A DNA stretch of 64,000 nt from Acidobacteriota bacterium (GTDB taxonomy: Bacteria; Acidobacteriota; Vicinamibacteria; Vicinamibacterales; JAKQTR01): positions 124,001 through 188,000 of the forward strand of contig JAPKZQ010000004.1 of NCBI GenBank assembly GCA_026393675.1, in the 5' to 3' direction. This document shows positions 1 to 64,000 of the stretch, piece after piece. The translations under genes and the position numbers were made by a program. Numbering within the stretch: the first letter of the stretch is position 1; each line of letters begins with the position of its first letter. The notes beneath the pieces were generated by a model that was given only the letters and a program-made list of their open reading frames with translations, did not search any database and was not told where the DNA came from.

Positions 1-5
1 GAGTC

Positions 6-833
6 GTGCGCGTGGCCTGTGTCCCCGGCATCGTGTCGATCTGTATGACCGCGGCAGCGGCCGCCTTCGCGCAGGCGCCCCCGGCGCGCGCGGTTACCGC
101 GGCGCACGTGACCGTCGAACTCCTCTGTGCCGCCGAACGGCCGGTCGCCGGTCAGCAGGCGATGGGTTTGCAGTTCACGCTCGAGCCAGGGTGGCACATC
201 TACTGGCAGAATCCCGGTGACTCGGGCACTCCGCCCGACACGCAGTGGCAGTTGCCCGCTGGCGTCTGGGCCTCGCCCGTCGAGTGGCCTCTTCCCGAGC
301 GCATAGACGAAGCGGGGTCGGTCAACTACGGCTATCGCGGCCACGTCGTGCTGCCGTTCACACTGACGATCGCGCCCAGTGCCGCTGGCGCGCCGCTGGC
401 GGTCCGGGCGGCCGTGCAATGGCTGGTCTGCCGCGACATGTGCGTGGCGGGCAAGGCGGCCCTGGAGCTGAAGTTTCCCCTCGTCTCAGCCGATCGGGCC
501 CGTGTGGGCGAATGGGAGCTTCTGATCGCCCACGCGAAGCGTCAGGTGCCGCAACCCGCGCCGTCGTCATGGAAGGCGACCGCCAAGGCCTCCGGCGACG
601 CGTTCGTCGTGGACATCATCACGGGACGATCCGAGCAGAGCGGCACGATCTTTCCGCTCGACGTCAGCCAGGTTGACGATGGCGCACCACAAGGACAGGA
701 ATCTTTGCCGGCCGGTGTCAGGTTCACGTTGCGCAAATCGCAGCAGTTGGTTAAAGATCCCGCTACGCTGCGTCTTGTCGTCGCGCTGGATGGTGGGCGG
801 GCTGGCATCATTGAGGTGCCGCTGGTCCGTTAA
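6..833 (+). CDS. DsbD alpha-domain-like exported thiol protein
   Basis: This 275-residue protein starts with a probable signal peptide (hydrophobic stretch about residues 8-22, Ala-rich cleavage region near residue 24). The rest resembles the periplasmic N-terminal (alpha) domain of the disulfide reductase DsbD. Features typical of DsbD-like proteins are a PGWHIYWQNPGDSG-type segment at about residues 61-74 and a Cys-x3-Cys pair at C142/C146 in WLVCRDMC. There is no membrane domain and no C-terminal thioredoxin domain, so it is an isolated alpha-like domain. It probably exchanges disulfides with a periplasmic partner. The redoxin gene 58 bases downstream on the same strand is a plausible functional neighbour. 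The GTG at position 6 sits at the window edge, so a start further upstream cannot be excluded. Confidence 0.7.
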   Translation: MRVACVPGIVSICMTAAAAAFAQAPPARAVTAAHVTVELLCAAERPVAGQQAMGLQFTLEPGWHIYWQNPGDSGTPPDTQWQLPAGVWASPVEWPLPERIDEAGSVNYGYRGHVVLPFTLTIAPSAAGAPLAVRAAVQWLVCRDMCVAGKAALELKFPLVSADRARVGEWELLIAHAKRQVPQPAPSSWKATAKASGDAFVVDIITGRSEQSGTIFPLDVSQVDDGAPQGQESLPAGVRFTLRKSQQLVKDPATLRLVVALDGGRAGIIEVPLVR

Positions 834-891
834 GGTGGTTTCGACATTGAGAACGGGTTTTGAAGGCGGTTCGAGGCACAAGGAGTTGGAC

Positions 892-1509
892 ATGCGGAAG
901 ACGACCATCTGGGTTCTGGCTCTGGCGCTTGCTCTGGTGACCGTCGCACTGACGATACACGCAGCGAAGGTCGGCGACCCGGCGCCGGCCTTCACCGCGA
1001 CCGACACCAAGGGCAAGACCCACACGCTGTCGGCGTTCAAGGGCAAGTGGGTTGTGCTCGAGTGGCACAACAACGGATGCCCGTACGTGAAGCGACACTA
1101 CGCCGGTAACATGCAGAAACTCCAGCGGGACTGGACGGCGAAGGGGGTGGTCTGGTTGACGGTGATTTCGTCGGCACCCGGCACGCAGGGCTATGTCACG
1201 GCTGCCGAAGCCGAGACTTACGCGAAAGAGGTGAAGGCGGCGCCGACGGCCATCCTGCTCGATCCGAAGGGTGATCTCGGTCATTTGTACGAGGCCAAGA
1301 CGACACCGCACATGTATGTCATCAATCCGCAGGGCGTCCTGGTCTATAACGGCGCGATTGACAACAAGCCGTCCACCAATCCGGCCGACACTGCCACGGC
1401 CACCAACTACGTGTCCGCGGCGTTGACGGAAGGGTTGGCAGGTAAGCCCATCACCACGTCGACATCCCGTCCGTACGGGTGTTCCGTGAAGTACGCGCAG
1501 ATCGAGTAG
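892..1509 (+). CDS. Exported redoxin/AhpC-TSA family protein
   Basis: The 205-residue protein has an N-terminal signal or anchor helix (about residues 6-24) followed by an AhpC/TSA-type thioredoxin fold. The peroxidatic-type cysteine is C63 in NNGCPYVKRHY. A second conserved cysteine, C197, lies in the C-terminal PYGCSVKY motif and is a likely resolving residue. This pairing is typical of a redoxin family often annotated as thioredoxin family protein. Its likely role is thiol-based reduction in the periplasm. The ATG at 892 is chosen because an AGGAG Shine-Dalgarno lies at 881-885; the reading frame is open further upstream, but that part overlaps the preceding gene. The natural substrate cannot be told from the sequence. 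Confidence 0.8.
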   Translation: MRKTTIWVLALALALVTVALTIHAAKVGDPAPAFTATDTKGKTHTLSAFKGKWVVLEWHNNGCPYVKRHYAGNMQKLQRDWTAKGVVWLTVISSAPGTQGYVTAAEAETYAKEVKAAPTAILLDPKGDLGHLYEAKTTPHMYVINPQGVLVYNGAIDNKPSTNPADTATATNYVSAALTEGLAGKPITTSTSRPYGCSVKYAQIE

Positions 1510-1534
1510 CGGCCACCCGTTTCGCACATTCGTC

Positions 1535-1554
1535 ATTCTGGCGAATGCCGGAAT
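1535..1554. repeat. Small palindromic intergenic repeat (REP-like)
   Basis: ATTCTGGC (1535-1542) and GCCGGAAT (1547-1554) form a near-perfect inverted repeat around a GAAT loop. It sits inside a CGTCATTCTGGCG...CCGGAATCCAG segment of the kind widely dispersed in bacterial intergenic DNA. Only one copy was noticed in this window. It lies in the 100-base gap between the redoxin and GH3 genes. Confidence 0.55.
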
Positions 1555-1609
1555 CCAGTGCAGGGCACGCTGGCTGCTCCCCGCCGGGTGCGCCTTTCGG
1601 AGGTCTCGC

Positions 1610-4342
1610 GTGCTCACATCGATTGTCTCTCGCCAATGGCTGCTCGGTGCGCTGACGGCCGCATTGGTGGCCGTTGCGGGGTGGGTGATTCCCTTCCACG
1701 CGCAGTCAACCGAACCCCTGATCTACACAGACGCGGCCGCGCCGATCGAGCGACGCGTGAGCGATCTGGTGGGCCGCATGACGCTCCAGGAGAAGGTCTC
1801 CCAGTTGGTCCACGACGCGAAGGCAATCAACCGGCTTGGCGTGCCGGCCTACAACTGGTGGAACGAGGGGCTGCACGGCGTGGCCCGCGCAGGGCGGGCC
1901 ACGGTGTTTCCCCAGGCCATCGGTCTGGCGGCGATGTGGGACACGGCGCTCATGCGCGAGGTCGCGACGGCGATTTCCGACGAAGCCCGCGCCAAGCACC
2001 ACGAGTTCGTGCGCCGCGGCCAGCGCGGCATCTACGAGGGCCTGACCTTCTGGTCGCCCAACATCAACATCTTCCGCGATCCCCGCTGGGGCCGCGGGAT
2101 GGAGACCTACGGCGAGGATCCCTATCTGGTGGGCCGACTGGCGGTTGAGTTCGTCAGGGGTCTTCAGGGGGACGACCCGAAGTACTTGAAGACGGTCGCG
2201 ACACCCAAGCACTTTGCCGTGCACAGCGGACCTGAGTCGGATCGCCACACGTTCGACGCGACGGTCGACGAACGCGACTTGCGCGAGACCTACCTGCCGC
2301 AGTTCGAGATGGCCGTGCGCGAGGGCGGCGCGCTTTCGGTGATGTGCGCCTACAACCGCTACCTGGGCGTTCCCGCGTGCGCCAGTCCGCTGCTGCTCGA
2401 CCAGGTGTTGCGCAAGGAATGGGGGTTTGCCGGCTACGTCGTGTCGGACTGCGGCGCCATCGACGACATCTACCAGACGCACAAGCTTGTCAAGACGGCG
2501 GCAGAGGCGGCGGCCATGGGCGTGCGGGGCGGCTGCGATCTGAGTTGCGGCGACACGTACAAATCACTGGTCGAATCCGTCAAGCTCGGGCTCATCACCG
2601 AAGCCGACATCGACGTGGCGGTGCGGCGATTGTTCACGATCCGCTTCAGGCTCGGCATGTTCGATCCGCCAGCATCGGTGCCGTACGCGCAGATTCCATA
2701 TGCGACCGTCGACAGCCCGGCACACCGGAGGCTGGCGCTTCAGGCGGCGCGCAAGTCGATCGTCCTGCTCAAGAACGAGGGCCAACTGCTTCCGCTCAAG
2801 GCCGGATACAAGACGATCGCTGTCATCGGGCCAAACGCAGACGATGAGGAGGTGCTGCTGGGAAACTACAACGGGACGCCCACCAGCGCGGTGACGCCGC
2901 TGCAGGGGATCAGGGCCAGGCTGGGATCCTCGGCTCGCGTCCTGTTTGAACAGGGCACCGACTGGGCCGACAACCTCCCTTCGTTCGAGGTCATTCCTTC
3001 GAGCGCCCTGCGCACGACATCCGGGGGCCGCACGGTTCCGGGCCTGACAGGCGCCTACTTCAACATCCGCGGGCAGAGCACCTCAGCGTCGTGGCAGTCG
3101 TCGACACTCACGTTTCCGGCACTCGGTGACACAGCTGTGTTGACGCGGGTCGATCCCCGGATCGACTTCCGCTGGCTCGATCGATCGCCCGATCCGCAAT
3201 TGCCGGATGACGGCTTTGCCGTCAGGTGGACCGGCGAGCTTGTCGCGCCAGAGACGGGCACGTATCAACTGGGCGGCGTCGGCCTCAGTGGATTCCGCAT
3301 CTACCTGGATGACGAACTGGTGGTCGAATACCGGGGCAATCACGAATCGAACAAGAAGGCCAAAGCCGTGCTGCTCGAAGCCGGGCATGCCTACCGGCTG
3401 CGCATCGAGTATTTCAACCGCCACGCCGATGCGCGGTTCCAGTTGTTCTGGTCACGACCCGTGCGACGGCTCGAAGAAAAGGCGCTCGCTGCCGCCCGCC
3501 AGGCCGATCTGATTGTCGCTGTGATGGGACTCTCGCCGCGGCTCGAGGGCGAACAGATGGACGTGCCGGTCGAGGGTTTCAAGGGCGGCGATCGCGTCGA
3601 TCTCGGCTTGCCCAATGCGCAGGATCGCTTGCTGCACGCGCTGGCGGGGCTTGGCAAGCCCCTCGTCCTCGTCCTGCTCAACGGCAGCGCGCTGGCGTGC
3701 CCGTGGGCGGTCGAACACGTGCCCGCGATCGTCGAGGCCTGGTATCCGGGCCAGGCGGCGGGGACAGCACTCTCTGACGTGCTGGCGGGCGATTACAACC
3801 CGGCAGGCCGTCTGCCGGTGACGGTCTACTCGTCGGCGACGCAACTGCCGCCGTTCAACGACTACGCGATGAAGAACCGAACGTACCGGTACTTCACGGG
3901 CGAGCCGCTGTTTCCCTTCGGGTTCGGCTTGAGCTATACGACGTTTGCCTACCGGAACCTTGTGATTCCGGCGCAGGCGCTGGCCGGCCAACCCGTGGCC
4001 GTGTCGGTCGACGTCGAGAACACCGGCACTCGCGCCGGCGAGGAAGTGGTCCAACTCTACGTGACCGATGTCGCCGCCACGGTGCCCGTGCCCATCCGAT
4101 CACTTCAGGGTTTCGAGCGCATCACGCTCAAGCCTGGCGAGCAGCGGACGGTCAGGTTCACTCTGGCGCCGCGTCAACTGTCGCTCGTCGACAAGAACAT
4201 GCAACGGGTCATCGAACCTGGTGTTTTCGAGATCGCGGTCGGGGGAAAACAGCCGGGGTTCAAGGGCCGGGCCGACGCGGCGACGACGCAGGTGGTGACG
4301 GGACGGTTTGAAGTCACGGGGAGCACGTACTCCGTCAGATGA
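1610..4342 (+). CDS. Secreted glycoside hydrolase family 3 with PA14 insert
   Basis: The 910-residue exo-glycosidase has a signal peptide (hydrophobic residues about 11-28) and a GH3 N-terminal barrel with WWNEGLHG and KHFAVHSGPE motifs. The catalytic nucleophile is D280 in VVSDCGAI. A GH3 C-terminal sandwich domain follows, interrupted by a PA14 domain at about residues 476-613, and a fibronectin III-like domain closes the protein (about 800-895). The WWNEGLHG signature and the domain order resemble beta-xylosidase/beta-glucosidase GH3 enzymes of plant-polymer degraders, so release of terminal xylose or glucose from oligosaccharides is likely. The exact specificity is not readable. The GTG start at 1610 is preceded by GGAGG at 1599-1603. 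The gene stands alone and converges on the radical SAM gene. Confidence 0.88.
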   Translation: MLTSIVSRQWLLGALTAALVAVAGWVIPFHAQSTEPLIYTDAAAPIERRVSDLVGRMTLQEKVSQLVHDAKAINRLGVPAYNWWNEGLHGVARAGRATVFPQAIGLAAMWDTALMREVATAISDEARAKHHEFVRRGQRGIYEGLTFWSPNINIFRDPRWGRGMETYGEDPYLVGRLAVEFVRGLQGDDPKYLKTVATPKHFAVHSGPESDRHTFDATVDERDLRETYLPQFEMAVREGGALSVMCAYNRYLGVPACASPLLLDQVLRKEWGFAGYVVSDCGAIDDIYQTHKLVKTAAEAAAMGVRGGCDLSCGDTYKSLVESVKLGLITEADIDVAVRRLFTIRFRLGMFDPPASVPYAQIPYATVDSPAHRRLALQAARKSIVLLKNEGQLLPLKAGYKTIAVIGPNADDEEVLLGNYNGTPTSAVTPLQGIRARLGSSARVLFEQGTDWADNLPSFEVIPSSALRTTSGGRTVPGLTGAYFNIRGQSTSASWQSSTLTFPALGDTAVLTRVDPRIDFRWLDRSPDPQLPDDGFAVRWTGELVAPETGTYQLGGVGLSGFRIYLDDELVVEYRGNHESNKKAKAVLLEAGHAYRLRIEYFNRHADARFQLFWSRPVRRLEEKALAAARQADLIVAVMGLSPRLEGEQMDVPVEGFKGGDRVDLGLPNAQDRLLHALAGLGKPLVLVLLNGSALACPWAVEHVPAIVEAWYPGQAAGTALSDVLAGDYNPAGRLPVTVYSSATQLPPFNDYAMKNRTYRYFTGEPLFPFGFGLSYTTFAYRNLVIPAQALAGQPVAVSVDVENTGTRAGEEVVQLYVTDVAATVPVPIRSLQGFERITLKPGEQRTVRFTLAPRQLSLVDKNMQRVIEPGVFEIAVGGKQPGFKGRADAATTQVVTGRFEVTGSTYSVR

Positions 4343-4372
4343 CGTTCGGCTGACCCGTTTCCGCCGGCCCCT

Positions 4373-5581
4373 TTAGTACACGAACTCCCGGATGTCGTAC
4401 GTGGCGAATTTCGGTCCGGACTCGTCGAAGCGGAGTCCGGCCCGAATCGCTTCGCGCTGCGTGCGCCTGGCTTCGGGTGAGAGCGATTGGATCGCCTCAC
4501 GTTCCGCGATGCGCGGGTATGCCGTGCTCGCGATTTCGACGAGGTCGCTGAAGTAGATCAGATCTCCCTCACCCAATTGCATCTGGTTAACGACCGCAAC
4601 GGTGTCGGCCACGTGGCCGGTCGCGAATCGCTCACCGCCAAGCCCGGTCATCACGATGACGCCGACCTGCACACCGGCACCTTTGATTCGGCGCACGGTA
4701 TCAACTGCGTCGGCAGCACGCCCGGGTTTCCGAATGAAGGCGAGCAGCGGATCGTGGCCAGACTCGAGGCCGATATACACGCGCCGCAGGCCAAGGTGGC
4801 TGAGCAGCCGGTATTCGTCGGCGGTCTTCCTGGTGCCCGTGAACCCATCCACAAACGCGCACACGCCACGGGGGATGGCGTCCAATTCCTCAACCAATGT
4901 CTCAAAAATGGGTACGATCGTCGCCATCGGCACCGCCAGCGCGTTGGCCGCTCCGAGAAAGATACCGCGCGATCGCAGGTTGATCGACGCGCCGAGGTAC
5001 CGTCGCACCTCCTCCACGTGCGCGCGGAACTGGTCCGGCGATTTCACGTGGTAGCCGTCATGATAGAGGTCGCAGAACGTGCACGTGTTGAAGGAGCAGC
5101 CGTCGGTCGCCTGCACGACCAGTGACAGGTACTGATCGGGCGGCAGGATGCCCACCGGTCGATACACCGTCGCAAAGCGACCGGCGTCGCTGCGCGCCTG
5201 CGCCGCATCACACTGCGCGCACAGTTGCAGGTGAGATACGACCAGTTGGGCAACGACTGACTCGACTGGTCCCGCCCATCGCCACGCTGGTGTCGTGACG
5301 GCATCGGCAGTCTCGCGCGCGAATGTGGCCGCGCCATCAACGACCGCGTCCGCCCCGGCCGGCGTCAGCCACATCCGCGAGCGGGACGCGCCACTCCCCC
5401 GCTTCTCCAACACCTCCCCGCTCAATCCCCTCCGCCACGTCACGTCATCCTGGTAGACGCAGTAGAGACGCCCGCCGAGATCCCATGAGACCACGTGCGT
5501 CTCGTCGCGGCTGACGGCCAGCGAGTGCGGTTTGAGGCTGATGATGAAGGAGGACGATGCGTGTGTCGCGCGCAGAACCAT
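4373..5581 (-). CDS. Radical SAM protein
   Basis: The 402-residue protein carries a radical SAM core. The cluster-binding cysteines are C162, C167 and C170 in GCSFNTCTFC, a Cx4Cx2C spacing rather than the commoner Cx3Cx2C. The same variant occurs in a known group of radical SAM proteins with GCxxNxCTFC. Later motifs typical of the barrel include RRVYIGLESGHDPLL (about residues 285-299) and a GVIVMTGLGG segment. The roughly 130-residue N-terminal part is unassigned and contains a Cx2C (LCAQC). It should cleave S-adenosylmethionine at a 4Fe-4S cluster; the substrate is unknown. No partner gene lies next to it. Confidence 0.8.
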   Translation of the reverse strand: MVLRATHASSSFIISLKPHSLAVSRDETHVVSWDLGGRLYCVYQDDVTWRRGLSGEVLEKRGSGASRSRMWLTPAGADAVVDGAATFARETADAVTTPAWRWAGPVESVVAQLVVSHLQLCAQCDAAQARSDAGRFATVYRPVGILPPDQYLSLVVQATDGCSFNTCTFCDLYHDGYHVKSPDQFRAHVEEVRRYLGASINLRSRGIFLGAANALAVPMATIVPIFETLVEELDAIPRGVCAFVDGFTGTRKTADEYRLLSHLGLRRVYIGLESGHDPLLAFIRKPGRAADAVDTVRRIKGAGVQVGVIVMTGLGGERFATGHVADTVAVVNQMQLGEGDLIYFSDLVEIASTAYPRIAEREAIQSLSPEARRTQREAIRAGLRFDESGPKFATYDIREFVY

Positions 5582-5639
5582 GTGTGGGTCCAGTATAGAC
5601 GCGCGTGGCGGGATGAACGCGAATCCCTGAGTCAGGCGC

Positions 5640-5696
5640 GAAAGGGACCGGGTGACATGTTCCCCATATCCTGGAGAGTGTCACCCGACCCCTTTC
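5640..5696. repeat. 57-bp imperfect inverted repeat downstream of the MCP gene
   Basis: The left arm GAAAGGGACCGGGTGACA (5640-5657) pairs with TGTCACCCGACCCCTTTC (5679-5696), with about two mismatches, around a 21-base loop. It lies just 3' of the chemoreceptor gene and 5' of the radical SAM gene, in the 131-base gap between them. It could fold in RNA and act as a transcript-end structure, but it lacks a clear T-run. The sequence resembles dispersed palindromes of the REP type. Confidence 0.6.
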
Positions 5697-5712
5697 TCAC
5701 GTTCGCTCCCGT

Positions 5713-7311
5713 TTAGAACTTGCCGAAGGTCCCGGTATCGTCGAACGGGATGGCTTTCTCGGCCTTGGTGGGCGTCGGGCCGGTCTTCGCCCTGGGCGTC
5801 ATCGACATCTTGACCACCTTGCCGCCCGCCGCCGGCGCTGCCTTCCGGGCTACCGTCCGCGCCGGAATGCTCGCCGACCGGCTGCCGCCCACCATCATCT
5901 CGAGGTTGCCGACCACCTGCATGGACGTCTCGGCCTGCGCGTTGAGTTCCTCGCTGGCTGCGGCGCTCTCTTCCGCCGTCGCCGCGGTCGTCTGCGTCAC
6001 CTGCTCCATCTGCGAGATGCTCTGGGTCACTTGCTCAATCCCCTGCGTCTGCTCGCGGCTCGCCACGCTGATTTCATCCACCAGCGAACGGACCTTTGTC
6101 GCCTTCTCCGTGATGACGCCAATCACCGACCCCATCTGGGTCACCCGGTCGCTGCCCTGCTGCGACCGCGCAATCGCGTCCTCAATCAGGCTGGCCGTGT
6201 CCTTGGCCGCCTGCGCCGACCGCTGCGCCAGATTCCGCACCTCGTCGGCCACCACGGCGAAGCCCATGCCGGCTTCGCCTGCTCGCGCGGCTTCCACGGC
6301 GGCGTTGAGCGCCAGGATGTTGGTCTGGAACGCAATCTCGTCAATTGTCTTGATGATCTTCGAGATCTTGCCGCTCGAATCGCGGATGCCGGCCATCGCC
6401 TCGACCATCGCGGCCAGCGCCACGTTGGACTCCTGCACGGCCTTCTCGGTCTCGACCACCAGCCCCGCCGCCTGTTGCGAATTCTGTGCGTTCTTGCGCG
6501 TCATCGACGCCATTTCTTCCATCGACGCGGACGTCTCTTCGAGCGAGGCCGCCTGCTCGGTCGATCCCTGCGAGAGCGACTGCGCCGACGAAGCCACCTG
6601 CGATGAGGCCGCCACCACCTGCTCGGCCGACGTCCGCATCTCGACGGCCGTGTCGCGCAACTGTCGCGTGATGCCACGAACCAGCCAGACGACGAGACCG
6701 GCAATCGCCAGCGACACCAGGACCATCAGACCAATGACCGTCAGGCCCTTCTGTGCGGCCGCCTGACCTTCCGCCTTAGCCTCCACGAGGCGCTTCTCCT
6801 GAGAATCCAGGATCGCATCGATGAGGGCAGCGTTCTCATCGGTGAGCGCCCGGTTCTTCGCGCGCGACAACATCTGTGCGTCGTGGTACTTTCCGGCGTC
6901 GATCAACGCACGGACATCTACGTTGTTTATCTCCCACTGCTGAATCAGCCCCTGACTCTTGGCGAGCGCGTCCTTCTCGACCTGTATCCTGACGATCGGC
7001 GTGATGGCCTCGACCGTTTTGTTGAAGTCGGCGAGCACCACCTTGTTGCGTTCCACCCACGTGTCGTAGTTCTTCTTGTCGTTGTCGTACCCGGAGAGAA
7101 TCAGGATCTTCTCGGCGGCGTACAACTCGAAGCCGAGGCGCTTGAGTTTGGCGGCCAGCCGGAGTTGGTGCGCTTGATCAACGGCGTCATCGAACCGGGA
7201 CGACGCTCCGCGCTCACTCCACCAGGATTGTGCGCCGCCGATGAAGACGATTGCGACCAACACGCCAATGGCCGAAAAGAGCTTCTTGCCGACGGTCCAG
7301 TTGCTGCCCAC
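5713..7311 (-). CDS. Methyl-accepting chemotaxis protein (full length)
   Basis: The 532-residue transmembrane chemoreceptor has TM1 at about residues 11-28, a periplasmic helical sensor (about 32-187, four-helix-bundle type by appearance), TM2 at about 190-212, then a cytoplasmic coiled-coil signalling domain. The highly conserved hairpin tip [20 protein letters not shown] marks the CheA/CheW contact site. The protein ends in a linker and the tail TGTFGKF. The GTG at 7311 is preferred because AGGAG lies six bases upstream and the first residues lead straight into TM1; an in-frame ATG at 7416 would add 35 unlikely residues. It is an orphan receptor, about 12 kb from the che operon, with a sigma-28-type promoter upstream (7434-7460). 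The ligand is unknown. Confidence 0.9.
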
Positions 7312-7433
7312 GATGCTCTCCTGCTTGGATAAGTCGGCGCCTGTCGTTCCGGGAAGACGTGGAGGGCTTTTTCCCCTTGTCGCCGACACCGATTGTCTGA
7401 CCAAGGCACGGCTCATCCGTGTCCTACACCGGA

Positions 7434-7460
7434 AAATCGACAATCTGGCTCCAAACTTGA
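7434..7460 (-). promoter_or_regulatory. Sigma-28 (FliA) type promoter for the MCP gene
   Basis: On the minus strand, TCAAGTTT (7453-7460) is followed by an 11-base spacer and GTCGATTT (7434-7441). The enterobacterial consensus is TAAAGTTT-N11-GCCGATAA, so the -35 matches at 7 of 8 positions and the -10 at 5 of 8, with exact spacing. FliA is encoded in this window, and chemoreceptors are usual late flagellar genes. The 255-base gap from 7312 to 7566 holds this promoter and the receptor leader; nothing else was recognised in it. Confidence 0.6.
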
Positions 7461-7566
7461 ACCACCGGGATTGGAGCCGCCCAACGAGAAGGCGCCCAAC
7501 GAGGCTCGACAGATGACGCTCCGGATGGCAGACTGAAGGCACGAAATCACGGGACCGGCGATCACG

Positions 7567-8283
7567 ATGCGCTATCAGACGATCTTTCTCGATGCGGGCG
7601 GTGTGCTGGTGTGCCCGAACTGGGACCGGGCAGCCGAGACACTCGGGCGGCATGGCGTGCGGGTCGAGGCGGCCACGCTCGCGGCGGCTGAACCGGCCGT
7701 CAAGCGCCAGCTCGATGTGGCGCACACCGTCCGCGCCACTAACGACGAGCAGCGTGGATTCCTGTATTTCGACCTGATCCTCAAGCGTGCCGGCATCAGC
7801 CCGACCGCCCGGAGCGACGCCGCGCTCGCCGAGTTGAAAGTGTTCCACGACCGTGAGAACACCTGGGACGCCATGCCGGGCGACGTCATCCCGGCGCTTC
7901 GGCGCCTGAAGGGCGCGGGGTTTCGCGTCGTGGTGGTGTCGAACACGAGCGCGACGCTCCGCCGGGCCTTCTCGCGACTGGGCATTGAGCCGTTCATCGA
8001 CCTGGTGATTGCGTCGGACGAAGAGCGTGTGGAGAAACCCGACCCACGCCTGTTCCACATCGCGCTCGAACGCGCCGGCGCGGACCCGGCGACCACAATC
8101 CACTGCGGCGATCTCTACGAGATTGACATCGTCGGCGCACGGGCAGCTGGTCTGCCCGCCGTGCTGCTCGATTCGGCCGGCGTCTACAATGGCGTCGATT
8201 GCCCGCGCGTCGCGTCGATGACGGAACTGATGGACGGCCTGCTCGCCGGACGATTCGATTCGGAGGGTGTCGGGGCGCAATAA
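7567..8283 (+). CDS. HAD-superfamily hydrolase
   Basis: The 238-residue protein has the HAD fold motifs. Motif I is FLDAGGVL near residues 6-13, with the nucleophile Asp at residue 8 and Gly in place of the usual second Asp. Motif II is VVSNTS (about 120-125), motif III is a Lys in VEKPDPRLF, and motif IV is [13 protein letters not shown]. An alpha-helical cap of the C1 type lies between motifs I and II. It is probably a cytosolic phosphatase for a small metabolite. Loss of the second motif I Asp, which acts as general acid in phosphatases, leaves activity open: some HAD proteins with DxGGVL are dehalogenase- or phosphatase-like and some are non-catalytic. It diverges from the MCP gene. Confidence 0.75.
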
Positions 8284-8293
8284 AGTGCGCCCC
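8272..8293. repeat. Perfect 8-bp stem hairpin at the end of the HAD gene
   Basis: GGGGCGCA (8272-8279) and TGCGCCCC (8286-8293) form a perfect stem around a six-base loop that contains the HAD stop codon. There is no downstream T-run, so it is not a canonical terminator. The TGCGCCCCTAC edge recurs as GTAGGGGCGCG at 8429-8438 and GCGCCCCTAC at 9801-9810, which suggests a dispersed repeat family. Confidence 0.6.
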
Positions 8294-8431
8294 TACGAAT
8301 TCGGGTGTCTGGAGTCCCTGTCGGGCGCACGGTGAGTCTCCGTGCGGCATCTCTCTTTTTAGGGGTGCGACAGGTCGCGCGGTGCAGTGCGTCTCTTTGC
8401 GGAAGAACGCCGCCATCTTGATCTGTCGTAG

Positions 8432-8451
8432 GGGCGCGATTGATCGCGCCC
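8432..8451. repeat. Perfect 8-bp stem hairpin upstream of the amidohydrolase
   Basis: GGGCGCGA (8432-8439) and TCGCGCCC (8444-8451) pair perfectly around TTGA. The flanking GTAG resembles the edges of the other two GC-rich hairpins of this region (8272-8293 and 9781-9810). It lies 34 bases before the amidohydrolase start codon and would be in or near its leader. The rest of the 8284-8485 gap shows no gene. Confidence 0.55.
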
Positions 8452-8485
8452 GCGGAAACGATCTTTTATCGCGTGAGGTGCTCCA

Positions 8486-9784
8486 ATGAAACGCATGCGT
8501 ATTCTGATGGTGCTCATCGTGGTGGCCGCGGCAGTGGTGAGCAGCCAGGCCCAGCAGCCGGGTCCGGCCAACGTCCTGCTGAAACCCGCGCGTGTCTTCG
8601 ACGGCGCGTCAGCCCAGTTGCACGAGGGGTGGGTCGTGCTTGTCACCGGAAACAGGATTGCGGCTGCCGGCGCGGCGGCCGATGTGAAGGTGCCTGCCGG
8701 CGCACAGGTCATCGATCTCGCCGGTATGACGCTGCTGCCCGGACTCATCGACGCACACTCGCACATCTACCTGCATCCGTATAACGAGGCGCTGTGGAAC
8801 GACCAGGTGATGAAGGAGACGCTGGCGTACCGCACGATCGCGGCGGTGCTGCACTGCGAAGCCACGCTCATGTCGGGATTCACGGCGCTCCGCGATCTCG
8901 GCACGGAAGGCGCCGAATACGCAGATGTGTCGGTGCAGAAGGCGATCAACGAAGGACGCATTCCCGGGCCGCGATTGCAGGTGGCCACCAAGGCCATTGT
9001 CGCGTCGGCCAGCTATGGCCCAGGCCCGAGAGGTTTTGCCACGAACTTCGAACTGCCACGAGGGGCCGAGGAAGTGTCGGGCGTCGATCAGATGTTGTGG
9101 GCCGTGCGCGATCAGATCGGCCACGGCGCCGACTGGGTGAAACTGTACGCCGACTATCGCCGCGGGCCGAATGGGTCGACGGTGCCAACCCTGAATCCAG
9201 CCGAGATGCAGGCCGCTGTGCAGGAAGCGCGGCGGGCACGACGCCCCGTGGCTGTCCACGCCGCCAATCCCGATGGCATGCGCGACGCGGTGATGGCTGG
9301 CGTCGACACCATTGAACACGGCTACGGCGGCACAGACGAGATCTTCAAGCTGATGGCCGACAAAGGCGTCGTCTACTACCCGACACTGGCGGCCCAAGAA
9401 GCCTCGTCTATCTACAACCAGGGCTACAAGCCGGGCGTGTCGAAGCCCACGGCGTCGATGGAAGAAGGGCGCCGCGCGTTCCAGTCGGCCATGAAGCAGC
9501 ACGTCATCATCGGCCTCGGCAGCGACGTGGGGGTGTTTGCGCACGGCACGAACTGGCGCGAACTCGAGTTGATGGTGGAATACGGCATGACGCCAGTCCA
9601 GGCGCTCATCGCGGCGACCTCCATCAACGCGAAGGCGATGAACTGGGCAGACCGGATCGGTCAGGTAAAGACGGGCCTGCTTGCCGATCTCGTGGCGTTC
9701 GCGGGCGACCCGACCAAAGACATCACGGTCTGCCGGACCGCGAAATTTGTGATGAAGGACGGGAAAATCTACCGGCAGCCGTAG
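8486..9784 (+). CDS. Secreted metal-dependent amidohydrolase
   Basis: The 432-residue amidohydrolase-superfamily protein has a signal peptide (hydrophobic residues about 6-19, cleavage near the AQA/QQ boundary at 22-24). Metal-ligand motifs appear in the expected order: H91 and H93 in [10 protein letters not shown], a candidate carboxylated Lys in [10 protein letters not shown] (about residue 220), His in [10 protein letters not shown], His in TIEHGYGG, and Asp in IGLGSDVGV. This pattern fits the imidazolonepropionase/prolidase-like branch that hydrolyses amide bonds in small molecules or dipeptides. Export suggests scavenging of peptides or xenobiotic amides. The substrate cannot be fixed. 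The start follows GAGGTG about seven bases upstream. Confidence 0.82.
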
Positions 9785-9810
9785 GCGCGCCGCCGTGCGG
9801 GCGCCCCTAC
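9781..9810. terminator. Hairpin between convergent genes
   Basis: GTAGG-C-GCGCC (9781-9791) pairs with GGCGC-C-CCTAC (9800-9810), a ten-base-pair stem with one C-C mismatch. It overlaps the amidohydrolase stop codon and reaches the stop codon of the convergent peptidase gene, so it may end transcripts from both sides. No T-run is present, so intrinsic termination is uncertain. The edges match the two GC-rich repeats at 8272 and 8432. Confidence 0.4.
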
Positions 9811-12506
9811 TTGACCACAACCTTCGCCCAGTCCCACCCTTCGAGCCCCTTCGCGTTGACCGCCTTCACCGAGATGATCGTGCCGGGTTCGATGCCGGCG
9901 AGGGTCGCCTCAGGCTTCAGGACGGTCATCCGGTTCTTGAGCGGCGATGCCGCCGGGCCGTACGCCACGATGTAGCTGCGCACGCTCTTCTCGGAACTCG
10001 GTGTCCACGTCAGCTTTGCCGTCTTGCCCTGGTAGCCCGCCACCTTCAGTCCGGTGAGCCGGGACGGGCTCGACGCCAGCAGCATGATGCTGGCCACGGT
10101 CGTCCGGCTGGTCTCGGTCACCAGATCGTGATTGACCGTCTCAAGCAAGTCGGTCGGCTGGTGGTAGTGCGGATTGCCCAGCACCGGGTACGACCCGATC
10201 CCGCCAACGATGTCGCCGTACGCCTCGTAAAACGCGGCGGCGTCGGTCGACTTGAAGTACAGGGAGTCATACGTGATCAACCTGGTGAAGAACGACGCCG
10301 CGTGCTGCACGTCCCGGATGCCGGGGTTCGAGTACCGAATCGTGTTGTCGAGACGGTGATCATTGGACCAGCCGATCATGTCGTTGTTGAGCGCCCCGAC
10401 GATCTTCCAGCCCGCCGCCTTCGCCCGGCGCACAAACTCTCGGCTTCCGAGCAGCCCCGCTTCTTCGCCCGTAAACGACGCAAACACGACTGTCGCCGGC
10501 ATGGGCTTGCCGGCCAGCACCCTCGCGGCCTCGACCAGTGCCGCCGTCGCCGAGCTGTCGTCGTCTCCGCCCGGGCTCACAACATTCGAATCATAGTGGC
10601 TGCTGACCACGTAGATGAGCTCGGGGTTCTCTGTGCCCTTGAGTGTAGCGACGATGTTGGCGGATTTGCCGTCGAGCGCGCCCCTGGGCTCGAACCACTG
10701 ATATTCGGGCTCGTAGCCGAACGAACGGTACAGATTGAAGAGATACTCCCCGGCCAGCTTATTGCCCGGCTTCGAGATGTGTTTGGAATCGAACTCGAAG
10801 AGCCGCTTCTCGTAGGTGTCGATGCGCGTTATTGACACGTCGGCCAGCGTCCGCTTCACCGCAGTGGCGATGGGCGCGAACATCCGCTGCCCCTCGGCGC
10901 GGAGCGCCTTCTCCGCGGCGAGGTTCGCATCCAGTCGGGCGACGACGTCGGCTTTGGTGACCTTGCGATCGAGGGGCACCAGGTAGATACCGCGCTCGGG
11001 CGAGACGGTGTCGCCGTCGCGCTCGGCGCTGATCAGGATCTGCCGGCCATCGGGGCTGACTACCCACGCGTACTCAGGGGCGATCGTGCGAATCGTGTTG
11101 TTGTGGAACAGCCTCACGCGCCCGAGCGACGTCAGGTCGTAGAGCGACGAGCGCATGTGACGGGGTTCGCCGGTGGCGTACAGCACGACGTTGTTTGTGA
11201 CGAAGCGCGGAAGCGTGTCGTGCTGGATTTCGCGCGTCACGCGCGTTTCGTTTGAGCCATCGCGGTTCAGGACGTAGATCTCCCAATCGTCCTTCGACAT
11301 CACCTGCAGGGCCACACGGCTGCCATCGGGCGCCAGGGCCGGATTGGCCAGCCGGTCGCGCGTCTTCTTGATGGGCTTCGCTTCTCCACCAACGGGTCCG
11401 GCCATCAACGTCGTCTCGTCGCCGTGACGCACAAGGTACCCCCACGTCGAGCCATCGGCCGAAATGGTGCACCCTGTGCCGTCGATTGTTATCGTGGCCC
11501 CCGTCCTCCTATAGACCAGGGCGAAACTGGTGGCGCCTTGACCGCCGCGGCCACCACCTCCCCCACCGGCCGGACCACCGGCGCCGGCAGCCTGCGCAGC
11601 GCCCCCGCTCCCGGTCCCACCAGCACCCGCGGCACCACGGCCGCCCCCCGTACCCGCACGCCCGCTTCCTGGCGCGGCGCCGCCTGCCTGGGCGGCCGGA
11701 CGGGCAAACGGGTTGGTCTGCACGGGGAGATACACGATCGACTCGCTCTTCGGCACAATCTGGAAGTTCTGTTTGTAGCCCGGTTCGGTGGTGACGGCTA
11801 CCGGCTGCCCGCACGTCGCGGGCATGGCGTAGACATCGTTGCGCGACGCGTCGTCTTCGCGCGCGCCGAGGAAGTAGATCGTCTGACCATCGGCGCTGAA
11901 GGCGGGCGCCTGCTTCAACAGTCCATCGGGCGGGCACACGCGATCCTTGCCGGACTCCACCACGACGATGTCCACGAACTTTGCCTGGAGGAAATTCAAC
12001 AGTTGCTGCCCGGCTCCTCGACCGCCTCCCTGTCCACCCGCCTGGCCGGCATCCGCGACGGCCTTCGACACTTCATCCGACGGACGCGGCCTGAGGTACA
12101 CAAGCCGGTCGCTGGTGGACGCGAACGACAGGCTGTGGCCACCGACCTCGGCCACGGCCTTTGCCTCCGCCGACGCCTGGACGATTCTGGTCTTGCGCGC
12201 AGGACCCGTGCCGGTCTCGTACGTCACCAGTTTCCCGTCCGGGCTGAATCGTGGATTGAGCCCGTCGGTGGTGATCTCGATCGTCTTGTAAAGCTCGCCC
12301 GTCTGCAGCGCGATCGGTTCCAGGAGGGCCTCGCCTCCCGTGGCCGTCAGCAAGCTTCTGTAGGCGGTGAGCGCCGCAATGTAATCGCCCCGGTCCCACG
12401 CGTCGTTGGCGAGATCGAACGATGGCTTGGCGGGTTGCTGGGCGCTGGCCGCGACGACCAATCCGGCGAGCAGACCTGCGGCACAGAGGGCGCGTTTCGT
12501 CGACAT
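9807..12506 (-). CDS. Secreted M28-family zinc peptidase with TolB-like propeller and C-terminal Fn3-like domain
   Basis: The 899-residue protein has a signal peptide (residues 1-22), an N-terminal region with WD40/TolB-like repeats (LNPRFSPDGKLVTYE, PAFSADGQTIYF, PALAPDGSRVAL, AWVVSPDGRQIL), a Gly/Ala-rich low-complexity insert of roughly 60 residues, then an M28 aminopeptidase domain. Zinc-site motifs are present in order: SSHYDS, GGDDDSSA, FTGEEAG, NNDMIG and HYHQPTDLLE. A short Fn3-like segment ends the protein. It probably degrades peptides outside the cytoplasm. The ATG at 12506 gives a clean signal peptide; upstream residues in the same frame overlap glnS and are not credible. It follows glnS by 14 bases and may share its transcript. 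Confidence 0.85.
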   Translation of the reverse strand: MSTKRALCAAGLLAGLVVAASAQQPAKPSFDLANDAWDRGDYIAALTAYRSLLTATGGEALLEPIALQTGELYKTIEITTDGLNPRFSPDGKLVTYETGTGPARKTRIVQASAEAKAVAEVGGHSLSFASTSDRLVYLRPRPSDEVSKAVADAGQAGGQGGGRGAGQQLLNFLQAKFVDIVVVESGKDRVCPPDGLLKQAPAFSADGQTIYFLGAREDDASRNDVYAMPATCGQPVAVTTEPGYKQNFQIVPKSESIVYLPVQTNPFARPAAQAGGAAPGSGRAGTGGGRGAAGAGGTGSGGAAQAAGAGGPAGGGGGGRGGQGATSFALVYRRTGATITIDGTGCTISADGSTWGYLVRHGDETTLMAGPVGGEAKPIKKTRDRLANPALAPDGSRVALQVMSKDDWEIYVLNRDGSNETRVTREIQHDTLPRFVTNNVVLYATGEPRHMRSSLYDLTSLGRVRLFHNNTIRTIAPEYAWVVSPDGRQILISAERDGDTVSPERGIYLVPLDRKVTKADVVARLDANLAAEKALRAEGQRMFAPIATAVKRTLADVSITRIDTYEKRLFEFDSKHISKPGNKLAGEYLFNLYRSFGYEPEYQWFEPRGALDGKSANIVATLKGTENPELIYVVSSHYDSNVVSPGGDDDSSATAALVEAARVLAGKPMPATVVFASFTGEEAGLLGSREFVRRAKAAGWKIVGALNNDMIGWSNDHRLDNTIRYSNPGIRDVQHAASFFTRLITYDSLYFKSTDAAAFYEAYGDIVGGIGSYPVLGNPHYHQPTDLLETVNHDLVTETSRTTVASIMLLASSPSRLTGLKVAGYQGKTAKLTWTPSSEKSVRSYIVAYGPAASPLKNRMTVLKPEATLAGIEPGTIISVKAVNAKGLEGWDWAKVVVK

Positions 12507-12520
12507 GGTATGAGACCCTT

Positions 12521-14209
12521 TCAGTGGGCTGTCCTCCGGGCGATACGCGCCCAGGTGTCCTTGAGCGTCACGGTCCGATTGAACACGAGTTTCCCGGGTT
12601 GCGAGTCGGGGTCCACCGCGAAGTAGCCAAGCCGCTCGAACTGATACCGGTCGCCGGCCTTCGCCGCCGCAAGCGTCGGTTCGACCGGGCATGACAGGGT
12701 TTCGAGTGATGCCGGATTGAGCGACGTTCGCCAGTCGCCGCCATCGGCCTGATCGCCGGGCGTCTGGTTGGTGAACAGCCGGTCGTACAACCGGACCTCG
12801 GCGGTGAGCGCGTGCGAGGCCGACACCCAGTGGATGGTCGCTTTCGGTTTGCGGCCATCGGGCGCGTTGCCGTCGCGCGTCGCGGGATCGTACGTGCAGT
12901 GAAGCATGGTCACCTCACCAGCGGCGTTCTTCTCGACGCGGTCGCAGGTCAGAAAATACGTGCCCCGCAGGCGTACTTCACGGCCGGGCGAGAGCCGGAA
13001 GAACTTCTTCGGCGGTTCCTCCATGAAGTCGTCGCGCTCGATATAGAGTTCGCGCGAGAACGGCACCTGCCGCGTCCCGGCGTCAGGATTTTCCGGGTTG
13101 ACGGGGATCCTGATCTGGTCAACATGACCTTCGGGAACGTTGTCGATGACGACCTTGAGCGGCCGCAGCACCGCCATCGCCCGCGGCGCGCGCCTGTTGA
13201 GGTCGTCGCGCACGGCGTCCTCGAGCAGCGCCACGTCCACGAGGTTCTCGCGTTTGGCGACGCCAATACGGGCGGCAAATTCCCGCATCGCCTCCGGCGT
13301 GTAGCCCCGCCGCCTGATCCCGCTCAACGTCGGCATGCGCGGGTCGTCCCACCCCCGCACCACGCCTTCCTGCACCAGCGAGAGCAGACGCCGTTTGCTC
13401 ATCACGGTGTAGGTGAGATTGAGCCTCGCGAACTCGATCTGCCGGGGCCGGCTCGGCACGGTGCAGTGCTCGATGCACCAGTCGTAGAGCGGACGATGAT
13501 CCTCGAACTCCAGCGTGCACAGCGAATGCGTGATGCCCTCGATGGCGTCCGACAACGCGTGCGCGAAGTCGTACATCGGGTAGATACACCAGGCGTCACC
13601 CGTGCGGTGGTGCGTGGCCCGGCGAATGCGGTAGAGCGCGGGATCGCGCAGATTGATATTGGGCGAGGCCATGTCGATTGTCGCGCGCAGCGTGTAGGCC
13701 CCGTCGGCGAACTCCCCGGCCCGCATCCGGCGAAACAGGTCGAGACTTTCCGCGATCGGGCGGTTCCGGTACGGAGACTCGCGCCCGGGCTCGGTCAGCG
13801 TGCCCCGATGCTCACGGACTTCGTCTGGCGTCAGATTGTCGACGTAGGCCAGACCCTTGTCGATGAGCTCGACGGCCCACTGATAGAGCTGTTCGAAATA
13901 ATCGGACGCGTAGTACTCGCGATTCTCCCAGTCGAAGCCGAGCCAGCGCACGTCCTCCTTGATCGCGTCGACGTACTCGACATCTTCCTTGGCCGGATTC
14001 GTGTCGTCGAAGCGCAGGTTGCAGGCGCCGCCGAATTCCTGTGCCACGCCAAAATTCAGGCAGATCGACTTCGCGTGTCCGATGTGCAGGTAACCGTTTG
14101 GTTCGGGGGGGAAGCGGGTCCGGACACGGCTGCTGTTTCGCCCCGCCGCCAGGTCGCCGGCCACGATGGCGCGGATGAAATCGAGAGGGGGCGCGGCGTC
14201 GGTGCTCAT
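12521..14209 (-). CDS. glnS: Glutaminyl-tRNA synthetase
   Basis: The 562-residue enzyme, close to the 554 of E. coli, charges tRNA-Gln with glutamine. The class I signature is visible as [16 protein letters not shown] (HIGH at about residues 42-45) and the KMSKS equivalent as VMSKRRL. The GlnRS-type motifs LRFDDTNP and IYPMYDFAH and the C-terminal beta-barrel anticodon-binding region ([15 protein letters not shown]) support GlnRS rather than GluRS. The ATG at 14209 is chosen over an upstream in-frame GTG because it gives the expected short N-terminus. Presence of GlnRS means this organism can charge tRNA-Gln directly. Confidence 0.95.
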
Positions 14210-14309
14210 CCGGCAATTGTACCCGGTAGACCGCACGGATTGCAGGTAGCTGGCATTCGGGCTGGACTCGGGCTACTCTGGAGGTGGGCCATTCAGGAAA
14301 GGACCATCC

Positions 14310-15026
<717 letters not shown>

Positions 15027-15173
15027 CGGCTTGCCGCGCAATCTCGTGGGGTGACTTCTGGTCTGCCTTAGACGTGAAAGTGCGTGACTCGATCGCCGGC
15101 CTGGCGGATGATGTCGGCGGTGCCAAAGGCCAAGTCCCCGACAATCGAAGGGGTGGGGCGGAAGGGAACGAGT

Positions 15174-15929
15174 TTGCATCGTCAGGTCTGGGTGTGTGTT
15201 CTTGCAACCGTCATAATGCTGGGAGCCGGGCAGACGGCCTGGACCCAGCCGGCTGCGGCGCAACGACCAGCGGCGGAACCGCCGTCGACACAGGCGGCGG
15301 TCGCCGAGCCCACGGTGACATGGAGTGCCGGAGCGACCTTCACTTCGATATTTGTGTGGAGGGGCTTTGTCGTGGCCGATGCGCCGAGTGCTCAGCCCAC
15401 GGCGTGGATGACGATCGGCAACATCACGGCGACGTCGTGGGTGAACCTGATCGCCAATGGGGCATCGCAAGGATGGTCCGAACATGATCTGACCATCGAC
15501 TACACCCGCGAGGCTGGCGCCTGGGAGCTGTCGGCGGGCTACACCTGCTACTACTTCCCGACGGTGCAAACCGGGCGTGTCTCACACGAGTTCTATGTCG
15601 GCGCGGCGTTTTCTGGCCCGTTGAACCCGCTTGTCACGGTCTACCACGACATCAAGGTGGGCGACGGCACGTATGTCAGCACCGGGGTCAGCCAGGCGTT
15701 TCCGCTCGGCGCGTCGAAATGGTCGGCCACGCCGGCGGTGACGCTCGGTTACAACAATCACCAGTGGGTGGTGGGGTCGGGCTGGAGCGACCTGAACCTC
15801 GGGGTGACACTGGCGCTGCCCCCGGGCAGCCATGTGGAAGTCGCGGGGTCGTTCAACTACTCGAAATCGCTGCGCACCGAATGGTTCCCCAGCCGCGCGT
15901 ACTTTGGTTTGACGGTGACGGTGCACTGA
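15174..15929 (+). CDS. Putative outer-membrane beta-barrel protein of unknown role
   Basis: The 251-residue exported protein has a signal peptide (about residues 5-28, ending in Ala-rich TQPAAAQ). Alternating aromatic/hydrophobic segments follow, typical of beta-barrel strands, for example VTWSAGATFTSIFVWRG, LTIDYTREAG and VEVAGSFNYSKSL. It ends in an aromatic/hydrophobic strand, YFGLTVTVH. It resembles conserved hypothetical proteins of the TorF type, but the family is not certain. The TTG at 15174 is proposed because GGAAGGGA lies just upstream and the signal peptide begins there; an ATG at 15084 would add 30 residues that look non-coding. Function is unknown. Confidence 0.55.
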   Translation: MHRQVWVCVLATVIMLGAGQTAWTQPAAAQRPAAEPPSTQAAVAEPTVTWSAGATFTSIFVWRGFVVADAPSAQPTAWMTIGNITATSWVNLIANGASQGWSEHDLTIDYTREAGAWELSAGYTCYYFPTVQTGRVSHEFYVGAAFSGPLNPLVTVYHDIKVGDGTYVSTGVSQAFPLGASKWSATPAVTLGYNNHQWVVGSGWSDLNLGVTLALPPGSHVEVAGSFNYSKSLRTEWFPSRAYFGLTVTVH

Positions 15930-15946
15930 CTGCTGCCGGATCGTCG

Positions 15947-15975
15947 CCCTGGGATCGCCACGCTCCAGCGTGGCC
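15947..15975 (+). repeat. Left copy of an inverted repeat pair flanking the VPS10/BNR gene
   Basis: A 29-base segment here reappears exactly on the opposite strand at 18838-18866. It contains the palindrome CACGCTCCAGCGTG. Similarity continues to the right with small differences: a GGGCCGGGCT block, an AGCCCGGCG-TTCCCAGGAA block and an AAATCCCGAATCCCGAA block near 16062-16078 all have counterparts around 18763-18835 in reverse order. The 182-base gap from 15930 to 16111 is mostly this element. Confidence 0.7.
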
Positions 15976-16111
15976 ATTCCGCGGGCCGGGCTGCCAGCCC
16001 TGAGGGAACTCGAAGGGGAGCCCGGCGTTCCCAGGAAAACGCCTGTCTCGCCGGGAGAGGAAATCCCGAATCCCGAACCCCGAGATACAATCCCCGCGGA
16101 GATACCCACCG

Positions 16112-18754
16112 ATGAGACACATCCGGACCGGTCTCGTGGCCTTCGTACTTTTCGCCCTCGCATTGGTGGCGGTTCCGCGGGGCCAGGAACCGCGCTTCAA
16201 CGATGCGCTGCTCGAGCGGCTCACCTGGCGCAATCTCGGCCCGTTCCGCACGGGGGCGTGGATCTCGGACATCGCGTTCCCGGAGACGCCCGCCACGGCT
16301 CACCTCTATACCCTCTATGTGGGCGTGCGAAACGGCGGCGTCTGGAAGACCACGAACAACGGCACGACCTTTGAGTCCGTGTTCGACGCGCAATCGACGA
16401 CGAGCATCGGAGCGATTGCCGTGGCTCCAAGCGACCAAAACCTCGTCTGGGTCGGCACCGGCGAGACGTACCAGACGCGGATGTCATATGCGGGAGACGG
16501 CGTCTACAAGTCGACCGACGGCGGCAACACATGGGCAAACATGGGGCTGCGCGATACGCATCACATCAGTCGCATCCTCGTCCATCCGACCAACCCCAAC
16601 ATCGTCTACGTCGCGGCCATGGGTCACCTGTATTCGACCAATGCCGAGCGCGGATTGTTCATGACGACCGACGGCGGTAGGACGTGGACAAAATCGCTCT
16701 TCGTCGACGACAGGACGGGCGTCATCGATCTCGTGATGAACCGCAAAGAGCCGAACGTGCTGTACGCGGCAACGTACGAACTCAAGCGGGTGCCGTGGGA
16801 TCTGGATGTCGGCGGTCCGGGCAGTGGCATCTGGAAGTCCGTGAACGGCGGCAGGAAATGGATGCGACTCGCCGGAGGTCTGCCAACCGGCCGGCTGGGC
16901 CGTATCGGTCTCGACATCTATCAGCCGAATCCGAACATCCTCTACACCGTCGTCGAAAACGCGAATCTGCGTCCGGCCACGTCGCGCGAGGCCGAACGCG
17001 ACAAGGAACGCCCGAAGCCATTCGAGCACGTCGTCGGCAACGAGGTCTACCGCACCGACGATGGCGGGAAGACGTGGAAGAAGACGCACGACGCCTCCAT
17101 CTCGCCCGGCAACAAGGCGCCGTATTCGTTCAACATCATCCGGGTCGATCCGGGAAACGCCAACCACATCATCGTGCTGAGCGACGCGCTGCCGAACTCC
17201 GCAGACGGCGGCAAAACGTGGCTCGATACCACCTGGCCGCCGAAACGGATGTTCCCGAAGGCGTTTGGCGATGTGCGCGTGTTGTGGTTCGACCAGCAGA
17301 ATCCCAACCGGATCTTCATGGGATCGGATGGCGGCGTCCACATCTCGTATGACAACGGCCGCACAGCCGATCACTACGTCAACCTGCCTGTCGGTGAACT
17401 GTGGGGCGTCGGCGTAGATCTCGACCAGCCGTACAACGTCTACGCCGGCATGCAGGATCACGATTCGTGGAAAGGCCCGAGCAATGGCTGGTCGGGGTCG
17501 GTGACGATCGCCGACTGGATCACCGTCCGCGAAGGCGATGGCATGTACAACAAGGTGGATCCGACCGACTCGCGGTGGCTCTACAACACGCGCGAATTCG
17601 GCGATCACAAGCGCGTGGACCAGACGCTGCGCACGATGACCGACATCATGCCCCGCCGACCGAAGGGGCAGCCGCCCCTGCGCTGGAATTGGAACACGCC
17701 GCTTGCGATCTCTCCGCACAATCCGCAGATCATCTACACGGGCGCCCAGGTGCTGCTGCGGTCGCTCAACCGTGGCGACGCATGGCAGGAGATCAGCCCG
17801 GATCTGACGACCAACGATTCAGAGAAGGTGTTTGGGCGCGGCAACATCCAGCACTGCACGATCACGACGATCTCGGAGTCGCCCGTCACGCCAGGCGTGA
17901 TCTGGGTGGGCACCGATGACGGCCGGGTGCAGATGACGAAGACACACGGCGCGACCTGGATCGATGCCACACCGGCGATCGCGAAAGCGGGCGGGCCGGC
18001 CGACCGCTGGGTGACGCGTGTGCTCGCGTCGAGCCGGGATGCCGGGACGGCCTACGTCGCGAAAAGCGGCTACCGGCACGACGATGCCAAGCCGTATCTG
18101 TTCAAGACGACCGACTACGGCGCCACGTGGACGTCGATTGCGGCGAATCTCCCGGACAAGGGGATCAACGTGGTAGTCGAGGACGCGACCAACACGAGAT
18201 CGCTGTTTGTGGGCACCGATATGGGGGTGTTCGCAACCATTGACGGTGGAGGGCGGTGGGTACGGCTGAAGGGCAACATGCCGAATGTACCCGTGCACGA
18301 TCTGGTGATCCACCCGCGCGAACACGACCTCGTCGCCGGCACGTTCGGGCGGGCGATCTGGACCACGGACATCTCGGTTCTGGAGCAACTCGACGAGGCG
18401 CAACTCGGCGAGGACCTGCGCGTGTTCGACATCCGGCCGCGCGCCAGAGTTCAGACGAGCGGCTGGGGTGGCTACGACTTCTACGGTGACCGGTACACCC
18501 CGACCGACAACGAACCCAACGCGATCGCGGTCACCTACTACTTGCGGGACAAGACAGGCCGGACCATCGCGATCAAGGTCACCGATCTGGCAGGTCAACC
18601 CGTGCGAACGCTGACCGCCACGTCGCGGCAGGGCCTGAACACGGTGCTGTGGGACATGAAGAACCAGGCGGGCCGGGAGCAACCAGCGGGTGATTACCGC
18701 ATCGTGGTGGAGGTGGATGGCCGGACAATCACGAAGACGGCGACGATCCGGTAG
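16112..18754 (+). CDS. Exported VPS10/BNR-repeat beta-propeller protein
   Basis: The 880-residue protein has a signal peptide (about residues 6-20) and many BNR/sortilin-type repeats with the pattern S/T-x-DGG-x-TW, for example STDGGNTWANMG, TTDGGRTWTK, RTDDGGKTWKK, SADGGKTWLD and TTDYGATWTSI. These build one or two large propellers. A C-terminal beta domain of about 100 residues ends in VEVDGRTITKTATIR and resembles FlgD-Ig/T9SS-like folds. Such proteins are abundant in acidobacteria and are often called glycosyl hydrolase or VPS10 domain proteins without proof of enzyme activity. A ligand-binding or hydrolytic role outside the cytoplasm is likely. The gene is bracketed by inverted repeats at 15947 and 18838. 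Confidence 0.8.
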   Translation: MRHIRTGLVAFVLFALALVAVPRGQEPRFNDALLERLTWRNLGPFRTGAWISDIAFPETPATAHLYTLYVGVRNGGVWKTTNNGTTFESVFDAQSTTSIGAIAVAPSDQNLVWVGTGETYQTRMSYAGDGVYKSTDGGNTWANMGLRDTHHISRILVHPTNPNIVYVAAMGHLYSTNAERGLFMTTDGGRTWTKSLFVDDRTGVIDLVMNRKEPNVLYAATYELKRVPWDLDVGGPGSGIWKSVNGGRKWMRLAGGLPTGRLGRIGLDIYQPNPNILYTVVENANLRPATSREAERDKERPKPFEHVVGNEVYRTDDGGKTWKKTHDASISPGNKAPYSFNIIRVDPGNANHIIVLSDALPNSADGGKTWLDTTWPPKRMFPKAFGDVRVLWFDQQNPNRIFMGSDGGVHISYDNGRTADHYVNLPVGELWGVGVDLDQPYNVYAGMQDHDSWKGPSNGWSGSVTIADWITVREGDGMYNKVDPTDSRWLYNTREFGDHKRVDQTLRTMTDIMPRRPKGQPPLRWNWNTPLAISPHNPQIIYTGAQVLLRSLNRGDAWQEISPDLTTNDSEKVFGRGNIQHCTITTISESPVTPGVIWVGTDDGRVQMTKTHGATWIDATPAIAKAGGPADRWVTRVLASSRDAGTAYVAKSGYRHDDAKPYLFKTTDYGATWTSIAANLPDKGINVVVEDATNTRSLFVGTDMGVFATIDGGGRWVRLKGNMPNVPVHDLVIHPREHDLVAGTFGRAIWTTDISVLEQLDEAQLGEDLRVFDIRPRARVQTSGWGGYDFYGDRYTPTDNEPNAIAVTYYLRDKTGRTIAIKVTDLAGQPVRTLTATSRQGLNTVLWDMKNQAGREQPAGDYRIVVEVDGRTITKTATIR

Positions 18755-18837
18755 GACGAAACGGGATTCGGGATTCGGGCGAACCGTGTGACGGGTGAAT
18801 TCCTGGGAGCGCCGGGCTCCAGCCCGGCCCGCGTCCC

Positions 18838-18866
18838 GGCCACGCTGGAGCGTGGCGATCCCAGGG
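18838..18866 (-). repeat. Right copy of the inverted repeat pair flanking the VPS10/BNR gene
   Basis: This is the exact reverse complement of 15947-15975. The palindrome CACGCTGGAGCGTG lies at 18841-18854, and a further stem GCCGGGCTCCAGCCCGGC lies at 18811-18828. The copy belongs to a longer element beginning near 18763 (GGGATTCGGGATTCGGG) that mirrors the left copy. Confidence 0.7.
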
Positions 18867-18910
18867 ATCCTGGGACCGAAAAGAGCTCGGACCTGATTGC
18901 AGAAAACCGA

Positions 18911-19073
18911 TGAGAAATGGGGTCTGACCCCAATATCCGCTCGACCCCTGTCCTCTTCCGAGGTCGGCGCCTGCTGGCGTCAGAAGGAGATGTTGAAGAA
19001 ACTGCAACAAATGCTCGGAGAGCGGCCCGCAAGAATGAGACTGACATGAGAAATTGGGTCTGACCCCATTTTC
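18911..19073. repeat. Two direct copies of a GGGTCTGACCC palindrome
   Basis: ATGAGAAATGGGGTCTGACCCC occurs at about 18910-18931 and ATGAGAAATTGGGTCTGACCCC at 19046-19067. The roughly 115 bases between them hold no supportable gene, although one short plus-strand frame (about 18952-19065) reads like a degraded protein end. A partial third copy lies at 30531-30545. This closes the 326-base gene-free stretch 18755-19080 between the BNR gene and cheB. Confidence 0.6.
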
Positions 19074-19080
19074 CTGCGCA

Positions 19081-20151
19081 CTATGCTGCGTGCCGGACGC
19101 TGAGGCGGTCGAAGCATTCAAAGACCAGCGACGGCATCTTCAGCAGCGTCGAGACGTGCATGGCGGCTCCGCGCTCGATGGCCACTTTCGGCATCCCGAA
19201 CACGACGCACGACTGTTCATCTTCTGCCATGGTTTCTGCCCCGGCCTGACGCAGCGCCAGCAGGCCATCGGCGCCGTCGGCGCCCATGCCGGTCAGGATC
19301 GCCGCCACCATCGGTACGCCCTTCAACTGTGCGGCCGATCGGAACAACACGTCAACAGCCGGCCGCTGATAGTGTTCGGCGGGTCCCTGGTTAAGCGCCG
19401 TCCGAAGTTGCAGCCCTGATCGGGTCACGGTCATGTGATAGTCGCCGGGCGCGATGTACGCCGTGCCCCGTTCGAGCAGCATGTCACCGGTAGCTTCGAC
19501 GACCCGCATGGCACAGAGCTGGTTCAGCCGCTGTGCGAACGCCGCCGTGAAATGCGCGGGCATGTGCTGCACGATCAGGACCGGCGGGCCGTCGGCCGGC
19601 ATGCGCGTCAGCACCGCTTCAATTGCCTGGGTCCCGCCGGTGGACGCGCCAATCAGCAGCAATCCGTTCCTGGGCCCCAGGCTCAACTGGATGACCGGTG
19701 TGATCGTTGGCGCCGCGACCGGCGTGTGTGCCACATGGCGGATGCGCGCGACCCCGCCGGCGGCGAGGCCGCGAATCGTGTGGACGATGCGGTCGGTGAC
19801 CTGCCCGACCGAGTGCGGGCCGTCAGGCTTGGCAATCACCTCGACGGCGCCGGCACGCAGCGCCTCGATGCTGGCGGCCGATCCCGCCTGCCCCACGGAG
19901 CTGACGATGATAACAGGCAGCGGATAGGAGGCCATCAGCTTCTTCAGGAAGGTCAGCCCGTCCATCCGCGGCATTTCGAGATCGAGCGTCAGGAGATCGG
20001 GTTTGTAGAGCAGGATCTGCTCGCGCGCGATGTACGGATCGGCGGCCCCGCCGACGACCTCGATGTCGGGTTCCTTCCGCAGGCGGTCGCCAATCAGCTT
20101 CCGGACCACCGCCGAATCATCAACGATTAGTACGCGCGTTTTGTTCGGCAT
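19081..20151 (-). CDS. cheB: CheB, chemoreceptor glutamate methylesterase
   Basis: The 356-residue protein has a receiver domain (LIVDDSAVVRKL, phospho-acceptor D57 in LLTLDLEMPRMDG) and a C-terminal methylesterase domain. The catalytic elements are Ser in GASTGGTQAIE, His in IVQHMPAHFT and Asp in ILTGMGADGADG. It demethylates receptor glutamates (and can deamidate glutamines) when phosphorylated by CheA, giving adaptation together with CheR. It is the last gene of the mot/che operon, 10 bases after the CheX-like gene. Length and motifs are complete. Confidence 0.95.
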   Translation of the reverse strand: MPNKTRVLIVDDSAVVRKLIGDRLRKEPDIEVVGGAADPYIAREQILLYKPDLLTLDLEMPRMDGLTFLKKLMASYPLPVIIVSSVGQAGSAASIEALRAGAVEVIAKPDGPHSVGQVTDRIVHTIRGLAAGGVARIRHVAHTPVAAPTITPVIQLSLGPRNGLLLIGASTGGTQAIEAVLTRMPADGPPVLIVQHMPAHFTAAFAQRLNQLCAMRVVEATGDMLLERGTAYIAPGDYHMTVTRSGLQLRTALNQGPAEHYQRPAVDVLFRSAAQLKGVPMVAAILTGMGADGADGLLALRQAGAETMAEDEQSCVVFGMPKVAIERGAAMHVSTLLKMPSLVFECFDRLSVRHAA

Positions 20152-20161
20152 CGGCGTGTCC

Positions 20162-20683
20162 TCACGAAGGCCTGAATTCGAGTCGCATGCTGACGGGCTG
20201 GTCGTTGACGAGCATGAGCGCCTCCTGGCCGTCGGTGACGCGCTCGACGGGTGGACCGGCCGGCGTCACGACCGGCGACCGTAGATCGAAGCGGCGCCTG
20301 GCACAGGCATGCGTGAGCCAGGTGCCACACACCATGTTGGCGAACTCGCCTGTTGAATCGAATACGTGACTCTCGGGTACGACTTCGTCCGGCATGAGTC
20401 CGGTGAACGACATCAGCAGGTCGGCGGCGAGCGCATACGGCAGGGTCAACTCTATGACGCCCGCGAACGCGCCTTCGAACTCCACTCTCGATCGCAGCCA
20501 GTCGTTGGCGGAGCCGGCGGACTGGGCGCCGACCGCAACCAGCGCTTCGCTGAAGCGGTCAGTCTCGCAGGCCTCCGCGAAGGCGAAGAAGCTCTCCTGG
20601 GCCACGTTGACCAGCGCCTCCTGCAGGGCGGTCCGCTGCTCAGCAAACGTCGGTGTGCGTCGCTGACACATTGTAGAGGACAT
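20162..20683 (-). CDS. CheX/CheC-like CheY-P phosphatase
   Basis: The 173-residue protein resembles the CheX family of CheY-phosphate phosphatases. The diagnostic E-x2-N pair is E113/N116 in STGEFANMVCGTW, which in CheC/CheX inserts the Asn next to the phospho-Asp. Only one such site is visible, as in CheX. It overlaps the end of the preceding CheY-like gene by 44 bases if the first ATG (20683) is used, or by 32 bases with the ATG at 20671, which suggests coupled expression of a regulator and its phosphatase. The family call is based on the motif and context. Confidence 0.7.
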   Translation of the reverse strand: MSSTMCQRRTPTFAEQRTALQEALVNVAQESFFAFAEACETDRFSEALVAVGAQSAGSANDWLRSRVEFEGAFAGVIELTLPYALAADLLMSFTGLMPDEVVPESHVFDSTGEFANMVCGTWLTHACARRRFDLRSPVVTPAGPPVERVTDGQEALMLVNDQPVSMRLEFRPS

Positions 20684-21080
20684 CGCGCATTACCTCCGGG
20701 CGGAACGGCTTCTCCACATAGAGACGCACGTCGAGGTCTTTGACCTCTATCCGCCGAGCTTCCGATCCATCGGTCGAGATGATTACCCGCACAAGATCCC
20801 GCCATCGCTCGTTGCCCGCGATCGCGCGGAGCAGTTCCGTCCCCGTCATGACGGGCATGTTGATGTCAGTAAACAGCGCGTCCACCTCCTGCGCCTCCAG
20901 GATCTTGATCGCCTCGGCGCCGTTGGCCGCCTCGAGGACCTTGCCGATCGGCACGTCGCAGAGGGCGGTGACGCGTTTGATCATGGCGCGCATCATCGCC
21001 GAGTCGTCCACGATCAGGACAGTGAGCGGGCGCAGGACCTGGCTCACGATGGCCATTTCGTGCGCTGGTTCAGGATTCAT
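20640..21080 (-). CDS. CheY-like single-domain response regulator
   Basis: The 146-residue protein is almost entirely a receiver domain. It shows the acidic pair in VLIVDDSAMMRAMI, phospho-acceptor D72 in ALFTDINMPVMTG, a Ser/Thr switch in VIISTDGSE, and the conserved Lys in YVEKPFRPE. A short 18-residue N-terminal extension precedes it. It is the likely CheY of this operon, carrying phosphate from CheA to the flagellar switch proteins FliM and FliN. The ATG at 21080 is preferred because the frame upstream overlaps cheD in an unlikely composition. The CheX-like gene overlaps its 3' end. Confidence 0.85.
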   Translation of the reverse strand: MNPEPAHEMAIVSQVLRPLTVLIVDDSAMMRAMIKRVTALCDVPIGKVLEAANGAEAIKILEAQEVDALFTDINMPVMTGTELLRAIAGNERWRDLVRVIISTDGSEARRIEVKDLDVRLYVEKPFRPEVMRDVLYNVSATHTDVC

Positions 21081-21091
21081 GACATCAACTC

Positions 21092-21664
21092 CTACAACTC
21101 CACGACGATGTGGTTGCTGGACGAGATCCGAACGGTGCCATCCAGGACGTTCAGCGCTACGTTTCTCGGTTCGGATCCTCCGAGCCGTTCCGCCTTGATG
21201 AGCACGCCGTTTTTCCAGAGAATGTTCTTCGCGGCGACCTGGTTCCGGCGGCCGATATCCAGCGTCCCGGCCTTCTGCAACGAACTGACGTCGGCTCCTC
21301 CGACCAGTTTGACGACACACCGGGACTTGACCGCCCCGATCCGGTAGAGGTCCTGGAACAGTTGTGGGATGCCCAGGTCGGCGAACGTCGACGGCTGCTG
21401 CTGCGCCCGCGCGGGATTGATGCGCGAATCGGGCAGCAGGAAGTGTAACAATCCGCCCACGTGGGCCACCTGGTCGTACACGCAGACCGCAATGCAACTG
21501 CCGAGTGCGTGTGTCACGATCACGCTTCCAGTGTCTGCCGACACGGCGTGCTCGCCAATGCCGATGACGATGCGTCTGGCGGGCGGCGAGTCCACGCTAG
21601 TTCCCATGGTCAGGCCGGATGGCCGAGTCGGCGCCGCCGCCGTCGCAACAGAAGGAGTCGCCAT
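21092..21664 (-). CDS. cheD: CheD, chemoreceptor glutamine deamidase
   Basis: The 190-residue protein shows the CheD core. The catalytic Cys lies in THALGSCIAVCVYD and the His in GGLLHFLLP, with a Thr just before the GSC loop, matching the Thr-Cys-His arrangement known for CheD. Later LVGGADV and DIGRRN motifs also fit. It deamidates specific receptor glutamines to glutamates and in several species also interacts with CheC-type phosphatases; a CheX-like gene is in this operon. About 30 residues at the N-terminus are Ala/Pro-rich and not part of the fold. Its ATG overlaps the cheR stop in TAATG, so translation is probably coupled. Confidence 0.9.
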   Translation of the reverse strand: MATPSVATAAAPTRPSGLTMGTSVDSPPARRIVIGIGEHAVSADTGSVIVTHALGSCIAVCVYDQVAHVGGLLHFLLPDSRINPARAQQQPSTFADLGIPQLFQDLYRIGAVKSRCVVKLVGGADVSSLQKAGTLDIGRRNQVAAKNILWKNGVLIKAERLGGSEPRNVALNVLDGTVRISSSNHIVVEL

Positions 21665-22527
21665 TACGCGAGCCTCCGCTGGTACACGGCCGGCGCGATC
21701 CACCGCAAGCCGTGCGAGACGCCGTTCAGGCTCTCGGAATGCGAAATGAACAGATAGCCGTTCGGCCGCAGGTGCCGCTCGAGCATGCTTACCACGCGCT
21801 GCTGCACGTGCAGATCGAAGTAGATCATCACGTTGCGGCAGAAGATCACGTCGAAGGCGCGTCCGAGATCGCCGATTTCGATCAGGTTCAGCTGGATAAA
21901 CTCGATCTGGCGCCGAAGCAAAGGCACGACGCGGGCGAGTCCCTGCTGCGCCCCCATCCCACGCTCGAAATGGCGGCGCAGCACATCGAGAGGCAGATCT
22001 TTGACCCGCTCGATCTTGTAGGTGGCGCTGCGCGCCGCCGTCAGCGCCTTGGTCGACAGGTCGGATGCCAGCATCCGATACCCCTCGGCGCCGTTCGGCA
22101 GCGATTCGGCGAGCGTCATGGCCAGCGTGTAGGGTTCTTCGCCGGTCGAGCAGGCGGCGCTCCAGATGTCGACGCAGGGCCATCCCGGACGCGCAACGAG
22201 CTCCGGCACGACCCTGGATCGCAGCAGGTCGAAATGCTGCGGTTCACGGAAGAACGACGTGTGGTTGGTGGCGATCGCGTCCAGAAACGCCGTCATCTCC
22301 TCGCCGACCCCGTCGCGGTCCAGGACATCCAGGTACTGCCCGAACGAGGACATACGCAGGTGCCTGAGCCTCTTCTGCAGGCGGGCCGTGATGAGCTCGC
22401 GCTTGCCATCGTGCAGATTGATGCCTGCCCGCTGGTAGACGAGCTTCACCACGCGCGCGAGATCGCGGTCGCTCAGGACGAGCGGCTCCTCGATCAGCGC
22501 GATCGCCGCGCCGGTCCTGGTGCCCAT
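21664..22527 (-). CDS. cheR: CheR, chemoreceptor glutamate methyltransferase
   Basis: The 287-residue S-adenosylmethionine-dependent methyltransferase has an N-terminal helical CheR domain (about residues 15-80) and a C-terminal catalytic domain. The motifs TNHTSFFREPQHF, WSAACSTGEEPYTLAM (SAM-binding) and DVIFCRNVMIYFD are diagnostic. It methylates receptor glutamates during adaptation and opposes CheB. The ATG at 22527 fits the family length and lies five bases after the cheW stop codon. Neither CheR nor any receptor here carries an obvious NWETF-type docking pentapeptide. Confidence 0.95.
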   Translation of the reverse strand: MGTRTGAAIALIEEPLVLSDRDLARVVKLVYQRAGINLHDGKRELITARLQKRLRHLRMSSFGQYLDVLDRDGVGEEMTAFLDAIATNHTSFFREPQHFDLLRSRVVPELVARPGWPCVDIWSAACSTGEEPYTLAMTLAESLPNGAEGYRMLASDLSTKALTAARSATYKIERVKDLPLDVLRRHFERGMGAQQGLARVVPLLRRQIEFIQLNLIEIGDLGRAFDVIFCRNVMIYFDLHVQQRVVSMLERHLRPNGYLFISHSESLNGVSHGLRWIAPAVYQRRLA

Positions 22528-22532
22528 GATGC

Positions 22533-23048
22533 CTACGCCTCGCCTAACCGCGTCCTGGCATCCCATCCAAGGGCCCGATCGAGGTCGAGCAGGATCTTGA
22601 CGCAGCCCTTCACCTTGGCCATGCCGCTCAGGTAGTCGGTCACGACACGATCGCCAAAGGCCGGCGTCTGTTCAATCTCGTCGGAAACGATGTTCAGCAC
22701 GTCCGACACGAAATCCACGATGATCCCGGTCAGCACCTTGCCGGCGTCCACGGCGATTTCCACCACGACGATGGCCGTCTGGTCGGTGTGCTCCTGGGCC
22801 TTCAGCCCGAACTTGAGGCGCAGATCCACCACCGTGATGACCTTGCCCCGCAGGTTGATCACGCCCTTGACGTGGGGCGGCACCTGCGGTACCGCGGTGA
22901 TGGGCATGATCTTCATGATTTCGCGCACCTTGAGCACGGGCACGCCGTACTCCTCGGAGGCGAGCGAGAAGGTCAGGTACTTGCCTGGCTTCGCGCGCTT
23001 CGCGTCTGCTGCTGCGTCTGTCTCGACTAACGTGGCTGCGGTACTCAT
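22533..23048 (-). CDS. cheW: CheW, chemotaxis coupling protein
   Basis: The 171-residue protein is a single CheW domain: YLTFSLASEEYGVPVLKVREI, then VKGVINLRGKVITVVDLR (the conserved core loop), then a C-terminal KILLDLDRAL. It bridges chemoreceptors and CheA in the signalling array. About 20 hydrophilic residues precede the domain. The gene lies 35 bases after cheA and 5 bases before cheR in the operon. Confidence 0.95.
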   Translation of the reverse strand: MSTAATLVETDAAADAKRAKPGKYLTFSLASEEYGVPVLKVREIMKIMPITAVPQVPPHVKGVINLRGKVITVVDLRLKFGLKAQEHTDQTAIVVVEIAVDAGKVLTGIIVDFVSDVLNIVSDEIEQTPAFGDRVVTDYLSGMAKVKGCVKILLDLDRALGWDARTRLGEA

Positions 23049-23083
23049 AACGGTCCCCTTTCAAGTATCGCGCCGGCCGACTG

Positions 23084-24961
23084 TCATGCCGCTCGCGCCG
23101 ATGTGTGGCAGACAAGATCCGTCAAGCCCGCGGCGTCCAGGATCAACCCGACGCGGCCATCACCGAGGATGGCCCCGCCGGCAACCCCGCGCACGCGAGC
23201 GAAGGTCCCGCCCAGAGACTTGATGACGACTTCCTGCTTTCCGAGCAACTCGTCGACCAGAAGGGCGACCCGCCGCCCGTCATCCTCGATGACCACGGCG
23301 ACGCGATCGGAAGGATTCGCGGGTGTCTCGGCGAAGCCCACCAGCTCCGCCAGCGACGCGAGTGGCAGCAACGCGTTGCGCACCTGGATCATGTGCGGGC
23401 GGCCCTGGATGCAATGCACCTGCTCAGGCTTTGGCCGCAGCGACTCGCGGACGGCGAAGGTCGGCAGCACGAATCGTTCGCCCGCCGCCCGCAACATCAG
23501 GCCGTCGACAATCGCGAGCGTGAGCGGCAGCTTGATCATGAAGGAGGTGCCGCGCCCGGGCGTGCTCTGGATGTCGATGCGACCCCGCAGCGCATCGACG
23601 TTGCGGCGGACGACGTCCATGCCGACGCCGCGCCCGGAGATCTCGGTGACTTTGTCCGCCGTCGAGAAGCCCGGCCGGAAGATGAGCTGGTGAATCTCGT
23701 TGTCGCTCAGGGTGTCGTTCTCGCCGATGAGGCCTTGTGCGATCGCCTTCTTCCGGATCCTCTCCGTGTTCAGGCCCGCCCCATCATCGGACACCACGAT
23801 CACGATGCTCCCGCCGTGATGGTAGGCGCTCAGCGACAGCCGGCCATGTGGCGGCTTGCCCGCGGCGGCGCGCTTCCCGGCATCCTCGATGCCGTGGTCC
23901 ACGCTGTTGCGGACCATGTGCATCAACGGATCGTTGATATCCTCCACGACCTGGCGATCCAGTTCGGTGTCTTCCCCTGAGAGGTCCAATTCGACCACCT
24001 TGCCGGATTTCTTGCCGAGGTCGCGGACCAGGCGTGCCATCTTCTGGAATGTCTGGCGCACGGGCATCATGCGCATCGCCATGGCGTTGCGCTGCAGGTC
24101 GGTCGTAATGCGCTTGAGCTGCGAGAGGTTTCGCGACAACCGTTCATCACCGTTGCGGCGCAGGGCGGGATCCTCGTGGATCATCGCCTGGACGATCACG
24201 AGTTCGCCGACCATGTCGACCAGGTTGTCGAGCTTGCGCGTATCGACCTTGACCGTGTCCATCTTCACGCTGGTCGTGACGGGCCGGCCCGCACCATTCT
24301 CGGCGGCGGCGGGCGTCTGGACCGCAACAGAAGTTGGTGCGACCGGCGCCGCCGCGACCGGTTCGGGCGTGGCCGCCATCCCGGCATCCAACATGGGCGG
24401 CGCACTCAGGTCTGGTACGGCGGCGGCGGGCGTCTCAATGGGCGTGGACGGCGGAGGTGGTGGCGCCTGCGCCACGACCGGCGCCGGGCGCGGGCCACCC
24501 GAGACGATGGCATCGACCACCGTGATGAGAATGTCCCGCTCGGCCGTGACATCCGGGGCGACCTGTCCGTCGAGCTTCAGCTTCAGGCCGCCGATCATCG
24601 TCGTCAACACGTCGACGGCTTTGAGGATGGCGTCGATCTCGTCCTCGCCGATGGCCAGTTTGCCGGATCGGCCCAGGTCCAGGAGGTTCTCGACTTTGTG
24701 CGCCAGGGCCTGGACGCTGACCACGCCGAGCGCGCCGGCGTTGCCCTTGATCGTGTGGAAGGGGCGAAACAGGTCGTTGAGCAGCTTGACATCGCCAGGC
24801 GACGTTTCGAGCGCCAGCACGGTGGCTTCGATCGATCCCAGGTGGTCGAGCGCCTCGGCAATGAACATGCCTGCCAGTTCCGGGTCGGCCTTCAGCATTT
24901 CGAGTTCCGCGCTGTCGACATCGTCAGGCTGTCGATTGTGTTCGTGGTCGAACCCGTCCAT
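23084..24961 (-). CDS. cheA: CheA, chemotaxis histidine kinase
   Basis: The 625-residue kinase has an N-terminal HPt domain with phospho-His H69 in PFHTIKGNAGALG. An Ala/Pro-rich linker (about residues 155-235) follows, with no recognisable P2 CheY-binding domain. The dimerisation helices begin at KLDNLVDMVGELVIV. The ATP-binding domain shows an N-box in HMVRNSVDHGIE and G-boxes in VSDDGAGLN and GRGVGMDVV. A C-terminal CheW-like regulatory domain completes it. It phosphorylates the CheY-like protein and CheB. AGGGAG precedes the ATG. The 158-base gap upstream (24962-25119) holds no recognised gene. Confidence 0.95.
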   Translation of the reverse strand: MDGFDHEHNRQPDDVDSAELEMLKADPELAGMFIAEALDHLGSIEATVLALETSPGDVKLLNDLFRPFHTIKGNAGALGVVSVQALAHKVENLLDLGRSGKLAIGEDEIDAILKAVDVLTTMIGGLKLKLDGQVAPDVTAERDILITVVDAIVSGGPRPAPVVAQAPPPPPSTPIETPAAAVPDLSAPPMLDAGMAATPEPVAAAPVAPTSVAVQTPAAAENGAGRPVTTSVKMDTVKVDTRKLDNLVDMVGELVIVQAMIHEDPALRRNGDERLSRNLSQLKRITTDLQRNAMAMRMMPVRQTFQKMARLVRDLGKKSGKVVELDLSGEDTELDRQVVEDINDPLMHMVRNSVDHGIEDAGKRAAAGKPPHGRLSLSAYHHGGSIVIVVSDDGAGLNTERIRKKAIAQGLIGENDTLSDNEIHQLIFRPGFSTADKVTEISGRGVGMDVVRRNVDALRGRIDIQSTPGRGTSFMIKLPLTLAIVDGLMLRAAGERFVLPTFAVRESLRPKPEQVHCIQGRPHMIQVRNALLPLASLAELVGFAETPANPSDRVAVVIEDDGRRVALLVDELLGKQEVVIKSLGGTFARVRGVAGGAILGDGRVGLILDAAGLTDLVCHTSARAA

Positions 24962-25119
24962 GTTGTCTCCCTGAGGCGGGGCCCGACACGGCGCAGATGC
25001 CCGCCACTAGCTGAAATCGGCAAATGGCGACCGCCCATGAGCGCGCAGTCGCTTGTCAGAACCCGATTTCGATCCTGAGCGTGCTCGCGGTGATGCGCCA
25101 GCGGCGACCCGATCCGACT

Positions 25120-25518
25120 CTAGAATTTGCCGAAAGTCCCCGTGCCTTCGAGAGGGATTTGCTCCTCGGCCGCCGATGAGCGCTTGGCACGGGTCGAACC
25201 TGACGTCATCTTCATGACGTTGGAGGCGGTCGCGGGCCGAGGTGCAGGCCTGCCTGGGGCGTGAGCGCCCTGGTCCGATGCGCCGACCAGGGCTTCCAGG
25301 CGAGCGACGACATCCATCGACTGTTCGGCCTGGGCATTGAGTTCTTCGCTCGCCGCCGCGCTCTCCTCGGCCGTCGCGGCCGTCGTGTGCGTCACCTTCT
25401 CCATCTGCATGATGGCTTGTGTTACCTGGTCGATGCCCTGCGTCTGCTGCTGGCTCGCGGCGCTCACCTCATCGATCAGGCCCTTCACCTTGATCGAACT
25501 CTCGGTAATCGCCGTCAT
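25120..25518 (-). pseudogene. C-terminal fragment of a chemoreceptor (MCP)
   Basis: This 132-residue open frame matches only the last part of an MCP signalling domain: the descending helix KGLIDEVSAASQQQTQGIDQ and the [18 protein letters not shown] region, then a linker and the tail GTGTFGKF. The ligand domain, both membrane helices and the highly conserved hairpin tip are missing. The frame stays open back to the motB stop region, but those roughly 24 codons read as unrelated sequence, and no Shine-Dalgarno precedes the ATG. It looks like a remnant left by deletion or recombination near 25519. The full-length receptor at 5713 is a close relative over this stretch. It could still be expressed as a soluble helical piece. 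Confidence 0.7.
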
Positions 25519-25587
25519 CGCTGCCGGATAGGAAATCGGCCGACGCCCATCGGTCTTGAATTTGGCGGGATGTTCGATCGGAAGGGT

Positions 25588-26385
25588 CTACTCCGGCAGA
25601 CCGTCAAACGGCACGATGATCGACACCCGGCGGTTGCGGGCATCGAAAGGGTTCTCCTTGAAGCGAAGACGAAGGTCGGCGTATCCACGCACTTCTTTCA
25701 CCATGTCCGGCCCGAGACCGCCTCCCTGCATCAGCCGCCGCGCGGCGTTGGCACGTTCGACGGACAAATCCCAGTTCGAGTACGCGTTGGTGGCGGAGTA
25801 TGGCCGGCGGTCGGTATGCCCTTCGACGATGATGGGTTTCGCCAGCAGCGCGAGTTCCTTCGCGATCAGCACCAGGAGCCGCTCGGTGTCGGCCTTGACC
25901 TTCGCGCTGCCGGTGTCAAAGAACATCGATTCGTCCGAATCGAGCAGCTCGATGCGCATCCCCTCGTTGGTCAGCGTGATCTCGACCTGCTTCTCCAAGC
26001 CCTTCATTCCGCCGATCTTGGCCAGTTCGGCTTTGAGGCGTGCACTCGCCTTCTCCATGGCCTGACGCACGATCTGCCGGGCCGTGGCGTCCTGACCGGT
26101 CGCCTTCATCGTGGCGGCGCCGGGCAGAATGCCCGAACCCTCGTTGCCGATGCCGCCCTTTGACGTGGTCTGGAACGCCCCTGGATCGCGGAAGTACGCC
26201 GCGACGGCCACCTTGATGTCCTTCTTCATGGAAATCAGCCACATCACCATGAAGAACGCCATCAACGCCGTCATGAAGTCGGCGAAGGCCACCTTCCAGG
26301 CCCCGCCATGGTGGCCGGCGTGGCCACCTTTCTTTCTCTTGATGATGATCTCGTCTTTGGCTTCGTGCACGGCAGTCGGTCCCAT
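25588..26385 (-). CDS. motB: MotB, flagellar stator peptidoglycan-binding subunit
   Basis: The 265-residue protein has a cytoplasmic basic N-terminus, one membrane helix (about residues 33-52, AFADFMTALMAFFMVMWLI) containing the conserved proton-binding Asp of the MotB plug region, and an OmpA-like C-terminal domain with IIVEGHTDRRPY and NRRVSIIV motifs that binds peptidoglycan. It forms the stator with MotA and couples ion flow to rotation. MotB from some species uses sodium; the residues here do not settle the ion. motA precedes it by 43 bases. Confidence 0.93.
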   Translation of the reverse strand: MGPTAVHEAKDEIIIKRKKGGHAGHHGGAWKVAFADFMTALMAFFMVMWLISMKKDIKVAVAAYFRDPGAFQTTSKGGIGNEGSGILPGAATMKATGQDATARQIVRQAMEKASARLKAELAKIGGMKGLEKQVEITLTNEGMRIELLDSDESMFFDTGSAKVKADTERLLVLIAKELALLAKPIIVEGHTDRRPYSATNAYSNWDLSVERANAARRLMQGGGLGPDMVKEVRGYADLRLRFKENPFDARNRRVSIIVPFDGLPE

Positions 26386-26428
26386 CGTCGCCCGCGTGTC
26401 GGGCGGGCTCTGACCTCTTTACATGACG

Positions 26429-27304
26429 CTACGCCGCGGCAGCCGCCTGCGACCTGCCCTTTCCGCGACAGGCGCGCTCGGTCTCCTCGAAGCTCGGGCG
26501 CACGTCCTCGGGTAGCACCCGCCGCGCGAACTCCACGGCCAGCACCGGCGGCAGCCCCTTGTGAATCGCCAGGATGCCGGTCTTGATGCACTCGAGATAA
26601 AGCGCCTCCGCGGCAGCCCGGTGACCGAGCGTCGCCGCCAGCGGATTCACAAATCCGTACGCCAGGAAGACGCCGAGGAAGGTGCCGACCAGTGCGGCCG
26701 CGATCTTCTCGCCGATCTCGGCCGGCGATCCGTCAATGGCGCCCATCGTGATGCACACGCCCAGGACGGCCGCAACGATGCCGAGGCCGGGCAGCGTATC
26801 GCCCATCCGCGAGAGCGACTCCGACGGCTGCAGTGTTTCCTTGTGGTGCACCTCGAGGTCTTCCTCCATCAGTTCGTCGAAATCATGCGCACGCACGCCG
26901 CCCATGATCATCACCTTGAGCGAATCGCAGAGGAACTCGACGGCGTGGTGACGCGCGAGAAACTCGGGGTGCGCCTTGAAGATGGAGCTTTCCTTCGGCT
27001 TTTCGGCGTGAGTCTCGAGCGCCATCGCGCCGGCCTGCTGCCCGGCGCGAAACAGGTTGTAGAGCATCGTGAGCAGATCGAGATAGACGGCTTTGGTCCC
27101 GGCGGGCTTGGTGATGCGGCCTAATTGGCCACCCAGTGCCTTCAGCGCGGCCATGGGCGTCCCGATCACCATCGATCCGATCGCGGCGCCACCGATAATC
27201 AGAAACTCGGACGGCTGGTACAGCACACCCAGTTTGCCGCCGTGCGCCATGTACCCGGCCAGCACCGAAATCAAGACCATCAGGAACCCGATAGGTGCGG
27301 TCAT
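26429..27304 (-). CDS. motA: MotA, flagellar stator channel subunit
   Basis: The 291-residue inner-membrane protein has four hydrophobic segments: about residues 4-21, 34-52, 170-190 and 200-222. The large cytoplasmic loop carries the FliG-contact region, and the conserved DTLPGLGIVAAVLGV stretch contains the channel Pro residues. It forms the ion channel and torque contact with MotB. Its ATG overlaps the stop of the upstream hybrid kinase as ATGA, so the kinase and stator are probably translated together. Confidence 0.94.
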   Translation of the reverse strand: MTAPIGFLMVLISVLAGYMAHGGKLGVLYQPSEFLIIGGAAIGSMVIGTPMAALKALGGQLGRITKPAGTKAVYLDLLTMLYNLFRAGQQAGAMALETHAEKPKESSIFKAHPEFLARHHAVEFLCDSLKVMIMGGVRAHDFDELMEEDLEVHHKETLQPSESLSRMGDTLPGLGIVAAVLGVCITMGAIDGSPAEIGEKIAAALVGTFLGVFLAYGFVNPLAATLGHRAAAEALYLECIKTGILAIHKGLPPVLAVEFARRVLPEDVRPSFEETERACRGKGRSQAAAAA

Positions 27305-28917
27305 GATATCTTGGCCCGTTTGGTCGCCGACGCCTTGTCGGCTTCGCTGCGCTTGTCCTGCTGATGCCGACGCACGGCATCCGCAACAGCCTGCTGCAAG
27401 GCGCCCATCGTCGCAGGCTTGGCCACGATGGACCCGATGCCCGGGGGCGGTTCAGGGCCAAAATCCACCGCCCAGGCGGTCATCAGGACGATGGCAACGT
27501 GTGGCTTGACCGTGGCCACGCGGCTGGCCAATTCGATGCCGTTGATCCCTGGCATACCAAGGTCGGTCACGATCACCTCAATCGGTTGATTGGCGACAAT
27601 CGCCACGGCCTCGAGGCCATCGCGTGCGGTGGTGACCTTGTGTCCCATGGCAGCCACCATGGCCGCCAGGCTCTCGCAGACATCCGGCTCGTCATCGACC
27701 ACCAGCACGTTGAACGTACCGACGGAGGCGGCCGGGTCGTGGGATGGCGCCGCGGGACGCGGTGACTCGATGGGTGTGGGCGGCGGGAATGTCAGCTTGA
27801 ACGTGGTACCGACGCCGGGCTCGCTCTCGACGAAAAACTTGGCCCTGTGCCGTTCGGCAAGCGAGGCGCACACGCTCAATCCGAGACCGTTGCCCTTGTT
27901 CCCTTTCGTGGAGAAGAACGGCTCGAACACGCGCGCCTTGACTTCGTCGGTCATGCCGATGCCGGTATCGATCACCGACACTTCGGGATGGCCCTTGAGA
28001 TCGCGCGCGACGATGCGCACGGAGCCACCGTGCGGCATGGCATCGAGGCTGTTGAAGACGAGGTTGATGAGCAACTCCCGGATTTCCGCGGGCGTCCCGA
28101 GCACGATCGGTCCGTGCCTGGCGTCGACGACGACGTCGAAGCGGTGCCCGGTCTTGTCGGCCAGTTCCTGGCACCGGGGTCGCACCAGATCGGCAACCGC
28201 GCTGGCGATCTCGCCGAGGTCGATAAACTCGTGCGGTTCGGCGCGATTGGAGCTCGGCGCGAGCCGGCCGAACATCTGCAGACGGCGGACCATAGCCGCC
28301 GCATCCAGCGCCGCGGTGCGAATCGTCTCGATGTCGCCACGATGGGGCGCGTCTGGCGTCATTTCGTAGAGCAGCCAGTCGCTCAAGCCGAGAATCGTCG
28401 TCAGCGCGTTGTTGAAGTCGTGAGCCACACCAGAGGCCACCTGGCCGAGCGCCTGGAGCCGACTGGCCTGGCTGACGTGGACCTGGGCTTTCTGGAGCGC
28501 CTGCAGCGATTGCTGCAATTCGTGGGCTCCGGTGACATCGATGCCGACGCCGGCGACGCCGACCACGTCTCCTTCCGCGTTGCGCCAGGGGAGACGGCGC
28601 AGCACGAGCTGACGGGGATGGCCATTCAGCGTGAGCGTGACCTCGTCTTCCAGTTCGTGGCCGCATAACTGAACGAGTTGCTCACGGGCCGTGTTTTCGA
28701 GGGCGATGTCTGGCGGGAAGAATTCTTCGTCACGATGACCGATCACGTCGGAGACCTCGCGTCCGAGCGCGGCGAGGAATGCCGGGTTGGCCTCGACGTA
28801 CACGCCCGCGAGATCCTTGGCAAACACGTAGTCACTCGTCGACAGGAACATCGATCCGTACGGCTCCGTGCCGGGGTCGACCACACGCGCCGTCGGCGAG
28901 CTGGACGCGACACTCAT
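27301..28917 (-). CDS. PAS-domain hybrid histidine kinase with C-terminal receiver
   Basis: The 538-residue soluble sensor kinase has a PAS domain (about residues 20-130), an HisKA domain with phospho-acceptor H166 in ASGVAHDFNNALTT, an HATPase domain (NLVFNSLDAM N-box, DTGIGM and GNGLGL G-boxes) and a receiver domain with phospho-acceptor near D452 in VIVTDLGMPG. No membrane helix is present, so it senses an internal cue. It is the first gene of the mot/che operon and overlaps motA by four bases. The ATG at 28917 begins just before the PAS domain. The frame is open for another 104 codons upstream, through a nine-base G tract in the mRNA, so a longer form cannot be excluded. Confidence 0.85.
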   Translation of the reverse strand: MSVASSSPTARVVDPGTEPYGSMFLSTSDYVFAKDLAGVYVEANPAFLAALGREVSDVIGHRDEEFFPPDIALENTAREQLVQLCGHELEDEVTLTLNGHPRQLVLRRLPWRNAEGDVVGVAGVGIDVTGAHELQQSLQALQKAQVHVSQASRLQALGQVASGVAHDFNNALTTILGLSDWLLYEMTPDAPHRGDIETIRTAALDAAAMVRRLQMFGRLAPSSNRAEPHEFIDLGEIASAVADLVRPRCQELADKTGHRFDVVVDARHGPIVLGTPAEIRELLINLVFNSLDAMPHGGSVRIVARDLKGHPEVSVIDTGIGMTDEVKARVFEPFFSTKGNKGNGLGLSVCASLAERHRAKFFVESEPGVGTTFKLTFPPPTPIESPRPAAPSHDPAASVGTFNVLVVDDEPDVCESLAAMVAAMGHKVTTARDGLEAVAIVANQPIEVIVTDLGMPGINGIELASRVATVKPHVAIVLMTAWAVDFGPEPPPGIGSIVAKPATMGALQQAVADAVRRHQQDKRSEADKASATKRAKIS

Positions 28918-29336
28918 GCCAATCCCCCCCCCAAAACGACCATCCCGGTGACCCGACGCGTCCCCTCGCGCGTCTGGACCGGGCCGCTGAGCAGGCCAAA
29001 CACTAGCCGCCGGGCTTTCGCCCGGCGGATCTCCGACTGACACCTCCGACCGCGCCGCCGGCGTGAATCCGAGGTAACTGGCAACCTCACCACGCCGGAG
29101 AAGCCGATGGCGTGGATGCTGGGCAGGGATCCACCAGTCCTCTTCTGAATCGGCAGGTTCGCGGAAGACTTCAGTCGGCGTCCCGTCCTTGGTTGTCAAA
29201 ATCTCGACACTTTCTGCGTGGTGAGCCACGTCATGGGCTAAATATCGACGACAGAACTACTAGATGTAGTGGGTACGAGTCTTGCGGAGCAGGTGCGTAG
29301 TCTGCGGGCGTGCGTGACGTCTATTCGGAGGATTTG
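28918..29336 (-). promoter_or_regulatory. Long leader upstream of the hybrid kinase: nested hairpins and a C9 tract
   Basis: This 419-base stretch has no firmly supported gene. On the minus strand toward the kinase it contains a 9-bp stem with a GAAA tetraloop (29007-29028), a GGCC/GGCC stem (28982-28997), and a nested pair: CCCGGT at 28944-28949 with ACCGGG at 28978-28983 enclosing GACGCG/CGCGTC (28955-28960, 28969-28974). Next comes a run of nine C on the plus strand (28924-28932), just before the kinase start. A weak sigma-28-like match (GTCGATAT, 29242-29249) lies further upstream. The same DNA is also an open frame continuous with the kinase from a GTG at 29229, so it could instead encode an N-terminal extension. 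The plus-strand part 29230-29336 holds the start region of the next gene. Confidence 0.4.
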
Positions 29337-30518
29337 ATGGCAACCTATGCGCTCACCGGCTCCTCAAGCTCTCTGAACCCGCTGGTGCGCCGGGAATACC
29401 TGGTGTGGCGTGAGCCCGACATGGCGGAGGCAGACTTGCTTGCGGAACCCGCGACGGGCGTTGTCCGATCATTCGGCTTGGAACAGCGGACGGAGACCTT
29501 CGAGCGGGCGTTTGAGCAGCGGGTGGGTGCGTCGTTCGCCATCACGATGGCTTCACGCGAGGCGGCGTTGCGCGTGGCTTTGAAAGCGCTGGGGCTGGGC
29601 GCCGGCGATGACGTCGTGGTTCCCGCCATCACGTCGATGACCACCGCGAACGCGGTGTTGCAGGTGGGCGCCAATCCCGTGCTGGCTGACGTTGATCCCG
29701 CTACACACCTCCTCACGGCTGATACGGTGGATCGCGCCCGGACGAAACAGACACGGGCCATCGTCGTCACCCACCTGTGCGGCCGCGCCGCCAATCTCCA
29801 GGCTCTCGAACCGTATGCGCATGACGCGGGTCTGGCACTGGTCAACGATGCCCGTCTCGGCGTTGAGATCCAGCACGGCGGTCAGAACATCGCGCAGTAT
29901 GGGGCGCTGTCGGTCTACGGCGCGGACCCGGCGCGGCGCGGAAGCACTCACGAGGGTGGCATCATCACCACCAACAATGCTGTGCTGGCTAAGCGTCTGG
30001 CGCAGTTGCGCCGGGGCCAGCAACCTGAACAGGCCAGTCACGACGGAAAGACGGGCCTGGGTTGCGAATTCCACATGACGGCGGCCCAGGCCTCGCTGGG
30101 CTTGCGATACCTTGATTGCACCGATCCGCTCAACAGACGCCGGCGGATGATCTGGAACCGGTACGACGAGGCGCTGGCCGGCCTGCCGCTTCTGCGACCC
30201 GCGCCTGTCACGCCGGGTGATCGGCACGCCCTGGGCATCTACACGGTGCTGGTCGGCACTGAGGCGATCGCCGGCGGCCGTGACGCGGTCGCCCTCGCGC
30301 TGCACAAGGCGCGCATTGGCACCGGCGTGCACTATCGCGGCGTGCACCTGCATCCCCACTATCGTGATGGTCTCGGCTACGCCCCCACGGACTTCCCGAC
30401 GGCCACGCGCATCTCCAACCAGACGCTCTCCCTCCCGCTGTCGGCGGCCATGAGGGACGGTGACGTCGAGGACGTCATCATCGCACTGACGGATATTCTG
30501 GAGTCGGGCCGGCGCTAG
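29337..30518 (+). CDS. DegT/DnrJ/EryC1 family protein lacking the PLP lysine
   Basis: The 393-residue protein has the fold-type I sugar aminotransferase pattern: FAITMASREAALRVALKALGLG, VVVPAITSMTTANAVL, and VNDARLG with D171 in the place of the pyridine-nitrogen Asp. In functional members a S-F-Y-A-T-K-N...GEGG motif carries the Schiff-base lysine, and the paralogue at 36192 has it at K195. Here the segment is SVYGADPARRGSTHEGG (about residues 192-208) with no lysine. It may therefore be non-catalytic or use another chemistry, as some sugar dehydratases of this family use His. The ATG at 29337 has GGAGGA at 29327-29332. It converges on the nonulosonate operon, so a role in sugar modification or its control is likely. 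Confidence 0.8.
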   Translation: MATYALTGSSSSLNPLVRREYLVWREPDMAEADLLAEPATGVVRSFGLEQRTETFERAFEQRVGASFAITMASREAALRVALKALGLGAGDDVVVPAITSMTTANAVLQVGANPVLADVDPATHLLTADTVDRARTKQTRAIVVTHLCGRAANLQALEPYAHDAGLALVNDARLGVEIQHGGQNIAQYGALSVYGADPARRGSTHEGGIITTNNAVLAKRLAQLRRGQQPEQASHDGKTGLGCEFHMTAAQASLGLRYLDCTDPLNRRRRMIWNRYDEALAGLPLLRPAPVTPGDRHALGIYTVLVGTEAIAGGRDAVALALHKARIGTGVHYRGVHLHPHYRDGLGYAPTDFPTATRISNQTLSLPLSAAMRDGDVEDVIIALTDILESGRR

Positions 30519-30530
30519 CCCGTCGGAGGC

Positions 30531-30545
30531 CAGACCCCATTTCTC
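30531..30545 (-). repeat. Partial copy of the GGGTCTGACCC repeat
   Basis: CAGACCCCATTTCTC is the reverse complement of the GAGAAATGGGGTCTG edge of the repeat at 18911-18931. It sits in the 52-base gap between the convergent DegT-like and FlaA1-like genes, apparently as a half-element. Confidence 0.45.
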
Positions 30546-30570
30546 GCGCGGCGAGACGGTTGTCTTCGCG

Positions 30571-31728
30571 TTACGCCACCAGCAGGTTTGCCGCTTCCTT
30601 GGATGACCACGGCGCCATCAATGTGGCACCCCCGGCCGCGAGTCGCGCGTGATCGCTCGGTTCGTACTCCGGCACGGCCGCGCAGAGATTGGTCAACGCC
30701 GACAGGCCGTCTCCTCTCGACACGTCGGCGCGCAGCGCGCGCACCGTGCGATGGATGAGGTCGATGGCCACCGGTTTCTGATGGGCGATCCACACGCGGG
30801 CGTGCTTGGTCCTGGCCAGATCCATCCCGCGCAGCGTCAGCTGCTCGTCGAGTTTCTCGCCGGGCCGCAGGCCGATGAACGAAACCGGCACGGCGGGCAT
30901 GCCAGCCCTCTTCGCCATCCTGAGCAGGCGATTGACGATGTCGACGATGCGGACGGGATGTCCCATCTCAAGCCAGCACACTTCCCCGCCGAGCCTGAGC
31001 AGGTCGGCGCGCAACACGAGCGTCGCGGCCTCACCAACCGTCATGAAATATCGTGTCGCATCCGGATGCGTAATCGGGATGGGCCGCTGGTTGACCAGGC
31101 AATCGATCATCAACTCGAGGACGCTGCCGCTGCTGCCGAGCACGTTGCCGAATCGGACGACGACGGGCTCGAACTGCCCGTCCATCTGCGCCAGCGTGAC
31201 CATCTCGGCGAGGCGCTTGGTCGCGCCCATGACGCTGTGTGGGTTGACGGCCTTGTCGGAGGAGATCAGGACGAACCGCGCGCCGACGGCCTTGGCCGCC
31301 TGCACCACCGAGAGGGTCCCGAGGACGTTGGCCATGATGCCCGCGCAGATGTCGCGCTCGAGCATGGTGACGTGTTTGTAGGCGGCGGCGTGAAAGACGA
31401 CATCCGGGATGGTGGCGATGCACGCCGCGCGGATGACGCGCGGCCGCGTCACATCGCCGAGCACCGGGTCGAGATGCAGGTGCGGCCACCTGGATCGAAG
31501 CTCGCGCTCGATCTGGAACAGCAGGTACTCCGAGTGATCGACCAGCGTGAGGCTGTCGGGGTCGCAGGCGGCGATGCTGCGCGCTAGTTCGGACCCAACC
31601 GAACCACCGGCGCCGGTAATCAGCATGCGGTGACCCGCGTATCCAGCGCGCTCCGATTCGGTCAACGGTTCGCACGCCGACCGTCCAATCAGGGCTTCCT
31701 GCACGCGCGTGTCGCGGATGTCAATCAT
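30571..31728 (-). CDS. FlaA1/PseB/CapD-like UDP-sugar 4,6-dehydratase/epimerase
   Basis: The 385-residue short-chain dehydrogenase-type enzyme has a nucleotide-binding motif GAGGSVGS (residues 39-46), a DVVFHAAAYKHVTMLE stretch typical of the FlaA1/CapD group, the catalytic-type SSDKAVNP motif, and MGATKR where most SDR enzymes have YxxxK (a Met for Tyr change known in this group). It lacks the membrane domain of WbpM/PglF-type relatives, so it is soluble like PseB/FlaA1. It probably acts on UDP-GlcNAc to make a 4-keto-6-deoxy sugar for nonulosonate synthesis. It is the last gene of the operon, 42 bases after the SpsF-like gene. Inverting versus retaining stereochemistry cannot be told. Confidence 0.85.
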   Translation of the reverse strand: MIDIRDTRVQEALIGRSACEPLTESERAGYAGHRMLITGAGGSVGSELARSIAACDPDSLTLVDHSEYLLFQIERELRSRWPHLHLDPVLGDVTRPRVIRAACIATIPDVVFHAAAYKHVTMLERDICAGIMANVLGTLSVVQAAKAVGARFVLISSDKAVNPHSVMGATKRLAEMVTLAQMDGQFEPVVVRFGNVLGSSGSVLELMIDCLVNQRPIPITHPDATRYFMTVGEAATLVLRADLLRLGGEVCWLEMGHPVRIVDIVNRLLRMAKRAGMPAVPVSFIGLRPGEKLDEQLTLRGMDLARTKHARVWIAHQKPVAIDLIHRTVRALRADVSRGDGLSALTNLCAAVPEYEPSDHARLAAGGATLMAPWSSKEAANLLVA

Positions 31729-31770
31729 CGTCTCACCCCGTGGTCCTCGTGTCTGCAGTGACGTGCAGTG

Positions 31771-32466
31771 TCACGCCGCATTCCGCATCAGCACCCGATC
31801 CACCTCGGCGATGATGTCGACCAGCAGCGCCGGAGCCTCGACACGATCCACGCGCGCGAGGATGGTCTTCATGAACTCGATATCCGCGGGGGTATCGACC
31901 GTCAGCCGGATGTCTGGCCGTCGTATGTCAAGCGGCGCCAGCGGGGTGACGGTTCTGAAGGCGAACAGGTAGCGTTTGATGAACAACGTGACGTGCTCGC
32001 GATCCTGCGGATTGGTGGTCAGGTCCGCGACACGGTGCAGGGTGTCTCTCGCGATCACTTCGACGGCCGTTCCAAAGGGCAGCCCCTCCTCGATGCCGTA
32101 CTCGGCGTCTGCGCGCTCGACCTCGGTGATCAGCCGCGACGTGCTGCCGATGTCGACGGCGGGATTGTCGGCCGTGGCCCGCACGACGTAGCGGCAGTCC
32201 ATGGTGCGGGACGCCACGATGTACCGGGCCAGCACGTCGTCGGTCTCCCCACGAACGACGCCACACCCGTAGCGCCCGGCTTCGGCGACCACCGCATCGT
32301 CAATCGGCTCCCGGGTGGTTGCCACGAGCACGGGCCCGGCATCGGCGGCTACCAGCCGCCGGATGCAGTGTCCGAGCAGCGTGTGACGTCCGAGCGGGCG
32401 CAACACCTTGCCGGGAAGGCGGGCCGAGGCCATGCGCGCCTGGAGAACGATGAGTGCGTGGCTCAT
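31771..32466 (-). CDS. SpsF-like cytidylyltransferase
   Basis: The 231-residue nucleotidyltransferase begins with the signature VLQARMASARLPGKVL (residues 7-22), which binds the nucleotide. It has VRATADNPAVD and a late LTVDTPADIEFM motif of the COG1861/SpsF family. By analogy with Bacillus SpsF and PseF/NeuA it probably activates a nonulosonic acid with CTP, though some family members act in other sugar pathways. Its ATG overlaps the stop of the ATP-grasp gene as ATGA. No separate NeuA/PseF-type enzyme is seen in the operon, which supports this role. Confidence 0.75.
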   Translation of the reverse strand: MSHALIVLQARMASARLPGKVLRPLGRHTLLGHCIRRLVAADAGPVLVATTREPIDDAVVAEAGRYGCGVVRGETDDVLARYIVASRTMDCRYVVRATADNPAVDIGSTSRLITEVERADAEYGIEEGLPFGTAVEVIARDTLHRVADLTTNPQDREHVTLFIKRYLFAFRTVTPLAPLDIRRPDIRLTVDTPADIEFMKTILARVDRVEAPALLVDIIAEVDRVLMRNAA

Positions 32467-33476
32467 GCGGCGGCTGCCGTCTCCAGGTCGGCGGTTTTGG
32501 GAATCGGGAGCAACTGACTGATGTGATCGACAAACACCGACGCCTCGTAGCTGGTCATCCAGAGGTCGGACTTGAAGCAGCCGATTGACGGTTCCACGCG
32601 CCGGCCGAGCGCCAGTTGCAACAACATGCGCGGGAAGTCGGCACCGGCTGCGATGGTCAGCGGAATCCCTCCCGAGAAGCGGGGGTTGATCTCGAAGACC
32701 GTCGGCCGGCCGTTGACTGTGCGGCACTGAATGTTGATGGGACCGGCAAAGCTCAGCGCATCGGCGCAGGCCACCGCCAGGTCGATCAACTTCTGGTCGT
32801 TGACGGTGCGTCCGCGGTCGATCACGCCCGAGCGGATCACCACGCGCTGGCGCGGCACGATAGACAGGGGACGGCCGTTGAAGTCGCACATCAGGTCGAT
32901 GGTGTACTCGGGACCAGTGAGGTACTCCTGCACGACCGGATCGGCGACGTATCCGAGGAAGAAGTCGAGGTGTGGTTTGGTGCTCACTGACACGGCGCCG
33001 ATGCTGCCCCGGCCCCGCCTCGGCTTGATGAACATCGGCAAACGCGGCTGGTCGGGCATGGTGTGCGGCAGGAACGATTCGGCCGCCGCGATGCCGGCGT
33101 CGCGCAGATACGTGCACGTCGTGTACTTGTCGTTGCAGATGAGCGTGGTTTCCTCGGACGACACGGCCACCTTGATTCCCCTGCGGGCGAACCTCGCGGC
33201 CACTGACGCAAACAGCGGCAACTCCTCGTCGATCGTCGGCACGATCAGACCGATGCCTTCGGCCTCGCACAGTTCGGTGACGCTGTCGAGATAGCCCGGG
33301 TCGCTCGAGAGCGGCACCTGGTAGGCGCGGTCGCAGAAGTGCACGCCGGGCGAGAGCGGGTTGACGTCGGTGGCGATGACCGTTCCTCTGACACCGAGAG
33401 CGTTGAGCGCGTGGCGAAACGCCTTGACCAACGGCACACGGCGGGAGACCGCCGTCACGAGCACATTAAGCGGCAT
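32463..33476 (-). CDS. ATP-grasp ligase within the nonulosonate operon
   Basis: The 337-residue protein has an N-terminal Rossmann-like preATP-grasp domain and an ATP-grasp fold. Key motifs are NDKYTTCTYLRDAGI, the ATP-lysine region MFIKPRRGRGSIGA, VVQEYLTGPEYTID, and the metal-binding loop FEINPRFSGG. Similarity is to carbamoyl-phosphate-synthase-like/PylC-like ATP-grasp proteins that join a carboxylate to an amine. Placement between NeuB- and SpsF-like genes suggests it decorates the sugar or an intermediate with an amino acid or similar acid. That is inference: it is not part of the classic pse or leg pathway. AGGAG lies about seven bases before the ATG at 33476, which overlaps the neuB-like 3' end. 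Confidence 0.75.
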   Translation of the reverse strand: MPLNVLVTAVSRRVPLVKAFRHALNALGVRGTVIATDVNPLSPGVHFCDRAYQVPLSSDPGYLDSVTELCEAEGIGLIVPTIDEELPLFASVAARFARRGIKVAVSSEETTLICNDKYTTCTYLRDAGIAAAESFLPHTMPDQPRLPMFIKPRRGRGSIGAVSVSTKPHLDFFLGYVADPVVQEYLTGPEYTIDLMCDFNGRPLSIVPRQRVVIRSGVIDRGRTVNDQKLIDLAVACADALSFAGPINIQCRTVNGRPTVFEINPRFSGGIPLTIAAGADFPRMLLQLALGRRVEPSIGCFKSDLWMTSYEASVFVDHISQLLPIPKTADLETAAAA

Positions 33477-34527
33477 GACACACACTCCTGCTGGCGACCG
33501 ATTCGACGTCACGATCGAGGAAGGGCGTTTCCGCGGGCAGATCCCGCGTCATGATCCGCCCGACCAGGTCGCGACCGTAGCGTGGGTCGAGTCCCACGGC
33601 GGGCCGTAACGCGACAACGGCGTCTGCGGTCACGACGTCGCCGATATGCAAGTCCCTGGTGGCGTAGAGGCTGCGCCGGCTCCCTTCGCGGTTGGGACTT
33701 TCTGGGGCGAGACATTCCTTGCGCCCGTGGCCGAGCGCGCGACGTGCGGATTCGGCCGACTGAATGAGGTCCGCCAGCATCTCCGGCGTCGCCGACACGG
33801 CCGCGTCAATGGCTTCCTGGCCTTCGAGCATGAAGTGCTTCTCGTAGATCGACGCGCCCAGGGCGACGGCGAGCACGATCGCATTCGGATCGGTGCTGTG
33901 ATCGGACAGGCCAACCGGCACGTCAAAGGTGCGGGCGAGATCGGCTAACGCGCGGAGATTCTGGCTGTAGTCGGGAACCGGGTAGGACGAGACACAGTGG
34001 AGCAACGCGATGTCCCGGCCGCCGGCGGAATGGAGCGTGCCCATCGCCGCGGCGATCTCGCGGGTACTGCTCATCCCGGTGGACACGACGACCGGCTTGC
34101 CGGTGCGCGCCACCCGTTCGAGCAGGCCCGTGTTGGTGATGTCGCCGCTCGCGATCTTGTAGGCCTCGCAGCCCACGCGCTCGAGCATGTCGACAACGTC
34201 TTCGTCGAAGGGCGTCGACATGAAGGTGAGGCCGCGCCGCTTCGCATCGCTGGCAATCCGGTGGTGCGCGTCTTCGTCGAGCTCGAAAGCGCGGAAGAAA
34301 TCGCGGAGCGATGCGGTCGACACGTGAACCGGCGCTGGGCAACCCGAGGCGACCAAGCGGTCGGCGCGCAGCGTTTGTAACTTGACGGCCGACGCGCCAG
34401 CGGCCGCCGCGCCGGCCACCATCTCGCGAGCCACGTCAACCGAGCCGCCATGGTTCAACCCAATCTCTGCGATCACGAACATCGGTTTGCCGGATCCGAC
34501 CCGGCGGCCACCAATCTCACGCAGCAT
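33466..34527 (-). CDS. NeuB/SpsE-like nonulosonic acid synthase
   Basis: The 353-residue protein has the NeuB barrel (EIGLNHGG, AVKLQT, MSTPFD, KIASGDI, STGM, LLHCVSSYP, GLSDHS, YEKHF) and a C-terminal antifreeze-like SAF domain (about residues 285-345, RRSLYATRDLHIGD...). It condenses phosphoenolpyruvate with a six-carbon N-acyl sugar to give a nine-carbon sialic acid-like product. The substrate (sialic, legionaminic, pseudaminic or another) cannot be read directly. Neighbouring PseG-like and aminotransferase genes favour a diamino sugar. It overlaps the HAD gene upstream and the ATP-grasp gene downstream by 11 bases each. Confidence 0.88.
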   Translation of the reverse strand: MLREIGGRRVGSGKPMFVIAEIGLNHGGSVDVAREMVAGAAAAGASAVKLQTLRADRLVASGCPAPVHVSTASLRDFFRAFELDEDAHHRIASDAKRRGLTFMSTPFDEDVVDMLERVGCEAYKIASGDITNTGLLERVARTGKPVVVSTGMSSTREIAAAMGTLHSAGGRDIALLHCVSSYPVPDYSQNLRALADLARTFDVPVGLSDHSTDPNAIVLAVALGASIYEKHFMLEGQEAIDAAVSATPEMLADLIQSAESARRALGHGRKECLAPESPNREGSRRSLYATRDLHIGDVVTADAVVALRPAVGLDPRYGRDLVGRIMTRDLPAETPFLDRDVESVASRSVCHAA

Positions 34528-35212
34528 TCGCCACCTCCGTAGAGAGCAGATCCGCCGCCGTTCTGATGACTTCGTCTAGCCCGAGGATGACTGCGTCGGG
34601 CGCACATGCCGCGAGGTGTTCGCGCCTGGCATGCCGGCACAGCAGGATCGCCCTCAGGCCAGCCTGTTGTGCGCCAAACACGTCGCATCGCGGGTCGTCG
34701 CCCACAAACACGCTGTGCGGCGCACGCGCGCCGACTTTCGCCAGCGCGACCTCGAATACCGCACGCTCGGGTTTGCCTGTGCCTGTTCCCCACTCACTGG
34801 CGTAGACGATGGCATCCACCAGGCGTCCCAGCCCGAGCGCGGCTGCCTTGCGGGCCTGCACGGCAGGGAATCCGTTGGTGACCACTCCCAACCGCCAACC
34901 AGCGTCGCGTGCCGCCTGCAGCGTCGCCAGTGTCTTTTCAGGCAGCCGAAGAGACGGCACGTGCGCACGAATCGTGTCGACCAGATCTGGCACGATGCCG
35001 CCGGGAAGCAGGTGGCGCGCGCAGAGTTCCTGCAGCGCGCGATTGCGGTTCCCGCGCCGAAGCGCGCCGACCAGCGTCGCAAGTGCGTCGCGGCGTGGTA
35101 CGCCGAAACGCCGTTCGACCTCGGCGGCGACCGCGCTGAAGCCGCTGCGAACGAACTGACGCTCGGCATACAACGTGTCGTCGAGGTCGAACAGGAGCGC
35201 CTTGGTCACCAC
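34517..35212 (-). CDS. HAD-superfamily phosphatase in the nonulosonate operon
   Basis: The 231-residue protein has a complete HAD catalytic set: LLFDLDDTLY (nucleophile D9 and acid D11), VVTNG, a Lys in GTGKPERAVF and FVGDDPRCDVFGA. A helical C1 cap lies between. In a NeuB-containing operon it may dephosphorylate a nonulosonate 9-phosphate, as animal NANP does, or an intermediate hexose phosphate. The classic pse pathway has no such step, so this hints at a variant route. It overlaps the genes on both sides (7 and 11 bases), which suggests tight co-translation. Confidence 0.78.
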   Translation of the reverse strand: MVTKALLFDLDDTLYAERQFVRSGFSAVAAEVERRFGVPRRDALATLVGALRRGNRNRALQELCARHLLPGGIVPDLVDTIRAHVPSLRLPEKTLATLQAARDAGWRLGVVTNGFPAVQARKAAALGLGRLVDAIVYASEWGTGTGKPERAVFEVALAKVGARAPHSVFVGDDPRCDVFGAQQAGLRAILLCRHARREHLAACAPDAVILGLDEVIRTAADLLSTEVANAA

Positions 35213-36189
35213 AGCCTCCCGGCACCAGATCCAGTGCTGCTGTTCGCCAAACGAGTCAGGGCGTCCGCCACCCGCATGGCTCCCTGGCCGTCAATCAATG
35301 CACGCCCAGCTTGACTGATGCGATGGCACAAGGTCGGGTGGTCGATGAGTCGCGTCACTTCACGCATGGCCATTGTGATGTGGCGAGCCGATCCGCCGTC
35401 GCGCGCCGCCCCGTGGCGGGCGAGCCCGCGCACCGTCGGCCGCTGAGCGACGACCACCGCCAGTGCCACTACGGGAGTGCCCATGCGGCATGCCTCGTAC
35501 AGCGTGACGCCGCCGCCGACGATGGCCACCGCCGCGCGTGAGAGTTCGTGCGACAGGCCACGCTGCGGGCCGAGCCATGTGACGCCATCCATCTGCGGGG
35601 CGACACCTGCCGGCGCCAGGCCGGCCGCGATGCGCACGCGCATGCCCGGCCTGGCACGCCGGATCGCGCGGGCGAGCTTCCAGGCCACGGCTCGGCGGCG
35701 GCCGCCGAGCGAGATCAACACGTTGTTGGAGCGTACCGGCTGGTGAGATGCGCCGGCCGCCAAGATGGCGTAGCGCGGACCGAGCAAAGCGGGCCCAGAG
35801 GGCGTCCCGCCAGGGTGCACGATGCTGCCGTCGATCGCCAGATCGGCGCCGCAGTCGGCGAGACCCAGATCGTGAATCGACGCGACGCGGACACCCACGC
35901 GTTGCACGGCGCGGCAGAACCTGGTCGCCGCCACCCCCGACGGGTCGTCAATCACGACGAGGCCGGGTTGCAGCGATTGCAACAACGTCGCGACCGACCC
36001 GTTCACGAGCCGACATCCCAGGCGACGCGCCGTCGCCCGGGCCTCCGTCTGTCCCCGAAGCGACACGATCGGACGCACGCCGAGCGCCTTACCGACCACC
36101 GTCGCCCTGATCAAGTGGCCGTAGCCTATCCGCGGCCCGGCGGCCACTCTGAACAGGATCCGCACGGTGGGTCGACTGCGAGCGGGCAT
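35206..36189 (-). CDS. PseG/SpsG-like UDP-sugar hydrolase
   Basis: The 327-residue protein has a two-domain GT-B-like layout as in PseG. The N-terminal domain starts RILFRVAAGPRIGYGHLIRA (residues 9-28), with the G-x-GH-x2-R motif that carries the proposed catalytic His. The C-terminal domain contains VGGGVTLYEACRMGTP, typical for UDP binding. PseG removes UDP from UDP-2,4-diacetamido-2,4,6-trideoxyhexose before the NeuB-type condensation. A glycosyltransferase role is an alternative, but the operon supports PseG/SpsG. The stop overlaps the HAD gene start by seven bases. Confidence 0.75.
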   Translation of the reverse strand: MPARSRPTVRILFRVAAGPRIGYGHLIRATVVGKALGVRPIVSLRGQTEARATARRLGCRLVNGSVATLLQSLQPGLVVIDDPSGVAATRFCRAVQRVGVRVASIHDLGLADCGADLAIDGSIVHPGGTPSGPALLGPRYAILAAGASHQPVRSNNVLISLGGRRRAVAWKLARAIRRARPGMRVRIAAGLAPAGVAPQMDGVTWLGPQRGLSHELSRAAVAIVGGGVTLYEACRMGTPVVALAVVVAQRPTVRGLARHGAARDGGSARHITMAMREVTRLIDHPTLCHRISQAGRALIDGQGAMRVADALTRLANSSTGSGAGRLW

Positions 36190-36191
36190 CC

Positions 36192-37385
36192 CTATCGCCC
36201 GCCCATCCGCAGCGCGCCGCGCACCTGCTCGACGACGTAGTGCCCCTCGTCTTCGGTCATGGCGGGAGAAAGAGGCAGTGACAGTGTCTGGTCCGAGACG
36301 AGCTCGGCATGCGGGAACTGGCCGCGCTTGAGCCCGAAGCGATCCGCGTAGAAGGTATGCAGGTGCAGCGCCCTGAAGTGCAGGCTGGTTGCGACGCCGC
36401 GTGCGGTCAGTGCGGCCGACAGCGCGGCGCGGTCGAGTCCGCAGCGGTCGCGGTCGACGAGAATCGTGTAGAGGTGACGGGCGTGCCGCGATCCGAATTC
36501 AACCGGCGCCGGCCGTTCGATCGGCAGATCGGCGAGGCCCTCGTCGTAGCATTCCCAGATGGCTTCGCGACGCCGCAGGTTATCTTCGATCCGCGCCAAC
36601 TGATGCAGCCCGATGGCCGCCTGCAGGTCCATCATGTTGTACTTGAAGCCGGGCATCACCACGTCGTAGTCGACCGCGCCGCCGCCCGAGTAGCGGGTCC
36701 ACGCATCGCGGCTCATCCCGTGCAGCGCGGCAATCCGAATCCGGCCGGCGGCCTCCGCCGACGCGGTCGTGAGCATGCCGCCTTCACCCGTCGTCAGGTT
36801 CTTGGTCGCGTAGAAACTGAAGCACGTGTAGTCGGCGGTCGTGCCAATCCGTTTGCCTCTGGCGATGCCCTCGACGCAGTGCGCCGCATCTTCGATGAGG
36901 GTGAGCCCGGCGTGGTCCGCCATCTCGCGAAACGCGCGCACATTCACCGGCCGGCCGGCGAAGTGCACGGGCAGCAGCGCACGCGTCCGAGGCGAGATCG
37001 CCGCCGCGGCCGCGGCCGGATCGAGATTCATCGTGCGCGGATCGATGTCGGCGAACACCGGCGTGGCGCCGACGTGCACGATCGTGTTGGCCGTCGCGCA
37101 GAAGGTCAGCGGCGTGGTGACGACCTCGTCGCCGGGTCCGATGCCAGCCGCCAGCAGCGAGAGGTGCAGCGCGGCGGTGCAGGAGTTGACGGCGACGGCA
37201 TGCGGGGCGCCGACGTAGGCGGCAAACTGCTGCTCGAACTGCTTCACCCGGGGCCCGGTCGTCAACCAGCCCGATTCGAGCGTCGCGCGGACTTCGCGCA
37301 TCTCGGCTTCGCCGATGGCCGGCCGCGAGAACATCACCCGGGTGGTCGACGGGTGGGTGGGTGCCCCGATACCTAGCGCCGCCAT
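36192..37385 (-). CDS. PseC/SpsC-like UDP-4-keto-sugar aminotransferase
   Basis: The 397-residue DegT/DnrJ/EryC1 aminotransferase has all key residues: VNSCTAALHLSLLAAGI (phosphate-binding region), LIEDAAH (D166, pyridine N) and FSFYATKNLTTGEGG with Schiff-base lysine K195. It probably transfers an amino group from glutamate to the 4-keto carbon of the dehydratase product, the second step of pseudaminic/legionaminic-type synthesis. The ATG at 37385 fits the family N-terminus. An open frame continues up to 37514, but the sequence there looks better in another frame, where a small gene overlaps. It is the first large gene of the operon. Confidence 0.87.
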   Translation of the reverse strand: MAALGIGAPTHPSTTRVMFSRPAIGEAEMREVRATLESGWLTTGPRVKQFEQQFAAYVGAPHAVAVNSCTAALHLSLLAAGIGPGDEVVTTPLTFCATANTIVHVGATPVFADIDPRTMNLDPAAAAAAISPRTRALLPVHFAGRPVNVRAFREMADHAGLTLIEDAAHCVEGIARGKRIGTTADYTCFSFYATKNLTTGEGGMLTTASAEAAGRIRIAALHGMSRDAWTRYSGGGAVDYDVVMPGFKYNMMDLQAAIGLHQLARIEDNLRRREAIWECYDEGLADLPIERPAPVEFGSRHARHLYTILVDRDRCGLDRAALSAALTARGVATSLHFRALHLHTFYADRFGLKRGQFPHAELVSDQTLSLPLSPAMTEDEGHYVVEQVRGALRMGGR

Positions 37386-37504
37386 TGGTCGCCCCCGGTT
37401 TCTCGGTTGCCGCCAGGCTTCAGGTCGGTCCAGACGATATTCGGCAACGGCTGGCCGTCGACATGGACGGGCTTTCTTCGGGGCTTGATTTGTGAAGTTC
37501 TCAT
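37373..37504 (-). CDS. Possible small protein (43 aa) overlapping the aminotransferase start
   Basis: A 43-residue frame runs from the ATG at 37504 to a TAG at 37375-37373. It includes VHVDGQPLPNIVWTDLKPGG and ends DQWRR. Composition is protein-like and basic at the N-terminus, unlike the alternative frame, which is Arg/Pro-rich. Its stop lies 12 bases inside the aminotransferase gene, so it could couple translation of the operon. A weak GGTGG lies upstream. No family was recognised. The rest of the gap 37505-37664 shows no other gene and may hold the operon promoter. Confidence 0.35.
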   Translation of the reverse strand: MRTSQIKPRRKPVHVDGQPLPNIVWTDLKPGGNRETGGDQWRR

Positions 37505-37664
37505 GCCTTGCCACCGTTTCGGGCCATGTCGAACCTCCGACATAGCCGACCGACAGTACGTCCGTCTCCCGCGCTCATCCCCCCGGTGTCTGGCCGTTTT
37601 CCAGAAGAATTCTGCCGGGCCAGGCGCGCTGACGACTACTTTTGCAAGGGAGATACCAGCAGTT

Positions 37665-38267
37665 CTACGCCGTGGCCACTCGCATCAGGACGTCGCGCCA
37701 ATGCGTGAGGAGGGGTTCCAGGTCGTATTCGAGGATGTCGGCCAGTTGGACCCAGTCCCCGGACTGCTGGGCCTCGATGAGTTCCTTGGTATGTCCGTCG
37801 AGTTCGGCTGACAAATCGGCGATGGAGAGCCCCTGCTGGCCGAGCGCCCCAAAGTCGTCCGTGAGCGGGACACTGGCGGCGGCGATCACCTGAAATACGG
37901 TCAACAGGTTCTGTGTGACCAGTTGGAGTCCCTGAACAGCGGGCGACACGTCGGCACGCCTGAATCCGTCGGCCACCAGTTTCGCGGCTTGCGCTAGCTC
38001 GGACAGGGCCATCGCCGCGTCGGCCAGCGACTGCCTGGCCAGAAGACTCGGCTCTCCCGTATCGACCTCAATCCTCGAGAACGATGCCAGCGACCGGGCG
38101 CACACGTCCTCAGCCCTGAAGGCCGGTTCGTCGACACCATCCAACCGGACCGATGTCAGGATCTGATGGGTCGTGCAGAGATCAACGTCGAAGCCTTCGA
38201 CCAAGTCGCCCCACGTTTCCCAGCCACTTCGGGCGGGAGTCTCCGTACCATTCACGAGTAGTGTCAC
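37665..38267 (-). CDS. Conserved-looking hypothetical protein next to the flagellins
   Basis: The 200-residue protein is not recognised. It is soluble, acidic and mainly helical: an N-terminal mixed region (about residues 1-75, with LVNGTETPARSGWETWGDLV and ILTSVRLDGVDEP) and a C-terminal helical half (about 80-195) with LADAAMALSELAQAAKLVADGF. The GTG start at 38267 has GGAGG eight bases upstream, so expression is credible. It diverges from fliC1, sharing a gap of 172 bases, and lies upstream of the nonulosonate operon on the same strand. A role in flagellin secretion, glycosylation or regulation is possible from position only. Confidence 0.6.
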   Translation of the reverse strand: MTLLVNGTETPARSGWETWGDLVEGFDVDLCTTHQILTSVRLDGVDEPAFRAEDVCARSLASFSRIEVDTGEPSLLARQSLADAAMALSELAQAAKLVADGFRRADVSPAVQGLQLVTQNLLTVFQVIAAASVPLTDDFGALGQQGLSIADLSAELDGHTKELIEAQQSGDWVQLADILEYDLEPLLTHWRDVLMRVATA

Positions 38268-38333
38268 GCGAAGGTCCTCCAGCTCTGACGCGAGATATGC
38301 CAGAAACCTGCCAGCTCTTTCGGCCCCCCTGAC

Positions 38334-38360
38334 TAAAGAACATTTCAGGGTGTCCGATTA
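38334..38360 (+). promoter_or_regulatory. Sigma-28 (FliA) promoter of fliC1
   Basis: TAAAGAAC (38334-38341), an 11-base spacer and TCCGATTA (38353-38360) match the sigma-28 consensus TAAAGTTT-N11-GCCGATAA at 5 of 8 and 6 of 8 positions with exact spacing. The second flagellin has nearly the same boxes (39372-39398). Transcription should begin near 38367 and give a leader of roughly 70 bases. Confidence 0.75.
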
Positions 38361-38401
38361 CCACTTCGGCACGTAGAGATGGCTATTCTGGCCGTCTGCC
38401 A

Positions 38402-38433
38402 TGGGCACGGACGCCCACCACTTTCAGGGAGGA
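38402..38433 (+). promoter_or_regulatory. Candidate CsrA-binding leader of fliC1
   Basis: TGGGC (38402-38406) and GCCCA (38413-38417) form a stem whose six-base loop is ACGGAC, an A-N-GGA motif as preferred by CsrA. A second GGA pair lies in CAGGGAGGA (38425-38433), which is also the Shine-Dalgarno. The GGAs are about 19 bases apart, suitable for one CsrA dimer. The fliC2 leader has the same arrangement. csrA and fliW are in this window. Confidence 0.6.
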
Positions 38434-38439
38434 ATGGCA

Positions 38440-39246
38440 ATGGCATCGTTCTCAGTCGTCAACAACATCACCGCGGCCTACGCACAGACCAACCTGCAGG
38501 CCACACAGCTGGGCTTGCAGAAGGCTCTGAGCCGCCTGTCGAGCGGCTTCCGCATCAACCAGTCGGGTGATGACGCAGCCGGCCTCGCCGTGGCGAACGG
38601 CTACCGCAACAGCTCCGCGATCCTGAGCCAGGGCATCCGGAACGCCAACGATGGCATGTCCGACCTGCAGATCAAGGACGGCGCGCTCGGTAACATCTCG
38701 AACCTGCTCGATCGGCTCGCCACGCTGGCGACCCAGGCCTCGTCCGGCAAGGCGGGCCTCAGCCTGACCAACCTGAACTCGGAGTTCGGCAAGGTCACCG
38801 CCGAGATCACCCGTGAAGCCAAGGTGGCGGGTCTCGACACGTCAACCAATTTCTCGGTGTTCGTGAGTAACACGACCTCGGCGGCCGATGGCATGGTGGC
38901 CGGCACGGTTGGCGCGGTGACGCTGGCCTCGCTCGGCATCAATACCTCGGCCATCGACACCCAGGCCAACGCGATCAGCGCAGTCGCCGATGTGGCGGCG
39001 GCGGTGGGAACGCTGGGCGGGGTCCAGAGCTCGGTCGGGTCGCTCCAGAACAACCTGCAGTTCGCGATCAGCCTGGCGCAGTCCAAGCAGGTGAACACGC
39101 AGGCCGCCGAGAGCCGGATCCGTGACGCCAACGTGGCGGAGGAAGCGGCCAATATGACCCGGTTCAGCATCCTGTCGCAGAGCGGCATCGCAGCCCTCGC
39201 CCAGGCCAACCAGTCGACCTCGTCGGTCCTGGCGCTCCTGCGGTAA
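38440..39246 (+). CDS. fliC: Flagellin FliC, copy 1
   Basis: The 268-residue flagellin is the filament subunit. N-terminal D0/D1 helices (SVVNNITAAYAQTNLQ, LSSGFRINQSGDDAAGLAVA) and C-terminal D1/D0 helices (SRIRDANVAEEAANMTRFSI, LAQANQSTSSVLALLR) are well conserved. Only about 60 residues separate them, so the outer D2/D3 domains are missing. The ATG at 38440 is preferred over the ATG six bases earlier, because AGGGAGGA (38426-38433) is then correctly spaced and copy 2 has ACG at the earlier site. Thr/Ser-rich central residues could carry O-linked sugar from the adjacent nonulosonate pathway. It is followed by its own terminator. Confidence 0.96.
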   Translation: MASFSVVNNITAAYAQTNLQATQLGLQKALSRLSSGFRINQSGDDAAGLAVANGYRNSSAILSQGIRNANDGMSDLQIKDGALGNISNLLDRLATLATQASSGKAGLSLTNLNSEFGKVTAEITREAKVAGLDTSTNFSVFVSNTTSAADGMVAGTVGAVTLASLGINTSAIDTQANAISAVADVAAAVGTLGGVQSSVGSLQNNLQFAISLAQSKQVNTQAAESRIRDANVAEEAANMTRFSILSQSGIAALAQANQSTSSVLALLR

Positions 39247-39267
39247 TGCGAAGACGGCGGCAAGTTT

Positions 39268-39309
39268 GCGGCGGAGCGGGCCTTCGGGTTCGTCTCCGCC
39301 GCCTTTTTG
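39268..39309 (+). terminator. Rho-independent terminator of fliC1
   Basis: GCGGCGGAG (39268-39276) pairs perfectly with CTCCGCCGC (39294-39302), followed by CTTTTTGT. The loop includes GGGCCTTCGGGTT. The remaining bases up to 39371 show nothing else. Confidence 0.9.
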
Positions 39310-39371
39310 TCTGCCTCGGCCGCAATTGGTCGCGCCCGGACAGCGCCACGAAGACTCCCTCCTAATCCGAT

Positions 39372-39398
39372 TCAAGAACTTCGCAAACGGTCCGATTA
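39372..39398 (+). promoter_or_regulatory. Sigma-28 (FliA) promoter of fliC2
   Basis: TCAAGAAC (39372-39379), an 11-base spacer and TCCGATTA (39391-39398). The -10 box is identical to that of fliC1 and the -35 differs at one base, while the spacers differ, so the boxes are conserved above background. Confidence 0.75.
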
Positions 39399-39439
39399 CC
39401 TCTTCGGCACAGAGAGATGGCCACTCCGGCCGTCTGCCA

Positions 39440-39470
39440 GGGCAAGGACGCCCACCACTTTCAGGGAGGA
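39440..39470 (+). promoter_or_regulatory. Candidate CsrA-binding leader of fliC2
   Basis: GGGC (39440-39443) and GCCC (39450-39453) enclose the loop AAGGAC, again A-N-GGA. The Shine-Dalgarno CAGGGAGGA (39462-39470) supplies the second GGA about 19 bases downstream. Differences from fliC1 are one loop base and the loss of one closing pair. Confidence 0.6.
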
Positions 39471-39476
39471 ACGGCA

Positions 39477-40283
39477 ATGGCATCGTTCTCAGTCGTCAAC
39501 AACATCACAGCGGCCTACGCACAGACCAACCTGCAGGCCACACAGCTCGGCTTGCAGAAGGCGCTGAGCCGCCTGTCGAGCGGCTTCCGCATCAACCAGT
39601 CGGGTGATGACGCGGCCGGCCTCGCCGTGGCGAACGGCTACCGCAACAGCTCCGCGATCCTGAGCCAAGGCATCCGGAACGCCAACGATGGCATGTCCGA
39701 CCTGCAAATCAAGGACGGCGCGCTCGGTAACATCTCGAACTTGCTCGATCGGCTTGCCACGCTGGCGACCCAGGCCTCGTCCGGCAAGGCGGGCCTCAGC
39801 CTGGCCAACCTGAACTCGGAGTTCGACAAGGTCACGGCCGAGATCACCCGCGAAGCCAAAGTGGCGGGCCTCGACACCCAGAGCAGCTTCTCGGTGTTCG
39901 TGAGCAACTCGACCTCGGCATCCGATGGCATGGTGGCCGGCACGGTCGCCGCGGTGGACCTGACCTCGCTCGGCATCAACGCCTCGGCCGTCGACACCCA
40001 GGCCCACGCCATCGACGCAGTGTCCAAAGTGGCGGCGGCGGTGGCGACGCTTGGCGGGGTCCAGAGCTCGGTCGGGTCGCTCCAGAACAACCTGCAGTTC
40101 GCGATCAGCCTGGCGCAGTCCAAGCAGGTGAACACCCAGGCCGCCGAGAGCCGGATCCGTGACGCCAACGTGGCGGAGGAAGCGGCCAACATGACCCGGT
40201 TCAGTATCCTGTCGCAGAGCGGCATCGCGGCCCTCGCCCAGGCGAACCAGTCGACCTCGTCGGTCCTGGCGCTGTTGCGGTAA
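39477..40283 (+). CDS. fliC: Flagellin FliC, copy 2
   Basis: The 268-residue flagellin is nearly identical to copy 1 in the N-terminal 130 and C-terminal 60 residues. It differs mainly in the short surface region (residues about 140-195), for example DTQSSFSVFVSNSTSASDGMV versus the DTSTNFSVFVSNTTSAADGMV of copy 1. It arose by tandem duplication of a unit including promoter and leader. The ATG at 39477 is the only ATG correctly spaced from AGGGAGGA. Both proteins should be exported by the flagellar type III system with FliS as chaperone. Different surface residues may give filaments of mixed composition. Confidence 0.96.
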   Translation: MASFSVVNNITAAYAQTNLQATQLGLQKALSRLSSGFRINQSGDDAAGLAVANGYRNSSAILSQGIRNANDGMSDLQIKDGALGNISNLLDRLATLATQASSGKAGLSLANLNSEFDKVTAEITREAKVAGLDTQSSFSVFVSNSTSASDGMVAGTVAAVDLTSLGINASAVDTQAHAIDAVSKVAAAVATLGGVQSSVGSLQNNLQFAISLAQSKQVNTQAAESRIRDANVAEEAANMTRFSILSQSGIAALAQANQSTSSVLALLR

Positions 40284-40296
40284 GACATCCCTCATG

Positions 40297-40346
40297 GAGG
40301 GCGTGGTCGGCCTTGGTGCCCCCCACGCCCTCTTTCGGTTTTTTTG
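40297..40346 (+). terminator. Rho-independent terminator of fliC2
   Basis: GAGGGCGTGG (40297-40306) pairs perfectly with CCACGCCCTC (40323-40332), followed by TTTCGG and seven T. It separates fliC2 from flaG-fliD-fliS. The proposed flaG start lies only 9 bases after the T-run, so flaG-fliD expression needs read-through or a promoter not recognised here. Confidence 0.9.
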
Positions 40347-40354
40347 CCGACCTT

Positions 40355-40606
40355 ATGATTGGCCCAAATTTCGCATACGCACAAGCGGCCGTCGACTCGG
40401 GGCGTGGCTTGGCGCCCCCTTCGGTCGCGGCCCTTTTGGCGCGTCATCGGCTCTGTATCAAGGCCGACACGCGCGCATACGACGGTCGCCCGATCATGCG
40501 ACTGGTCGATATTTCGACAGGTGAGCCGGTCTGCCGACTCCCACAGGTCGTTATCGAGTCGCTCGGGCGAATGGCTGCACGCCGGAGATCCCGACGCGCC
40601 GCCTGA
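40355..40606 (+). CDS. flaG: FlaG-like flagellar protein
   Basis: The 83-residue protein has a C-terminal half that fits the FlaG family: IKADTRAYDGRPIMRLVDISTGEPVCRLP, with the usual V-D-x-x-T-G-E-V-x-R-x-I/L-P pattern, then a basic tail. FlaG influences filament length in several species. It sits between the flagellin genes and fliD, the usual place. The ATG at 40355 has no good Shine-Dalgarno, so the start is uncertain; a start at 40313 would lie within the terminator. The gene ends 12 bases before fliD. Confidence 0.7.
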   Translation: MIGPNFAYAQAAVDSGRGLAPPSVAALLARHRLCIKADTRAYDGRPIMRLVDISTGEPVCRLPQVVIESLGRMAARRRSRRAA

Positions 40607-40618
40607 GGAAAGGGTCCC

Positions 40619-41995
40619 ATGAGTTCGCCCATCACCTTCAGCGGCTTCAACAACATCGACTTCAATTCCGTTCTGAACCTGCTCATGGCTCAGGCGCAAC
40701 TGCCCCGGACGACGCTGGCGGCCCAGCAAACGGACTTGCGGTCGAAATCGAGCGCCTTCGCTGCCCTGGCCACCAAGCTCAGCGCCCTTTCATCCATCAG
40801 CAATGATCTGACCGATCCGGCCGTCACCAGCGGCCGCACGGCTTCTTCCACCGATGAGTCCGTGGTGACCGCCTCCGCCGCGAGCGGGGCGGTCCCCGGC
40901 CTCTACGATGTCGTCGTCAATGAATTGGCTCACGCCCAGGTCACCTTGGCGACCAGCCGCCAAACCGATGTCAACACGACGGTTGTGGCCGACGGCGGCA
41001 CGCTCAATATCGGCAGCGGCACGGTGGACCTGGCCGGCAAGAGCCTGACGCTCCAGGGTCTGGCCGATGCGATCAATGCGACCGCAGACACGGGTATGAC
41101 CGCCTCAATTGTGTCTCCGACGACCGGCACTTACGCGCTGATGCTCACCGGAAACGACACCGGAACGGCAAACGCCTTCACCATCACCAATTCGCTCACG
41201 CTCGGGTCGGGCGCGTCGCTTATCGCGTTCACCGACACCAACAACGACGGCATCAGCGGCGATAGCACGGCCGACAACGCCATGCAGGCGACCGACGCCG
41301 ACGTGCTGGTCAACAACGTGCCGATCAGGAGCGCCACCAACACGATTGACGGGGCGGCGCCCGGCACGACGTTGACCCTGCTCAGCAAGACCGCGCCGGG
41401 ACAAAGCGAGACCGTCAGCGTCTCCAAGACCACCGACACGACGCTTGCCCAGGTCCAGAAGTTCGTGGATTCCTATAACGGGCTGGTGACCTTCATCCAG
41501 CAGCAAGGCACGGGCACGGACGGAATCGGCCGTGATCCGCTGCTCCGGATGATGTGGTCCGAGCTCCGGGGGACGATCAACTCGAGTTACACGGCAGGCG
41601 GGGCGCAATCGAGTCTGGCCGTGATCGGCGTCGGTTTCGACCAGACCGGCAAGCTCACGCTGGATTCATCGGCCTTGAGCGATGCGCTTGCGGCCGGCGA
41701 AACCGACGTGCGTCACCTGTTTGGCGGCGACGGAACCAACGCGGGGGTGTTCAGCTCGCTCCGGGACACGCTCGACAACTACGCGAGCTCGGGCGGGCTC
41801 ATCGCGAGCACCACGGATCGGCTCCATCTGCAGGTGTCGAACATGGACACCCAGCTCGCGGACATGGATACGCGACTCGCGGTCCAGAAGACGTCTCTCC
41901 AGCAGCAGTTCACGGCGGCCGACTCGCTCATGTCCCAGCTGAACAGTTCGGCGGGATCGCTCTCCAGTCTCGGCTCGCAGTACAAGTTGTTCTAG
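40619..41995 (+). CDS. fliD: FliD, flagellar filament cap
   Basis: The 458-residue protein, about the length of E. coli FliD (468), has the N-terminal FliD domain (SGFNNIDFNSVLNLLMAQAQLP, then a coiled coil) and the C-terminal domain with FVDSYNGLVTFIQQQ, GRDPLLRMMWSELR and a terminal coiled coil (LADMDTRLAVQKTSLQQQF). It caps the filament tip and guides flagellin assembly. GAGGAAAGG lies shortly before the ATG. fliS follows 12 bases later. The central part shows a repetitive Thr/Gly/Ser composition as expected of surface domains. Confidence 0.94.
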   Translation: MSSPITFSGFNNIDFNSVLNLLMAQAQLPRTTLAAQQTDLRSKSSAFAALATKLSALSSISNDLTDPAVTSGRTASSTDESVVTASAASGAVPGLYDVVVNELAHAQVTLATSRQTDVNTTVVADGGTLNIGSGTVDLAGKSLTLQGLADAINATADTGMTASIVSPTTGTYALMLTGNDTGTANAFTITNSLTLGSGASLIAFTDTNNDGISGDSTADNAMQATDADVLVNNVPIRSATNTIDGAAPGTTLTLLSKTAPGQSETVSVSKTTDTTLAQVQKFVDSYNGLVTFIQQQGTGTDGIGRDPLLRMMWSELRGTINSSYTAGGAQSSLAVIGVGFDQTGKLTLDSSALSDALAAGETDVRHLFGGDGTNAGVFSSLRDTLDNYASSGGLIASTTDRLHLQVSNMDTQLADMDTRLAVQKTSLQQQFTAADSLMSQLNSSAGSLSSLGSQYKLF

Positions 41996-42007
41996 GGAAT
42001 CATCAGC

Positions 42008-42409
42008 ATGTTGTCTGCAGCAGCGCGGGCCGCGGCCCAATACCAGCGAACGGCAGTTGAGTGCGGTACGCCCCTCGAGCTTGTTGTCAGGCTGTACGAC
42101 GGGGCGATTGCCAACATCGCAAGGGCGCGCGATGGCGCCTCGGGCGGCGACCTGCACGCGCGAAAAGATGGCCTGTCGAAGGCGATGGCGATTGTCAGCC
42201 AGTTGCAGAGTTCGCTCGACATGACGGCCGGTGGAGAAATCTCGACGTCGCTGGACGCGCTCTATACGTACCTCATCGGACGCATGGTGGACGCCAACAC
42301 GAAGAAGGACGCCACCGCCCTCGACGAAGTGCACCGCCTGCTGTCCACACTGCGGGACGGATGGCAGCAGATCGCCAACGCGCTGCCCGGAACACGGGCC
42401 CAAGCGTGA
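42008..42409 (+). CDS. fliS: FliS, flagellin export chaperone
   Basis: The 133-residue all-helical protein shows the FliS pattern: YQRTAVECGTPLELVVRLYDGAIANIARA near the N-terminus and DALYTYLIGRMVDANTKKD, then DEVHRLLSTLRDGWQQI. It binds the C-terminal helices of flagellin and prevents polymerisation in the cytosol. It also interacts with FliW in some bacteria, which matters because FliW and CsrA are encoded nearby. It overlaps the next gene by four bases (GTGA). Confidence 0.93.
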   Translation: MLSAAARAAAQYQRTAVECGTPLELVVRLYDGAIANIARARDGASGGDLHARKDGLSKAMAIVSQLQSSLDMTAGGEISTSLDALYTYLIGRMVDANTKKDATALDEVHRLLSTLRDGWQQIANALPGTRAQA

Positions 42410-42879
42410 GCGACGAGCACCTGCGGCAGCACCTCGCCCTCTATGGTCCTGGACTCGAGGCCGAGGTGGCGCTGTTGCATCAACTCCAGCGTCTCGCCTT
42501 GGCCCAGCGGGATGCGCTCGACGGCCAGGCCACTGATCTGCTCTCCAGGATTGCGCAGGAGCGCGATCGGATCATGGCCGCCCTGGTAACCATCGAAGAG
42601 AATCTTCGAACCACCCGGCAGGAACTGGCGGCCAATCGAGAAGCTGTCGCCGGGATGGACGGCTTCGCCGAGATTGCGCAACTTCATCGAACAGCGGCCG
42701 ACCTGGTCGCCACCATCGTCCACTCTGACCAGGACACACAGCAGGCACTTCAGGAAGCCGAGGTCGCACGACGCTTCGCGGCCGACACGCTGAATGTGGC
42801 TGGCTCGACGCTGGCGGCCTATCGGCGCGTCGTCGCGCCTCCGGTAACAGGAGTCGGCCTGGTCGATCGCCGCGGCTGA
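42406..42879 (+). CDS. FlgN/FliT-like flagellar export chaperone
   Basis: The 157-residue protein is almost wholly helical with heptad-like Leu spacing (LEAEVALLHQLQRLALAQRDAL, RIAQERDRIMAALVTIEENL). Size, charge and position after fliS fit a FliT- or FlgN-type chaperone for FliD or the hook-associated proteins, but no diagnostic motif distinguishes them. A second FlgN-like gene lies at 47361 next to flgK, so this one is the likelier partner of FliD. The GTG start overlaps the fliS stop. Confidence 0.65.
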   Translation: MSDEHLRQHLALYGPGLEAEVALLHQLQRLALAQRDALDGQATDLLSRIAQERDRIMAALVTIEENLRTTRQELAANREAVAGMDGFAEIAQLHRTAADLVATIVHSDQDTQQALQEAEVARRFAADTLNVAGSTLAAYRRVVAPPVTGVGLVDRRG

Positions 42880-42881
42880 AC

Positions 42882-43218
42882 CTATCTGAGCCAGCCGATG
42901 CGCTGGAAGCCGCCAAACACGCGATCATACAGGTCGGTGAAACTCGGCTTGGTGGTATCGCCCAGGTACCCGCGGGTCGGCCTTCGCGGCCGGGGCATCC
43001 TTCTTCGCGTCCTTCCCGTCCTTGTTCGACTTCTCGTCGCTGGCGGGTTTCTTGACGTCCGAATCGGATGGAGTGGTTGCCACGACGTGGGTCGCCGACA
43101 CCGTGAAGGTGCCCTGATGAACCTGCCGCGTCGCCTGGTCACTGGTCTGGGCCGAGAGACGGGCCTGCAGAACGAGCAGCGTGCACGCCCCGGTGATTAT
43201 CAAGAAGACTGCCTGCAT
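42882..43218 (-). pseudogene. Small exported protein gene interrupted by a frameshift
   Basis: The first frame (ATG at 43218) encodes an N-terminal membrane or signal helix (AVFLIITGACTLLVLQARLS) and a Lys/Asp-rich linker (SDEKSNKDGKDAKKDAPAA). Near 42965-42985 the protein-like signal moves to another minus-strand frame, which ends TKPSFTDLYDRVFGGFQRIG and stops at 42882. Joining the frames gives a roughly 100-residue protein with an ordered C-terminus; the unshifted frame ends in unlikely sequence at 42925. It is either a real frameshift, a sequencing error or recoding. No family was recognised. It converges with the FlgN/FliT-like gene. The gap 43219-43355 shows nothing recognisable. Confidence 0.5.
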
Positions 43219-43355
43219 GAAACGCGCGTTGATGGTTCTGACCGTACAAATCTCCCCGCCGCGTCAGCAATGACGCCAGACACCCACATCAACCGGCAAA
43301 TGGCGGCGATAAGTGAGGAGAGGGGAAACAGATGGTCCCGCGCGGAGGCGGCAAG

Positions 43356-44324
43356 TCACACGGCGAGACGACGTCCTGCTGACGGTCCATAGTTGATCCG
43401 GACCAGACCAGCTCTCCGCGCGGAGGCAAAGGCAGAGCACTCGACGAATCCCTGCCTGGCATAGAGCGTCCTGGCCGGTGCGTTCCCTTCGTCGACCATC
43501 AGCGTGATCGAGGAGTACCCGGCCTGCCCAGCCGCGGCGAATGCCTGGCTGAGCAACGTGCGGCCGACACCCTGGCGCGCGTTCTGGGGCCCGACCACCA
43601 CTTGCGCGATGTGCGCCGTGCCGGGAGAGAGCGCAGTGGTCAGCACCGCTCCCAGCAACCGGCCACTCGACGGGTCATCAGCGACAAACGAGGCCTCGGG
43701 CAGAAACCGGCCGCACGACTGCCGTTCGATGAGTTGCCTCAGGTACCGCACCCACTCGTCAAGACGACCATGCGGCGCAAAACACACGGCGCCAGGCGCA
43801 CCGTCGTAGGCGCTGGCGAGCAAACGTACGGCTCCGAGCATGTCCGCGCTGCGGTACGGCCGCATACGCAGGCCAGCCGCCCCTGGACGTCGGTCGAAGG
43901 TATCTGCGCCCAGTGGAAGCGTGAGGTAGAGCGAGCGGCGCACCGAGAATCTGCGCCGGCGCAGCGCGCTCAGCAATGATGCCGGCGCGGGGTAGACAAA
44001 GCAGCTGATGGATGATGCCAGGCTGGCTTCAGGCGATCCGAGTACGCCGTCGAGCAATTCGCGCACGTCGATCGCGCGGTCGGCGGAGAGCGCGCCGATC
44101 TGGAGCTCTCCTTCGAACAGCACGTAGTAGGTCCACCCGCGGACCTCGCCCGTCTGGTCGCGCAGAATCCAGCCCAGCACATCGCCCCGCTGCCGGCCAG
44201 CTTCGACAATCGCCCATGACGTGCATGTATCCCACGCGAGTTCACGCTGCCATCGCCGCTGCTCGTCTTCGTACAGACCCGCGACCAGCGTGCTGTTTGC
44301 GTCGCGCCAGTCATCGAGCGTCAT
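43356..44324 (-). CDS. Two-domain GNAT acetyltransferase
   Basis: The 322-residue protein has a C-terminal GNAT domain with the acetyl-CoA loop VVVGPQNARQGVGRTLLSQA (motif A, Q/R-x2-G-x-G/A) and LMVDEGNAPARTLYARQGF (motif B). The N-terminal half is a second, degenerate GNAT-like domain. It lies 10 bases after csrA in the same operon as fliW and flgL. Possible roles are acetylation of a flagellar protein or the missing N-acetyltransferase step of nonulosonate synthesis (PseH/SpsD role). Both are guesses from location. The ATG at 44324 is chosen because the frame upstream overlaps csrA. Confidence 0.75.
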   Translation of the reverse strand: MTLDDWRDANSTLVAGLYEDEQRRWQRELAWDTCTSWAIVEAGRQRGDVLGWILRDQTGEVRGWTYYVLFEGELQIGALSADRAIDVRELLDGVLGSPEASLASSISCFVYPAPASLLSALRRRRFSVRRSLYLTLPLGADTFDRRPGAAGLRMRPYRSADMLGAVRLLASAYDGAPGAVCFAPHGRLDEWVRYLRQLIERQSCGRFLPEASFVADDPSSGRLLGAVLTTALSPGTAHIAQVVVGPQNARQGVGRTLLSQAFAAAGQAGYSSITLMVDEGNAPARTLYARQGFVECSAFASARRAGLVRINYGPSAGRRLAV

Positions 44325-44334
44325 GCGGGGCGCC

Positions 44335-44580
44335 TTATCCCTCTGCCGTCGCCGCCCGCTGGCGGAGATGGCTCGCAAGCGCGCCTGCCGGCGCTTGGCT
44401 GTGCGAGGCCTCGAGGTTTTCTGCGCGAATCAGGTCGTAGATCTCCGCTCGATTGACCGGGACGTGTGGCGGCGCGGTGATGCCGATGCGGACGCCATCG
44501 CGGCCGATTCTCAGCACCCGGACTTCGATGCCCTCGCCGATGATGATCGCTTCGTTGCGTTTGCGTGTGACGACGAGCAC
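44335..44580 (-). CDS. csrA: CsrA, translational regulator
   Basis: The 81-residue protein has the full CsrA fold sequence MLVVTRKRNEAIIIGEGIEV with L4/R7-type RNA contacts, then DGVRIGITAPPHVPVNRAEIYD (contact R residue in VNRAEI). A roughly 20-residue C-terminal extension follows. It binds GGA motifs in mRNA leaders and in many flagellated bacteria represses flagellin translation. It is encoded right after fliW, its protein antagonist (four-base gap). Both flagellin leaders in this window carry candidate sites. It starts with GTG. Confidence 0.95.
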   Translation of the reverse strand: MLVVTRKRNEAIIIGEGIEVRVLRIGRDGVRIGITAPPHVPVNRAEIYDLIRAENLEASHSQAPAGALASHLRQRAATAEG

Positions 44581-44584
44581 GGCG

Positions 44585-45064
44585 TTAGTCGCTCACCAGC
44601 GGATACCGCATCGGGTACAGGCTGTCGTGCGGCATCACCTGGTAACCGACCATCCGCGTCGGATTGATGACGATCGGCGCCCGCAGATTCGCGGTGGCCT
44701 CTCCGTTCTCCTTGAGCGACACCAGCACGAGCCACAGCAACGGCGCGTCGTTGGTCACCTGGAATCGTTCGCGGTCGGCGGGACTGAGCTTGCAGCGGTA
44801 CTCGGGAAACACGAGACGCGGGTTGATCACGAGAAATGATGCAGGCGGGCCGTCAACCGCATGCAGACACTGGAACGGCGCGATCGACGGCGATGCCATC
44901 AGCACGAAGTGCCGACACTGCTCGAAGGCAGGGAGGCCAACCGGGAACGCCACGAGGCTGCGCCGATCGGTATCGAAGACGCCGAAGCGGGTATCGACCC
45001 GCATCACCGCCTCGTCGTCACATGGAGGGTCCAACACCTGCGTGTTCATGGCGGAAGTGCTCAT
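44585..45064 (-). CDS. fliW: FliW, CsrA antagonist and flagellin-binding assembly factor
   Basis: The 159-residue protein shows the FliW pattern: RVDTRFGVFDTDRRSLVAFPVGLPAF, FLVINPRLVFPEY, and a late NLRAPIVINPTRMVGYQV motif. In Bacillus FliW binds either flagellin or CsrA, so free flagellin keeps CsrA active. The gene order flgL-fliW-csrA is the classic arrangement. Its ATG overlaps the flgL stop in ATGA. Confidence 0.94.
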   Translation of the reverse strand: MSTSAMNTQVLDPPCDDEAVMRVDTRFGVFDTDRRSLVAFPVGLPAFEQCRHFVLMASPSIAPFQCLHAVDGPPASFLVINPRLVFPEYRCKLSPADRERFQVTNDAPLLWLVLVSLKENGEATANLRAPIVINPTRMVGYQVMPHDSLYPMRYPLVSD

Positions 45065-45954
45065 TTGAGATAGTCCAGCAATGTCGGCTGCGTTGCGCTG
45101 GCGGTGGCCTTCAAAGCTGCCTGGTACGCGACACTCGCGCGGTTCATCTCGGTGGCAGCTGTCGCGAGATCCGCGTCTTCGAGCGTCGACAATCGCGTCT
45201 GCGCACTCAAGTGGCGCACGATGAGTTGCTGCTGGCATAAGGTGACCTGGTCCATCTCGTTGCCCACTCTCGTCTGCGCCGCCGTCAAGCGCGAGAACGC
45301 AGAATCCAGTGCGGTGGCTCCGTTCTGCATCGCCGTGTCATCGCCCGCCCGAACGGCCGTGGCCAGATCAGTGAGGACCTGAATCAGGTCTTTGCTGTCG
45401 GCTCCCTTGAGAATCTGGTCGCTCGAAAACCCGACCTGCACGGCGGTCTGTCGATCGATGTCCACGTTCACGGTGCCGCTGCCGCCCTGATAGGCGGAGA
45501 CGGTGCCGTTGGTCTCGGTATAGGGGGCGACCGTCGGGTTATTGCCGGAAAACAAGTACGCGCCCTGGAACCTGGTGTTCATCAGCGACACGATCGAGGC
45601 GCGGATGCTCTCGAGTTGGCTGGCCGCAGCCTCGCGCTGCACCGACGTGGCGGTGGACGTACGGGCAGAGAGCACTGCCGACTGCGCCGATGTCGCCTGG
45701 TTGATCAATGTGGATAAGGCGCTATCCACGACCGACAGGCGCGACGACACCGAATCGGCCGTCGCCTGGTACTGGTCGGTGGCGGCCATCTGCGAGTGTT
45801 CCGAGACGGCGGCCTGCGCCGCCGTCGGATCGTCGCTCGCCGCGTTGAGCCGGCGTCCGGTCGCCACTTGAAGTTGGGCGGTCGCCATCTGGGACGACGC
45901 GACAGAGATCGCCTGCAACAGGTCCGCCAGATTGGTGTTGAAGGTCACGCGCAT
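45061..45954 (-). CDS. flgL: FlgL, hook-filament junction protein
   Basis: The 297-residue flagellin-like hook-associated protein has N-terminal MRVTFNTNLADLLQAISVASSQMATAQLQVATGRRLN and SDDPTAAQAAVSEHS, and a C-terminal helix DADLATAATEMNRASVAYQAAL. It joins the hook (through FlgK) to the filament. It follows flgK by 30 bases and overlaps fliW. Confidence 0.93.
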   Translation of the reverse strand: MRVTFNTNLADLLQAISVASSQMATAQLQVATGRRLNAASDDPTAAQAAVSEHSQMAATDQYQATADSVSSRLSVVDSALSTLINQATSAQSAVLSARTSTATSVQREAAASQLESIRASIVSLMNTRFQGAYLFSGNNPTVAPYTETNGTVSAYQGGSGTVNVDIDRQTAVQVGFSSDQILKGADSKDLIQVLTDLATAVRAGDDTAMQNGATALDSAFSRLTAAQTRVGNEMDQVTLCQQQLIVRHLSAQTRLSTLEDADLATAATEMNRASVAYQAALKATASATQPTLLDYLK

Positions 45955-45984
45955 ATCGTCCTCGTCGGATGGGCCAGTGCGCTA

Positions 45985-47361
45985 TTAGCTCACCATCGTG
46001 AACAACGTCGCAATGGTGTCGTTGATGGCCCTGAAGAACTGGGCGTTGGCTTCGTACGCCCGCTGGTACTTGAGCATCATCATCGATTCTTCGTCGAGCG
46101 AGACACCCGACGCCGCGTCGGCAAGCGACTGCACCTGCGTGACGATCGCCTGGCGGCTGGCTTGGTCTTCGCGGGCCGTCTGGGTATCGCTCCCGACCCG
46201 GTAGGTCAGCTGTCCCCACGCGTCGCTGAAGGTCGAGCGCCCGCCGTCCATCACCGTGGCATCGCGAAGGTTCGCGATGTCGCGGGCCGCCTGGTTGTCG
46301 CCAGGCGCCTGCACACCCGCCGCAGCAACCAGGCTCGAATCGGCGACAATCGCAGGATTGACCGCAATCGACGCGGCCGCTCCAGCGGCCGGATCGGTGG
46401 TGAAGAAGGCCGTACCGGCGTTCCCGTTGCCATCAAACCCGGCCGAATGGATAGCGTTGACCGAGGCGGCAAACTGGGACGCCAATGTGTTGAGACGATT
46501 CTGATAGTCGGGAATGAACTGATCCCGGACCTGGAGATTCCCTGCCAGTTCGCCGCCGGTCACCTCCGAGGTGATTGACTGGCCGCCGCTGACCACATCG
46601 ACGAAACTCAAGGGCGGCTGCTGCGTCGCCTCGAGACTGACGCTCTCGGCACCGACGACCAGCGGGCGCCCGTTGCCCACCGTCAAGTCGATCCCGCCAT
46701 CAGCGCGTGCGATCGCATTGACATCCACCAACTGAGTCAGGCGATCGAGCGCGACCTTCTCCTGGTCTTGAAGCGTCAGCGATTGGGTGTTGTCTGCCGG
46801 CACCTGACCCAACTGGCCATTCAACGTCGCAATCTTCGCGGTCAGGATGTTGATCTCATCGACGTTGCCGCGCACCTTCGTATCCGCGTCGCGCTGCGCC
46901 GTCGACAACCGGTCGGCCATGTCCCGAAACGCCGCCGCCAGGTTCTGCCCGGCGATTACGAAGCCCTGCCGGGCCGTCGACGCGGTGGGATCCGCCGAGA
47001 GACGCGAGGCTGAATCGAAGAAGGCGCTCAACTGCGCATCGATCGACTGGCCGGGAAGGCCAATCGCGGTCTGGACGACACTGAGGGAGTCGGCAATCGC
47101 TCCTTCGCGCGCTTCGCTTGGTTTCTCCATCTGGAGGCGGCGTTCGAGCAACCGATCGCGCGTGCTACGTACGCCGGCGATCAGGACGCCCGCCCCCGCT
47201 GTCATGGGATCCGGCGCTGCGTTCGCCGTCAGGACCACCTGGCGTTTCGCATACCCGGGCGTGTTGACGTTGGCGATGTTCTGCCCCGTCACGTCGAGTC
47301 CGTAACTCTGGGCATCGAGCGCTCGCGAGGTGGCGCCGAGTGTTCCAAACAGTCCAGACAC
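45985..47361 (-). CDS. flgK: FlgK, hook-associated protein 1
   Basis: The 458-residue protein has an N-terminal flagellar rod/hook motif (SRALDAQSYGLDVTGQNIANVNTPGYAKR) and the C-terminal conserved SVSLDEESMMMLKYQRAYEANAQFFRAINDT region. It is shorter than E. coli FlgK (547), mainly in the outer domains. The GTG at 47361 overlaps the stop of the FlgN-like gene as TAGTG and has AAGGG upstream. It forms the first junction between hook and filament. Confidence 0.93.
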   Translation of the reverse strand: MSGLFGTLGATSRALDAQSYGLDVTGQNIANVNTPGYAKRQVVLTANAAPDPMTAGAGVLIAGVRSTRDRLLERRLQMEKPSEAREGAIADSLSVVQTAIGLPGQSIDAQLSAFFDSASRLSADPTASTARQGFVIAGQNLAAAFRDMADRLSTAQRDADTKVRGNVDEINILTAKIATLNGQLGQVPADNTQSLTLQDQEKVALDRLTQLVDVNAIARADGGIDLTVGNGRPLVVGAESVSLEATQQPPLSFVDVVSGGQSITSEVTGGELAGNLQVRDQFIPDYQNRLNTLASQFAASVNAIHSAGFDGNGNAGTAFFTTDPAAGAAASIAVNPAIVADSSLVAAAGVQAPGDNQAARDIANLRDATVMDGGRSTFSDAWGQLTYRVGSDTQTAREDQASRQAIVTQVQSLADAASGVSLDEESMMMLKYQRAYEANAQFFRAINDTIATLFTMVS

Positions 47362-47729
47362 TAGCCCTTCGCCTCCAATGCGTGCACGCCCGCGGCGGCA
47401 CGGGATTCCCCGCGCCGGCCGTAGGTCTGGCCGACCCCCTGGGACGCCAGAGAAAGACGCGTCAGATCGGCTAGCGTCGCCCCGAGACGGGAGCACCTGA
47501 CCAGCGCGGCCCTGGCCGCAAGCAGTTCGCGAGCGGTCGCGGCACGTGCCGCCGGGTCTACCTCGGTCCGCTGGCTGGAGGCCGCCAGCGTCGACGCCAT
47601 CTCGCCTTCGCAGGCGAGCAAGGTGTCAAGGTTGACGTTGGTCAGCGCATCGGCCAGCCGTTCGAGGGTCGCCCGGAGGCCAAGCGCGACGGGATGGGGT
47701 CCCGTGTCGCGTTCCGCAGTGGTCTGCAT
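47361..47729 (-). CDS. FlgN-like chaperone upstream of flgK
   Basis: The 122-residue helical protein (LRATLERLADALTNVNLDTLLACEGEM and a Leu-rich second helix) directly precedes flgK and overlaps it by one base. FlgN is the export chaperone for FlgK and FlgL and usually sits beside flgK and flgM, as here. No strict motif is visible, so the call leans on context. The 127-base gap to flgM (47730-47856) contains one imperfect hairpin near 47796-47817 and no gene. Confidence 0.65.
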   Translation of the reverse strand: MQTTAERDTGPHPVALGLRATLERLADALTNVNLDTLLACEGEMASTLAASSQRTEVDPAARAATARELLAARAALVRCSRLGATLADLTRLSLASQGVGQTYGRRGESRAAAGVHALEAKG

Positions 47730-47856
47730 GGCTGTTCAGACCGGGGTCGCCGGTCCCTTTCTCGGGCGAGAGGGCGGACAGCCACGCGGCACGAACCAAC
47801 CCCGAGGGAGGGGTCGGCACATGCCGGCTGCACGCGCCCCAATCTGGCGGGAGGCG

Positions 47857-48153
47857 TCAGGATTCGAGCAGGTGATCGATCAGCCGATCGGCCAACCGCT
47901 CAGCGTCGTTCCCAATCTCGCCCGCCGACAACTTCGCCCGCATCTGTTCGACCAGGTCCTGCCGGATATTCGGAGCGGCTTCCGCTGCAAGGCGTGCAGC
48001 ATCGGCCAGCGCCGCGTCTTCGGAGACCTGAACCCGGTCGGTTACCTGGGCTGCGGGCCCTTGCTGGGCGTCTTTTGCCCGGCCGGTGCCCACGCGCCCC
48101 GTTTGCGGGGTGGCGACGGATTCAAGATTTGGGCTAGTGCCCTCGATTTTCAT
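47857..48153 (-). CDS. flgM: FlgM, anti-sigma-28 factor
   Basis: The 98-residue protein, about E. coli length (97), has a disordered Thr/Gln/Gly-rich N-terminus and a C-terminal helical FliA-binding region: VQVSEDAALADAARLAAEAAPNIRQDLVEQMRAKLSAGEI, matching FlgM (V-x-x-I/L...R-x-x-x-V-x-x-x-K-x-x-I-x-x-G). It holds FliA inactive until the hook is finished, then is exported. It overlaps the flgJ 3' end by 20 bases. Confidence 0.87.
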   Translation of the reverse strand: MKIEGTSPNLESVATPQTGRVGTGRAKDAQQGPAAQVTDRVQVSEDAALADAARLAAEAAPNIRQDLVEQMRAKLSAGEIGNDAERLADRLIDHLLES

Positions 48154-49027
48154 CGTCGGCTCCTGTTGTGGAGGGCGGGCTTACACGTCCTCCGACAGGG
48201 AAATCGGCATCGCTGCCCAATAACTTTAATCCGTCGAACCCCGACCCGCCCAGCGCCATGACCCCCGTTGGGTCAACGCGCTGTCCATCCCGAATCACTT
48301 CGAAGTGCAGGTGCGGCCCCGTGGCCCGCCCGCTTTGACCAACCCGGCCGATTTCCTGACCCTGCCCGACCCGATCGCCGACCGCCACGTTGACGGCCGA
48401 CAGGTGCGCGTATCGTGTCTGGAGCCCTGTTTCATGCTCGATCACAACCTGTGTCCCGTAGGCTCCCTGCTCTCCCGCTGCCACAACACGCCCCCCGGCT
48501 GCCGCTGGAACGGCCGTCCCGTAGGCCGCCCCAAGGTCGATTCCCCCGTGATACTTCTGGGCGCCCGTGAACGGGTCGGCCCGCCACCCGTACGGTGACG
48601 TCATCGCCACACCCTTCCCGATCAACGGCGCGACCGGCTCGTGAGTATGCAAGTACGGAGCCGTAGCCGGTGTCGGTTCGACCGGCGCCGAAGTCCCGAT
48701 TTCAGCCACGCCTGGCGTGACCGGAACTACCGCCCGCTGGTCCAGCGCCCTGAGCAGGGAGTCGGCAATCCCGATCCCCCCCGCACGGCTCAACTGCCGC
48801 GCCAGTTCCGTGTTGACGGTGTCGGTCATGGTGTCGGCCGACAGCCCCTTCTCGCCATCCTCTTCGTCGAGCATGGTCTGCCGCATCTGTCGCAACATCT
48901 GCAGCATCATGATCGACTCGAACTCCTGGGCCAGCTCAGTCACCTTCTGGCGCTCGATCGCCGCGCGCTCCGGGTTGACCGGATTCGTGCCTGGCGGAAG
49001 CGATGAGATGTTGAGTGGGAGGTCCAT
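48134..49027 (-). CDS. flgJ: FlgJ rod-binding domain fused to an M23 peptidase
   Basis: The 297-residue protein has an N-terminal FlgJ domain (about residues 25-95, LAQEFESIMMLQMLRQMRQT) that caps the growing rod. The usual glucosaminidase domain is replaced by a LytM/M23 zinc endopeptidase (about residues 140-265). The zinc-binding motifs are visible as YHGGIDLG (His and Asp) and GPHLHFEV (HxH). It would cleave peptide cross-links in peptidoglycan instead of glycan strands so the rod can pass. Such fusions are known in some phyla but differ from the enterobacterial model. It lies between flgI and flgM. Confidence 0.88.
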   Translation of the reverse strand: MDLPLNISSLPPGTNPVNPERAAIERQKVTELAQEFESIMMLQMLRQMRQTMLDEEDGEKGLSADTMTDTVNTELARQLSRAGGIGIADSLLRALDQRAVVPVTPGVAEIGTSAPVEPTPATAPYLHTHEPVAPLIGKGVAMTSPYGWRADPFTGAQKYHGGIDLGAAYGTAVPAAAGGRVVAAGEQGAYGTQVVIEHETGLQTRYAHLSAVNVAVGDRVGQGQEIGRVGQSGRATGPHLHFEVIRDGQRVDPTGVMALGGSGFDGLKLLGSDADFPVGGRVSPPSTTGADDENRGH

Positions 49028-49047
49028 CGGTCGTGTCGGTCTTTCCG

Positions 49048-50163
49048 TTAGATGATGATCAGTTCGGCTCTAAGCGCGCCTGCCGCCTTCAGCGCCTGCA
49101 TGATGGCGATAATGTCGCGTGGTGTGGCACCGAGCGCGTTCAGCGCGCGCACCACATCGTGCAGCGTAGCGCCTTCCTCGAGCGCCACGAGCTGTCCCGT
49201 GCCTTCCTTGACGTCGACCGACGTCTGCGGCACAACCGTCGTCTCGCCCTTCTGTGACATCGGCGGCGGCTGCGACACTTCGTTGTGCGTGCTGATCTTC
49301 ACCGACAGGTTGCCATGCGCCACGGCGGCCGGCCCGAGCGTGACGTGCGCCCCAACGACGACGGTACCAGTCCGCTCGTTGACGACCACCCGGGCGACTT
49401 CGTCAACGGTGACGGCAATCGGTTCGAGCCGCGCCATGAAGTCAGAGACCGACGCAAGGCTTGCCGCCGGCACCTTGACGGTGACGTTGGCCGAGTCGAC
49501 CGCACGGGCGACTGATCCGCCCAGTTCCTTGTTGATGGCTTCGGCAACCCGGGACGCGCTCACAAAGTCGGGGTCGCGCAAGGCGAGCGTGATCTCGCCG
49601 CTGGCCGGCAACTGCGCGCGAGACACGGTCTGAACCAGACCGCCACCAGGCACCCGTCCGGCCGTCAGATGATTCACCTGAACACTGTTGCCGCCCGAGC
49701 CGCCTCCGAAGCCGCCAAGCGTGAGCTGTCCCTGCGCGAGTGCGTAGGTCGTGCCGTCGGGGCCGCGAAGACCGGTCGGCAGCAGCGTCCCGCCCTGCAG
49801 GCTTCGCGCATCACCCACTGACGACACCGTCACATCGAGCCTGTTCCCGTTGCGGACGAATGCCGGCAGTTCGGCCGTGACGATGACCGCGGCGATGTTC
49901 TCGATCTTGATCTGACTGCCGGGCACCGACACGCCAAACCGTTCGAGCATGTTGGCCAGCGTCTGCGCCGAGAACAGTGTCTGCCGTCGATCGCCGGTCT
50001 TGTTGAGACCGACGACGAGCCCGTACCCGACAAGCGGCGTGGCCTGCACGCCCTGGAGCGTCGCCACGTCCTTCAGGCGCACCGGGCCGGCCGATACCGC
50101 CAGCGCCGCAGAAAGCGTCAGCAGAGTCCCCAGCAGTAGTGCGATCACAATCTGTCGAGCCAT
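49048..50163 (-). CDS. flgI: FlgI, flagellar P-ring protein
   Basis: The 371-residue protein (E. coli 365) has a signal peptide and the P-ring core: RLKDVATLQGVQATPLVGYGLVVGLNKTGD, NGNRLDVTVSSVGDARSLQGGTLL, and the C-terminal VRALNALGATPRDIIAIMQALKAAGALRAEL. It forms the ring in the peptidoglycan layer around the rod. The ATG at 50163 gives the signal peptide. P- and L-ring genes imply an outer membrane, so the host is diderm. Confidence 0.95.
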   Translation of the reverse strand: MARQIVIALLLGTLLTLSAALAVSAGPVRLKDVATLQGVQATPLVGYGLVVGLNKTGDRRQTLFSAQTLANMLERFGVSVPGSQIKIENIAAVIVTAELPAFVRNGNRLDVTVSSVGDARSLQGGTLLPTGLRGPDGTTYALAQGQLTLGGFGGGSGGNSVQVNHLTAGRVPGGGLVQTVSRAQLPASGEITLALRDPDFVSASRVAEAINKELGGSVARAVDSANVTVKVPAASLASVSDFMARLEPIAVTVDEVARVVVNERTGTVVVGAHVTLGPAAVAHGNLSVKISTHNEVSQPPPMSQKGETTVVPQTSVDVKEGTGQLVALEEGATLHDVVRALNALGATPRDIIAIMQALKAAGALRAELIII

Positions 50164-50186
50164 ATCAGTCCCGCACGTGTTGATCG

Positions 50187-50888
50187 TCAGAAGACTTTGT
50201 TGAGCAGCCGGACCAGCCAGCCCGGTTTCAGGCTGTCTTTGATCAGGCCGTTCCCGAAGTAGCGAATCCGCAGTTGTCCGACGCGGGCCGACGACACCGA
50301 ATTGTCGGGCGCCAGGTCGACCCGCCGCACGACGCCGGTCAGCACGATGACTTGGCGATCGCCGTTGATGTCGATTTCGCGTGCCCCTTCGAGCACCAGG
50401 TCGCCGTTGGGCAGCACTTCGACGACGCGCGCGGTCATGATGGCCGTCAGCGCGCCGGTGCGCGAGGTCGTGCCGCTGCCCTTGAAGTCGGAGCTCGACG
50501 AGGGTGACGCCAGGTTGGTTGGATCGATGAAGCTCGGCAGTTTCGTCTCGAGTCCGAAGAACTTCCCGAGCGAGGCCGAGTTGGAGCCCTTCTTGGCCAG
50601 GTTCGTATCGGCCGACCCCGACGCCGTGATGTTCTCCACGACCTGGATCGTCACCAGGTCGTTGACGTCGCGCGCGCGGAAGTCGGAGCCCAGATTGGCC
50701 ATCCACCTGAACGACGTCTTCTCGTCAGAGGACATCTGGCGAGCCGCCTGGAGATAGCGCGGAAAGAGGACGTCATACGCGGCCTCCTTCCCAGTGGCCT
50801 GCGGTTGCTGCGCGCCGGCCATGCCGCCGGCGAGCGCGATGAACAGGCCACAGATGGGAACCCAATCGTGTCGTCGGTTAGATCTCAT
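50187..50888 (-). CDS. flgH: FlgH, flagellar L-ring protein (no lipobox seen)
   Basis: The 233-residue protein (E. coli 232) has the FlgH core FRARDVNDLVTIQVVENITASGSADT, LTAIMTARVVEVLPNGDLVLEGAREI and VGQLRIRYFGNG. FlgH is normally an outer-membrane lipoprotein. Here the signal sequence (about residues 11-26, LFIALAGGMAGAQQ) has no L-x-x-C lipobox; the only nearby Cys is C13 within VPIC, before the hydrophobic core. It therefore looks like a type I secretory substrate. It overlaps the flgA end by 11 bases. Confidence 0.92.
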   Translation of the reverse strand: MRSNRRHDWVPICGLFIALAGGMAGAQQPQATGKEAAYDVLFPRYLQAARQMSSDEKTSFRWMANLGSDFRARDVNDLVTIQVVENITASGSADTNLAKKGSNSASLGKFFGLETKLPSFIDPTNLASPSSSSDFKGSGTTSRTGALTAIMTARVVEVLPNGDLVLEGAREIDINGDRQVIVLTGVVRRVDLAPDNSVSSARVGQLRIRYFGNGLIKDSLKPGWLVRLLNKVF

Positions 50889-51609
50889 GAACGATGACCA
50901 CCTCTCCGGCGCCGGTAATCGTGCCGGTCAGTGACTTTCGGCTGTCCGGGTTGATGAGCTTGATGCGATCGTTGCGCTGTCCGCTCTGTTGGGCGATGGC
51001 GCGGCCGCTCACTTCGACGCGGCCGACAATCGCGCGTGTGCGGACCATCTCGCCGCTGCGCACCAGCGGCTGGACCCTCAGCATCGTGGCCGTGACGACT
51101 TCGCCCTGCTGAAGATCGCGGGCCGCATGGGTGCCAACCGCATCTGCCAGGATGGGCAGCGGCCCGAGCAGCACGGCGCCGAGGTCGTCATCTATTTCCA
51201 CCAGGTCCTCTGCCAGAAGTTCGCTGCCCCGCGTGATCACACGCCCGACCTCGAGATGCGGCGCCGCCGCGTGAACCTCGGCGAGGGCGTAGCCGACAGA
51301 AGCCACCAGGTCGCCCCCTCTTTGCGCCGCCGCCGACCGCAGCGTGAATCGGATGAGGCGGCCGAGGCGGGATCCAGGTTCGGGAATCGCGACGAGGTCA
51401 GCGGCCGGGCCGCGCACGATCTTCACCTTGTCGAGCCTGACCTCCGCATCGGTTCCCAGCCGTGCCTGCACCGCCTTGATGATGGCGTGGCGCACCGCGG
51501 GATCGTCGGCCGCCGCGCTCTGCGCGACGACTGGCCGTGCCGACATCAGGAGCGCCACAGCCATGGCGACGCTACCGAGCCATGGCATTGGTTTGCTGGA
51601 GCATCTCAT
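50878..51609 (-). CDS. flgA: FlgA, P-ring assembly chaperone
   Basis: The 243-residue exported protein has a signal peptide ending near ARPVVAQ (about residues 24-30). The SAF-like domains follow: AAPHLEVGRVITRGSELLAEDL, then DLQQGEVVTATMLRVQPLVRSGEMV, typical for FlgA. It helps FlgI assemble in the periplasm. The first ATG overlaps flgG by 38 bases; an in-frame ATG seven codons later is an alternative. Confidence 0.88.
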   Translation of the reverse strand: MRCSSKPMPWLGSVAMAVALLMSARPVVAQSAAADDPAVRHAIIKAVQARLGTDAEVRLDKVKIVRGPAADLVAIPEPGSRLGRLIRFTLRSAAAQRGGDLVASVGYALAEVHAAAPHLEVGRVITRGSELLAEDLVEIDDDLGAVLLGPLPILADAVGTHAARDLQQGEVVTATMLRVQPLVRSGEMVRTRAIVGRVEVSGRAIAQQSGQRNDRIKLINPDSRKSLTGTITGAGEVVIVHEI

Positions 51610-52360
51610 CGGCGGCTTTTACCACCTTCGAGTTGGCCTCGTACGCCCGCTGTCCGAGGATCATGTTGACCATTTCCTCAACGACGCTCACGTTGGATTC
51701 CTCGAGGAACCCCTGCGCAATCGTGCCGACCCCGTCGGCGCCCGGCACGCCGGTCGTCGCTTCGCCTGACGCCGTCGCGACCGTGAAGATATTGCCGCCC
51801 ATCGCGTTGAGACCGGCCGGATTCTGGAACGACGCGATCTCGATGGTGCCAATCTGCTGAACCGCAGACTGGCCTGCGATGGCGACCGAGACGACGCCGG
51901 TCGCTGCGATCGTGATGGATGTCGCATTCGGGGGAATCGTGATCCCGGGCTCGAGCTTGTAGCCCTCCGAGGTCACCAGTGCCCCTTCGGCACTGAGGTG
52001 AAACGACCCGGTCCGCGTGTAGCCCACGCCACCATCGGGCAATGACACCTGGAAAAAGCCCCGGCCCTGCAGCGCGAGGTCGAGCGGGTTGCTGGTCGAC
52101 CGCAGATTGCCGGTACTGAAGTCGCGCGTGGTGGCAACCGTTCGCGTGCCGAGGCCGATCTCGAGGCCGATCGGCGCGTCGGAACTGGTCGATGTCGGGC
52201 TGCCGGACGCCTTGACCTGCTGGTACACGAGGTCGGCGAACTCCATCCGGGTCTTCTTGAACCCGGCGGTGTTCACGTTGGCGAGATTGTTGGCGACGGT
52301 ATCGATGTTGGCCTGCTGGGCCGCCATCCCGCTCGCCGCAGTATAGAGCGCACGAATCAT
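51572..52360 (-). CDS. flgG: FlgG, distal rod protein
   Basis: The 262-residue protein (E. coli 260) begins MIRALYTAASGMAAQQANID with ANNLANVNTAGFKKTR, the rod-protein motif, and ends with VEEMVNMILGQRAYEANSKV. It forms the distal rod. It follows flgF by 64 bases; that gap shows no gene. Confidence 0.95.
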   Translation of the reverse strand: MIRALYTAASGMAAQQANIDTVANNLANVNTAGFKKTRMEFADLVYQQVKASGSPTSTSSDAPIGLEIGLGTRTVATTRDFSTGNLRSTSNPLDLALQGRGFFQVSLPDGGVGYTRTGSFHLSAEGALVTSEGYKLEPGITIPPNATSITIAATGVVSVAIAGQSAVQQIGTIEIASFQNPAGLNAMGGNIFTVATASGEATTGVPGADGVGTIAQGFLEESNVSVVEEMVNMILGQRAYEANSKVVKAADEMLQQTNAMAR

Positions 52361-52424
52361 AGGTCTGGCTCTCCTGATTACGGCAATGAAGTGTGCAAGA
52401 AGCGGTCCGATGCGGGCTCGGCCG

Positions 52425-53147
52425 TCAGCGGCGGCCGAGTTCCGTGATGGCCCGGGCGTCGATGTCGTTCATGAGTACCACGATGCCCCGTTGGAGCGCG
52501 TCGAAACTGCGGGACGTGCCGATCAGTTGCGCCATCCTCTCTGTCGGCAAGACGTTAGACTGCTCGAGCATGCCTGATCGGATCCGGCTGTCTGGGGCGG
52601 TGGCTGGTGTGAGACTGTCGAGCGCCCGAAATCGGACGCCGTTCTCACGGACCAACTGGCTCATATCGCTGAAAACAGTGACGCTGGGCCGGCCTACCGT
52701 CGTTTTACCGACACGGATAGTGCCATCCGCGCCGAAATCCAACTGTCCAGGGGGCAGGCGCAGCGGGCCGCCGTCACCAAGCAGCGGGTCGCCGTCCGGC
52801 GTGGTGATCGTGCCGTCGGCCGCGCGGGTAAAGTGGCCGCTGCGCGTGTAGCGAACACCGGCGGGCGTCTGGATCGAGAAGAACCCGCTCCCCTCTATCG
52901 CGAGATCCAGGTCACGACCCGTCGCCACCACCGCGCCTTCGCGGAAATCGACCTTGGGCTGAGCCGACATGACATCGACGGCAGAGGCGAGCGTGTCCCC
53001 GAACGACTCGCGCTCGGCCACCACCGTCGTGGCCCGGTCGCCCTTGTAGCCTGCCGTGCCGGAGTTCGCGATATCCTCGGCGATCCGGTCCAGCCGTTCC
53101 ATCCGTGTGCGCATGCCGCTCAATGCCGCGTAGATGCCGCCTGGCAT
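52425..53147 (-). CDS. flgF: FlgF, proximal rod protein
   Basis: The 240-residue rod protein carries GIYAALSGMRTRMERLDRI with IANSGTAGYKGDR near the N-terminus and a GMLEQSNVLPTERMAQLIGTSRSFDALQRGI C-terminal motif. Together with FlgG it builds the rod. It is seven bases downstream of the MshEN-domain gene. Confidence 0.93.
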   Translation of the reverse strand: MPGGIYAALSGMRTRMERLDRIAEDIANSGTAGYKGDRATTVVAERESFGDTLASAVDVMSAQPKVDFREGAVVATGRDLDLAIEGSGFFSIQTPAGVRYTRSGHFTRAADGTITTPDGDPLLGDGGPLRLPPGQLDFGADGTIRVGKTTVGRPSVTVFSDMSQLVRENGVRFRALDSLTPATAPDSRIRSGMLEQSNVLPTERMAQLIGTSRSFDALQRGIVVLMNDIDARAITELGRR

Positions 53148-53154
53148 AGCTTGC

Positions 53155-53964
53155 CTACCTCCCGGCCAAGGCCATCGTCATCAGGACGTCGGCCGACGAA
53201 CCGTGACTTTCCAGCCGAACCCACACGTAGGGATCGCAGCGCTCGTGCTGCATGCGGACCTTCCTGAGTGACCGCGCGATTCGGGCGACCGTGGCAGCGC
53301 CCGTGTCGACATCGCAGACGCTGCCACGCAAGGCGGGCAACTGCGCACCGGCGCTTGTGTACACATTGACCAGGTGCGGAAGCGATTCATCGGAGACCAG
53401 GAGCGGCTCAACCACCCACTTGGTCAGCCGCGAGAGCGCGCGGACCGCGTGCCCGGGAATCGGTGCCGTGCAGGCCACCTGGAGTTCGTGGCGCTTGCGG
53501 TCAGCCGCCACCGGCACGATCCCCAGCGTCCTGACGGTGTGGTGCGACAGGCCTCCGGGTTGGTGTGCCACGACGTCCGGATCAACCGAGGTGAGATAGC
53601 GCACGCCGGCCTGTGTCGCCAGCGCCTTGAGGAGGTCTTCGGGCGTGACCAGCCCGAGCGACTTGAGGGTCTGACCAAACGGCACGCCGCTACGGCGCTG
53701 CAGGTCGAGCGCCTGCGCGATGGAGTCGCTCGACAGTCCCACTTGCCGCGTGAGCAGAGTGCCGAGCTTGATGGGCAGCCAGCTCTGGATCCACGCCGGC
53801 TCGACCGGCGGCAGTTTGGCCAGCCGATCCCGCACGGTGATCTCGACGCACCGGGTCGAGCAGTACCATCGCTGGTCGATGGACACGCCAAACGCTCCGT
53901 AGGCGACGAGAAACGCCGGGCTCCGGTGCCCGCAGCCATCACGCGCGCAGCGTGTCATGTCCAT
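53155..53964 (-). CDS. MshEN (GspE N-terminal) domain protein with zinc-finger-like N-terminus
   Basis: The 269-residue soluble protein has three parts. First is a Cys cluster, C6-x4-C11 and C35-x3-C39, probably a zinc site. Second is a GspE-N/MshEN domain (about residues 64-165) with the pattern KLGTLLTRQVGLSSDSIAQAL, then FGQTLKSLGLVTPEDLLKAL, which resembles the tandem RLG-x-L...Q...LG-x-L motif of MshEN domains. Third is a C-terminal alpha/beta segment. MshEN domains in MshE bind cyclic di-GMP. There is no ATPase. Inside a flagellar operon it may link cyclic di-GMP to motor assembly or export. This is inference from motif and location. Confidence 0.72.
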   Translation of the reverse strand: MDMTRCARDGCGHRSPAFLVAYGAFGVSIDQRWYCSTRCVEITVRDRLAKLPPVEPAWIQSWLPIKLGTLLTRQVGLSSDSIAQALDLQRRSGVPFGQTLKSLGLVTPEDLLKALATQAGVRYLTSVDPDVVAHQPGGLSHHTVRTLGIVPVAADRKRHELQVACTAPIPGHAVRALSRLTKWVVEPLLVSDESLPHLVNVYTSAGAQLPALRGSVCDVDTGAATVARIARSLRKVRMQHERCDPYVWVRLESHGSSADVLMTMALAGR

Positions 53965-54334
53965 CCTCTGGCATGGCGGCGCTCGTGCCGCCGGCATTTC
54001 TCAGCAACATGCGGAGCCGGGCTTCTCCTTCTGAGACACCCGCGCTGGCGGCCATGTCGGCCACGGAACGTCCCCGGCTGGCGGCCGTCACAATGCGCCG
54101 CGTCGTGACCTTGCTCGACACGGGCCGAGGTGGTGTGGCCGACAGCTTGCCGAGTTCGTTGCTGAGCAGCGTGAACCCCGATTCCGACGTGTCCACGAGC
54201 AGCGCGAGACCCTGCGTGCATCGGGTGAGCCGCTCTTCCATGCGCGTAAGGCTTCCCATCGAGCGGACCAGGCGCCACAACAGCCAGCCCTGCACCGCAC
54301 AGACGACCACCAGCAGCGAAACAGCGTAGATCAC
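53939..54334 (-). CDS. Small single-pass membrane protein in the flagellar operon
   Basis: The 131-residue protein has one N-terminal membrane helix (about residues 2-20, VSLLVVVCAVQGWLLWRL), a short coiled-coil-like stretch (LTRMEERLTRCTQGLALLV) and a C-terminal helical domain (RSVADMAASAGVSEGEARLRM) that resembles a helix-turn-helix. Similar membrane proteins (DUF6115/YlxL type) occur in flagellar operons of other phyla, but the family is not proven. The GTG at 54334 has AGGAG upstream. It overlaps the MshEN gene start by 26 bases. Confidence 0.6.
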   Translation of the reverse strand: MIYAVSLLVVVCAVQGWLLWRLVRSMGSLTRMEERLTRCTQGLALLVDTSESGFTLLSNELGKLSATPPRPVSSKVTTRRIVTAASRGRSVADMAASAGVSEGEARLRMLLRNAGGTSAAMPEDGHDTLRA

Positions 54335-54354
54335 GCGGCTCTCTCCTTCGTGTC

Positions 54355-55155
54355 CTAGTTGCCCGGACCCATCGATCGGATGCGCTCCTGGGCGCTCATC
54401 ACCTCGGTCACGCGCACACCGTAATTGCCCGACACGACGACCACTTCCCCTCTGGCCACCACGATGTTGTTGACCATCACCTCGACAGGGTCTTCTGGCT
54501 GTCGCTCGAGGTCGACCGTGGTGCCGGGTCCGAGCTTCGACAACGCCTGCAGCGTCATGTTGGTCCAGCCGAAGCGCACCCACAGCGGAAGCTCCATGTC
54601 GAGAATGAGTTCGAGATTGGGCGGCACGCCTGGGCCGGTCGGACTGTCGCCGCGGCCGGACGAGGGCGCGGGCTGGCTGGGCGCGGCATTCGGGACGGGC
54701 CCTGGCACGGCGGCCTGGACAACGGTCAGCGCACTCGACAGCCCGGCCTTGAGTACCAGATCACCTACGGAAATCCCGACCCAACTGGCGTGTGCGGGCG
54801 CTGACGCCTGCGAGGTCGCGGGCTCGTCGGCCGACAACCGCACGCCCTCGAGTTCGGGCTTGATGTTCAGCGATCCGGCGATCTGCTTGGCGATTTCCTG
54901 CAGATTGTCGATGATTGCATCGTCGGGTGGACCATCCTCGAATCCAAGCACCTTGGAGGTCAGCCGCCCGGCATCATCAGCGGGAATCAACAGTGTCGCG
55001 GTGCCTTGGAGCGTGCCCTGAACAGCGAATCGCAGCGCCCAGACCGCCGACGATGGCGCCGCGTCCTGCCGCACGCGCGATTCGCCCCCGAGCAAGGTCG
55101 CGATGACGGTGCCCAACTCTTCGGCGATGGCCTGCGCCAGGATCTGTTCGGTCAC
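54355..55155 (-). CDS. fliN: FliN/FliY-like flagellar switch protein
   Basis: The 266-residue protein has a C-terminal FliN/SpoA domain (about residues 180-262: LELILDMELPLWVRFGWTNMTL, LGPGTTVDLER, VEVMVNNIVVARGEVVVVSGNYGVRVTEV), an Ala/Pro-rich linker, and a roughly 110-residue N-terminal CheC/FliY-like domain. The position corresponding to the phosphatase ExxN motif reads LQEIAKQIAG, so CheY-P phosphatase activity is doubtful. It is longer than the FliN of E. coli (137) and closer to FliY. It is part of the C-ring that CheY-P acts on. It follows fliM directly. Confidence 0.88.
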   Translation of the reverse strand: MTEQILAQAIAEELGTVIATLLGGESRVRQDAAPSSAVWALRFAVQGTLQGTATLLIPADDAGRLTSKVLGFEDGPPDDAIIDNLQEIAKQIAGSLNIKPELEGVRLSADEPATSQASAPAHASWVGISVGDLVLKAGLSSALTVVQAAVPGPVPNAAPSQPAPSSGRGDSPTGPGVPPNLELILDMELPLWVRFGWTNMTLQALSKLGPGTTVDLERQPEDPVEVMVNNIVVARGEVVVVSGNYGVRVTEVMSAQERIRSMGPGN

Positions 55156-55156
55156 C

Positions 55157-56155
55157 TTACGCCCCCTGCGGTCCGGTCGTCTCTGACAGCCTGCCTGGAC
55201 CGCTGGTGATCATCACGGCAGCCTGTGTGCCGTTCCGCATCAGCCGGCCCGTGTACTTCGTGCTGTCTGCCACCCGGACCCTCACAGGATGTGATGCCGG
55301 TTTACCGAGCGAGAGCACGTCTCCTGGCTGGAGCAGCAGCAACTCGCGTGCCGGAAGCGACGAGTCCATGGCGACGGTGACCGGCAGCCTAATGCGGCCC
55401 AGCGTCTGGACGAGTTGCCGGCGTTGGGTGGGTGTCGGCTCGCGCTTCGCCCGGTACCAGTTCTGCACGAAACTGTCGCCGATCATCTCGATCACGGAGG
55501 CCGGCAGGCAGAAGTTGATAATGCCCCTGGCGTCGCAGATCTTCACGTCGAAGACCATGATGAGCACGGTCTCGTTGGGCGCCGCCACCTGAAGCATCTG
55601 CGGCCTGGTGTCGCGCCCGGAGATCTTGAAGTGCACGTCCTGGACGCTGCGCCACGTATCGGTGAGGTTCTCGAGGACGAGCTTCATGATGCCGTCGACG
55701 ACGTTTTGTTCAATCTCGGTGAGCGCCCGCGACAGGTGCAGGCCGTGGCCGCTGCCGCCGAGCATGCGATCGACCATCGAAAAGGCGATGGCCGGGTTGA
55801 TTTCAATGGCCGCGACCCCGTCAAGCGGCGCCATCGACACGGCGTAGAACGCGGTCGGATCGGGCACCGACATCAGGAATTCCGCGTACGTCAGCTGTTC
55901 GACCGACAGGCTCGACACTTCAGTGACCGCGCGCAGGTACGCCGAAAGCGACCCTGAGACGTTGCGCGCGAACCGATCGTGGAGCAACTGCAACGAGCGG
56001 ATGTGTTCTTTCGACACCCGGTCGGGCCGGCGGAAATCGTAGCTGACCGAACTGGTCGCCGCCGGGCCGGGATCCGCTATCGGCTGCTCTTTCCGCAGCA
56101 CGCTGGCCGATCCCATCAGGAGGTCGATTTCTTCCTGGGTGAGAATCTTGGCCAT
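55157..56155 (-). CDS. fliM: FliM, flagellar motor switch protein
   Basis: The 332-residue protein (E. coli 334) has the N-terminal CheY-P-binding motif (ILTQEEIDLLMG), the middle CheC-like domain (AFYAVSMAPLDGVAAIEINP, DRMLGGSG) and a C-terminal SpoA domain (LLLQPGDVLSLGKPASHPVRVRV). It is the switch component that receives CheY-P. Its ATG overlaps the fliA stop in TGATG. Confidence 0.95.
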   Translation of the reverse strand: MAKILTQEEIDLLMGSASVLRKEQPIADPGPAATSSVSYDFRRPDRVSKEHIRSLQLLHDRFARNVSGSLSAYLRAVTEVSSLSVEQLTYAEFLMSVPDPTAFYAVSMAPLDGVAAIEINPAIAFSMVDRMLGGSGHGLHLSRALTEIEQNVVDGIMKLVLENLTDTWRSVQDVHFKISGRDTRPQMLQVAAPNETVLIMVFDVKICDARGIINFCLPASVIEMIGDSFVQNWYRAKREPTPTQRRQLVQTLGRIRLPVTVAMDSSLPARELLLLQPGDVLSLGKPASHPVRVRVADSTKYTGRLMRNGTQAAVMITSGPGRLSETTGPQGA

Positions 56156-56892
56156 CAGTGCGCCTTGCTCTTGTTGAGTCCGTCTTTGAGTGACGACCGC
56201 AACCGCGAAATCGCGAGCGACCGCAACTGCGACACCCGTGACTCGCACACGCCCAGCACCTCGCCGATCTCCGCCATCGTCAGCTCTTCTTCGTAATACA
56301 GGGCGATGACCTGCCGCTCCCGTTCGGGCAGCTCGCCAATCGCGGAGGCGAGCAACGCGCGCAACTCGCGTCGCTGCAGCCTGATTTCCGGCCCCTCGTC
56401 GGGGTCGACGCAGACATCGAGCAGGGGTGCGTGGTCGGAGCCGTACTCGTCCAGTTGCCGCACCTGCGCGACCTCGAGCATCCGCAACTGCTCGAAGGCC
56501 TCGCCGTACTGCTCCTCGGTCATGCCGAGCGCGCTGGCAATCTCGGCTTCGGATGGCTCGTGGCCAAGCGTCAAACGAAGCTGGGCAATGGTGCCATCGA
56601 CGTGGCGGCGCAGCTTGCGCAGCGAACGGGGCGCCGTGTCCATGCCCCGCAGTTCGTCGAGCATGGCGCCCTGCACGCGTCGGCGCGCGAACGCATCGAA
56701 CGGCACCCCGGTTGATGCCTGATAGCGCCCGGCCGCCTCGATCAGCCCAAGCACGCCGATACTGACCAGGTCGGCCACATCCACCTGGGGAGGGAGCCGT
56801 CTCGCGAGGCGCTGGGCCATCGCCTTCACGAGTCCGATGTGCGCGACGACAAGCCGGTCGCGCTCAGTCTGGCTGCCGGCGTAGGTGTTCAT
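56155..56892 (-). CDS. fliA: FliA, sigma-28
   Basis: The 245-residue flagellar sigma factor (E. coli 239) has region 2 (LVVAHIGLVKAMAQRLARRL, ADLVSIGVLGLIEAAGRY, FDAFARRRVQGAMLDELR), region 3 (HEPSEAEIASALGM) and region 4 (LPERERQVIALYYEEELTMAEIGEVLGVCESRVSQL). It directs transcription of late flagellar genes, including the flagellins and the MCP of this window, and is inhibited by FlgM. Its ATG overlaps the flhG stop as ATGA. Confidence 0.95.
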   Translation of the reverse strand: MNTYAGSQTERDRLVVAHIGLVKAMAQRLARRLPPQVDVADLVSIGVLGLIEAAGRYQASTGVPFDAFARRRVQGAMLDELRGMDTAPRSLRKLRRHVDGTIAQLRLTLGHEPSEAEIASALGMTEEQYGEAFEQLRMLEVAQVRQLDEYGSDHAPLLDVCVDPDEGPEIRLQRRELRALLASAIGELPERERQVIALYYEEELTMAEIGEVLGVCESRVSQLRSLAISRLRSSLKDGLNKSKAH

Positions 56893-57746
56893 GCGCACCG
56901 CAGGGCCTCCATTCGGAGGGGCGTGGTGGGGGAAGCGACGCGCGGCGTCGACACCACGCGAAGACCAGGACCGCCGTGGCGCATCCCGGAGAGGCGGCAC
57001 GCCAGCGTCCGGAAGCAGCGGCTCGACGGCGCCTGCGGCACGTGGTCGACGACCGGGCGCTGCACGAGCACCGCATCCCGCAACGTCTGGTCGTGGACGA
57101 TGTGGCCGTAGTACTGGAGCCCGCGCTGGAGAAACCGGGTCGACGCGATGTCGAGCTGCGTGTGGACAAGCCGGGCATCGTCAACATCCCTGGCGTCGTT
57201 GACGACCAGACCAATCTCCAGGCCGGCGTCGTGTTTGGTCAGCAGCTTGAGCATCGCGTAGGCATCAACCACCGCGGTCGGATCAACCGATGTCACGATG
57301 AGCGCCAGCTGGGCGCCGCGCACGGTCTCGATCACGTTGTTAGAGATGCCGGCCGCCGTATCGATCAGCAGGAAGTCGCAACTGTCACCGAGTTCCTGGA
57401 GCGCGTCGGTCAGCCGCTTGCGCTGCCGCGGGGTCAGCGCCGCCAGCTCGCGGATGCCCGAACTGGCCGGGATGACCTGAATGCCGAGCGGCCCGCGGAC
57501 CATGATCTCGGAGAGCGTCCGTTCGCCGGTCAGCAGGTGCCCGATGTGGAACGGCGGCGCCAGTCCGAGCAGCACGTCGACGTTGCCAAGACCGAAGTCC
57601 GCGTCGAGCACGACCACCCGGTGGCGCAGTCGCGCCAGCGCGACGGCAAGATTGACGACGACGTTCGTCTTGCCAACGCCACCTTTGCCACTCGTCACGG
57701 CGATGGTCACCGGGCCGTGCGACGGAGATGTCGTCGATGCACTCAT
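56889..57746 (-). CDS. flhG: FlhG/FleN, MinD-like ATPase controlling flagellar number
   Basis: The 285-residue protein has the deviant Walker A motif SGKGGVGKTN (about residues 19-28), VVVLDADFGLGNVDVLLGL (switch I), and DFLLIDTAAGIS (switch II). It lacks an N-terminal DQAxxLR activator helix in clear form. FlhG counters FlhF and limits flagella per cell. A C-terminal tail of about 35 residues is Pro/Arg-rich and may be unstructured. It overlaps both flhF and fliA by four bases. Confidence 0.92.
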   Translation of the reverse strand: MSASTTSPSHGPVTIAVTSGKGGVGKTNVVVNLAVALARLRHRVVVLDADFGLGNVDVLLGLAPPFHIGHLLTGERTLSEIMVRGPLGIQVIPASSGIRELAALTPRQRKRLTDALQELGDSCDFLLIDTAAGISNNVIETVRGAQLALIVTSVDPTAVVDAYAMLKLLTKHDAGLEIGLVVNDARDVDDARLVHTQLDIASTRFLQRGLQYYGHIVHDQTLRDAVLVQRPVVDHVPQAPSSRCFRTLACRLSGMRHGGPGLRVVSTPRVASPTTPLRMEALRCA

Positions 57747-58738
57747 GCAGTCCTCGCGTCGAGAAACGGCGACTCGCCGAGCACGAGCCCGGCGAGATTG
57801 ATGCCCGTGGCGCGGTCCAGGTCTTCCGGAACGCGCTGCCCTGTGCCCAGGTACGAAACGGGAAGGCGCTCGTCCCGCAGCACCTTCACGATCGGAGACA
57901 GCGTCTCGATCTGGTCGATGCGGGTCAGGGCGATCCGGTGCGGCTTCGCGCACCGGTACTCGTCGATGGTGCGGCTGATGTCCTTCGCGGCAGTCGCGGC
58001 CGACACGACCAGATGCGTCCGCACATCGTTGCGGGCACGCAGCATCGAGAACAGTTCCTGCGCCACCTCGTCGCGCGGAGACCGGCCAGCCGTGTCGACA
58101 AGCACGCCCGTGGTGCCGCGCGTTGGCATGAGCGCCTGATGGAGTTCCTCGGCTGTGCGGGCGACCTTGAACGGCGCACCGACAATGTCGGCATAGAGGC
58201 GCAGTTGCTCAATGGCACCGACGCGGTAACCGTCGGCCGACACCAGCGTCAGCCGCTCACCGTGCGTGGCGCGCTGCTGGGCCGCGATCTTCGCGATGGT
58301 CGTGGTCTTGCCAACGCCCGGAGGGCCAACAAACACCTCGACAGGCCGGTACCCTTCGTCGGCGGCAGCGTACGGAATCAGGCACTCGCCAAGGGCCTTG
58401 CGGATACCCGCGGCCGAAACCCCTCGGCGTCCCGCGGCCGGAATCGCGGCTGCCACCTCGGTGGCGAGATCCCGGTCGAGGCCGGTCGCCGCCAGCAGGG
58501 CCACGATCTCGCTGTCTGGGACGGTTGATTGACGGCTGGGAGATTCGAGTGGTCGGCTGTCCGACACTTTTCTCTCGGCAGCGGCCTGAAGCTCGACCAC
58601 CCGGGAGCCGAACCAGCCCTTCCATCCATCGGACGGCACCAGCCGCGTCGCCAGGACCAGGGCGTTCGGACCAAGCTCCTCGCGTGCTTGCGCGAGCAGG
58701 TCACGAACCGAAGTTCCGCGATATGTCTTGAGATACAT
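57743..58738 (-). CDS. flhF: FlhF, SRP-type GTPase for flagellar placement
   Basis: The 331-residue protein has an N-terminal basic/B-region and the NG GTPase domain. Motifs are VFVGPPGVGKTTTIAK (G1), VSADGYRVGAIEQLRLYA (G2), VLVDTAGRSPRD (G3) and a G4-like LTRIDQ. FlhF sets the site of flagellum assembly, often a pole. It is one base after the flhA stop. Together with FlhG this suggests polar or number-controlled flagellation. Confidence 0.93.
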   Translation of the reverse strand: MYLKTYRGTSVRDLLAQAREELGPNALVLATRLVPSDGWKGWFGSRVVELQAAAERKVSDSRPLESPSRQSTVPDSEIVALLAATGLDRDLATEVAAAIPAAGRRGVSAAGIRKALGECLIPYAAADEGYRPVEVFVGPPGVGKTTTIAKIAAQQRATHGERLTLVSADGYRVGAIEQLRLYADIVGAPFKVARTAEELHQALMPTRGTTGVLVDTAGRSPRDEVAQELFSMLRARNDVRTHLVVSAATAAKDISRTIDEYRCAKPHRIALTRIDQIETLSPIVKVLRDERLPVSYLGTGQRVPEDLDRATGINLAGLVLGESPFLDARTA

Positions 58739-58739
58739 A

Positions 58740-60782
58740 TCAGTCGAGCACCGCCACCGGCGCAACCTTCACGTGCGCCGGAACCTCCGTATGCGACAGC
58801 ACCCCAACATGTGGCAGAACTCGTGAGAACAGCCGCCACAGGTGCGGTCTCAATCCTGCCGAACAAAGAAGCACGGGTTGTGCCATCGCGGATTCGATCG
58901 CCCGGCCGATCTTGGCGGCGAGGTTCTGGGCCTCTCTGGGGTCGATCGCCAGAACCGGCCCCTGTTCGGTTCGGACCAGCGACGCCATCAGCCGTTCCTC
59001 GAGCGTCGGAGCCAGAGAAATCGTCGGAAGTTCGCCGCGTTCGTTCTGGTACTGCTTGCAGATGGCCCGGCCAAGGGCCGCCCTGGCCGCCTCGGTCATC
59101 AGGTCCGTATCCTTGGAGACGACGGCGACATCGGCCACGGCCTCGAGGATCGTGGCGAGATCCTTGGCGGGCACCCGTTCGCGTAGCAGTTGCCGCAGTA
59201 CGCGCTGGATTTCGCCCAGCGACAGGATCTTCGGAACGACGTCTTCCACCAGCTTTGGCGCCGACTGCGCCAACCGGTCGACCATCTCCTTGACCTGCTG
59301 ACGGCCGAGCAGGTCTGGCAGGAACGCCCGGATCGTCTCCGACACGTGCGTCGACAGGGCGGTCGTCGCGTCAACCACCGTGTAGCCGGCTGTTGACGCG
59401 CGATCGCGATGGTCTGCGTTGATCCACCAGGCTGGCAGGCCGAAGGCCGGCTCGCGGGTCTGGATGCCGTCGAGTGTGCCCGTTGCGGTCCCCGGGTTGA
59501 TGGCGAGGACGCGGTCAGGGTAGAGTTCGCCGCGCGCCACCTCGATGCCTTTGACCAGAATGTTATAGGCGCGCGGAGCCAGTTGCAGGTTGTCCGCGAT
59601 GTGTACCGGCGGCACCACCACGCCCGACTCGGAGGCGATCTGGCGCCGGATGCCTTTCAACCGCGACAGCAGCGTTCCGCCCTGCTGCTCGTCGACAATC
59701 GACACCAGGGCGTATCCGACTTCCACGGCCAGCGGATCAACGTTGACGGCCGACTCGATGGAATCGGATGGAGGAGCGACGTCGGCTGCGGCGTCTGGCT
59801 TCTGTTCGATGGCCTTCCGGTTGGCCATCGCCGCCGCGGCGAGGATGAAGGCGACGATCCAGAATGGAAGTTTCGGCAGCCCGGGCACCAGCCCAATGGC
59901 AAACAGCACGCCGGCCCCAACCGCCAGCGGGCGCGAACTGCTCAACAACTGCTGGGCCACGTCTTCGCCCAGGTCGGACTCGCTCGAGGCGCGCGTGGTC
60001 ACCAGCGCGCCCGACATCGACACGAGCAACGCCGGGATGGCCGTCACCAGTCCCTCGCCGACCGTCAGGATCGTGTACGTCGTCAGCGCGGTCTTGAGCG
60101 GCAGTCCGTGCTGCAGGACGCCGATGAGGAGGCCGGCCACGATGTTGATGAAGGTGATAAGGAGCGCCGCCAGCGCGTCGCGCTGCGTGAACCGGATCGC
60201 GCCGTCCATTGATCCGTAGAAATCTGCTTCACGGCGAATCCGTTCGCGCCGGGAGCTGGCTTCGTGCTCGTCGATGAGGCCGGCGTTCAGGTCGGCATCA
60301 ATCGCCATTTGACGGCCGGGCATCGCGTCCAGGGTAAACCTGGCAGTCACTTCTGAAATGCGCGAGGCGCCGTGGTTGATGACGAGAAACTGGATCGCAA
60401 TCAGGACAAGGAAGACGACGATACCGACAACAAAATTGGCGCCGACGACAAACTGGCCGAACGCCATGATGACCTGGCCGGCCGCGCCGGTGCCCTCCGC
60501 CCCGTTCAGCAGGATGAGGCGGGTGCCCGCGACGTTCAGCGACAATCGCAACATCGTGAGCAACAGGAGCAGGGAAGGGAACGCCGAGAACTCGATGGGC
60601 TGCCTGACGTAGATGGCGGTCAGCAGCAGCACGACGCCGAGCCCGATGTCGACCGAGAGCAGCAGGTCGAGCATGAACGGCGGCAGGGGGATGATCATCA
60701 ACCCGACCGACGCGATGATGGCTGCCGGGCCCACCATCTGGGCCACGCGTTTCATCTGGCCTGCCATGTTGCGTTTTGCCAT
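58740..60782 (-). CDS. flhA: FlhA, flagellar export gate
   Basis: The 680-residue inner-membrane export protein (E. coli 692) has eight hydrophobic segments in the first 330 residues, including the FHIPEP-family region (SLNVAGTRLIL, KTALTTYTILTVGEGLVTAIPALLVS, MPGRQMAIDADLNAGLID). The cytoplasmic ring-forming domain (about 340-680) ends VLSHTEVPAHVKVAPVAVLD. It forms the nonameric gate for substrate entry. It lies 22 bases after flhB. Confidence 0.96.
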   Translation of the reverse strand: MAKRNMAGQMKRVAQMVGPAAIIASVGLMIIPLPPFMLDLLLSVDIGLGVVLLLTAIYVRQPIEFSAFPSLLLLLTMLRLSLNVAGTRLILLNGAEGTGAAGQVIMAFGQFVVGANFVVGIVVFLVLIAIQFLVINHGASRISEVTARFTLDAMPGRQMAIDADLNAGLIDEHEASSRRERIRREADFYGSMDGAIRFTQRDALAALLITFINIVAGLLIGVLQHGLPLKTALTTYTILTVGEGLVTAIPALLVSMSGALVTTRASSESDLGEDVAQQLLSSSRPLAVGAGVLFAIGLVPGLPKLPFWIVAFILAAAAMANRKAIEQKPDAAADVAPPSDSIESAVNVDPLAVEVGYALVSIVDEQQGGTLLSRLKGIRRQIASESGVVVPPVHIADNLQLAPRAYNILVKGIEVARGELYPDRVLAINPGTATGTLDGIQTREPAFGLPAWWINADHRDRASTAGYTVVDATTALSTHVSETIRAFLPDLLGRQQVKEMVDRLAQSAPKLVEDVVPKILSLGEIQRVLRQLLRERVPAKDLATILEAVADVAVVSKDTDLMTEAARAALGRAICKQYQNERGELPTISLAPTLEERLMASLVRTEQGPVLAIDPREAQNLAAKIGRAIESAMAQPVLLCSAGLRPHLWRLFSRVLPHVGVLSHTEVPAHVKVAPVAVLD

Positions 60783-60804
60783 AGTTACGCTCGCCCTCTC
60801 ACGG

Positions 60805-61872
60805 CTAGAGAATCAACTGCTTCAGGCGGATGAGGTACGCCAGCACCTCGGCGACCGCATCGAACAGCGAGCCTGGAATCAGGTCGCCCACATCGACGCT
60901 CTTGTAGAGGGCCTGCGCTAGCGGGGGGTTCTCGACAATGGGCACACCGTGTTCGCGCGCAATCGCCTTGATGCGCTGCGCCACGAGGTTCTTGCCCTTG
61001 GCGAGCACCCGTGGCGCGGGCATCGTGCCACGGTGGTACTCGAGCGCCATCGCAAAGTGGGTCGGGTTGGTGATGACCACCGTCGCGCGCGGCACGGCCG
61101 CCATCATGCGCTGCCGGAACATCATGCGTTGGATGCGACGAATCCGCCCCCGGGTTTCGGGGTTGCCTTCCGACTGCCGATTCTCGTCTTTGACTTCCTG
61201 CTTGGTCATGCGGTTGTTCCGCTTGAACCTCCACCGCTGGTAGCCGTAGTCGGCCGCGCCGAGCGCCAGCAACACGACGGCCACCTTCCAGAACATCCCC
61301 ATGGCGATCTCCCAGCCGGCCGCAACCGCGGGAGCGACGCCAATGCGCGCCAGCGTGGCGCCGTTCATCACGAAGGCGTGGATCGTCTGCCAGCCGATCG
61401 TCACCAGTGCGGCCGACACCACTATCGCTTTGAGCAGTTCGTAGCCGCCCTGCGAAAGTCCCAGCCGCTTGATCCCGTTGGCCGGATTCAGGCTGCCCCA
61501 GTTGAACGTGATGGCCTCGGTCGCCAGCACGAATCCTTTCTGCGACGCCACCTGGACGGCCACGACACTGAGGGCTGACGCGCACGCCAGCGGACCGCAG
61601 ATCAGCACGAGTTGCACCACGGCGTCGATGACCATCTGGCCAATCGTGCTGCCGTCAATCGGCGCCAGGGGCGAGGTGCCGACGCGGACAAGCGAATGCT
61701 TGACGGCTCCCTTGAGCGTCCCAGCCATGCTGCTGCCGAGCCCGCTGAGCACCATCACTGCAGCGAGAAACGAGGCCGCCTGCAAAAGATCCTTGCTAAG
61801 AGGGAGTTGTCCCTTCTTGCGGAGGTCGCCCAGGCGTTTTCCGCTTGGTGGTTCGGTGCGGTCGGTCGCCAT
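60805..61872 (-). CDS. flhB: FlhB, export switch protein
   Basis: The 355-residue protein has four membrane helices and the autocleavage site NPTH in VVITNPTHFAMALEY, followed by PRVLAKGKNLVAQRIKAIA. Cleavage switches export from rod/hook to filament substrates. The N-terminal PPSGKRLGDLRKKGQLPLSKDL motif is typical. It follows fliR by 15 bases. Confidence 0.95.
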   Translation of the reverse strand: MATDRTEPPSGKRLGDLRKKGQLPLSKDLLQAASFLAAVMVLSGLGSSMAGTLKGAVKHSLVRVGTSPLAPIDGSTIGQMVIDAVVQLVLICGPLACASALSVVAVQVASQKGFVLATEAITFNWGSLNPANGIKRLGLSQGGYELLKAIVVSAALVTIGWQTIHAFVMNGATLARIGVAPAVAAGWEIAMGMFWKVAVVLLALGAADYGYQRWRFKRNNRMTKQEVKDENRQSEGNPETRGRIRRIQRMMFRQRMMAAVPRATVVITNPTHFAMALEYHRGTMPAPRVLAKGKNLVAQRIKAIAREHGVPIVENPPLAQALYKSVDVGDLIPGSLFDAVAEVLAYLIRLKQLIL

Positions 61873-61887
61873 CTCTCCAGTCCACTC

Positions 61888-62646
61888 CTAGCGAACGGCC
61901 CCGACCAGCCGCCATGCGGCCGCGAGCACGCTCGGCGCATGCCTCGCCACCGCTTCCGGGACGACGTGAATCCCGAACGCGAGCACCAGCAACCCGACCG
62001 ACAGGCGCACGGGAAATCCAATCACCATGAGGTTGAGCGCGGGCGCCGCCCGCGACACCAGGCCCATCACGAGTTCGACCAGCAGCAGCGCGATGATCAC
62101 GGGCATGGACAATTGCGTCCCGAGCACGAACACGATCCCCAGCAGTTGCGTCACGCTGCCCGCGATGGCGTCCTGCGCGCCCCAGTGGCCAGGCGGCAGC
62201 GTCGTGTAGGACTGCACCAGCGTGCGGATCAGGGCCAGGTGGCCGTTGATGCCGAAAAAGGTGATGGTGGCCAGCGTGCCGTAGAGCGACGCGATCAGGT
62301 TGTTGCGCACGCCGCTCTGGGGATCGACAATGGCGGCATACGACAGGCCGATCTGAAAACCCACAACGTGGCCTGCAAATTCCGCGGCCCCGATGAGCGC
62401 GTGCACCGCGAGTGCGAGCGCAAGCCCGACCACCGCCTCGCCCGCGACCATCACCGCCAGGCCCAGCGGCGGAAGATTCGGTGGCACCTGTACGAGCGGG
62501 ACCAGGATGAGGCCGAGAATCGCCGTCAGGGCAACGCGCACCGGCGGCGGCACGAACGCACCGCCAAAAAGCGGCGTGGCCACGATGAGGACACCGGGCC
62601 GGACCATCAGCACGCCAAACGCGGCGAGCGGAACGGCCTCGTTCAC
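61888..62646 (-). CDS. fliR: FliR, export gate component
   Basis: The 252-residue protein has about six membrane helices and the FliR motifs LMVRPGVLIVATPLFGGAFVP and GFQIGLSYAAIVDPQSG. It forms the inner-membrane export core with FliP and FliQ. The GTG at 62646 overlaps the fliQ stop as GTGA. Length is near E. coli FliR (261). Confidence 0.93.
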   Translation of the reverse strand: MNEAVPLAAFGVLMVRPGVLIVATPLFGGAFVPPPVRVALTAILGLILVPLVQVPPNLPPLGLAVMVAGEAVVGLALALAVHALIGAAEFAGHVVGFQIGLSYAAIVDPQSGVRNNLIASLYGTLATITFFGINGHLALIRTLVQSYTTLPPGHWGAQDAIAGSVTQLLGIVFVLGTQLSMPVIIALLLVELVMGLVSRAAPALNLMVIGFPVRLSVGLLVLAFGIHVVPEAVARHAPSVLAAAWRLVGAVR

Positions 62647-62912
62647 CGAATGATCTCCGGGAGATTGGTCAGGAGCTGACGCGTGAACCCGCTCGCCAGG
62701 CGCAGCATCCACGGGAAGGTCAGCGCGAACACGGCGAAAATCGCGAGCGCGCGCGGAATGAAGGCGAGCACACTATCGTGAATCGACGTGACGGTCTGGA
62801 GCACGCTGACCAGCACGCCGGCGATCATGCCCGCCATCAGAATCGGCAGGGCCAACACGAATGCCACTTCGATGGCCTGGCGCGTGACGCCGACGACAAG
62901 TGCTTCAGGCAA
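62643..62912 (-). CDS. fliQ: FliQ, export gate component
   Basis: The 89-residue protein, exactly the E. coli FliQ length, has two membrane helices with VGVTRQAIEVAFVLALPILM and TSIHDSVLAFIPRALAIF. It starts with TTG at 62912, supported by AGGAGG about four bases upstream; an earlier in-frame start would add 23 residues that look non-coding. Confidence 0.92.
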   Translation of the reverse strand: MPEALVVGVTRQAIEVAFVLALPILMAGMIAGVLVSVLQTVTSIHDSVLAFIPRALAIFAVFALTFPWMLRLASGFTRQLLTNLPEIIR

Positions 62913-62990
62913 GACCCCTCCTTCGCAGCTCGTGGTGCAAGTCCGTCTGCATTCGGCCGGCGCTGCATCCGGGCGCATCACCGGTCTCGG

Positions 62991-63029
62991 CCCTCGACAA
63001 GCTCGGGACGCCCTGAGCCTGTCGAAGGG
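62991..63029. repeat. 39-bp imperfect palindrome between fliP and fliQ
   Basis: CCCTCGACAAGCTCGGGAC (62991-63009) faces GCCCTGAGCCTGTCGAAGGG (63010-63029). Folded back, the two halves pair over most of their length. The motif CCCTTCGACAGGCTCAGGGC is a widely seen dispersed intergenic repeat. It fills part of the 148-base gap 62913-63060, the largest gap between consecutive export-gate genes here. No promoter or gene was recognised there. Confidence 0.65.
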
Positions 63030-63060
63030 CGGTGCGACGACGCACTTCCACCACGGACTG

Positions 63061-63801
63061 CTACACGAAACTGCGCACGAGCGATTTCACGACCAGCGAC
63101 CACCCATCGACCGTCACGAACAGGACCAGCTTGAAGGGCAGCGAGATCATGGCAGGCGGCAACTGCATCATGCCCATCGACAGCAGGCTGGTCGACACGA
63201 CCAGATCAATGAGCAGGAACGGCACGAACACGAAAAACCCCATCTGGAAGCCGGTCTTGATCTCCGACATCACGTAGGCCGGAATCACGACGCGCATCGG
63301 CAGCAGCTCAGGCTTGGCCGGCCGCGGCATCTTGGACAGTTCCAGGAACATCACCAGGTCGCTCTCGCGCGTCTGCCGCAGCATGAAGTCACGCAGCGGC
63401 GGCGTCGCACGATCGATGGCCTCCAGCGTCGTGATCTTCCCCGCCATCGCGGGCTGCACCGCTCGATCGTTGATGGCCGCGCCGACCGGCGCCATGATGA
63501 ACATCGTGAGGAAAAGAGCCAATCCAACCAGGATCTGATTCGACGGCACTTCCTGCGTGCCCATCGCCTGCCGCAGAAAGTGAAACACGATGACGATTCT
63601 GGTAAACGAGGTCATCGTCATCAGAATCGCCGGCACGAAGCTGAGCAACGTCAGCAGGACGACGACCTGGATCGGCGCCGAGATGGTGCCGATGCCATCC
63701 ATCGTCATTTCCATGCGCTGGGGCGGCTGTTGCGCGAAGCTCGGTGTCGCGCAGCACAGGAGCGCGGCGGCGACGAGCGCAACACACAGGATCCGTTTCA
63801 T
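63061..63801 (-). CDS. fliP: FliP, export gate component
   Basis: The 246-residue protein (E. coli 245) has a cleavable signal sequence (residues 1-23, ALLCCATPSFAQ), four membrane helices and the FliP signatures LTLLSFVPAILMTMTSFTRIVIV and FVPFLLIDLVVSTSLLSMGMMQLPP. It assembles the FliPQR pore. Its ATG overlaps the fliO stop as ATGA. Confidence 0.95.
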   Translation of the reverse strand: MKRILCVALVAAALLCCATPSFAQQPPQRMEMTMDGIGTISAPIQVVVLLTLLSFVPAILMTMTSFTRIVIVFHFLRQAMGTQEVPSNQILVGLALFLTMFIMAPVGAAINDRAVQPAMAGKITTLEAIDRATPPLRDFMLRQTRESDLVMFLELSKMPRPAKPELLPMRVVIPAYVMSEIKTGFQMGFFVFVPFLLIDLVVSTSLLSMGMMQLPPAMISLPFKLVLFVTVDGWSLVVKSLVRSFV

Positions 63802-64000
63802 GACTGGCCCGCCACCGGGCCGCTCGACCGACCGTCGAGGACGCGCTCGAAAGGCGCCGGCCCTTCGCCAAGTTCGGTCAGCAGGGTCACCTGCGTCGGC
63901 GTCAGTCCGATCAGGAGGCGCCGCCCTTCAACCGACACGATGGCGAGCGAGCGCCGCTCACCCAGTTGGAGCGTGCTGTGAACGGCGAGTGGGCCCTTGG
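63798..64000 (-). CDS. fliO: FliO, C-terminal part (runs off the window)
   Basis: Only the last 67 codons are in the window. The residues VHSTLQLGERRSLAIVSVEG and RRLLIGLTPTQVTLLTEL match the FliO C-terminal cytoplasmic domain (L-x-L-x-x-x-x-x-L-x-x-V...L-L-L-G-V). FliO helps FliP fold in the membrane. The 5' part with the membrane helix is beyond 64000. The fliO-fliP-fliQ-fliR order supports the call. Confidence 0.85.
   Translation of the reverse strand, partial: KGPLAVHSTLQLGERRSLAIVSVEGRRLLIGLTPTQVTLLTELGEGPAPFERVLDGRSSGPVAGQS

Follow-up and report, generated by a model that had tools for sequence, protein, structure and literature searches.

In the legionaminic acid pathway, a retaining dehydratase acts together with LegC, LegH, LegG, LegI and LegF, and Bacillus has UDP-linked sps genes; N-acylation in the classic pathways is performed by GNAT or left-handed-helix acetyltransferases. 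The locus described here, from an uncultured Acidobacteriota bacterium of the order Vicinamibacterales, was analysed within a window of 64,000 nucleotides (contig JAPKZQ010000004.1, positions 124,001 to 188,000), to which all coordinates below refer. Like the legionaminic acid and Bacillus sps systems, its operon combines a retaining-type dehydratase, a DegT aminotransferase, a PseG/SpsG-like hydrolase, a NeuB-family synthase and an SpsF-like cytidylyltransferase; unlike those systems, it is without LegH, PseH or SpsD and encodes an ATP-grasp and a HAD protein instead.

The statement in an earlier note on this DNA that known loci have no ATP-grasp enzyme is too strong, as C. acetobutylicum CA_C2186-2199 (PMC4000134) and Shewanella sfmABCDE (PMC3765264) carry ATP-grasp next to NeuB genes. 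ATP-grasp enzymes in flagellar nonulosonate loci have thus already been published; what is new here is the variant gene set. The Clostridium acetobutylicum locus CA_C2186-CA_C2199 contains spsE and spsF together with genes for an ATP-grasp amino-acyl ligase and a MAF-type glycosyltransferase, as well as a HAD-phosphatase domain (PMC4000134, Table 2); by gene description, spsE, ATP-grasp, spsF and the HAD domain are shared with our operon. Its HAD domain, unlike that of the operon, is fused to an acetyltransferase and located beside an acyl carrier protein, and acetyltransferases, a peptidase-like DUF4910 protein and several glycosyltransferases are restricted to the clostridial locus (PMC4000134). 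The flagellin of Shewanella oneidensis carries a mono-N-acetyl nonulosonate plus a further group of 236-264 Da, and its flagellin-modification operon sfmABCDE resembles ours in containing both a NeuB and an ATP-grasp gene; unlike in our case, the ATP-grasp protein is of the ATP-grasp_4 type (412 aa), the accompanying genes encode a methyltransferase, a reductase and a TPP enzyme, and there is no HAD (PMC3765264). That a flagellin nonulosonate can bear an amide-linked amino acid is known from the flagellar Leg5GluNMe7Ac of Clostridium botulinum (cited in PMC13317340); its gene set differs from that of the operon, and the citing text establishes no connection between this acyl group and an ATP-grasp enzyme. 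Literature searches on the glycosylation of acidobacterial flagellins, on nonulosonic acids together with ATP-grasp and on flagellin loci with carbamoyl phosphate synthase-like genes found nothing.

Gene content of the operon

Reading frames and family searches identify seven tightly packed genes on the minus strand, from 37514 to 30571, beside two flagellin genes. Junctions are overlaps of 4-11 bases or spacings of 2 bases, with the exception of the last gene, which follows a 42-base gap. In order of transcription, and with a second aminotransferase copy behind them, the genes are:

36192..37514, minus strand, DegT-family PLP aminotransferase AT1 (Pfam PF01041, 424 bits; start codon uncertain)
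35206..36189, minus strand, PseG/SpsG-like nucleotide-sugar hydrolase (weak match, TIGR03590 46 bits against a cut-off of 153.6)
34517..35212, minus strand, HAD subclass IA phosphatase (PF00702)
33466..34527, minus strand, NeuB-family nonulosonate synthase with SAF domain (PF03102 241 bits, PF08666)
32463..33476, minus strand, ATP-grasp ligase of the PRK12767 'carbamoyl phosphate synthase-like' group (PF21360 and PF15632)
31771..32466, minus strand, SpsF-like CMP-sugar (cytidylyl) transferase (PF02348 82 bits; start at 32466)
30571..31728, minus strand, Polysacc_synt_2 UDP-GlcNAc 4,6-dehydratase, soluble PglF/WbpM-type (PF02719 276 bits)
29310-30518, second aminotransferase copy, without the PLP lysine

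The overlapping genes and the families assigned to them in the earlier note are thereby borne out by reading frames and by Pfam and NCBIfam matches, except that 'FlaA1/PseB-like' holds only in part for the last gene: it is a 4,6-dehydratase, but not a strictly PseB-like one, since PglF/WlaL (5bjw, 221 bits) is closer than PseB (2gn4, 90 bits) and a Met (MGATK) occupies the position of the catalytic Tyr of PseB. The closest solved structure to AT1 is ArnB (1mdo, 319 bits; PseC 2fn6, 148 bits), and a further difference from the legionaminic acid and Bacillus sps systems is that AT1 resembles ArnB more than it does the models for LegC or PseC; the PLP Schiff-base lysine is present in the alignment (motif ATKN), and the reaction predicted for AT1 is the amination of a UDP-4-keto-6-deoxy sugar at C4. 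The hydrolase gene has no Pfam match, and its place between AT1 and NeuB is conserved among relatives. NeuB scores 292 bits against TIGR03569 and 278 bits against TIGR03586 (PseI), both under cut-off. Five steps of legionaminic and pseudaminic acid synthesis consequently have a gene in the operon, namely dehydratase, aminotransferase, hydrolase (the weak match), synthase and cytidylyltransferase. The pseudaminic acid pathway proper is not matched, with a PglF-like dehydratase and the PseI, PseC and PseG models under cut-off, and a sugar of the legionaminic (retaining-dehydratase) type is more likely than a pseudaminic one.

Conservation and association with flagella

Counting related loci only where the flank was sufficient (n=24), PseG-NeuB-ATP-grasp-SpsF is kept in 20, among which the HAD gene is present in 16 and absent in four, flagellins adjoin in 16 and a dehydratase is near in 13. 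The gene order repeats in dozens of genomes, so the operon is no random assembly; its recurrence far exceeds chance. In a phylum sample of 149 genomes, NeuB lies directly beside ATP-grasp in 8 (in 20/24 of the wider loci), and a flagellin is encoded by 7/8 of these genomes against 36/149 overall, counts that include related genomes and are not independent. Within the same order, all four flagellated genomes possess the operon and none of the eight others does. The comparison of gene neighbourhoods called for in the earlier note thus shows an operon conserved across related loci and mostly beside flagellins, and its view of a nonulosonate operon with ATP-grasp and HAD tied to flagella agrees with the families, the recurrence and the flagellin neighbours. 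Next to the operon in the window are located:

37665..38267, minus strand, conserved 200-aa protein between flagellin and operon (near the operon in 15/20 related loci; no Pfam match)
38401..40283, plus strand, two near-identical flagellins of 281 and 288 aa, presumed acceptors (reading frames; Flagellin_N matches at G000:C4:162461 and 163498)

A surface polysaccharide in place of flagellin as the destination of the sugar would accord with the gene content of this genome (98.6% complete), which has no PF01973 match indicative of a Maf-type glycosyltransferase and no close homologue of a TPR-type (FlmG) flagellin glycosyltransferase, and with the location of other ATP-grasp/HAD pairs in exopolysaccharide clusters. 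We nevertheless consider it quite unlikely, as the operon adjoins flagellins or motAB in most relatives, is present within the order in flagellated genomes only, and is adjoined by Maf protein or TPR-glycosyltransferase candidates in the relatives G014 and L070.

The ATP-grasp ligase and a proposed pathway

The ATP-grasp protein combines a PylC-like N-domain with ATPgrasp_Ter, and the alignment displays the conserved ATP lysines and the E-x-N metal site (K117, K151, E262, N264). Its model (pLDDT 93.7) matches 2pn1 best (Z 36.5), with biotin carboxylase, PurK, PurD, PylC and amino-acid/dipeptide ligases within about 2 Z units, scores too alike to pick a reaction, so that the choice of a substrate from the fold neighbours failed. 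Since fold and ATP/Mg residues match carboxylate-amine ligases, acylation of an amine is plausible as the most natural reading. Carbamoyl or carboxyl transfer, leading to a carbamoyl-type group instead of an amide-ligated acid, is suggested by the best NCBIfam name (PRK12767) and the top structure 2pn1, both 'carbamoyl phosphate synthase-like', and by biotin carboxylases as the next fold neighbours. These names, though, reflect homology to a part of the large subunit only, the operon has neither a second ATP-grasp half nor a glutaminase partner, and the fold is almost as near to PurD, PylC and amino-acid ligases, which renders this reaction improbable. Members of this ATP-grasp subfamily are also found in Nitrospinota, in loci that encode SpsF, a glycosyltransferase and a Gfo/Idh/MocA oxidoreductase but in which neither NeuB nor PseG nor an aminotransferase was seen, so that the role of the ligase is not specific to nonulosonates.

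N-acylation is the only step of the pathway without a recognised gene in the operon, whose genes are contiguous in relatives. A model for an ATP-grasp enzyme in this step is PurD, which couples an amino sugar with glycine. In the sequence that we infer, the dehydratase (30571-31728) would convert UDP-GlcNAc to a 4-keto-6-deoxy sugar, which the aminotransferase (36192-37514) would turn into the 4-amine; most likely, the ATP-grasp ligase would then form an ATP-driven amide bond between this amine and an amino acid, a hydroxy acid or another acid. The PseG-like protein (35206-36189) would remove UDP from the acylated sugar, NeuB (33466-34527) would condense the product with phosphoenolpyruvate and the cytidylyltransferase (31771-32466) would activate it with CMP, before a presumed transfer to flagellin. 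HAD is probably the partner of the ligase and would dephosphorylate either the acid prior to ligation or the ligated product. Chances are about even that the product of the operon, made in this manner with N-acylation by ATP-grasp and its HAD partner, is a CMP-activated 9-deoxy diamino nonulosonic acid for the flagellar filament. The operon thus predicts an unusual sugar decoration, and, if true, an ATP-driven acylation route would be added to nonulosonate biosynthesis and a flagellar glycan pathway predicted for the flagellated members of the Vicinamibacterales and their relatives among the Acidobacteriota, organisms known for the most part through metagenomes.

The N-acetyltransferase

The absence of an N-acetyltransferase asserted in the earlier note stands for the operon, where no PseH, LegH or PglD-type enzyme is encoded, but not for its vicinity:

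43356..44378, minus strand, two-domain GNAT acetyltransferase in the flagellar cluster, outside the operon and 6 kb from it (PF00583)

A PseH or SpsD homologue elsewhere in the genome, the observation named beforehand as refuting the idea, was searched for and nothing reached cut-off (best match 20.8 bits against 93.1 for PseH, TIGR03585, and 47.4 bits against 160.8 for NeuD, TIGR03570), although a divergent enzyme elsewhere in the genome may exist; acylation of the sugar amine by ATP-grasp is therefore plausible. The best NeuD match is by context a WlbB-type gene, the others are GlmU-like.

The 4-amine might instead be acetylated ordinarily by a GNAT such as 43356-44378, leaving ATP-grasp and HAD to decorate another amine, a hydroxyl or a carboxyl of a standard sugar. 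Synteny between the GNAT gene and the operon is seen in 13/20 loci and, within the same order, the gene occurs only in the four operon-bearing genomes; moreover, sfmE, the ATP-grasp gene of Shewanella, serves in late decoration, its loss giving a smaller mass shift than that of the other genes (PMC3765264), and in C. acetobutylicum one locus encodes aminosugar acetyltransferases as well as an ATP-grasp ligase (PMC4000134). On the other hand, relatives of the GNAT are encoded by 11 flagellated genomes that have no NeuB and also turn up outside flagellar contexts, so that it tracks flagella or general metabolism and not this sugar, and it resembles PseH or LegH in the GNAT fold only. Considered as the missing PseH for its synteny, it was set aside since its relatives also occur without NeuB, and ordinary acetylation by such an enzyme is a minority possibility that still deserves weight. 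A PseH-like GNAT is near NeuB in none of the eight NeuB-ATP-grasp loci and present at some NeuB loci without ATP-grasp (G023, G134, G028), an exclusion in the expected direction with a sample too small to weigh. In four genomes of one family, HAD adjoins a GNAT gene; this neighbourhood was at first taken to point to a partner in acylation, but with no sugar genes in view it is kept as a mere observation.

The HAD phosphatase and its pairing with the ligase

In a 27-member alignment, the catalytic motifs I-IV of HAD are intact (both motif I aspartates D9 and D11, T112, K147, D172, D177), and fold neighbours of the model (pLDDT 95) include PH0459, NANP and YfnB. An FkbH-like (glyceryl-ACP) HAD was rejected, as the protein is of subclass IA with a helical cap and is fused to neither a carrier protein nor a transferase. 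The earlier note had proposed a 9-phosphate as substrate. HAD would then dephosphorylate a nonulosonate 9-phosphate, as in the NANS/NANP and KdnABC routes. Human NANP among the fold neighbours and the HAD gene directly preceding neuB are in line with such a function, but the fold match is generic, with dehalogenases and nucleotidases scoring alike, and the operon has no kinase. Dehydratase and aminotransferase imply a 6-deoxy sugar and therefore a methyl group at C9, which would leave no place for a 9-phosphate, and HAD trails ATP-grasp in loci without NeuB; the proposal is hardly credible. Of the two earlier guesses, the ligase is worth testing, the 9-phosphatase is not.

HAD as partner of the ligase accords with about ten NeuB-free loci in which the same HAD is located directly behind the same ATP-grasp gene, in other acidobacteria, a sphingomonad and rhizobial and roseobacter plasmids. 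Polysaccharide clusters of alphaproteobacteria (Ensifer, Rhizobium, Palleronia, Roseibium, Ruegeria plasmids) encode an ATP-grasp protein of the same group (32-37% identity) directly followed by the same HAD subfamily; several contain, like the operon, a PglF-type dehydratase or DegT aminotransferase, while unlike the operon they are without NeuB and in several a formyltransferase gene is located upstream. Because the pair recurs without NeuB, ATP-grasp and HAD look like a portable module of amino-sugar clusters which may have been recruited into the nonulosonate pathway. A wider proposal, which we put forward tentatively and hold to be possible though somewhat unlikely, is that ligase and phosphatase form a portable two-enzyme module for 4-amino-sugar acylation that has displaced the acetyltransferase across a clade of flagellar nonulosonate pathways, providing filaments with an undescribed amide-linked acid, possibly an amino acid. 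If so, amino-acid or hydroxy-acid amides on bacterial surface sugars would find an explanation, and a large family named only 'carbamoyl phosphate synthase-like' a function.

Related ATP-grasp genes can also have neighbours encoding phosphatase-type proteins of other folds, namely a PHP-domain protein in Sinorhizobium and a LMW phosphatase in Streptomyces, as though the module included a phosphatase step.

Organization of the operon

Reading frames for all seven gene types that the earlier note had placed at 30571-37504 are present on the minus strand, and family searches confirmed the families. The surrounding genome (3.25 Mb, 98.6% complete) has Acidobacteriota/Vicinamibacterales assemblies as its closest named records.

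36192-37514, minus, DegT aminotransferase (AT1)
35206-36189, minus, PseG-like hydrolase (weak match, 46 bits)
34517-35212, minus, HAD
33466-34527, minus, NeuB with SAF domain
32463-33476, minus, ATP-grasp
31771-32466, minus, SpsF-like cytidylyltransferase (start taken from comparison of related loci)
30571-31728, minus, Polysacc_synt_2 dehydratase
37665-38267, minus, 200-aa protein between flagellin and operon, without Pfam match
38401-39246 and 39417-40283, flagellins, then fliD
43356-44378, GNAT

As they overlap or almost touch, the six genes from aminotransferase through cytidylyltransferase look like one transcription unit, from which 42 bases separate the dehydratase. The 200-aa protein, found near the operon in 15/20 related loci, could be a flagellin chaperone or a glycosylation helper. 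Divergent from the operon, a second DegT aminotransferase gene (29310-30518, plus strand) reads PARRGSTHEGG versus ATKNLTTGEGG in AT1 and has lost the Schiff-base lysine, so its product is probably not an aminotransferase. Elsewhere in the genome, a locus unlinked to the flagellar operon (L205, G000:C3:178000-196000) encodes CMP-sugar synthetase-like and Gfo/Idh/MocA proteins, with a weak NeuB-family match of 23 bits.

Conservation and association with flagella

The operon is real and conserved. Among 149 genomes spread across Acidobacteriota, NeuB homologues occur in 46 and ATP-grasp homologues in 11 at the thresholds used, and the two genes adjoin in eight. A wider search recovered 41 close ATP-grasp loci (L068-L108), predominantly from Acidobacteriota with some from Nitrospinota/Nitrospirota, a few of the loci on the same contigs as the phylum sample; 24 had flank enough for counting, and in 20 of these NeuB lies directly upstream of ATP-grasp. 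These 20 loci all carry both PseG and SpsF, along with HAD (16), aminotransferase (15), dehydratase (13) and a flagellin within 10 kb (16), the gene counts being minima from tblastn with the window proteins as queries. In the window's taxonomic order the usual arrangement is flagellin, 200-aa gene, aminotransferase, PseG, HAD, NeuB, ATP-grasp, SpsF, motAB and dehydratase; unlike in these relatives, motAB in the window does not lie between SpsF and the dehydratase.

Flagellin is encoded by 36 of the 149 genomes, and by seven of the eight with linked NeuB and ATP-grasp (hypergeometric 2e-4), while within the window's order the ATP-grasp gene occurs in 4/4 flagellated and 0/8 other genomes, both figures overstating the association because the sampled genomes are kin. 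In one sampled genome (G014) a protein of Maf type (PF01973, 104 bits) comes after the operon region, and a TPR-glycosyltransferase stands beside the operon at L070; as neither type was found in a search of the window's own genome, transfer of the sugar to flagellin there is something we infer.

Type of sugar and acetyltransferase candidates

The dehydratase matches PglF/WlaL (5bjw) with 221 bits and PseB (2gn4) with 90 bits, and its motif SSDKA...MGATK has Met at the position of the PseB Tyr. From established work we take PglF/WbpM-like dehydratases, as opposed to PseB, to be retaining enzymes, whose products go on to bacillosamine-like and legionaminic-type sugars. AT1 retains the PLP lysine and is nearest to ArnB (319 bits; PseC 148 bits), and the synthase scores about equally on NeuB and PseI models, below both cut-offs. 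These matches make the pathway type clear, though not its exact stereochemistry.

Searches of the window's genome for PseH and for a NeuD-type acetyltransferase found neither above its cut-off, the best scores being 20.8 bits (cut-off 93.1) and 47.4 (cut-off 160.8), respectively. Of two left-handed-helix proteins examined, one is WlbB-like in a Gfo/Idh-glycosyltransferase-aminotransferase cluster and the other is GlmU-like and adjoins glmS. The GNAT gene at 43356-44378 keeps its synteny with the operon in 13/20 loci; its relatives occur in 34/149 genomes, 21 of them flagellated, of which 11 lack a NeuB homologue at the threshold used, and also in non-flagellar surroundings in Acidobacteriaceae-like families, so that a role as the acetyl-adding enzyme is possible, not likely. 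Such operons can lack PseH elsewhere too, as in the flagellin islands of Geobacillus (PMC5109656). In one acidobacterial family (L179, L180, L182) the HAD gene is directly followed by a two-domain GNAT related to that of the window, with no sugar genes in view around the pair.

The ATP-grasp ligase

The ATP-grasp protein belongs to the PRK12767 group and has a PylC-like N-domain. Across 30 relatives there is no variation at lysines K117 and K151 or at the E-x-N metal site (E262, N264), and the model (pLDDT 93.7) best matches 2pn1, of no known function (Z 36.5), followed at Z 25-27 by biotin carboxylases, PurK, PurD, PylC and dipeptide ligases. On these residues and fold matches it is an active-looking candidate ligase. 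The earlier proposal that it acylates the sugar amine is the leading reading, with roughly an even chance of being right; the nearest chemical precedent would be PurD, the enzyme that couples glycine to phosphoribosylamine.

Flagellar sugars with amide decorations are already known, and so are ATP-grasp genes in loci of this kind, as several cases demonstrate. Clostridium acetobutylicum CA_C2186-2199, described in 2014, comprises spsE and spsF together with genes for an ATP-grasp amino-acyl ligase, a MAF-type transferase and a fusion containing a HAD-phosphatase (PMC4000134). Shewanella sfmABCDE includes NeuB (sfmA) and ATP-grasp (sfmE), and its flagellin bears a mono-N-acetyl nonulosonate with an additional group of 236-264 Da, a modification altered less by loss of sfmE than of the others (PMC3765264). 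The peptidylamido sugar of C. difficile type B flagellin requires an ATP-grasp gene (PMC5207246), and Leg5GluNMe7Ac is cited as a flagellar sugar of C. botulinum (PMC13317340). The literature searched contained no biochemical proof that an ATP-grasp enzyme acylates a nonulosonate precursor. What is new here is the occurrence, across a whole clade, of an operon that includes a HAD partner and lacks an acetyltransferase.

The same ATP-grasp subfamily also occurs in Nitrospinota/Nitrospirota (L094, L097, L098, L101) with a Gfo/Idh/MocA oxidoreductase and an SpsF-like gene, a family-2 glycosyltransferase ahead of the kept genes and no NeuB found, which makes it a different, unnamed CMP-sugar cluster.

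Pairing of HAD with the ligase

The HAD has a complete set of catalytic motifs, and the earlier note had suggested that it may act on a 9-phosphate. Relatives of this HAD form pairs with members of the same ATP-grasp group, in places without NeuB, in G132, at two loci of G097 and in a sphingomonad (L111), as well as on plasmids of Ensifer canadensis, Ensifer adhaerens, Rhizobium gallicum, Palleronia, Roseibium and Ruegeria, where the HADs score 171-211 bits on the profile versus about 30 for other HADs. This NeuB-free pairing and the chemistry, in which a 6-deoxy hexose makes C9 a methyl group, both speak against a 9-phosphatase, and the 9-phosphate idea does not hold up. The HAD may instead serve the ligase step, where it would free the acid from a phospho-acid or strip phosphate after ligation.

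A Rickettsiales plasmid carries gmd, an arnB-like aminotransferase and, further on, ATP-grasp with a short HAD-type gene that is below the passing score on the HAD profile. In Palleronia, further genes of the cluster encode a PglF-type dehydratase, a DegT aminotransferase and a formyltransferase. Ensifer and Palleronia have a formyltransferase gene immediately upstream of their ATP-grasp/HAD pair, and Ruegeria has one nearby (L207, L208, L212), a combination of ligase and formyltransferase that recalls PurD and PurN. Beside more distant ATP-grasp relatives, Sinorhizobium pSymB has a PHP-domain gene directly before (L210) and Streptomyces a low-molecular-weight phosphatase gene two genes after (L214), both phosphatase-type genes having folds other than HAD.

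Follow-up and report, generated by a model that had tools for sequence, protein, structure and literature searches.

Flagellin leaders of Acidobacteriota as predicted two-site CsrA operators within a probable FliW-CsrA circuit

Two tandem flagellin genes, fliC1 and fliC2, lie in a 64,000-nucleotide stretch of an Acidobacteriota contig (hereafter, the window), within a genome of 3.25 Mb, and genes for CsrA and FliW lie a few kilobases away. A preliminary description of this locus proposed that translation of both flagellins is gated by FliW and CsrA. Is it? Release of CsrA by FliW with titration by flagellin has been described in Bacillus subtilis and Campylobacter jejuni (PMC6529632, PMC4894983), and Acidobacteria have been named among the phyla that "may use FliW" (PMC4682653). 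No description of a FliW-CsrA flagellin leader in Acidobacteriota was found in the literature searched, and such a leader is apparently undescribed there.

Anatomy of the leaders and the regulator genes

Each leader in the window carries a stem closed by an A-N-GGA hexaloop and, 19 nt further on (GGA to GGA, in both copies), a second GGA within the Shine-Dalgarno (SD) sequence (Table 1). This is the arrangement given in the preliminary description, and its remark that the loops differ while A-N-GGA stays also stands, the only change (ACGGAC vs AAGGAC) falling at the free N of ANGGA. The outermost stem pair is lost in fliC2. Both loops and both SDs (2/2 each) match CANGGANG, the high-affinity CsrA form (PMC4894983), and the exact motif GGGCANGGANGCCC has two sites in the window, in the fliC1 and fliC2 leaders only.

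Table 1. Coordinates of leader elements, flagellin genes and regulator genes in the window
Feature	Position	Strand	Sequence and basis
Sigma-28-type promoter, fliC1	38333..38360	+	CTAAAG - 15 nt - CCGATTA, read from sequence
Upstream leader hairpin H1, fliC1	38377..38397	+	AGATGGC/GCCGTCT, loop without GGA; predicted fold
CsrA-type hairpin, fliC1	38402..38417	+	TGGGC[ACGGAC]GCCCA (stem 38402-38406/38413-38417, loop 38407-38412); sequence, predicted fold, model match 30.8 bits
SD and second ANGGA, fliC1	38425..38433	+	CAGGGAGGA; SD AGGGAGGA at 38426-38433; sequence, with ANGGAN here in aligned order leaders
fliC1, flagellin	38440..39246	+	ATG at 38440; Pfam Flagellin_N/C
Sigma-28-type promoter, fliC2	39371..39398	+	TTCAAG - 15 nt - CCGATTA, read from sequence
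Upstream leader hairpin H1, fliC2	39415..39435	+	Predicted fold
CsrA-type hairpin, fliC2	39440..39453	+	GGGC[AAGGAC]GCCC (stem 39440-39443/39450-39453, loop 39444-39449); sequence, predicted fold, 32.6 bits with model R2
SD and second ANGGA, fliC2	39462..39470	+	CAGGGAGGA; SD AGGGAGGA at 39463-39470; read from sequence
fliC2, flagellin	39477..40283	+	ATG at 39477; Pfam Flagellin_N/C
csrA	44335..44580	-	81 aa; R6, R44, I51, N55, extended C-terminus; Pfam CsrA 6.8e-20
fliW	44585..45238	-	4 nt upstream of csrA; Pfam FliW 5.3e-28

The CsrA-type hairpin is included in the predicted folds of both leaders, for which single-sequence fold energies are ordinary and uninformative (z -0.6 and -0.8). When dinucleotide shuffles of the two leaders were searched for an ANGGAN loop on a stem of 4 bp or more, placed 24-40 nt 5' of the ATG, such a hairpin appeared in 0.11% and 0.23% of them. 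No Rfam family matched the window above its gathering score. A fold in which the loop of the upstream hairpin would pair with the SD and sequester it, noticed by eye, was rejected on the ground that it fails to fit both copies. Because fliC1 and fliC2 are tandem duplicates (genes 94% identical, leaders with about 10 differing positions), the pair amounts to weak, non-independent evidence. In this respect the two copies say less for FliW-CsrA gating than the preliminary description had claimed, and it is the comparison with other genomes that supports it.

The placement of fliW and csrA close by in the preliminary description was correct, the pair starting about 4 kb past the end of fliC2. The FliW domain occupies residues 97-214 of the called ORF, the true start probably being internal. 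R6, V42 and R44 are conserved between the window CsrA and those of E. coli and B. subtilis, so the RNA-binding residues are present. V51 and N55 bind FliW in C. jejuni CsrA, and in FliW-regulated species N55 is invariant with V or I at position 51 (PMC7829508); N55 is kept in all aligned CsrAs of the window's order. Among PDB structures, the window CsrA best matches the CsrA chain in 5dmb, a FliW-CsrA complex, and the window FliW matches 2aj7 and 5dmb. A regulator set of the hag/flaA type, that is fliW together with a CsrA bearing Asn55 and a C-terminal extension, is therefore encoded here.

Two neighbouring regions were also recorded. A GNAT acetyltransferase gene (43356-44378, minus strand) adjoins csrA. 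Directly upstream of fliC, at 29310-37514, lies a sugar-nucleotide gene cluster encoding a NeuB synthase, a cytidylyltransferase, two DegT aminotransferases, a Polysacc_synt_2 dehydratase, a HAD hydrolase and an ATP-grasp protein, which probably serves nonulosonic-acid glycosylation of flagellin.

Conservation and covariation across the order and beyond

We surveyed 162 genomes of the window's order (Acidobacteriota, probably Vicinamibacterales). Flagellin was found in 43, CsrA in 43 and FliW in 42, in nearly the same genomes. Flagellin occurs without CsrA in three (G073, G071, G116) and CsrA without flagellin in three others (G065, G121, G055); in G065 the CsrA is divergent (4.7e-13), and neither flagellin nor FliW was detected in that genome. 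That CsrA occurs almost only alongside flagella suggests that it is a dedicated flagellin regulator in this order, not a global one. The shared gene order is fliC (one to three copies)-fliD-fliS, followed on the opposite strand by csrA-fliW-flgL-flgK. In G098 fliW (L070:2349-2783) is broken by an in-frame TAA, though neither csrA nor the fliC hairpin is damaged; this is either a sequencing error or a FliW-less state.

From 38 genomes of the order, 47 flagellin leaders were extracted, and most order flagellins have a sigma-28-type promoter (TAAAG/TCAAG...CCGATTA) on their 5' side. The pattern C[ANGGAN]G stands 24-40 nt before the start in 39 of the 47 (37 distinct), and in 36 the stem reaches at least 4 bp, vs 0.18% in shuffles. 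Among the 37 distinct leaders the six outer pairs of the stem covary around an invariant loop and two invariant innermost pairs: 85.5% of stem cells are paired, double-changed cells number 44 vs 16.1 in shuffles (0/500), and the covariation score is 0.450 vs 0.163 in shuffles, with slid controls at or below 0.165. Circularity is limited, since the selection of leaders relied on C-ANGGAN-G, without regard to the six outer pairs. The check in related genomes that the preliminary description had called for thus returned an invariant loop on a covarying stem. ANGGAN stands at the ribosome site in every aligned order leader, and the GGA-GGA spacing is 19-25 nt in 39 of 39 leaders counted, inside the reviewed CsrA bridging range of 10-63 nt (PMC7652899).

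These data bear on the possibility that the double site is a product of chance, or of a leader being copied along with its gene. The window's two leaders are indeed recent duplicates. Conservation and covariation nevertheless extend across many genera and several phyla, and a hairpin expected in about 0.2% of shuffles per leader was observed in 36 of 47, so that such an origin is scarcely credible.

Two covariance models were used, R1, which includes the window's two leaders, and R2, which was built without window sequences. On the window R2 scored the fliC2 and fliC1 leaders at 32.6 and 30.8 bits, with 11.6 for the next best match; in the whole genome at E <0.001 it found these two leaders only (E 2e-10 and 1e-9). 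R1 gave 41.7 and 40.2 bits in the same genome, the next match reaching 18.5 bits. Flagellin leaders in other Acidobacteriota were recovered with R2, and those of Nitrospira, Deltaproteobacteria and Actinobacteria were matched more weakly, the C[ANGGAN]G hairpin and an ANGGAG ribosome site being plain by eye in these phyla. A model of the R2 type thus recognises such leaders in several phyla, where the window had matched no Rfam family.

Loss and turnover of the sites

In the isolate SJ808 (G073), a genome-wide search of both copies of the genome found neither CsrA nor FliW. Its flagellar locus is contiguous, with an acetyltransferase ORF similar to that of the window still directly beside flgL, at the usual csrA-fliW place (L071:5066-5149); csrA-fliW has apparently been lost cleanly between the two. 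The fliC leader (L071, upstream of 985) retains its promoter and a CCGGC/GCCGG stem, and both GGAs are destroyed by point changes, the loop reading AGCGAC and the ribosome site CAGAGAGG. It scores 27.7 bits with R2 and was therefore marked as a decayed descendant.

A wider survey of the phylum covered 396 genomes. In family f24, which is flagellated and without CsrA, the hairpin was found in 0 of 34 leaders examined (34 genomes). Neither CsrA nor FliW was found in G260, in which the leader stem GCCGGC/GCCGGC is closed by the loop GTGA. Together with G073 these are natural cases of loss, in which the regulator is gone and so are the GGA sites. For hairpin vs CsrA in the phylum table including f24, Fisher p is 4e-8, which should not be read as the probability that losses were independent, because the f24 clade represents one or few phylogenetic events. 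In that table most CsrA-bearing genomes are represented by their best-scoring flagellin, which undercounts the hairpin, as second copies in family f20 carry strong leaders.

The association has exceptions in both directions. In some eight or nine fragmented MAGs the hairpin is present but no CsrA was found (G289, G351, G446, G543, G385, G071, G116, G190 and G473, the last with FliW at a contig edge). Missing contigs are probably responsible; as neighbours, csrA and fliW would be lost together. The CsrA-bearing genomes without a hairpin at the first gene examined are mostly multi-flagellin, and in six of them (G236, G410, G196, G508, G396, G495) a whole-genome search placed strong leaders just 5' of the second flagellin (E 8e-13 to 4e-17). 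In family f42 and some of f36, which have CsrA, the SD site alone is clear, with a weak upstream hairpin or none; f42 is a real exception, its ribosome site itself lying in a GAATTC[AAGGAG]GAATTC-type hairpin.

Could the hairpin be an mRNA stability or ribosome standby element unrelated to CsrA, next to an ordinary SD GGA? Stems without GGA persist in G073 and G260, and other GGA-less hairpins occur in many leaders, as such an element would allow. A purely structural role is nonetheless very unlikely, given that the ANGGAN loop is invariant though the stem varies, that the loop GGA is gone where CsrA is gone (G073, f24, G260), and that in two genomes the GGA loop stands in a neighbouring hairpin while the usual one has none. 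The last two cases are the middle gene of G019 and the first gene of G125, where the hexaloop lies in the hairpin upstream of the usual one, GCACC[AAGGAT]GGTGC and GTGTGC[AAGGAC]GCACAC (L052:1810-1900; L061 reverse strand, offset 2755); they look like positional turnover of the site.

It is also conceivable that CsrA represses these leaders and answers here to a signal other than FliW. We consider this unlikely, as fliW and csrA are neighbours in almost every order genome whose locus is intact, FliW accompanies CsrA in 42 of 43 genomes of the order, both proteins are missing together in G073, and CsrA retains the FliW-contact residue N55 and the extended C-terminus. Because the same hairpin recurs phylum-wide and is missing in near-complete CsrA-less genomes, control by FliW-CsrA is very probable, and each fliC leader can with considerable confidence be read as a two-site CsrA operator that would place flagellin in a FliW-CsrA feedback circuit.

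Some flagellin tandems are mixed, their upstream gene being without the hairpin and a downstream one having it (Vicinamibacterales genus g5, comprising G007, G019, G047 and G029; G075; family f20), while the window's fliC1 and fliC2 both retain it. The leaders of the upstream g5 gene (L051:560-720, L052:720-880, L053:770-930 and L082, reverse-strand offset 4685) have a GAGCC/GGCTC hairpin without GGA and the SD CCCGGAGG, and with so different a leader this gene seems to have escaped from CsrA. It is possible, though less likely than not, that in such arrays one flagellin copy left CsrA control and its neighbour remained under it. If so, one flagellin would be made regardless and the other only during export, and FliW-CsrA would set filament composition as well as flagellin amount.

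Proposed circuit and its relation to known systems

In the circuit we propose, one subunit of a CsrA dimer would dock on the hairpin's GGA hexaloop and the other would bridge about 19 nt downstream to the SD GGA, blocking the ribosome. FliW, encoded with csrA beside the filament genes, would bind CsrA and release it from the leader. Cytoplasmic flagellin would in turn titrate FliW, so that translation would proceed only during flagellin export, as in the Hag-FliW-CsrA partner switch.

The nearest likeness is C. jejuni flaA (PMC4894983), with two ANGGA sites of which the second covers the ribosome site, CANGGANG-type hexaloops, a spacing of about 21 nt, covariation within the genus and FliW as antagonist. 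In flaA both sites lie in stem-loops, whereas in the window's order the second is mostly unstructured; the flaA leader measures 45 nt, against about 80 nt plus an extra upstream hairpin here. B. subtilis hag (PMC6529632, PMC7652899) likewise has two CsrA sites in its leader, one over the SD, with fliW adjoining csrA and a CsrA with N55, but belongs to another phylum, has other stem sequences and differs from the tandem flagellin genes with one leader each found here. CsrA binding is proven for flaA, while the present system is predicted from sequence. E. coli glgC (PMC7652899) shares the upstream high-affinity GGA hairpin as a tether and an SD site bridged by one dimer, but is a metabolic target under Csr sRNA control, without FliW. 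The window leaders combine the features of the hag/flaA type: two GGA sites within bridging range, one of them over the SD, the upstream one in an ANGGAN hexaloop on a conserved, covarying stem, and sites that are absent where CsrA is absent (G073, the 34 f24 genomes and G260), the fragmented MAGs excepted.

FliW-CsrA flagellin homeostasis, established experimentally in a few model bacteria, is thereby extended to Acidobacteriota with sequence-level evidence.
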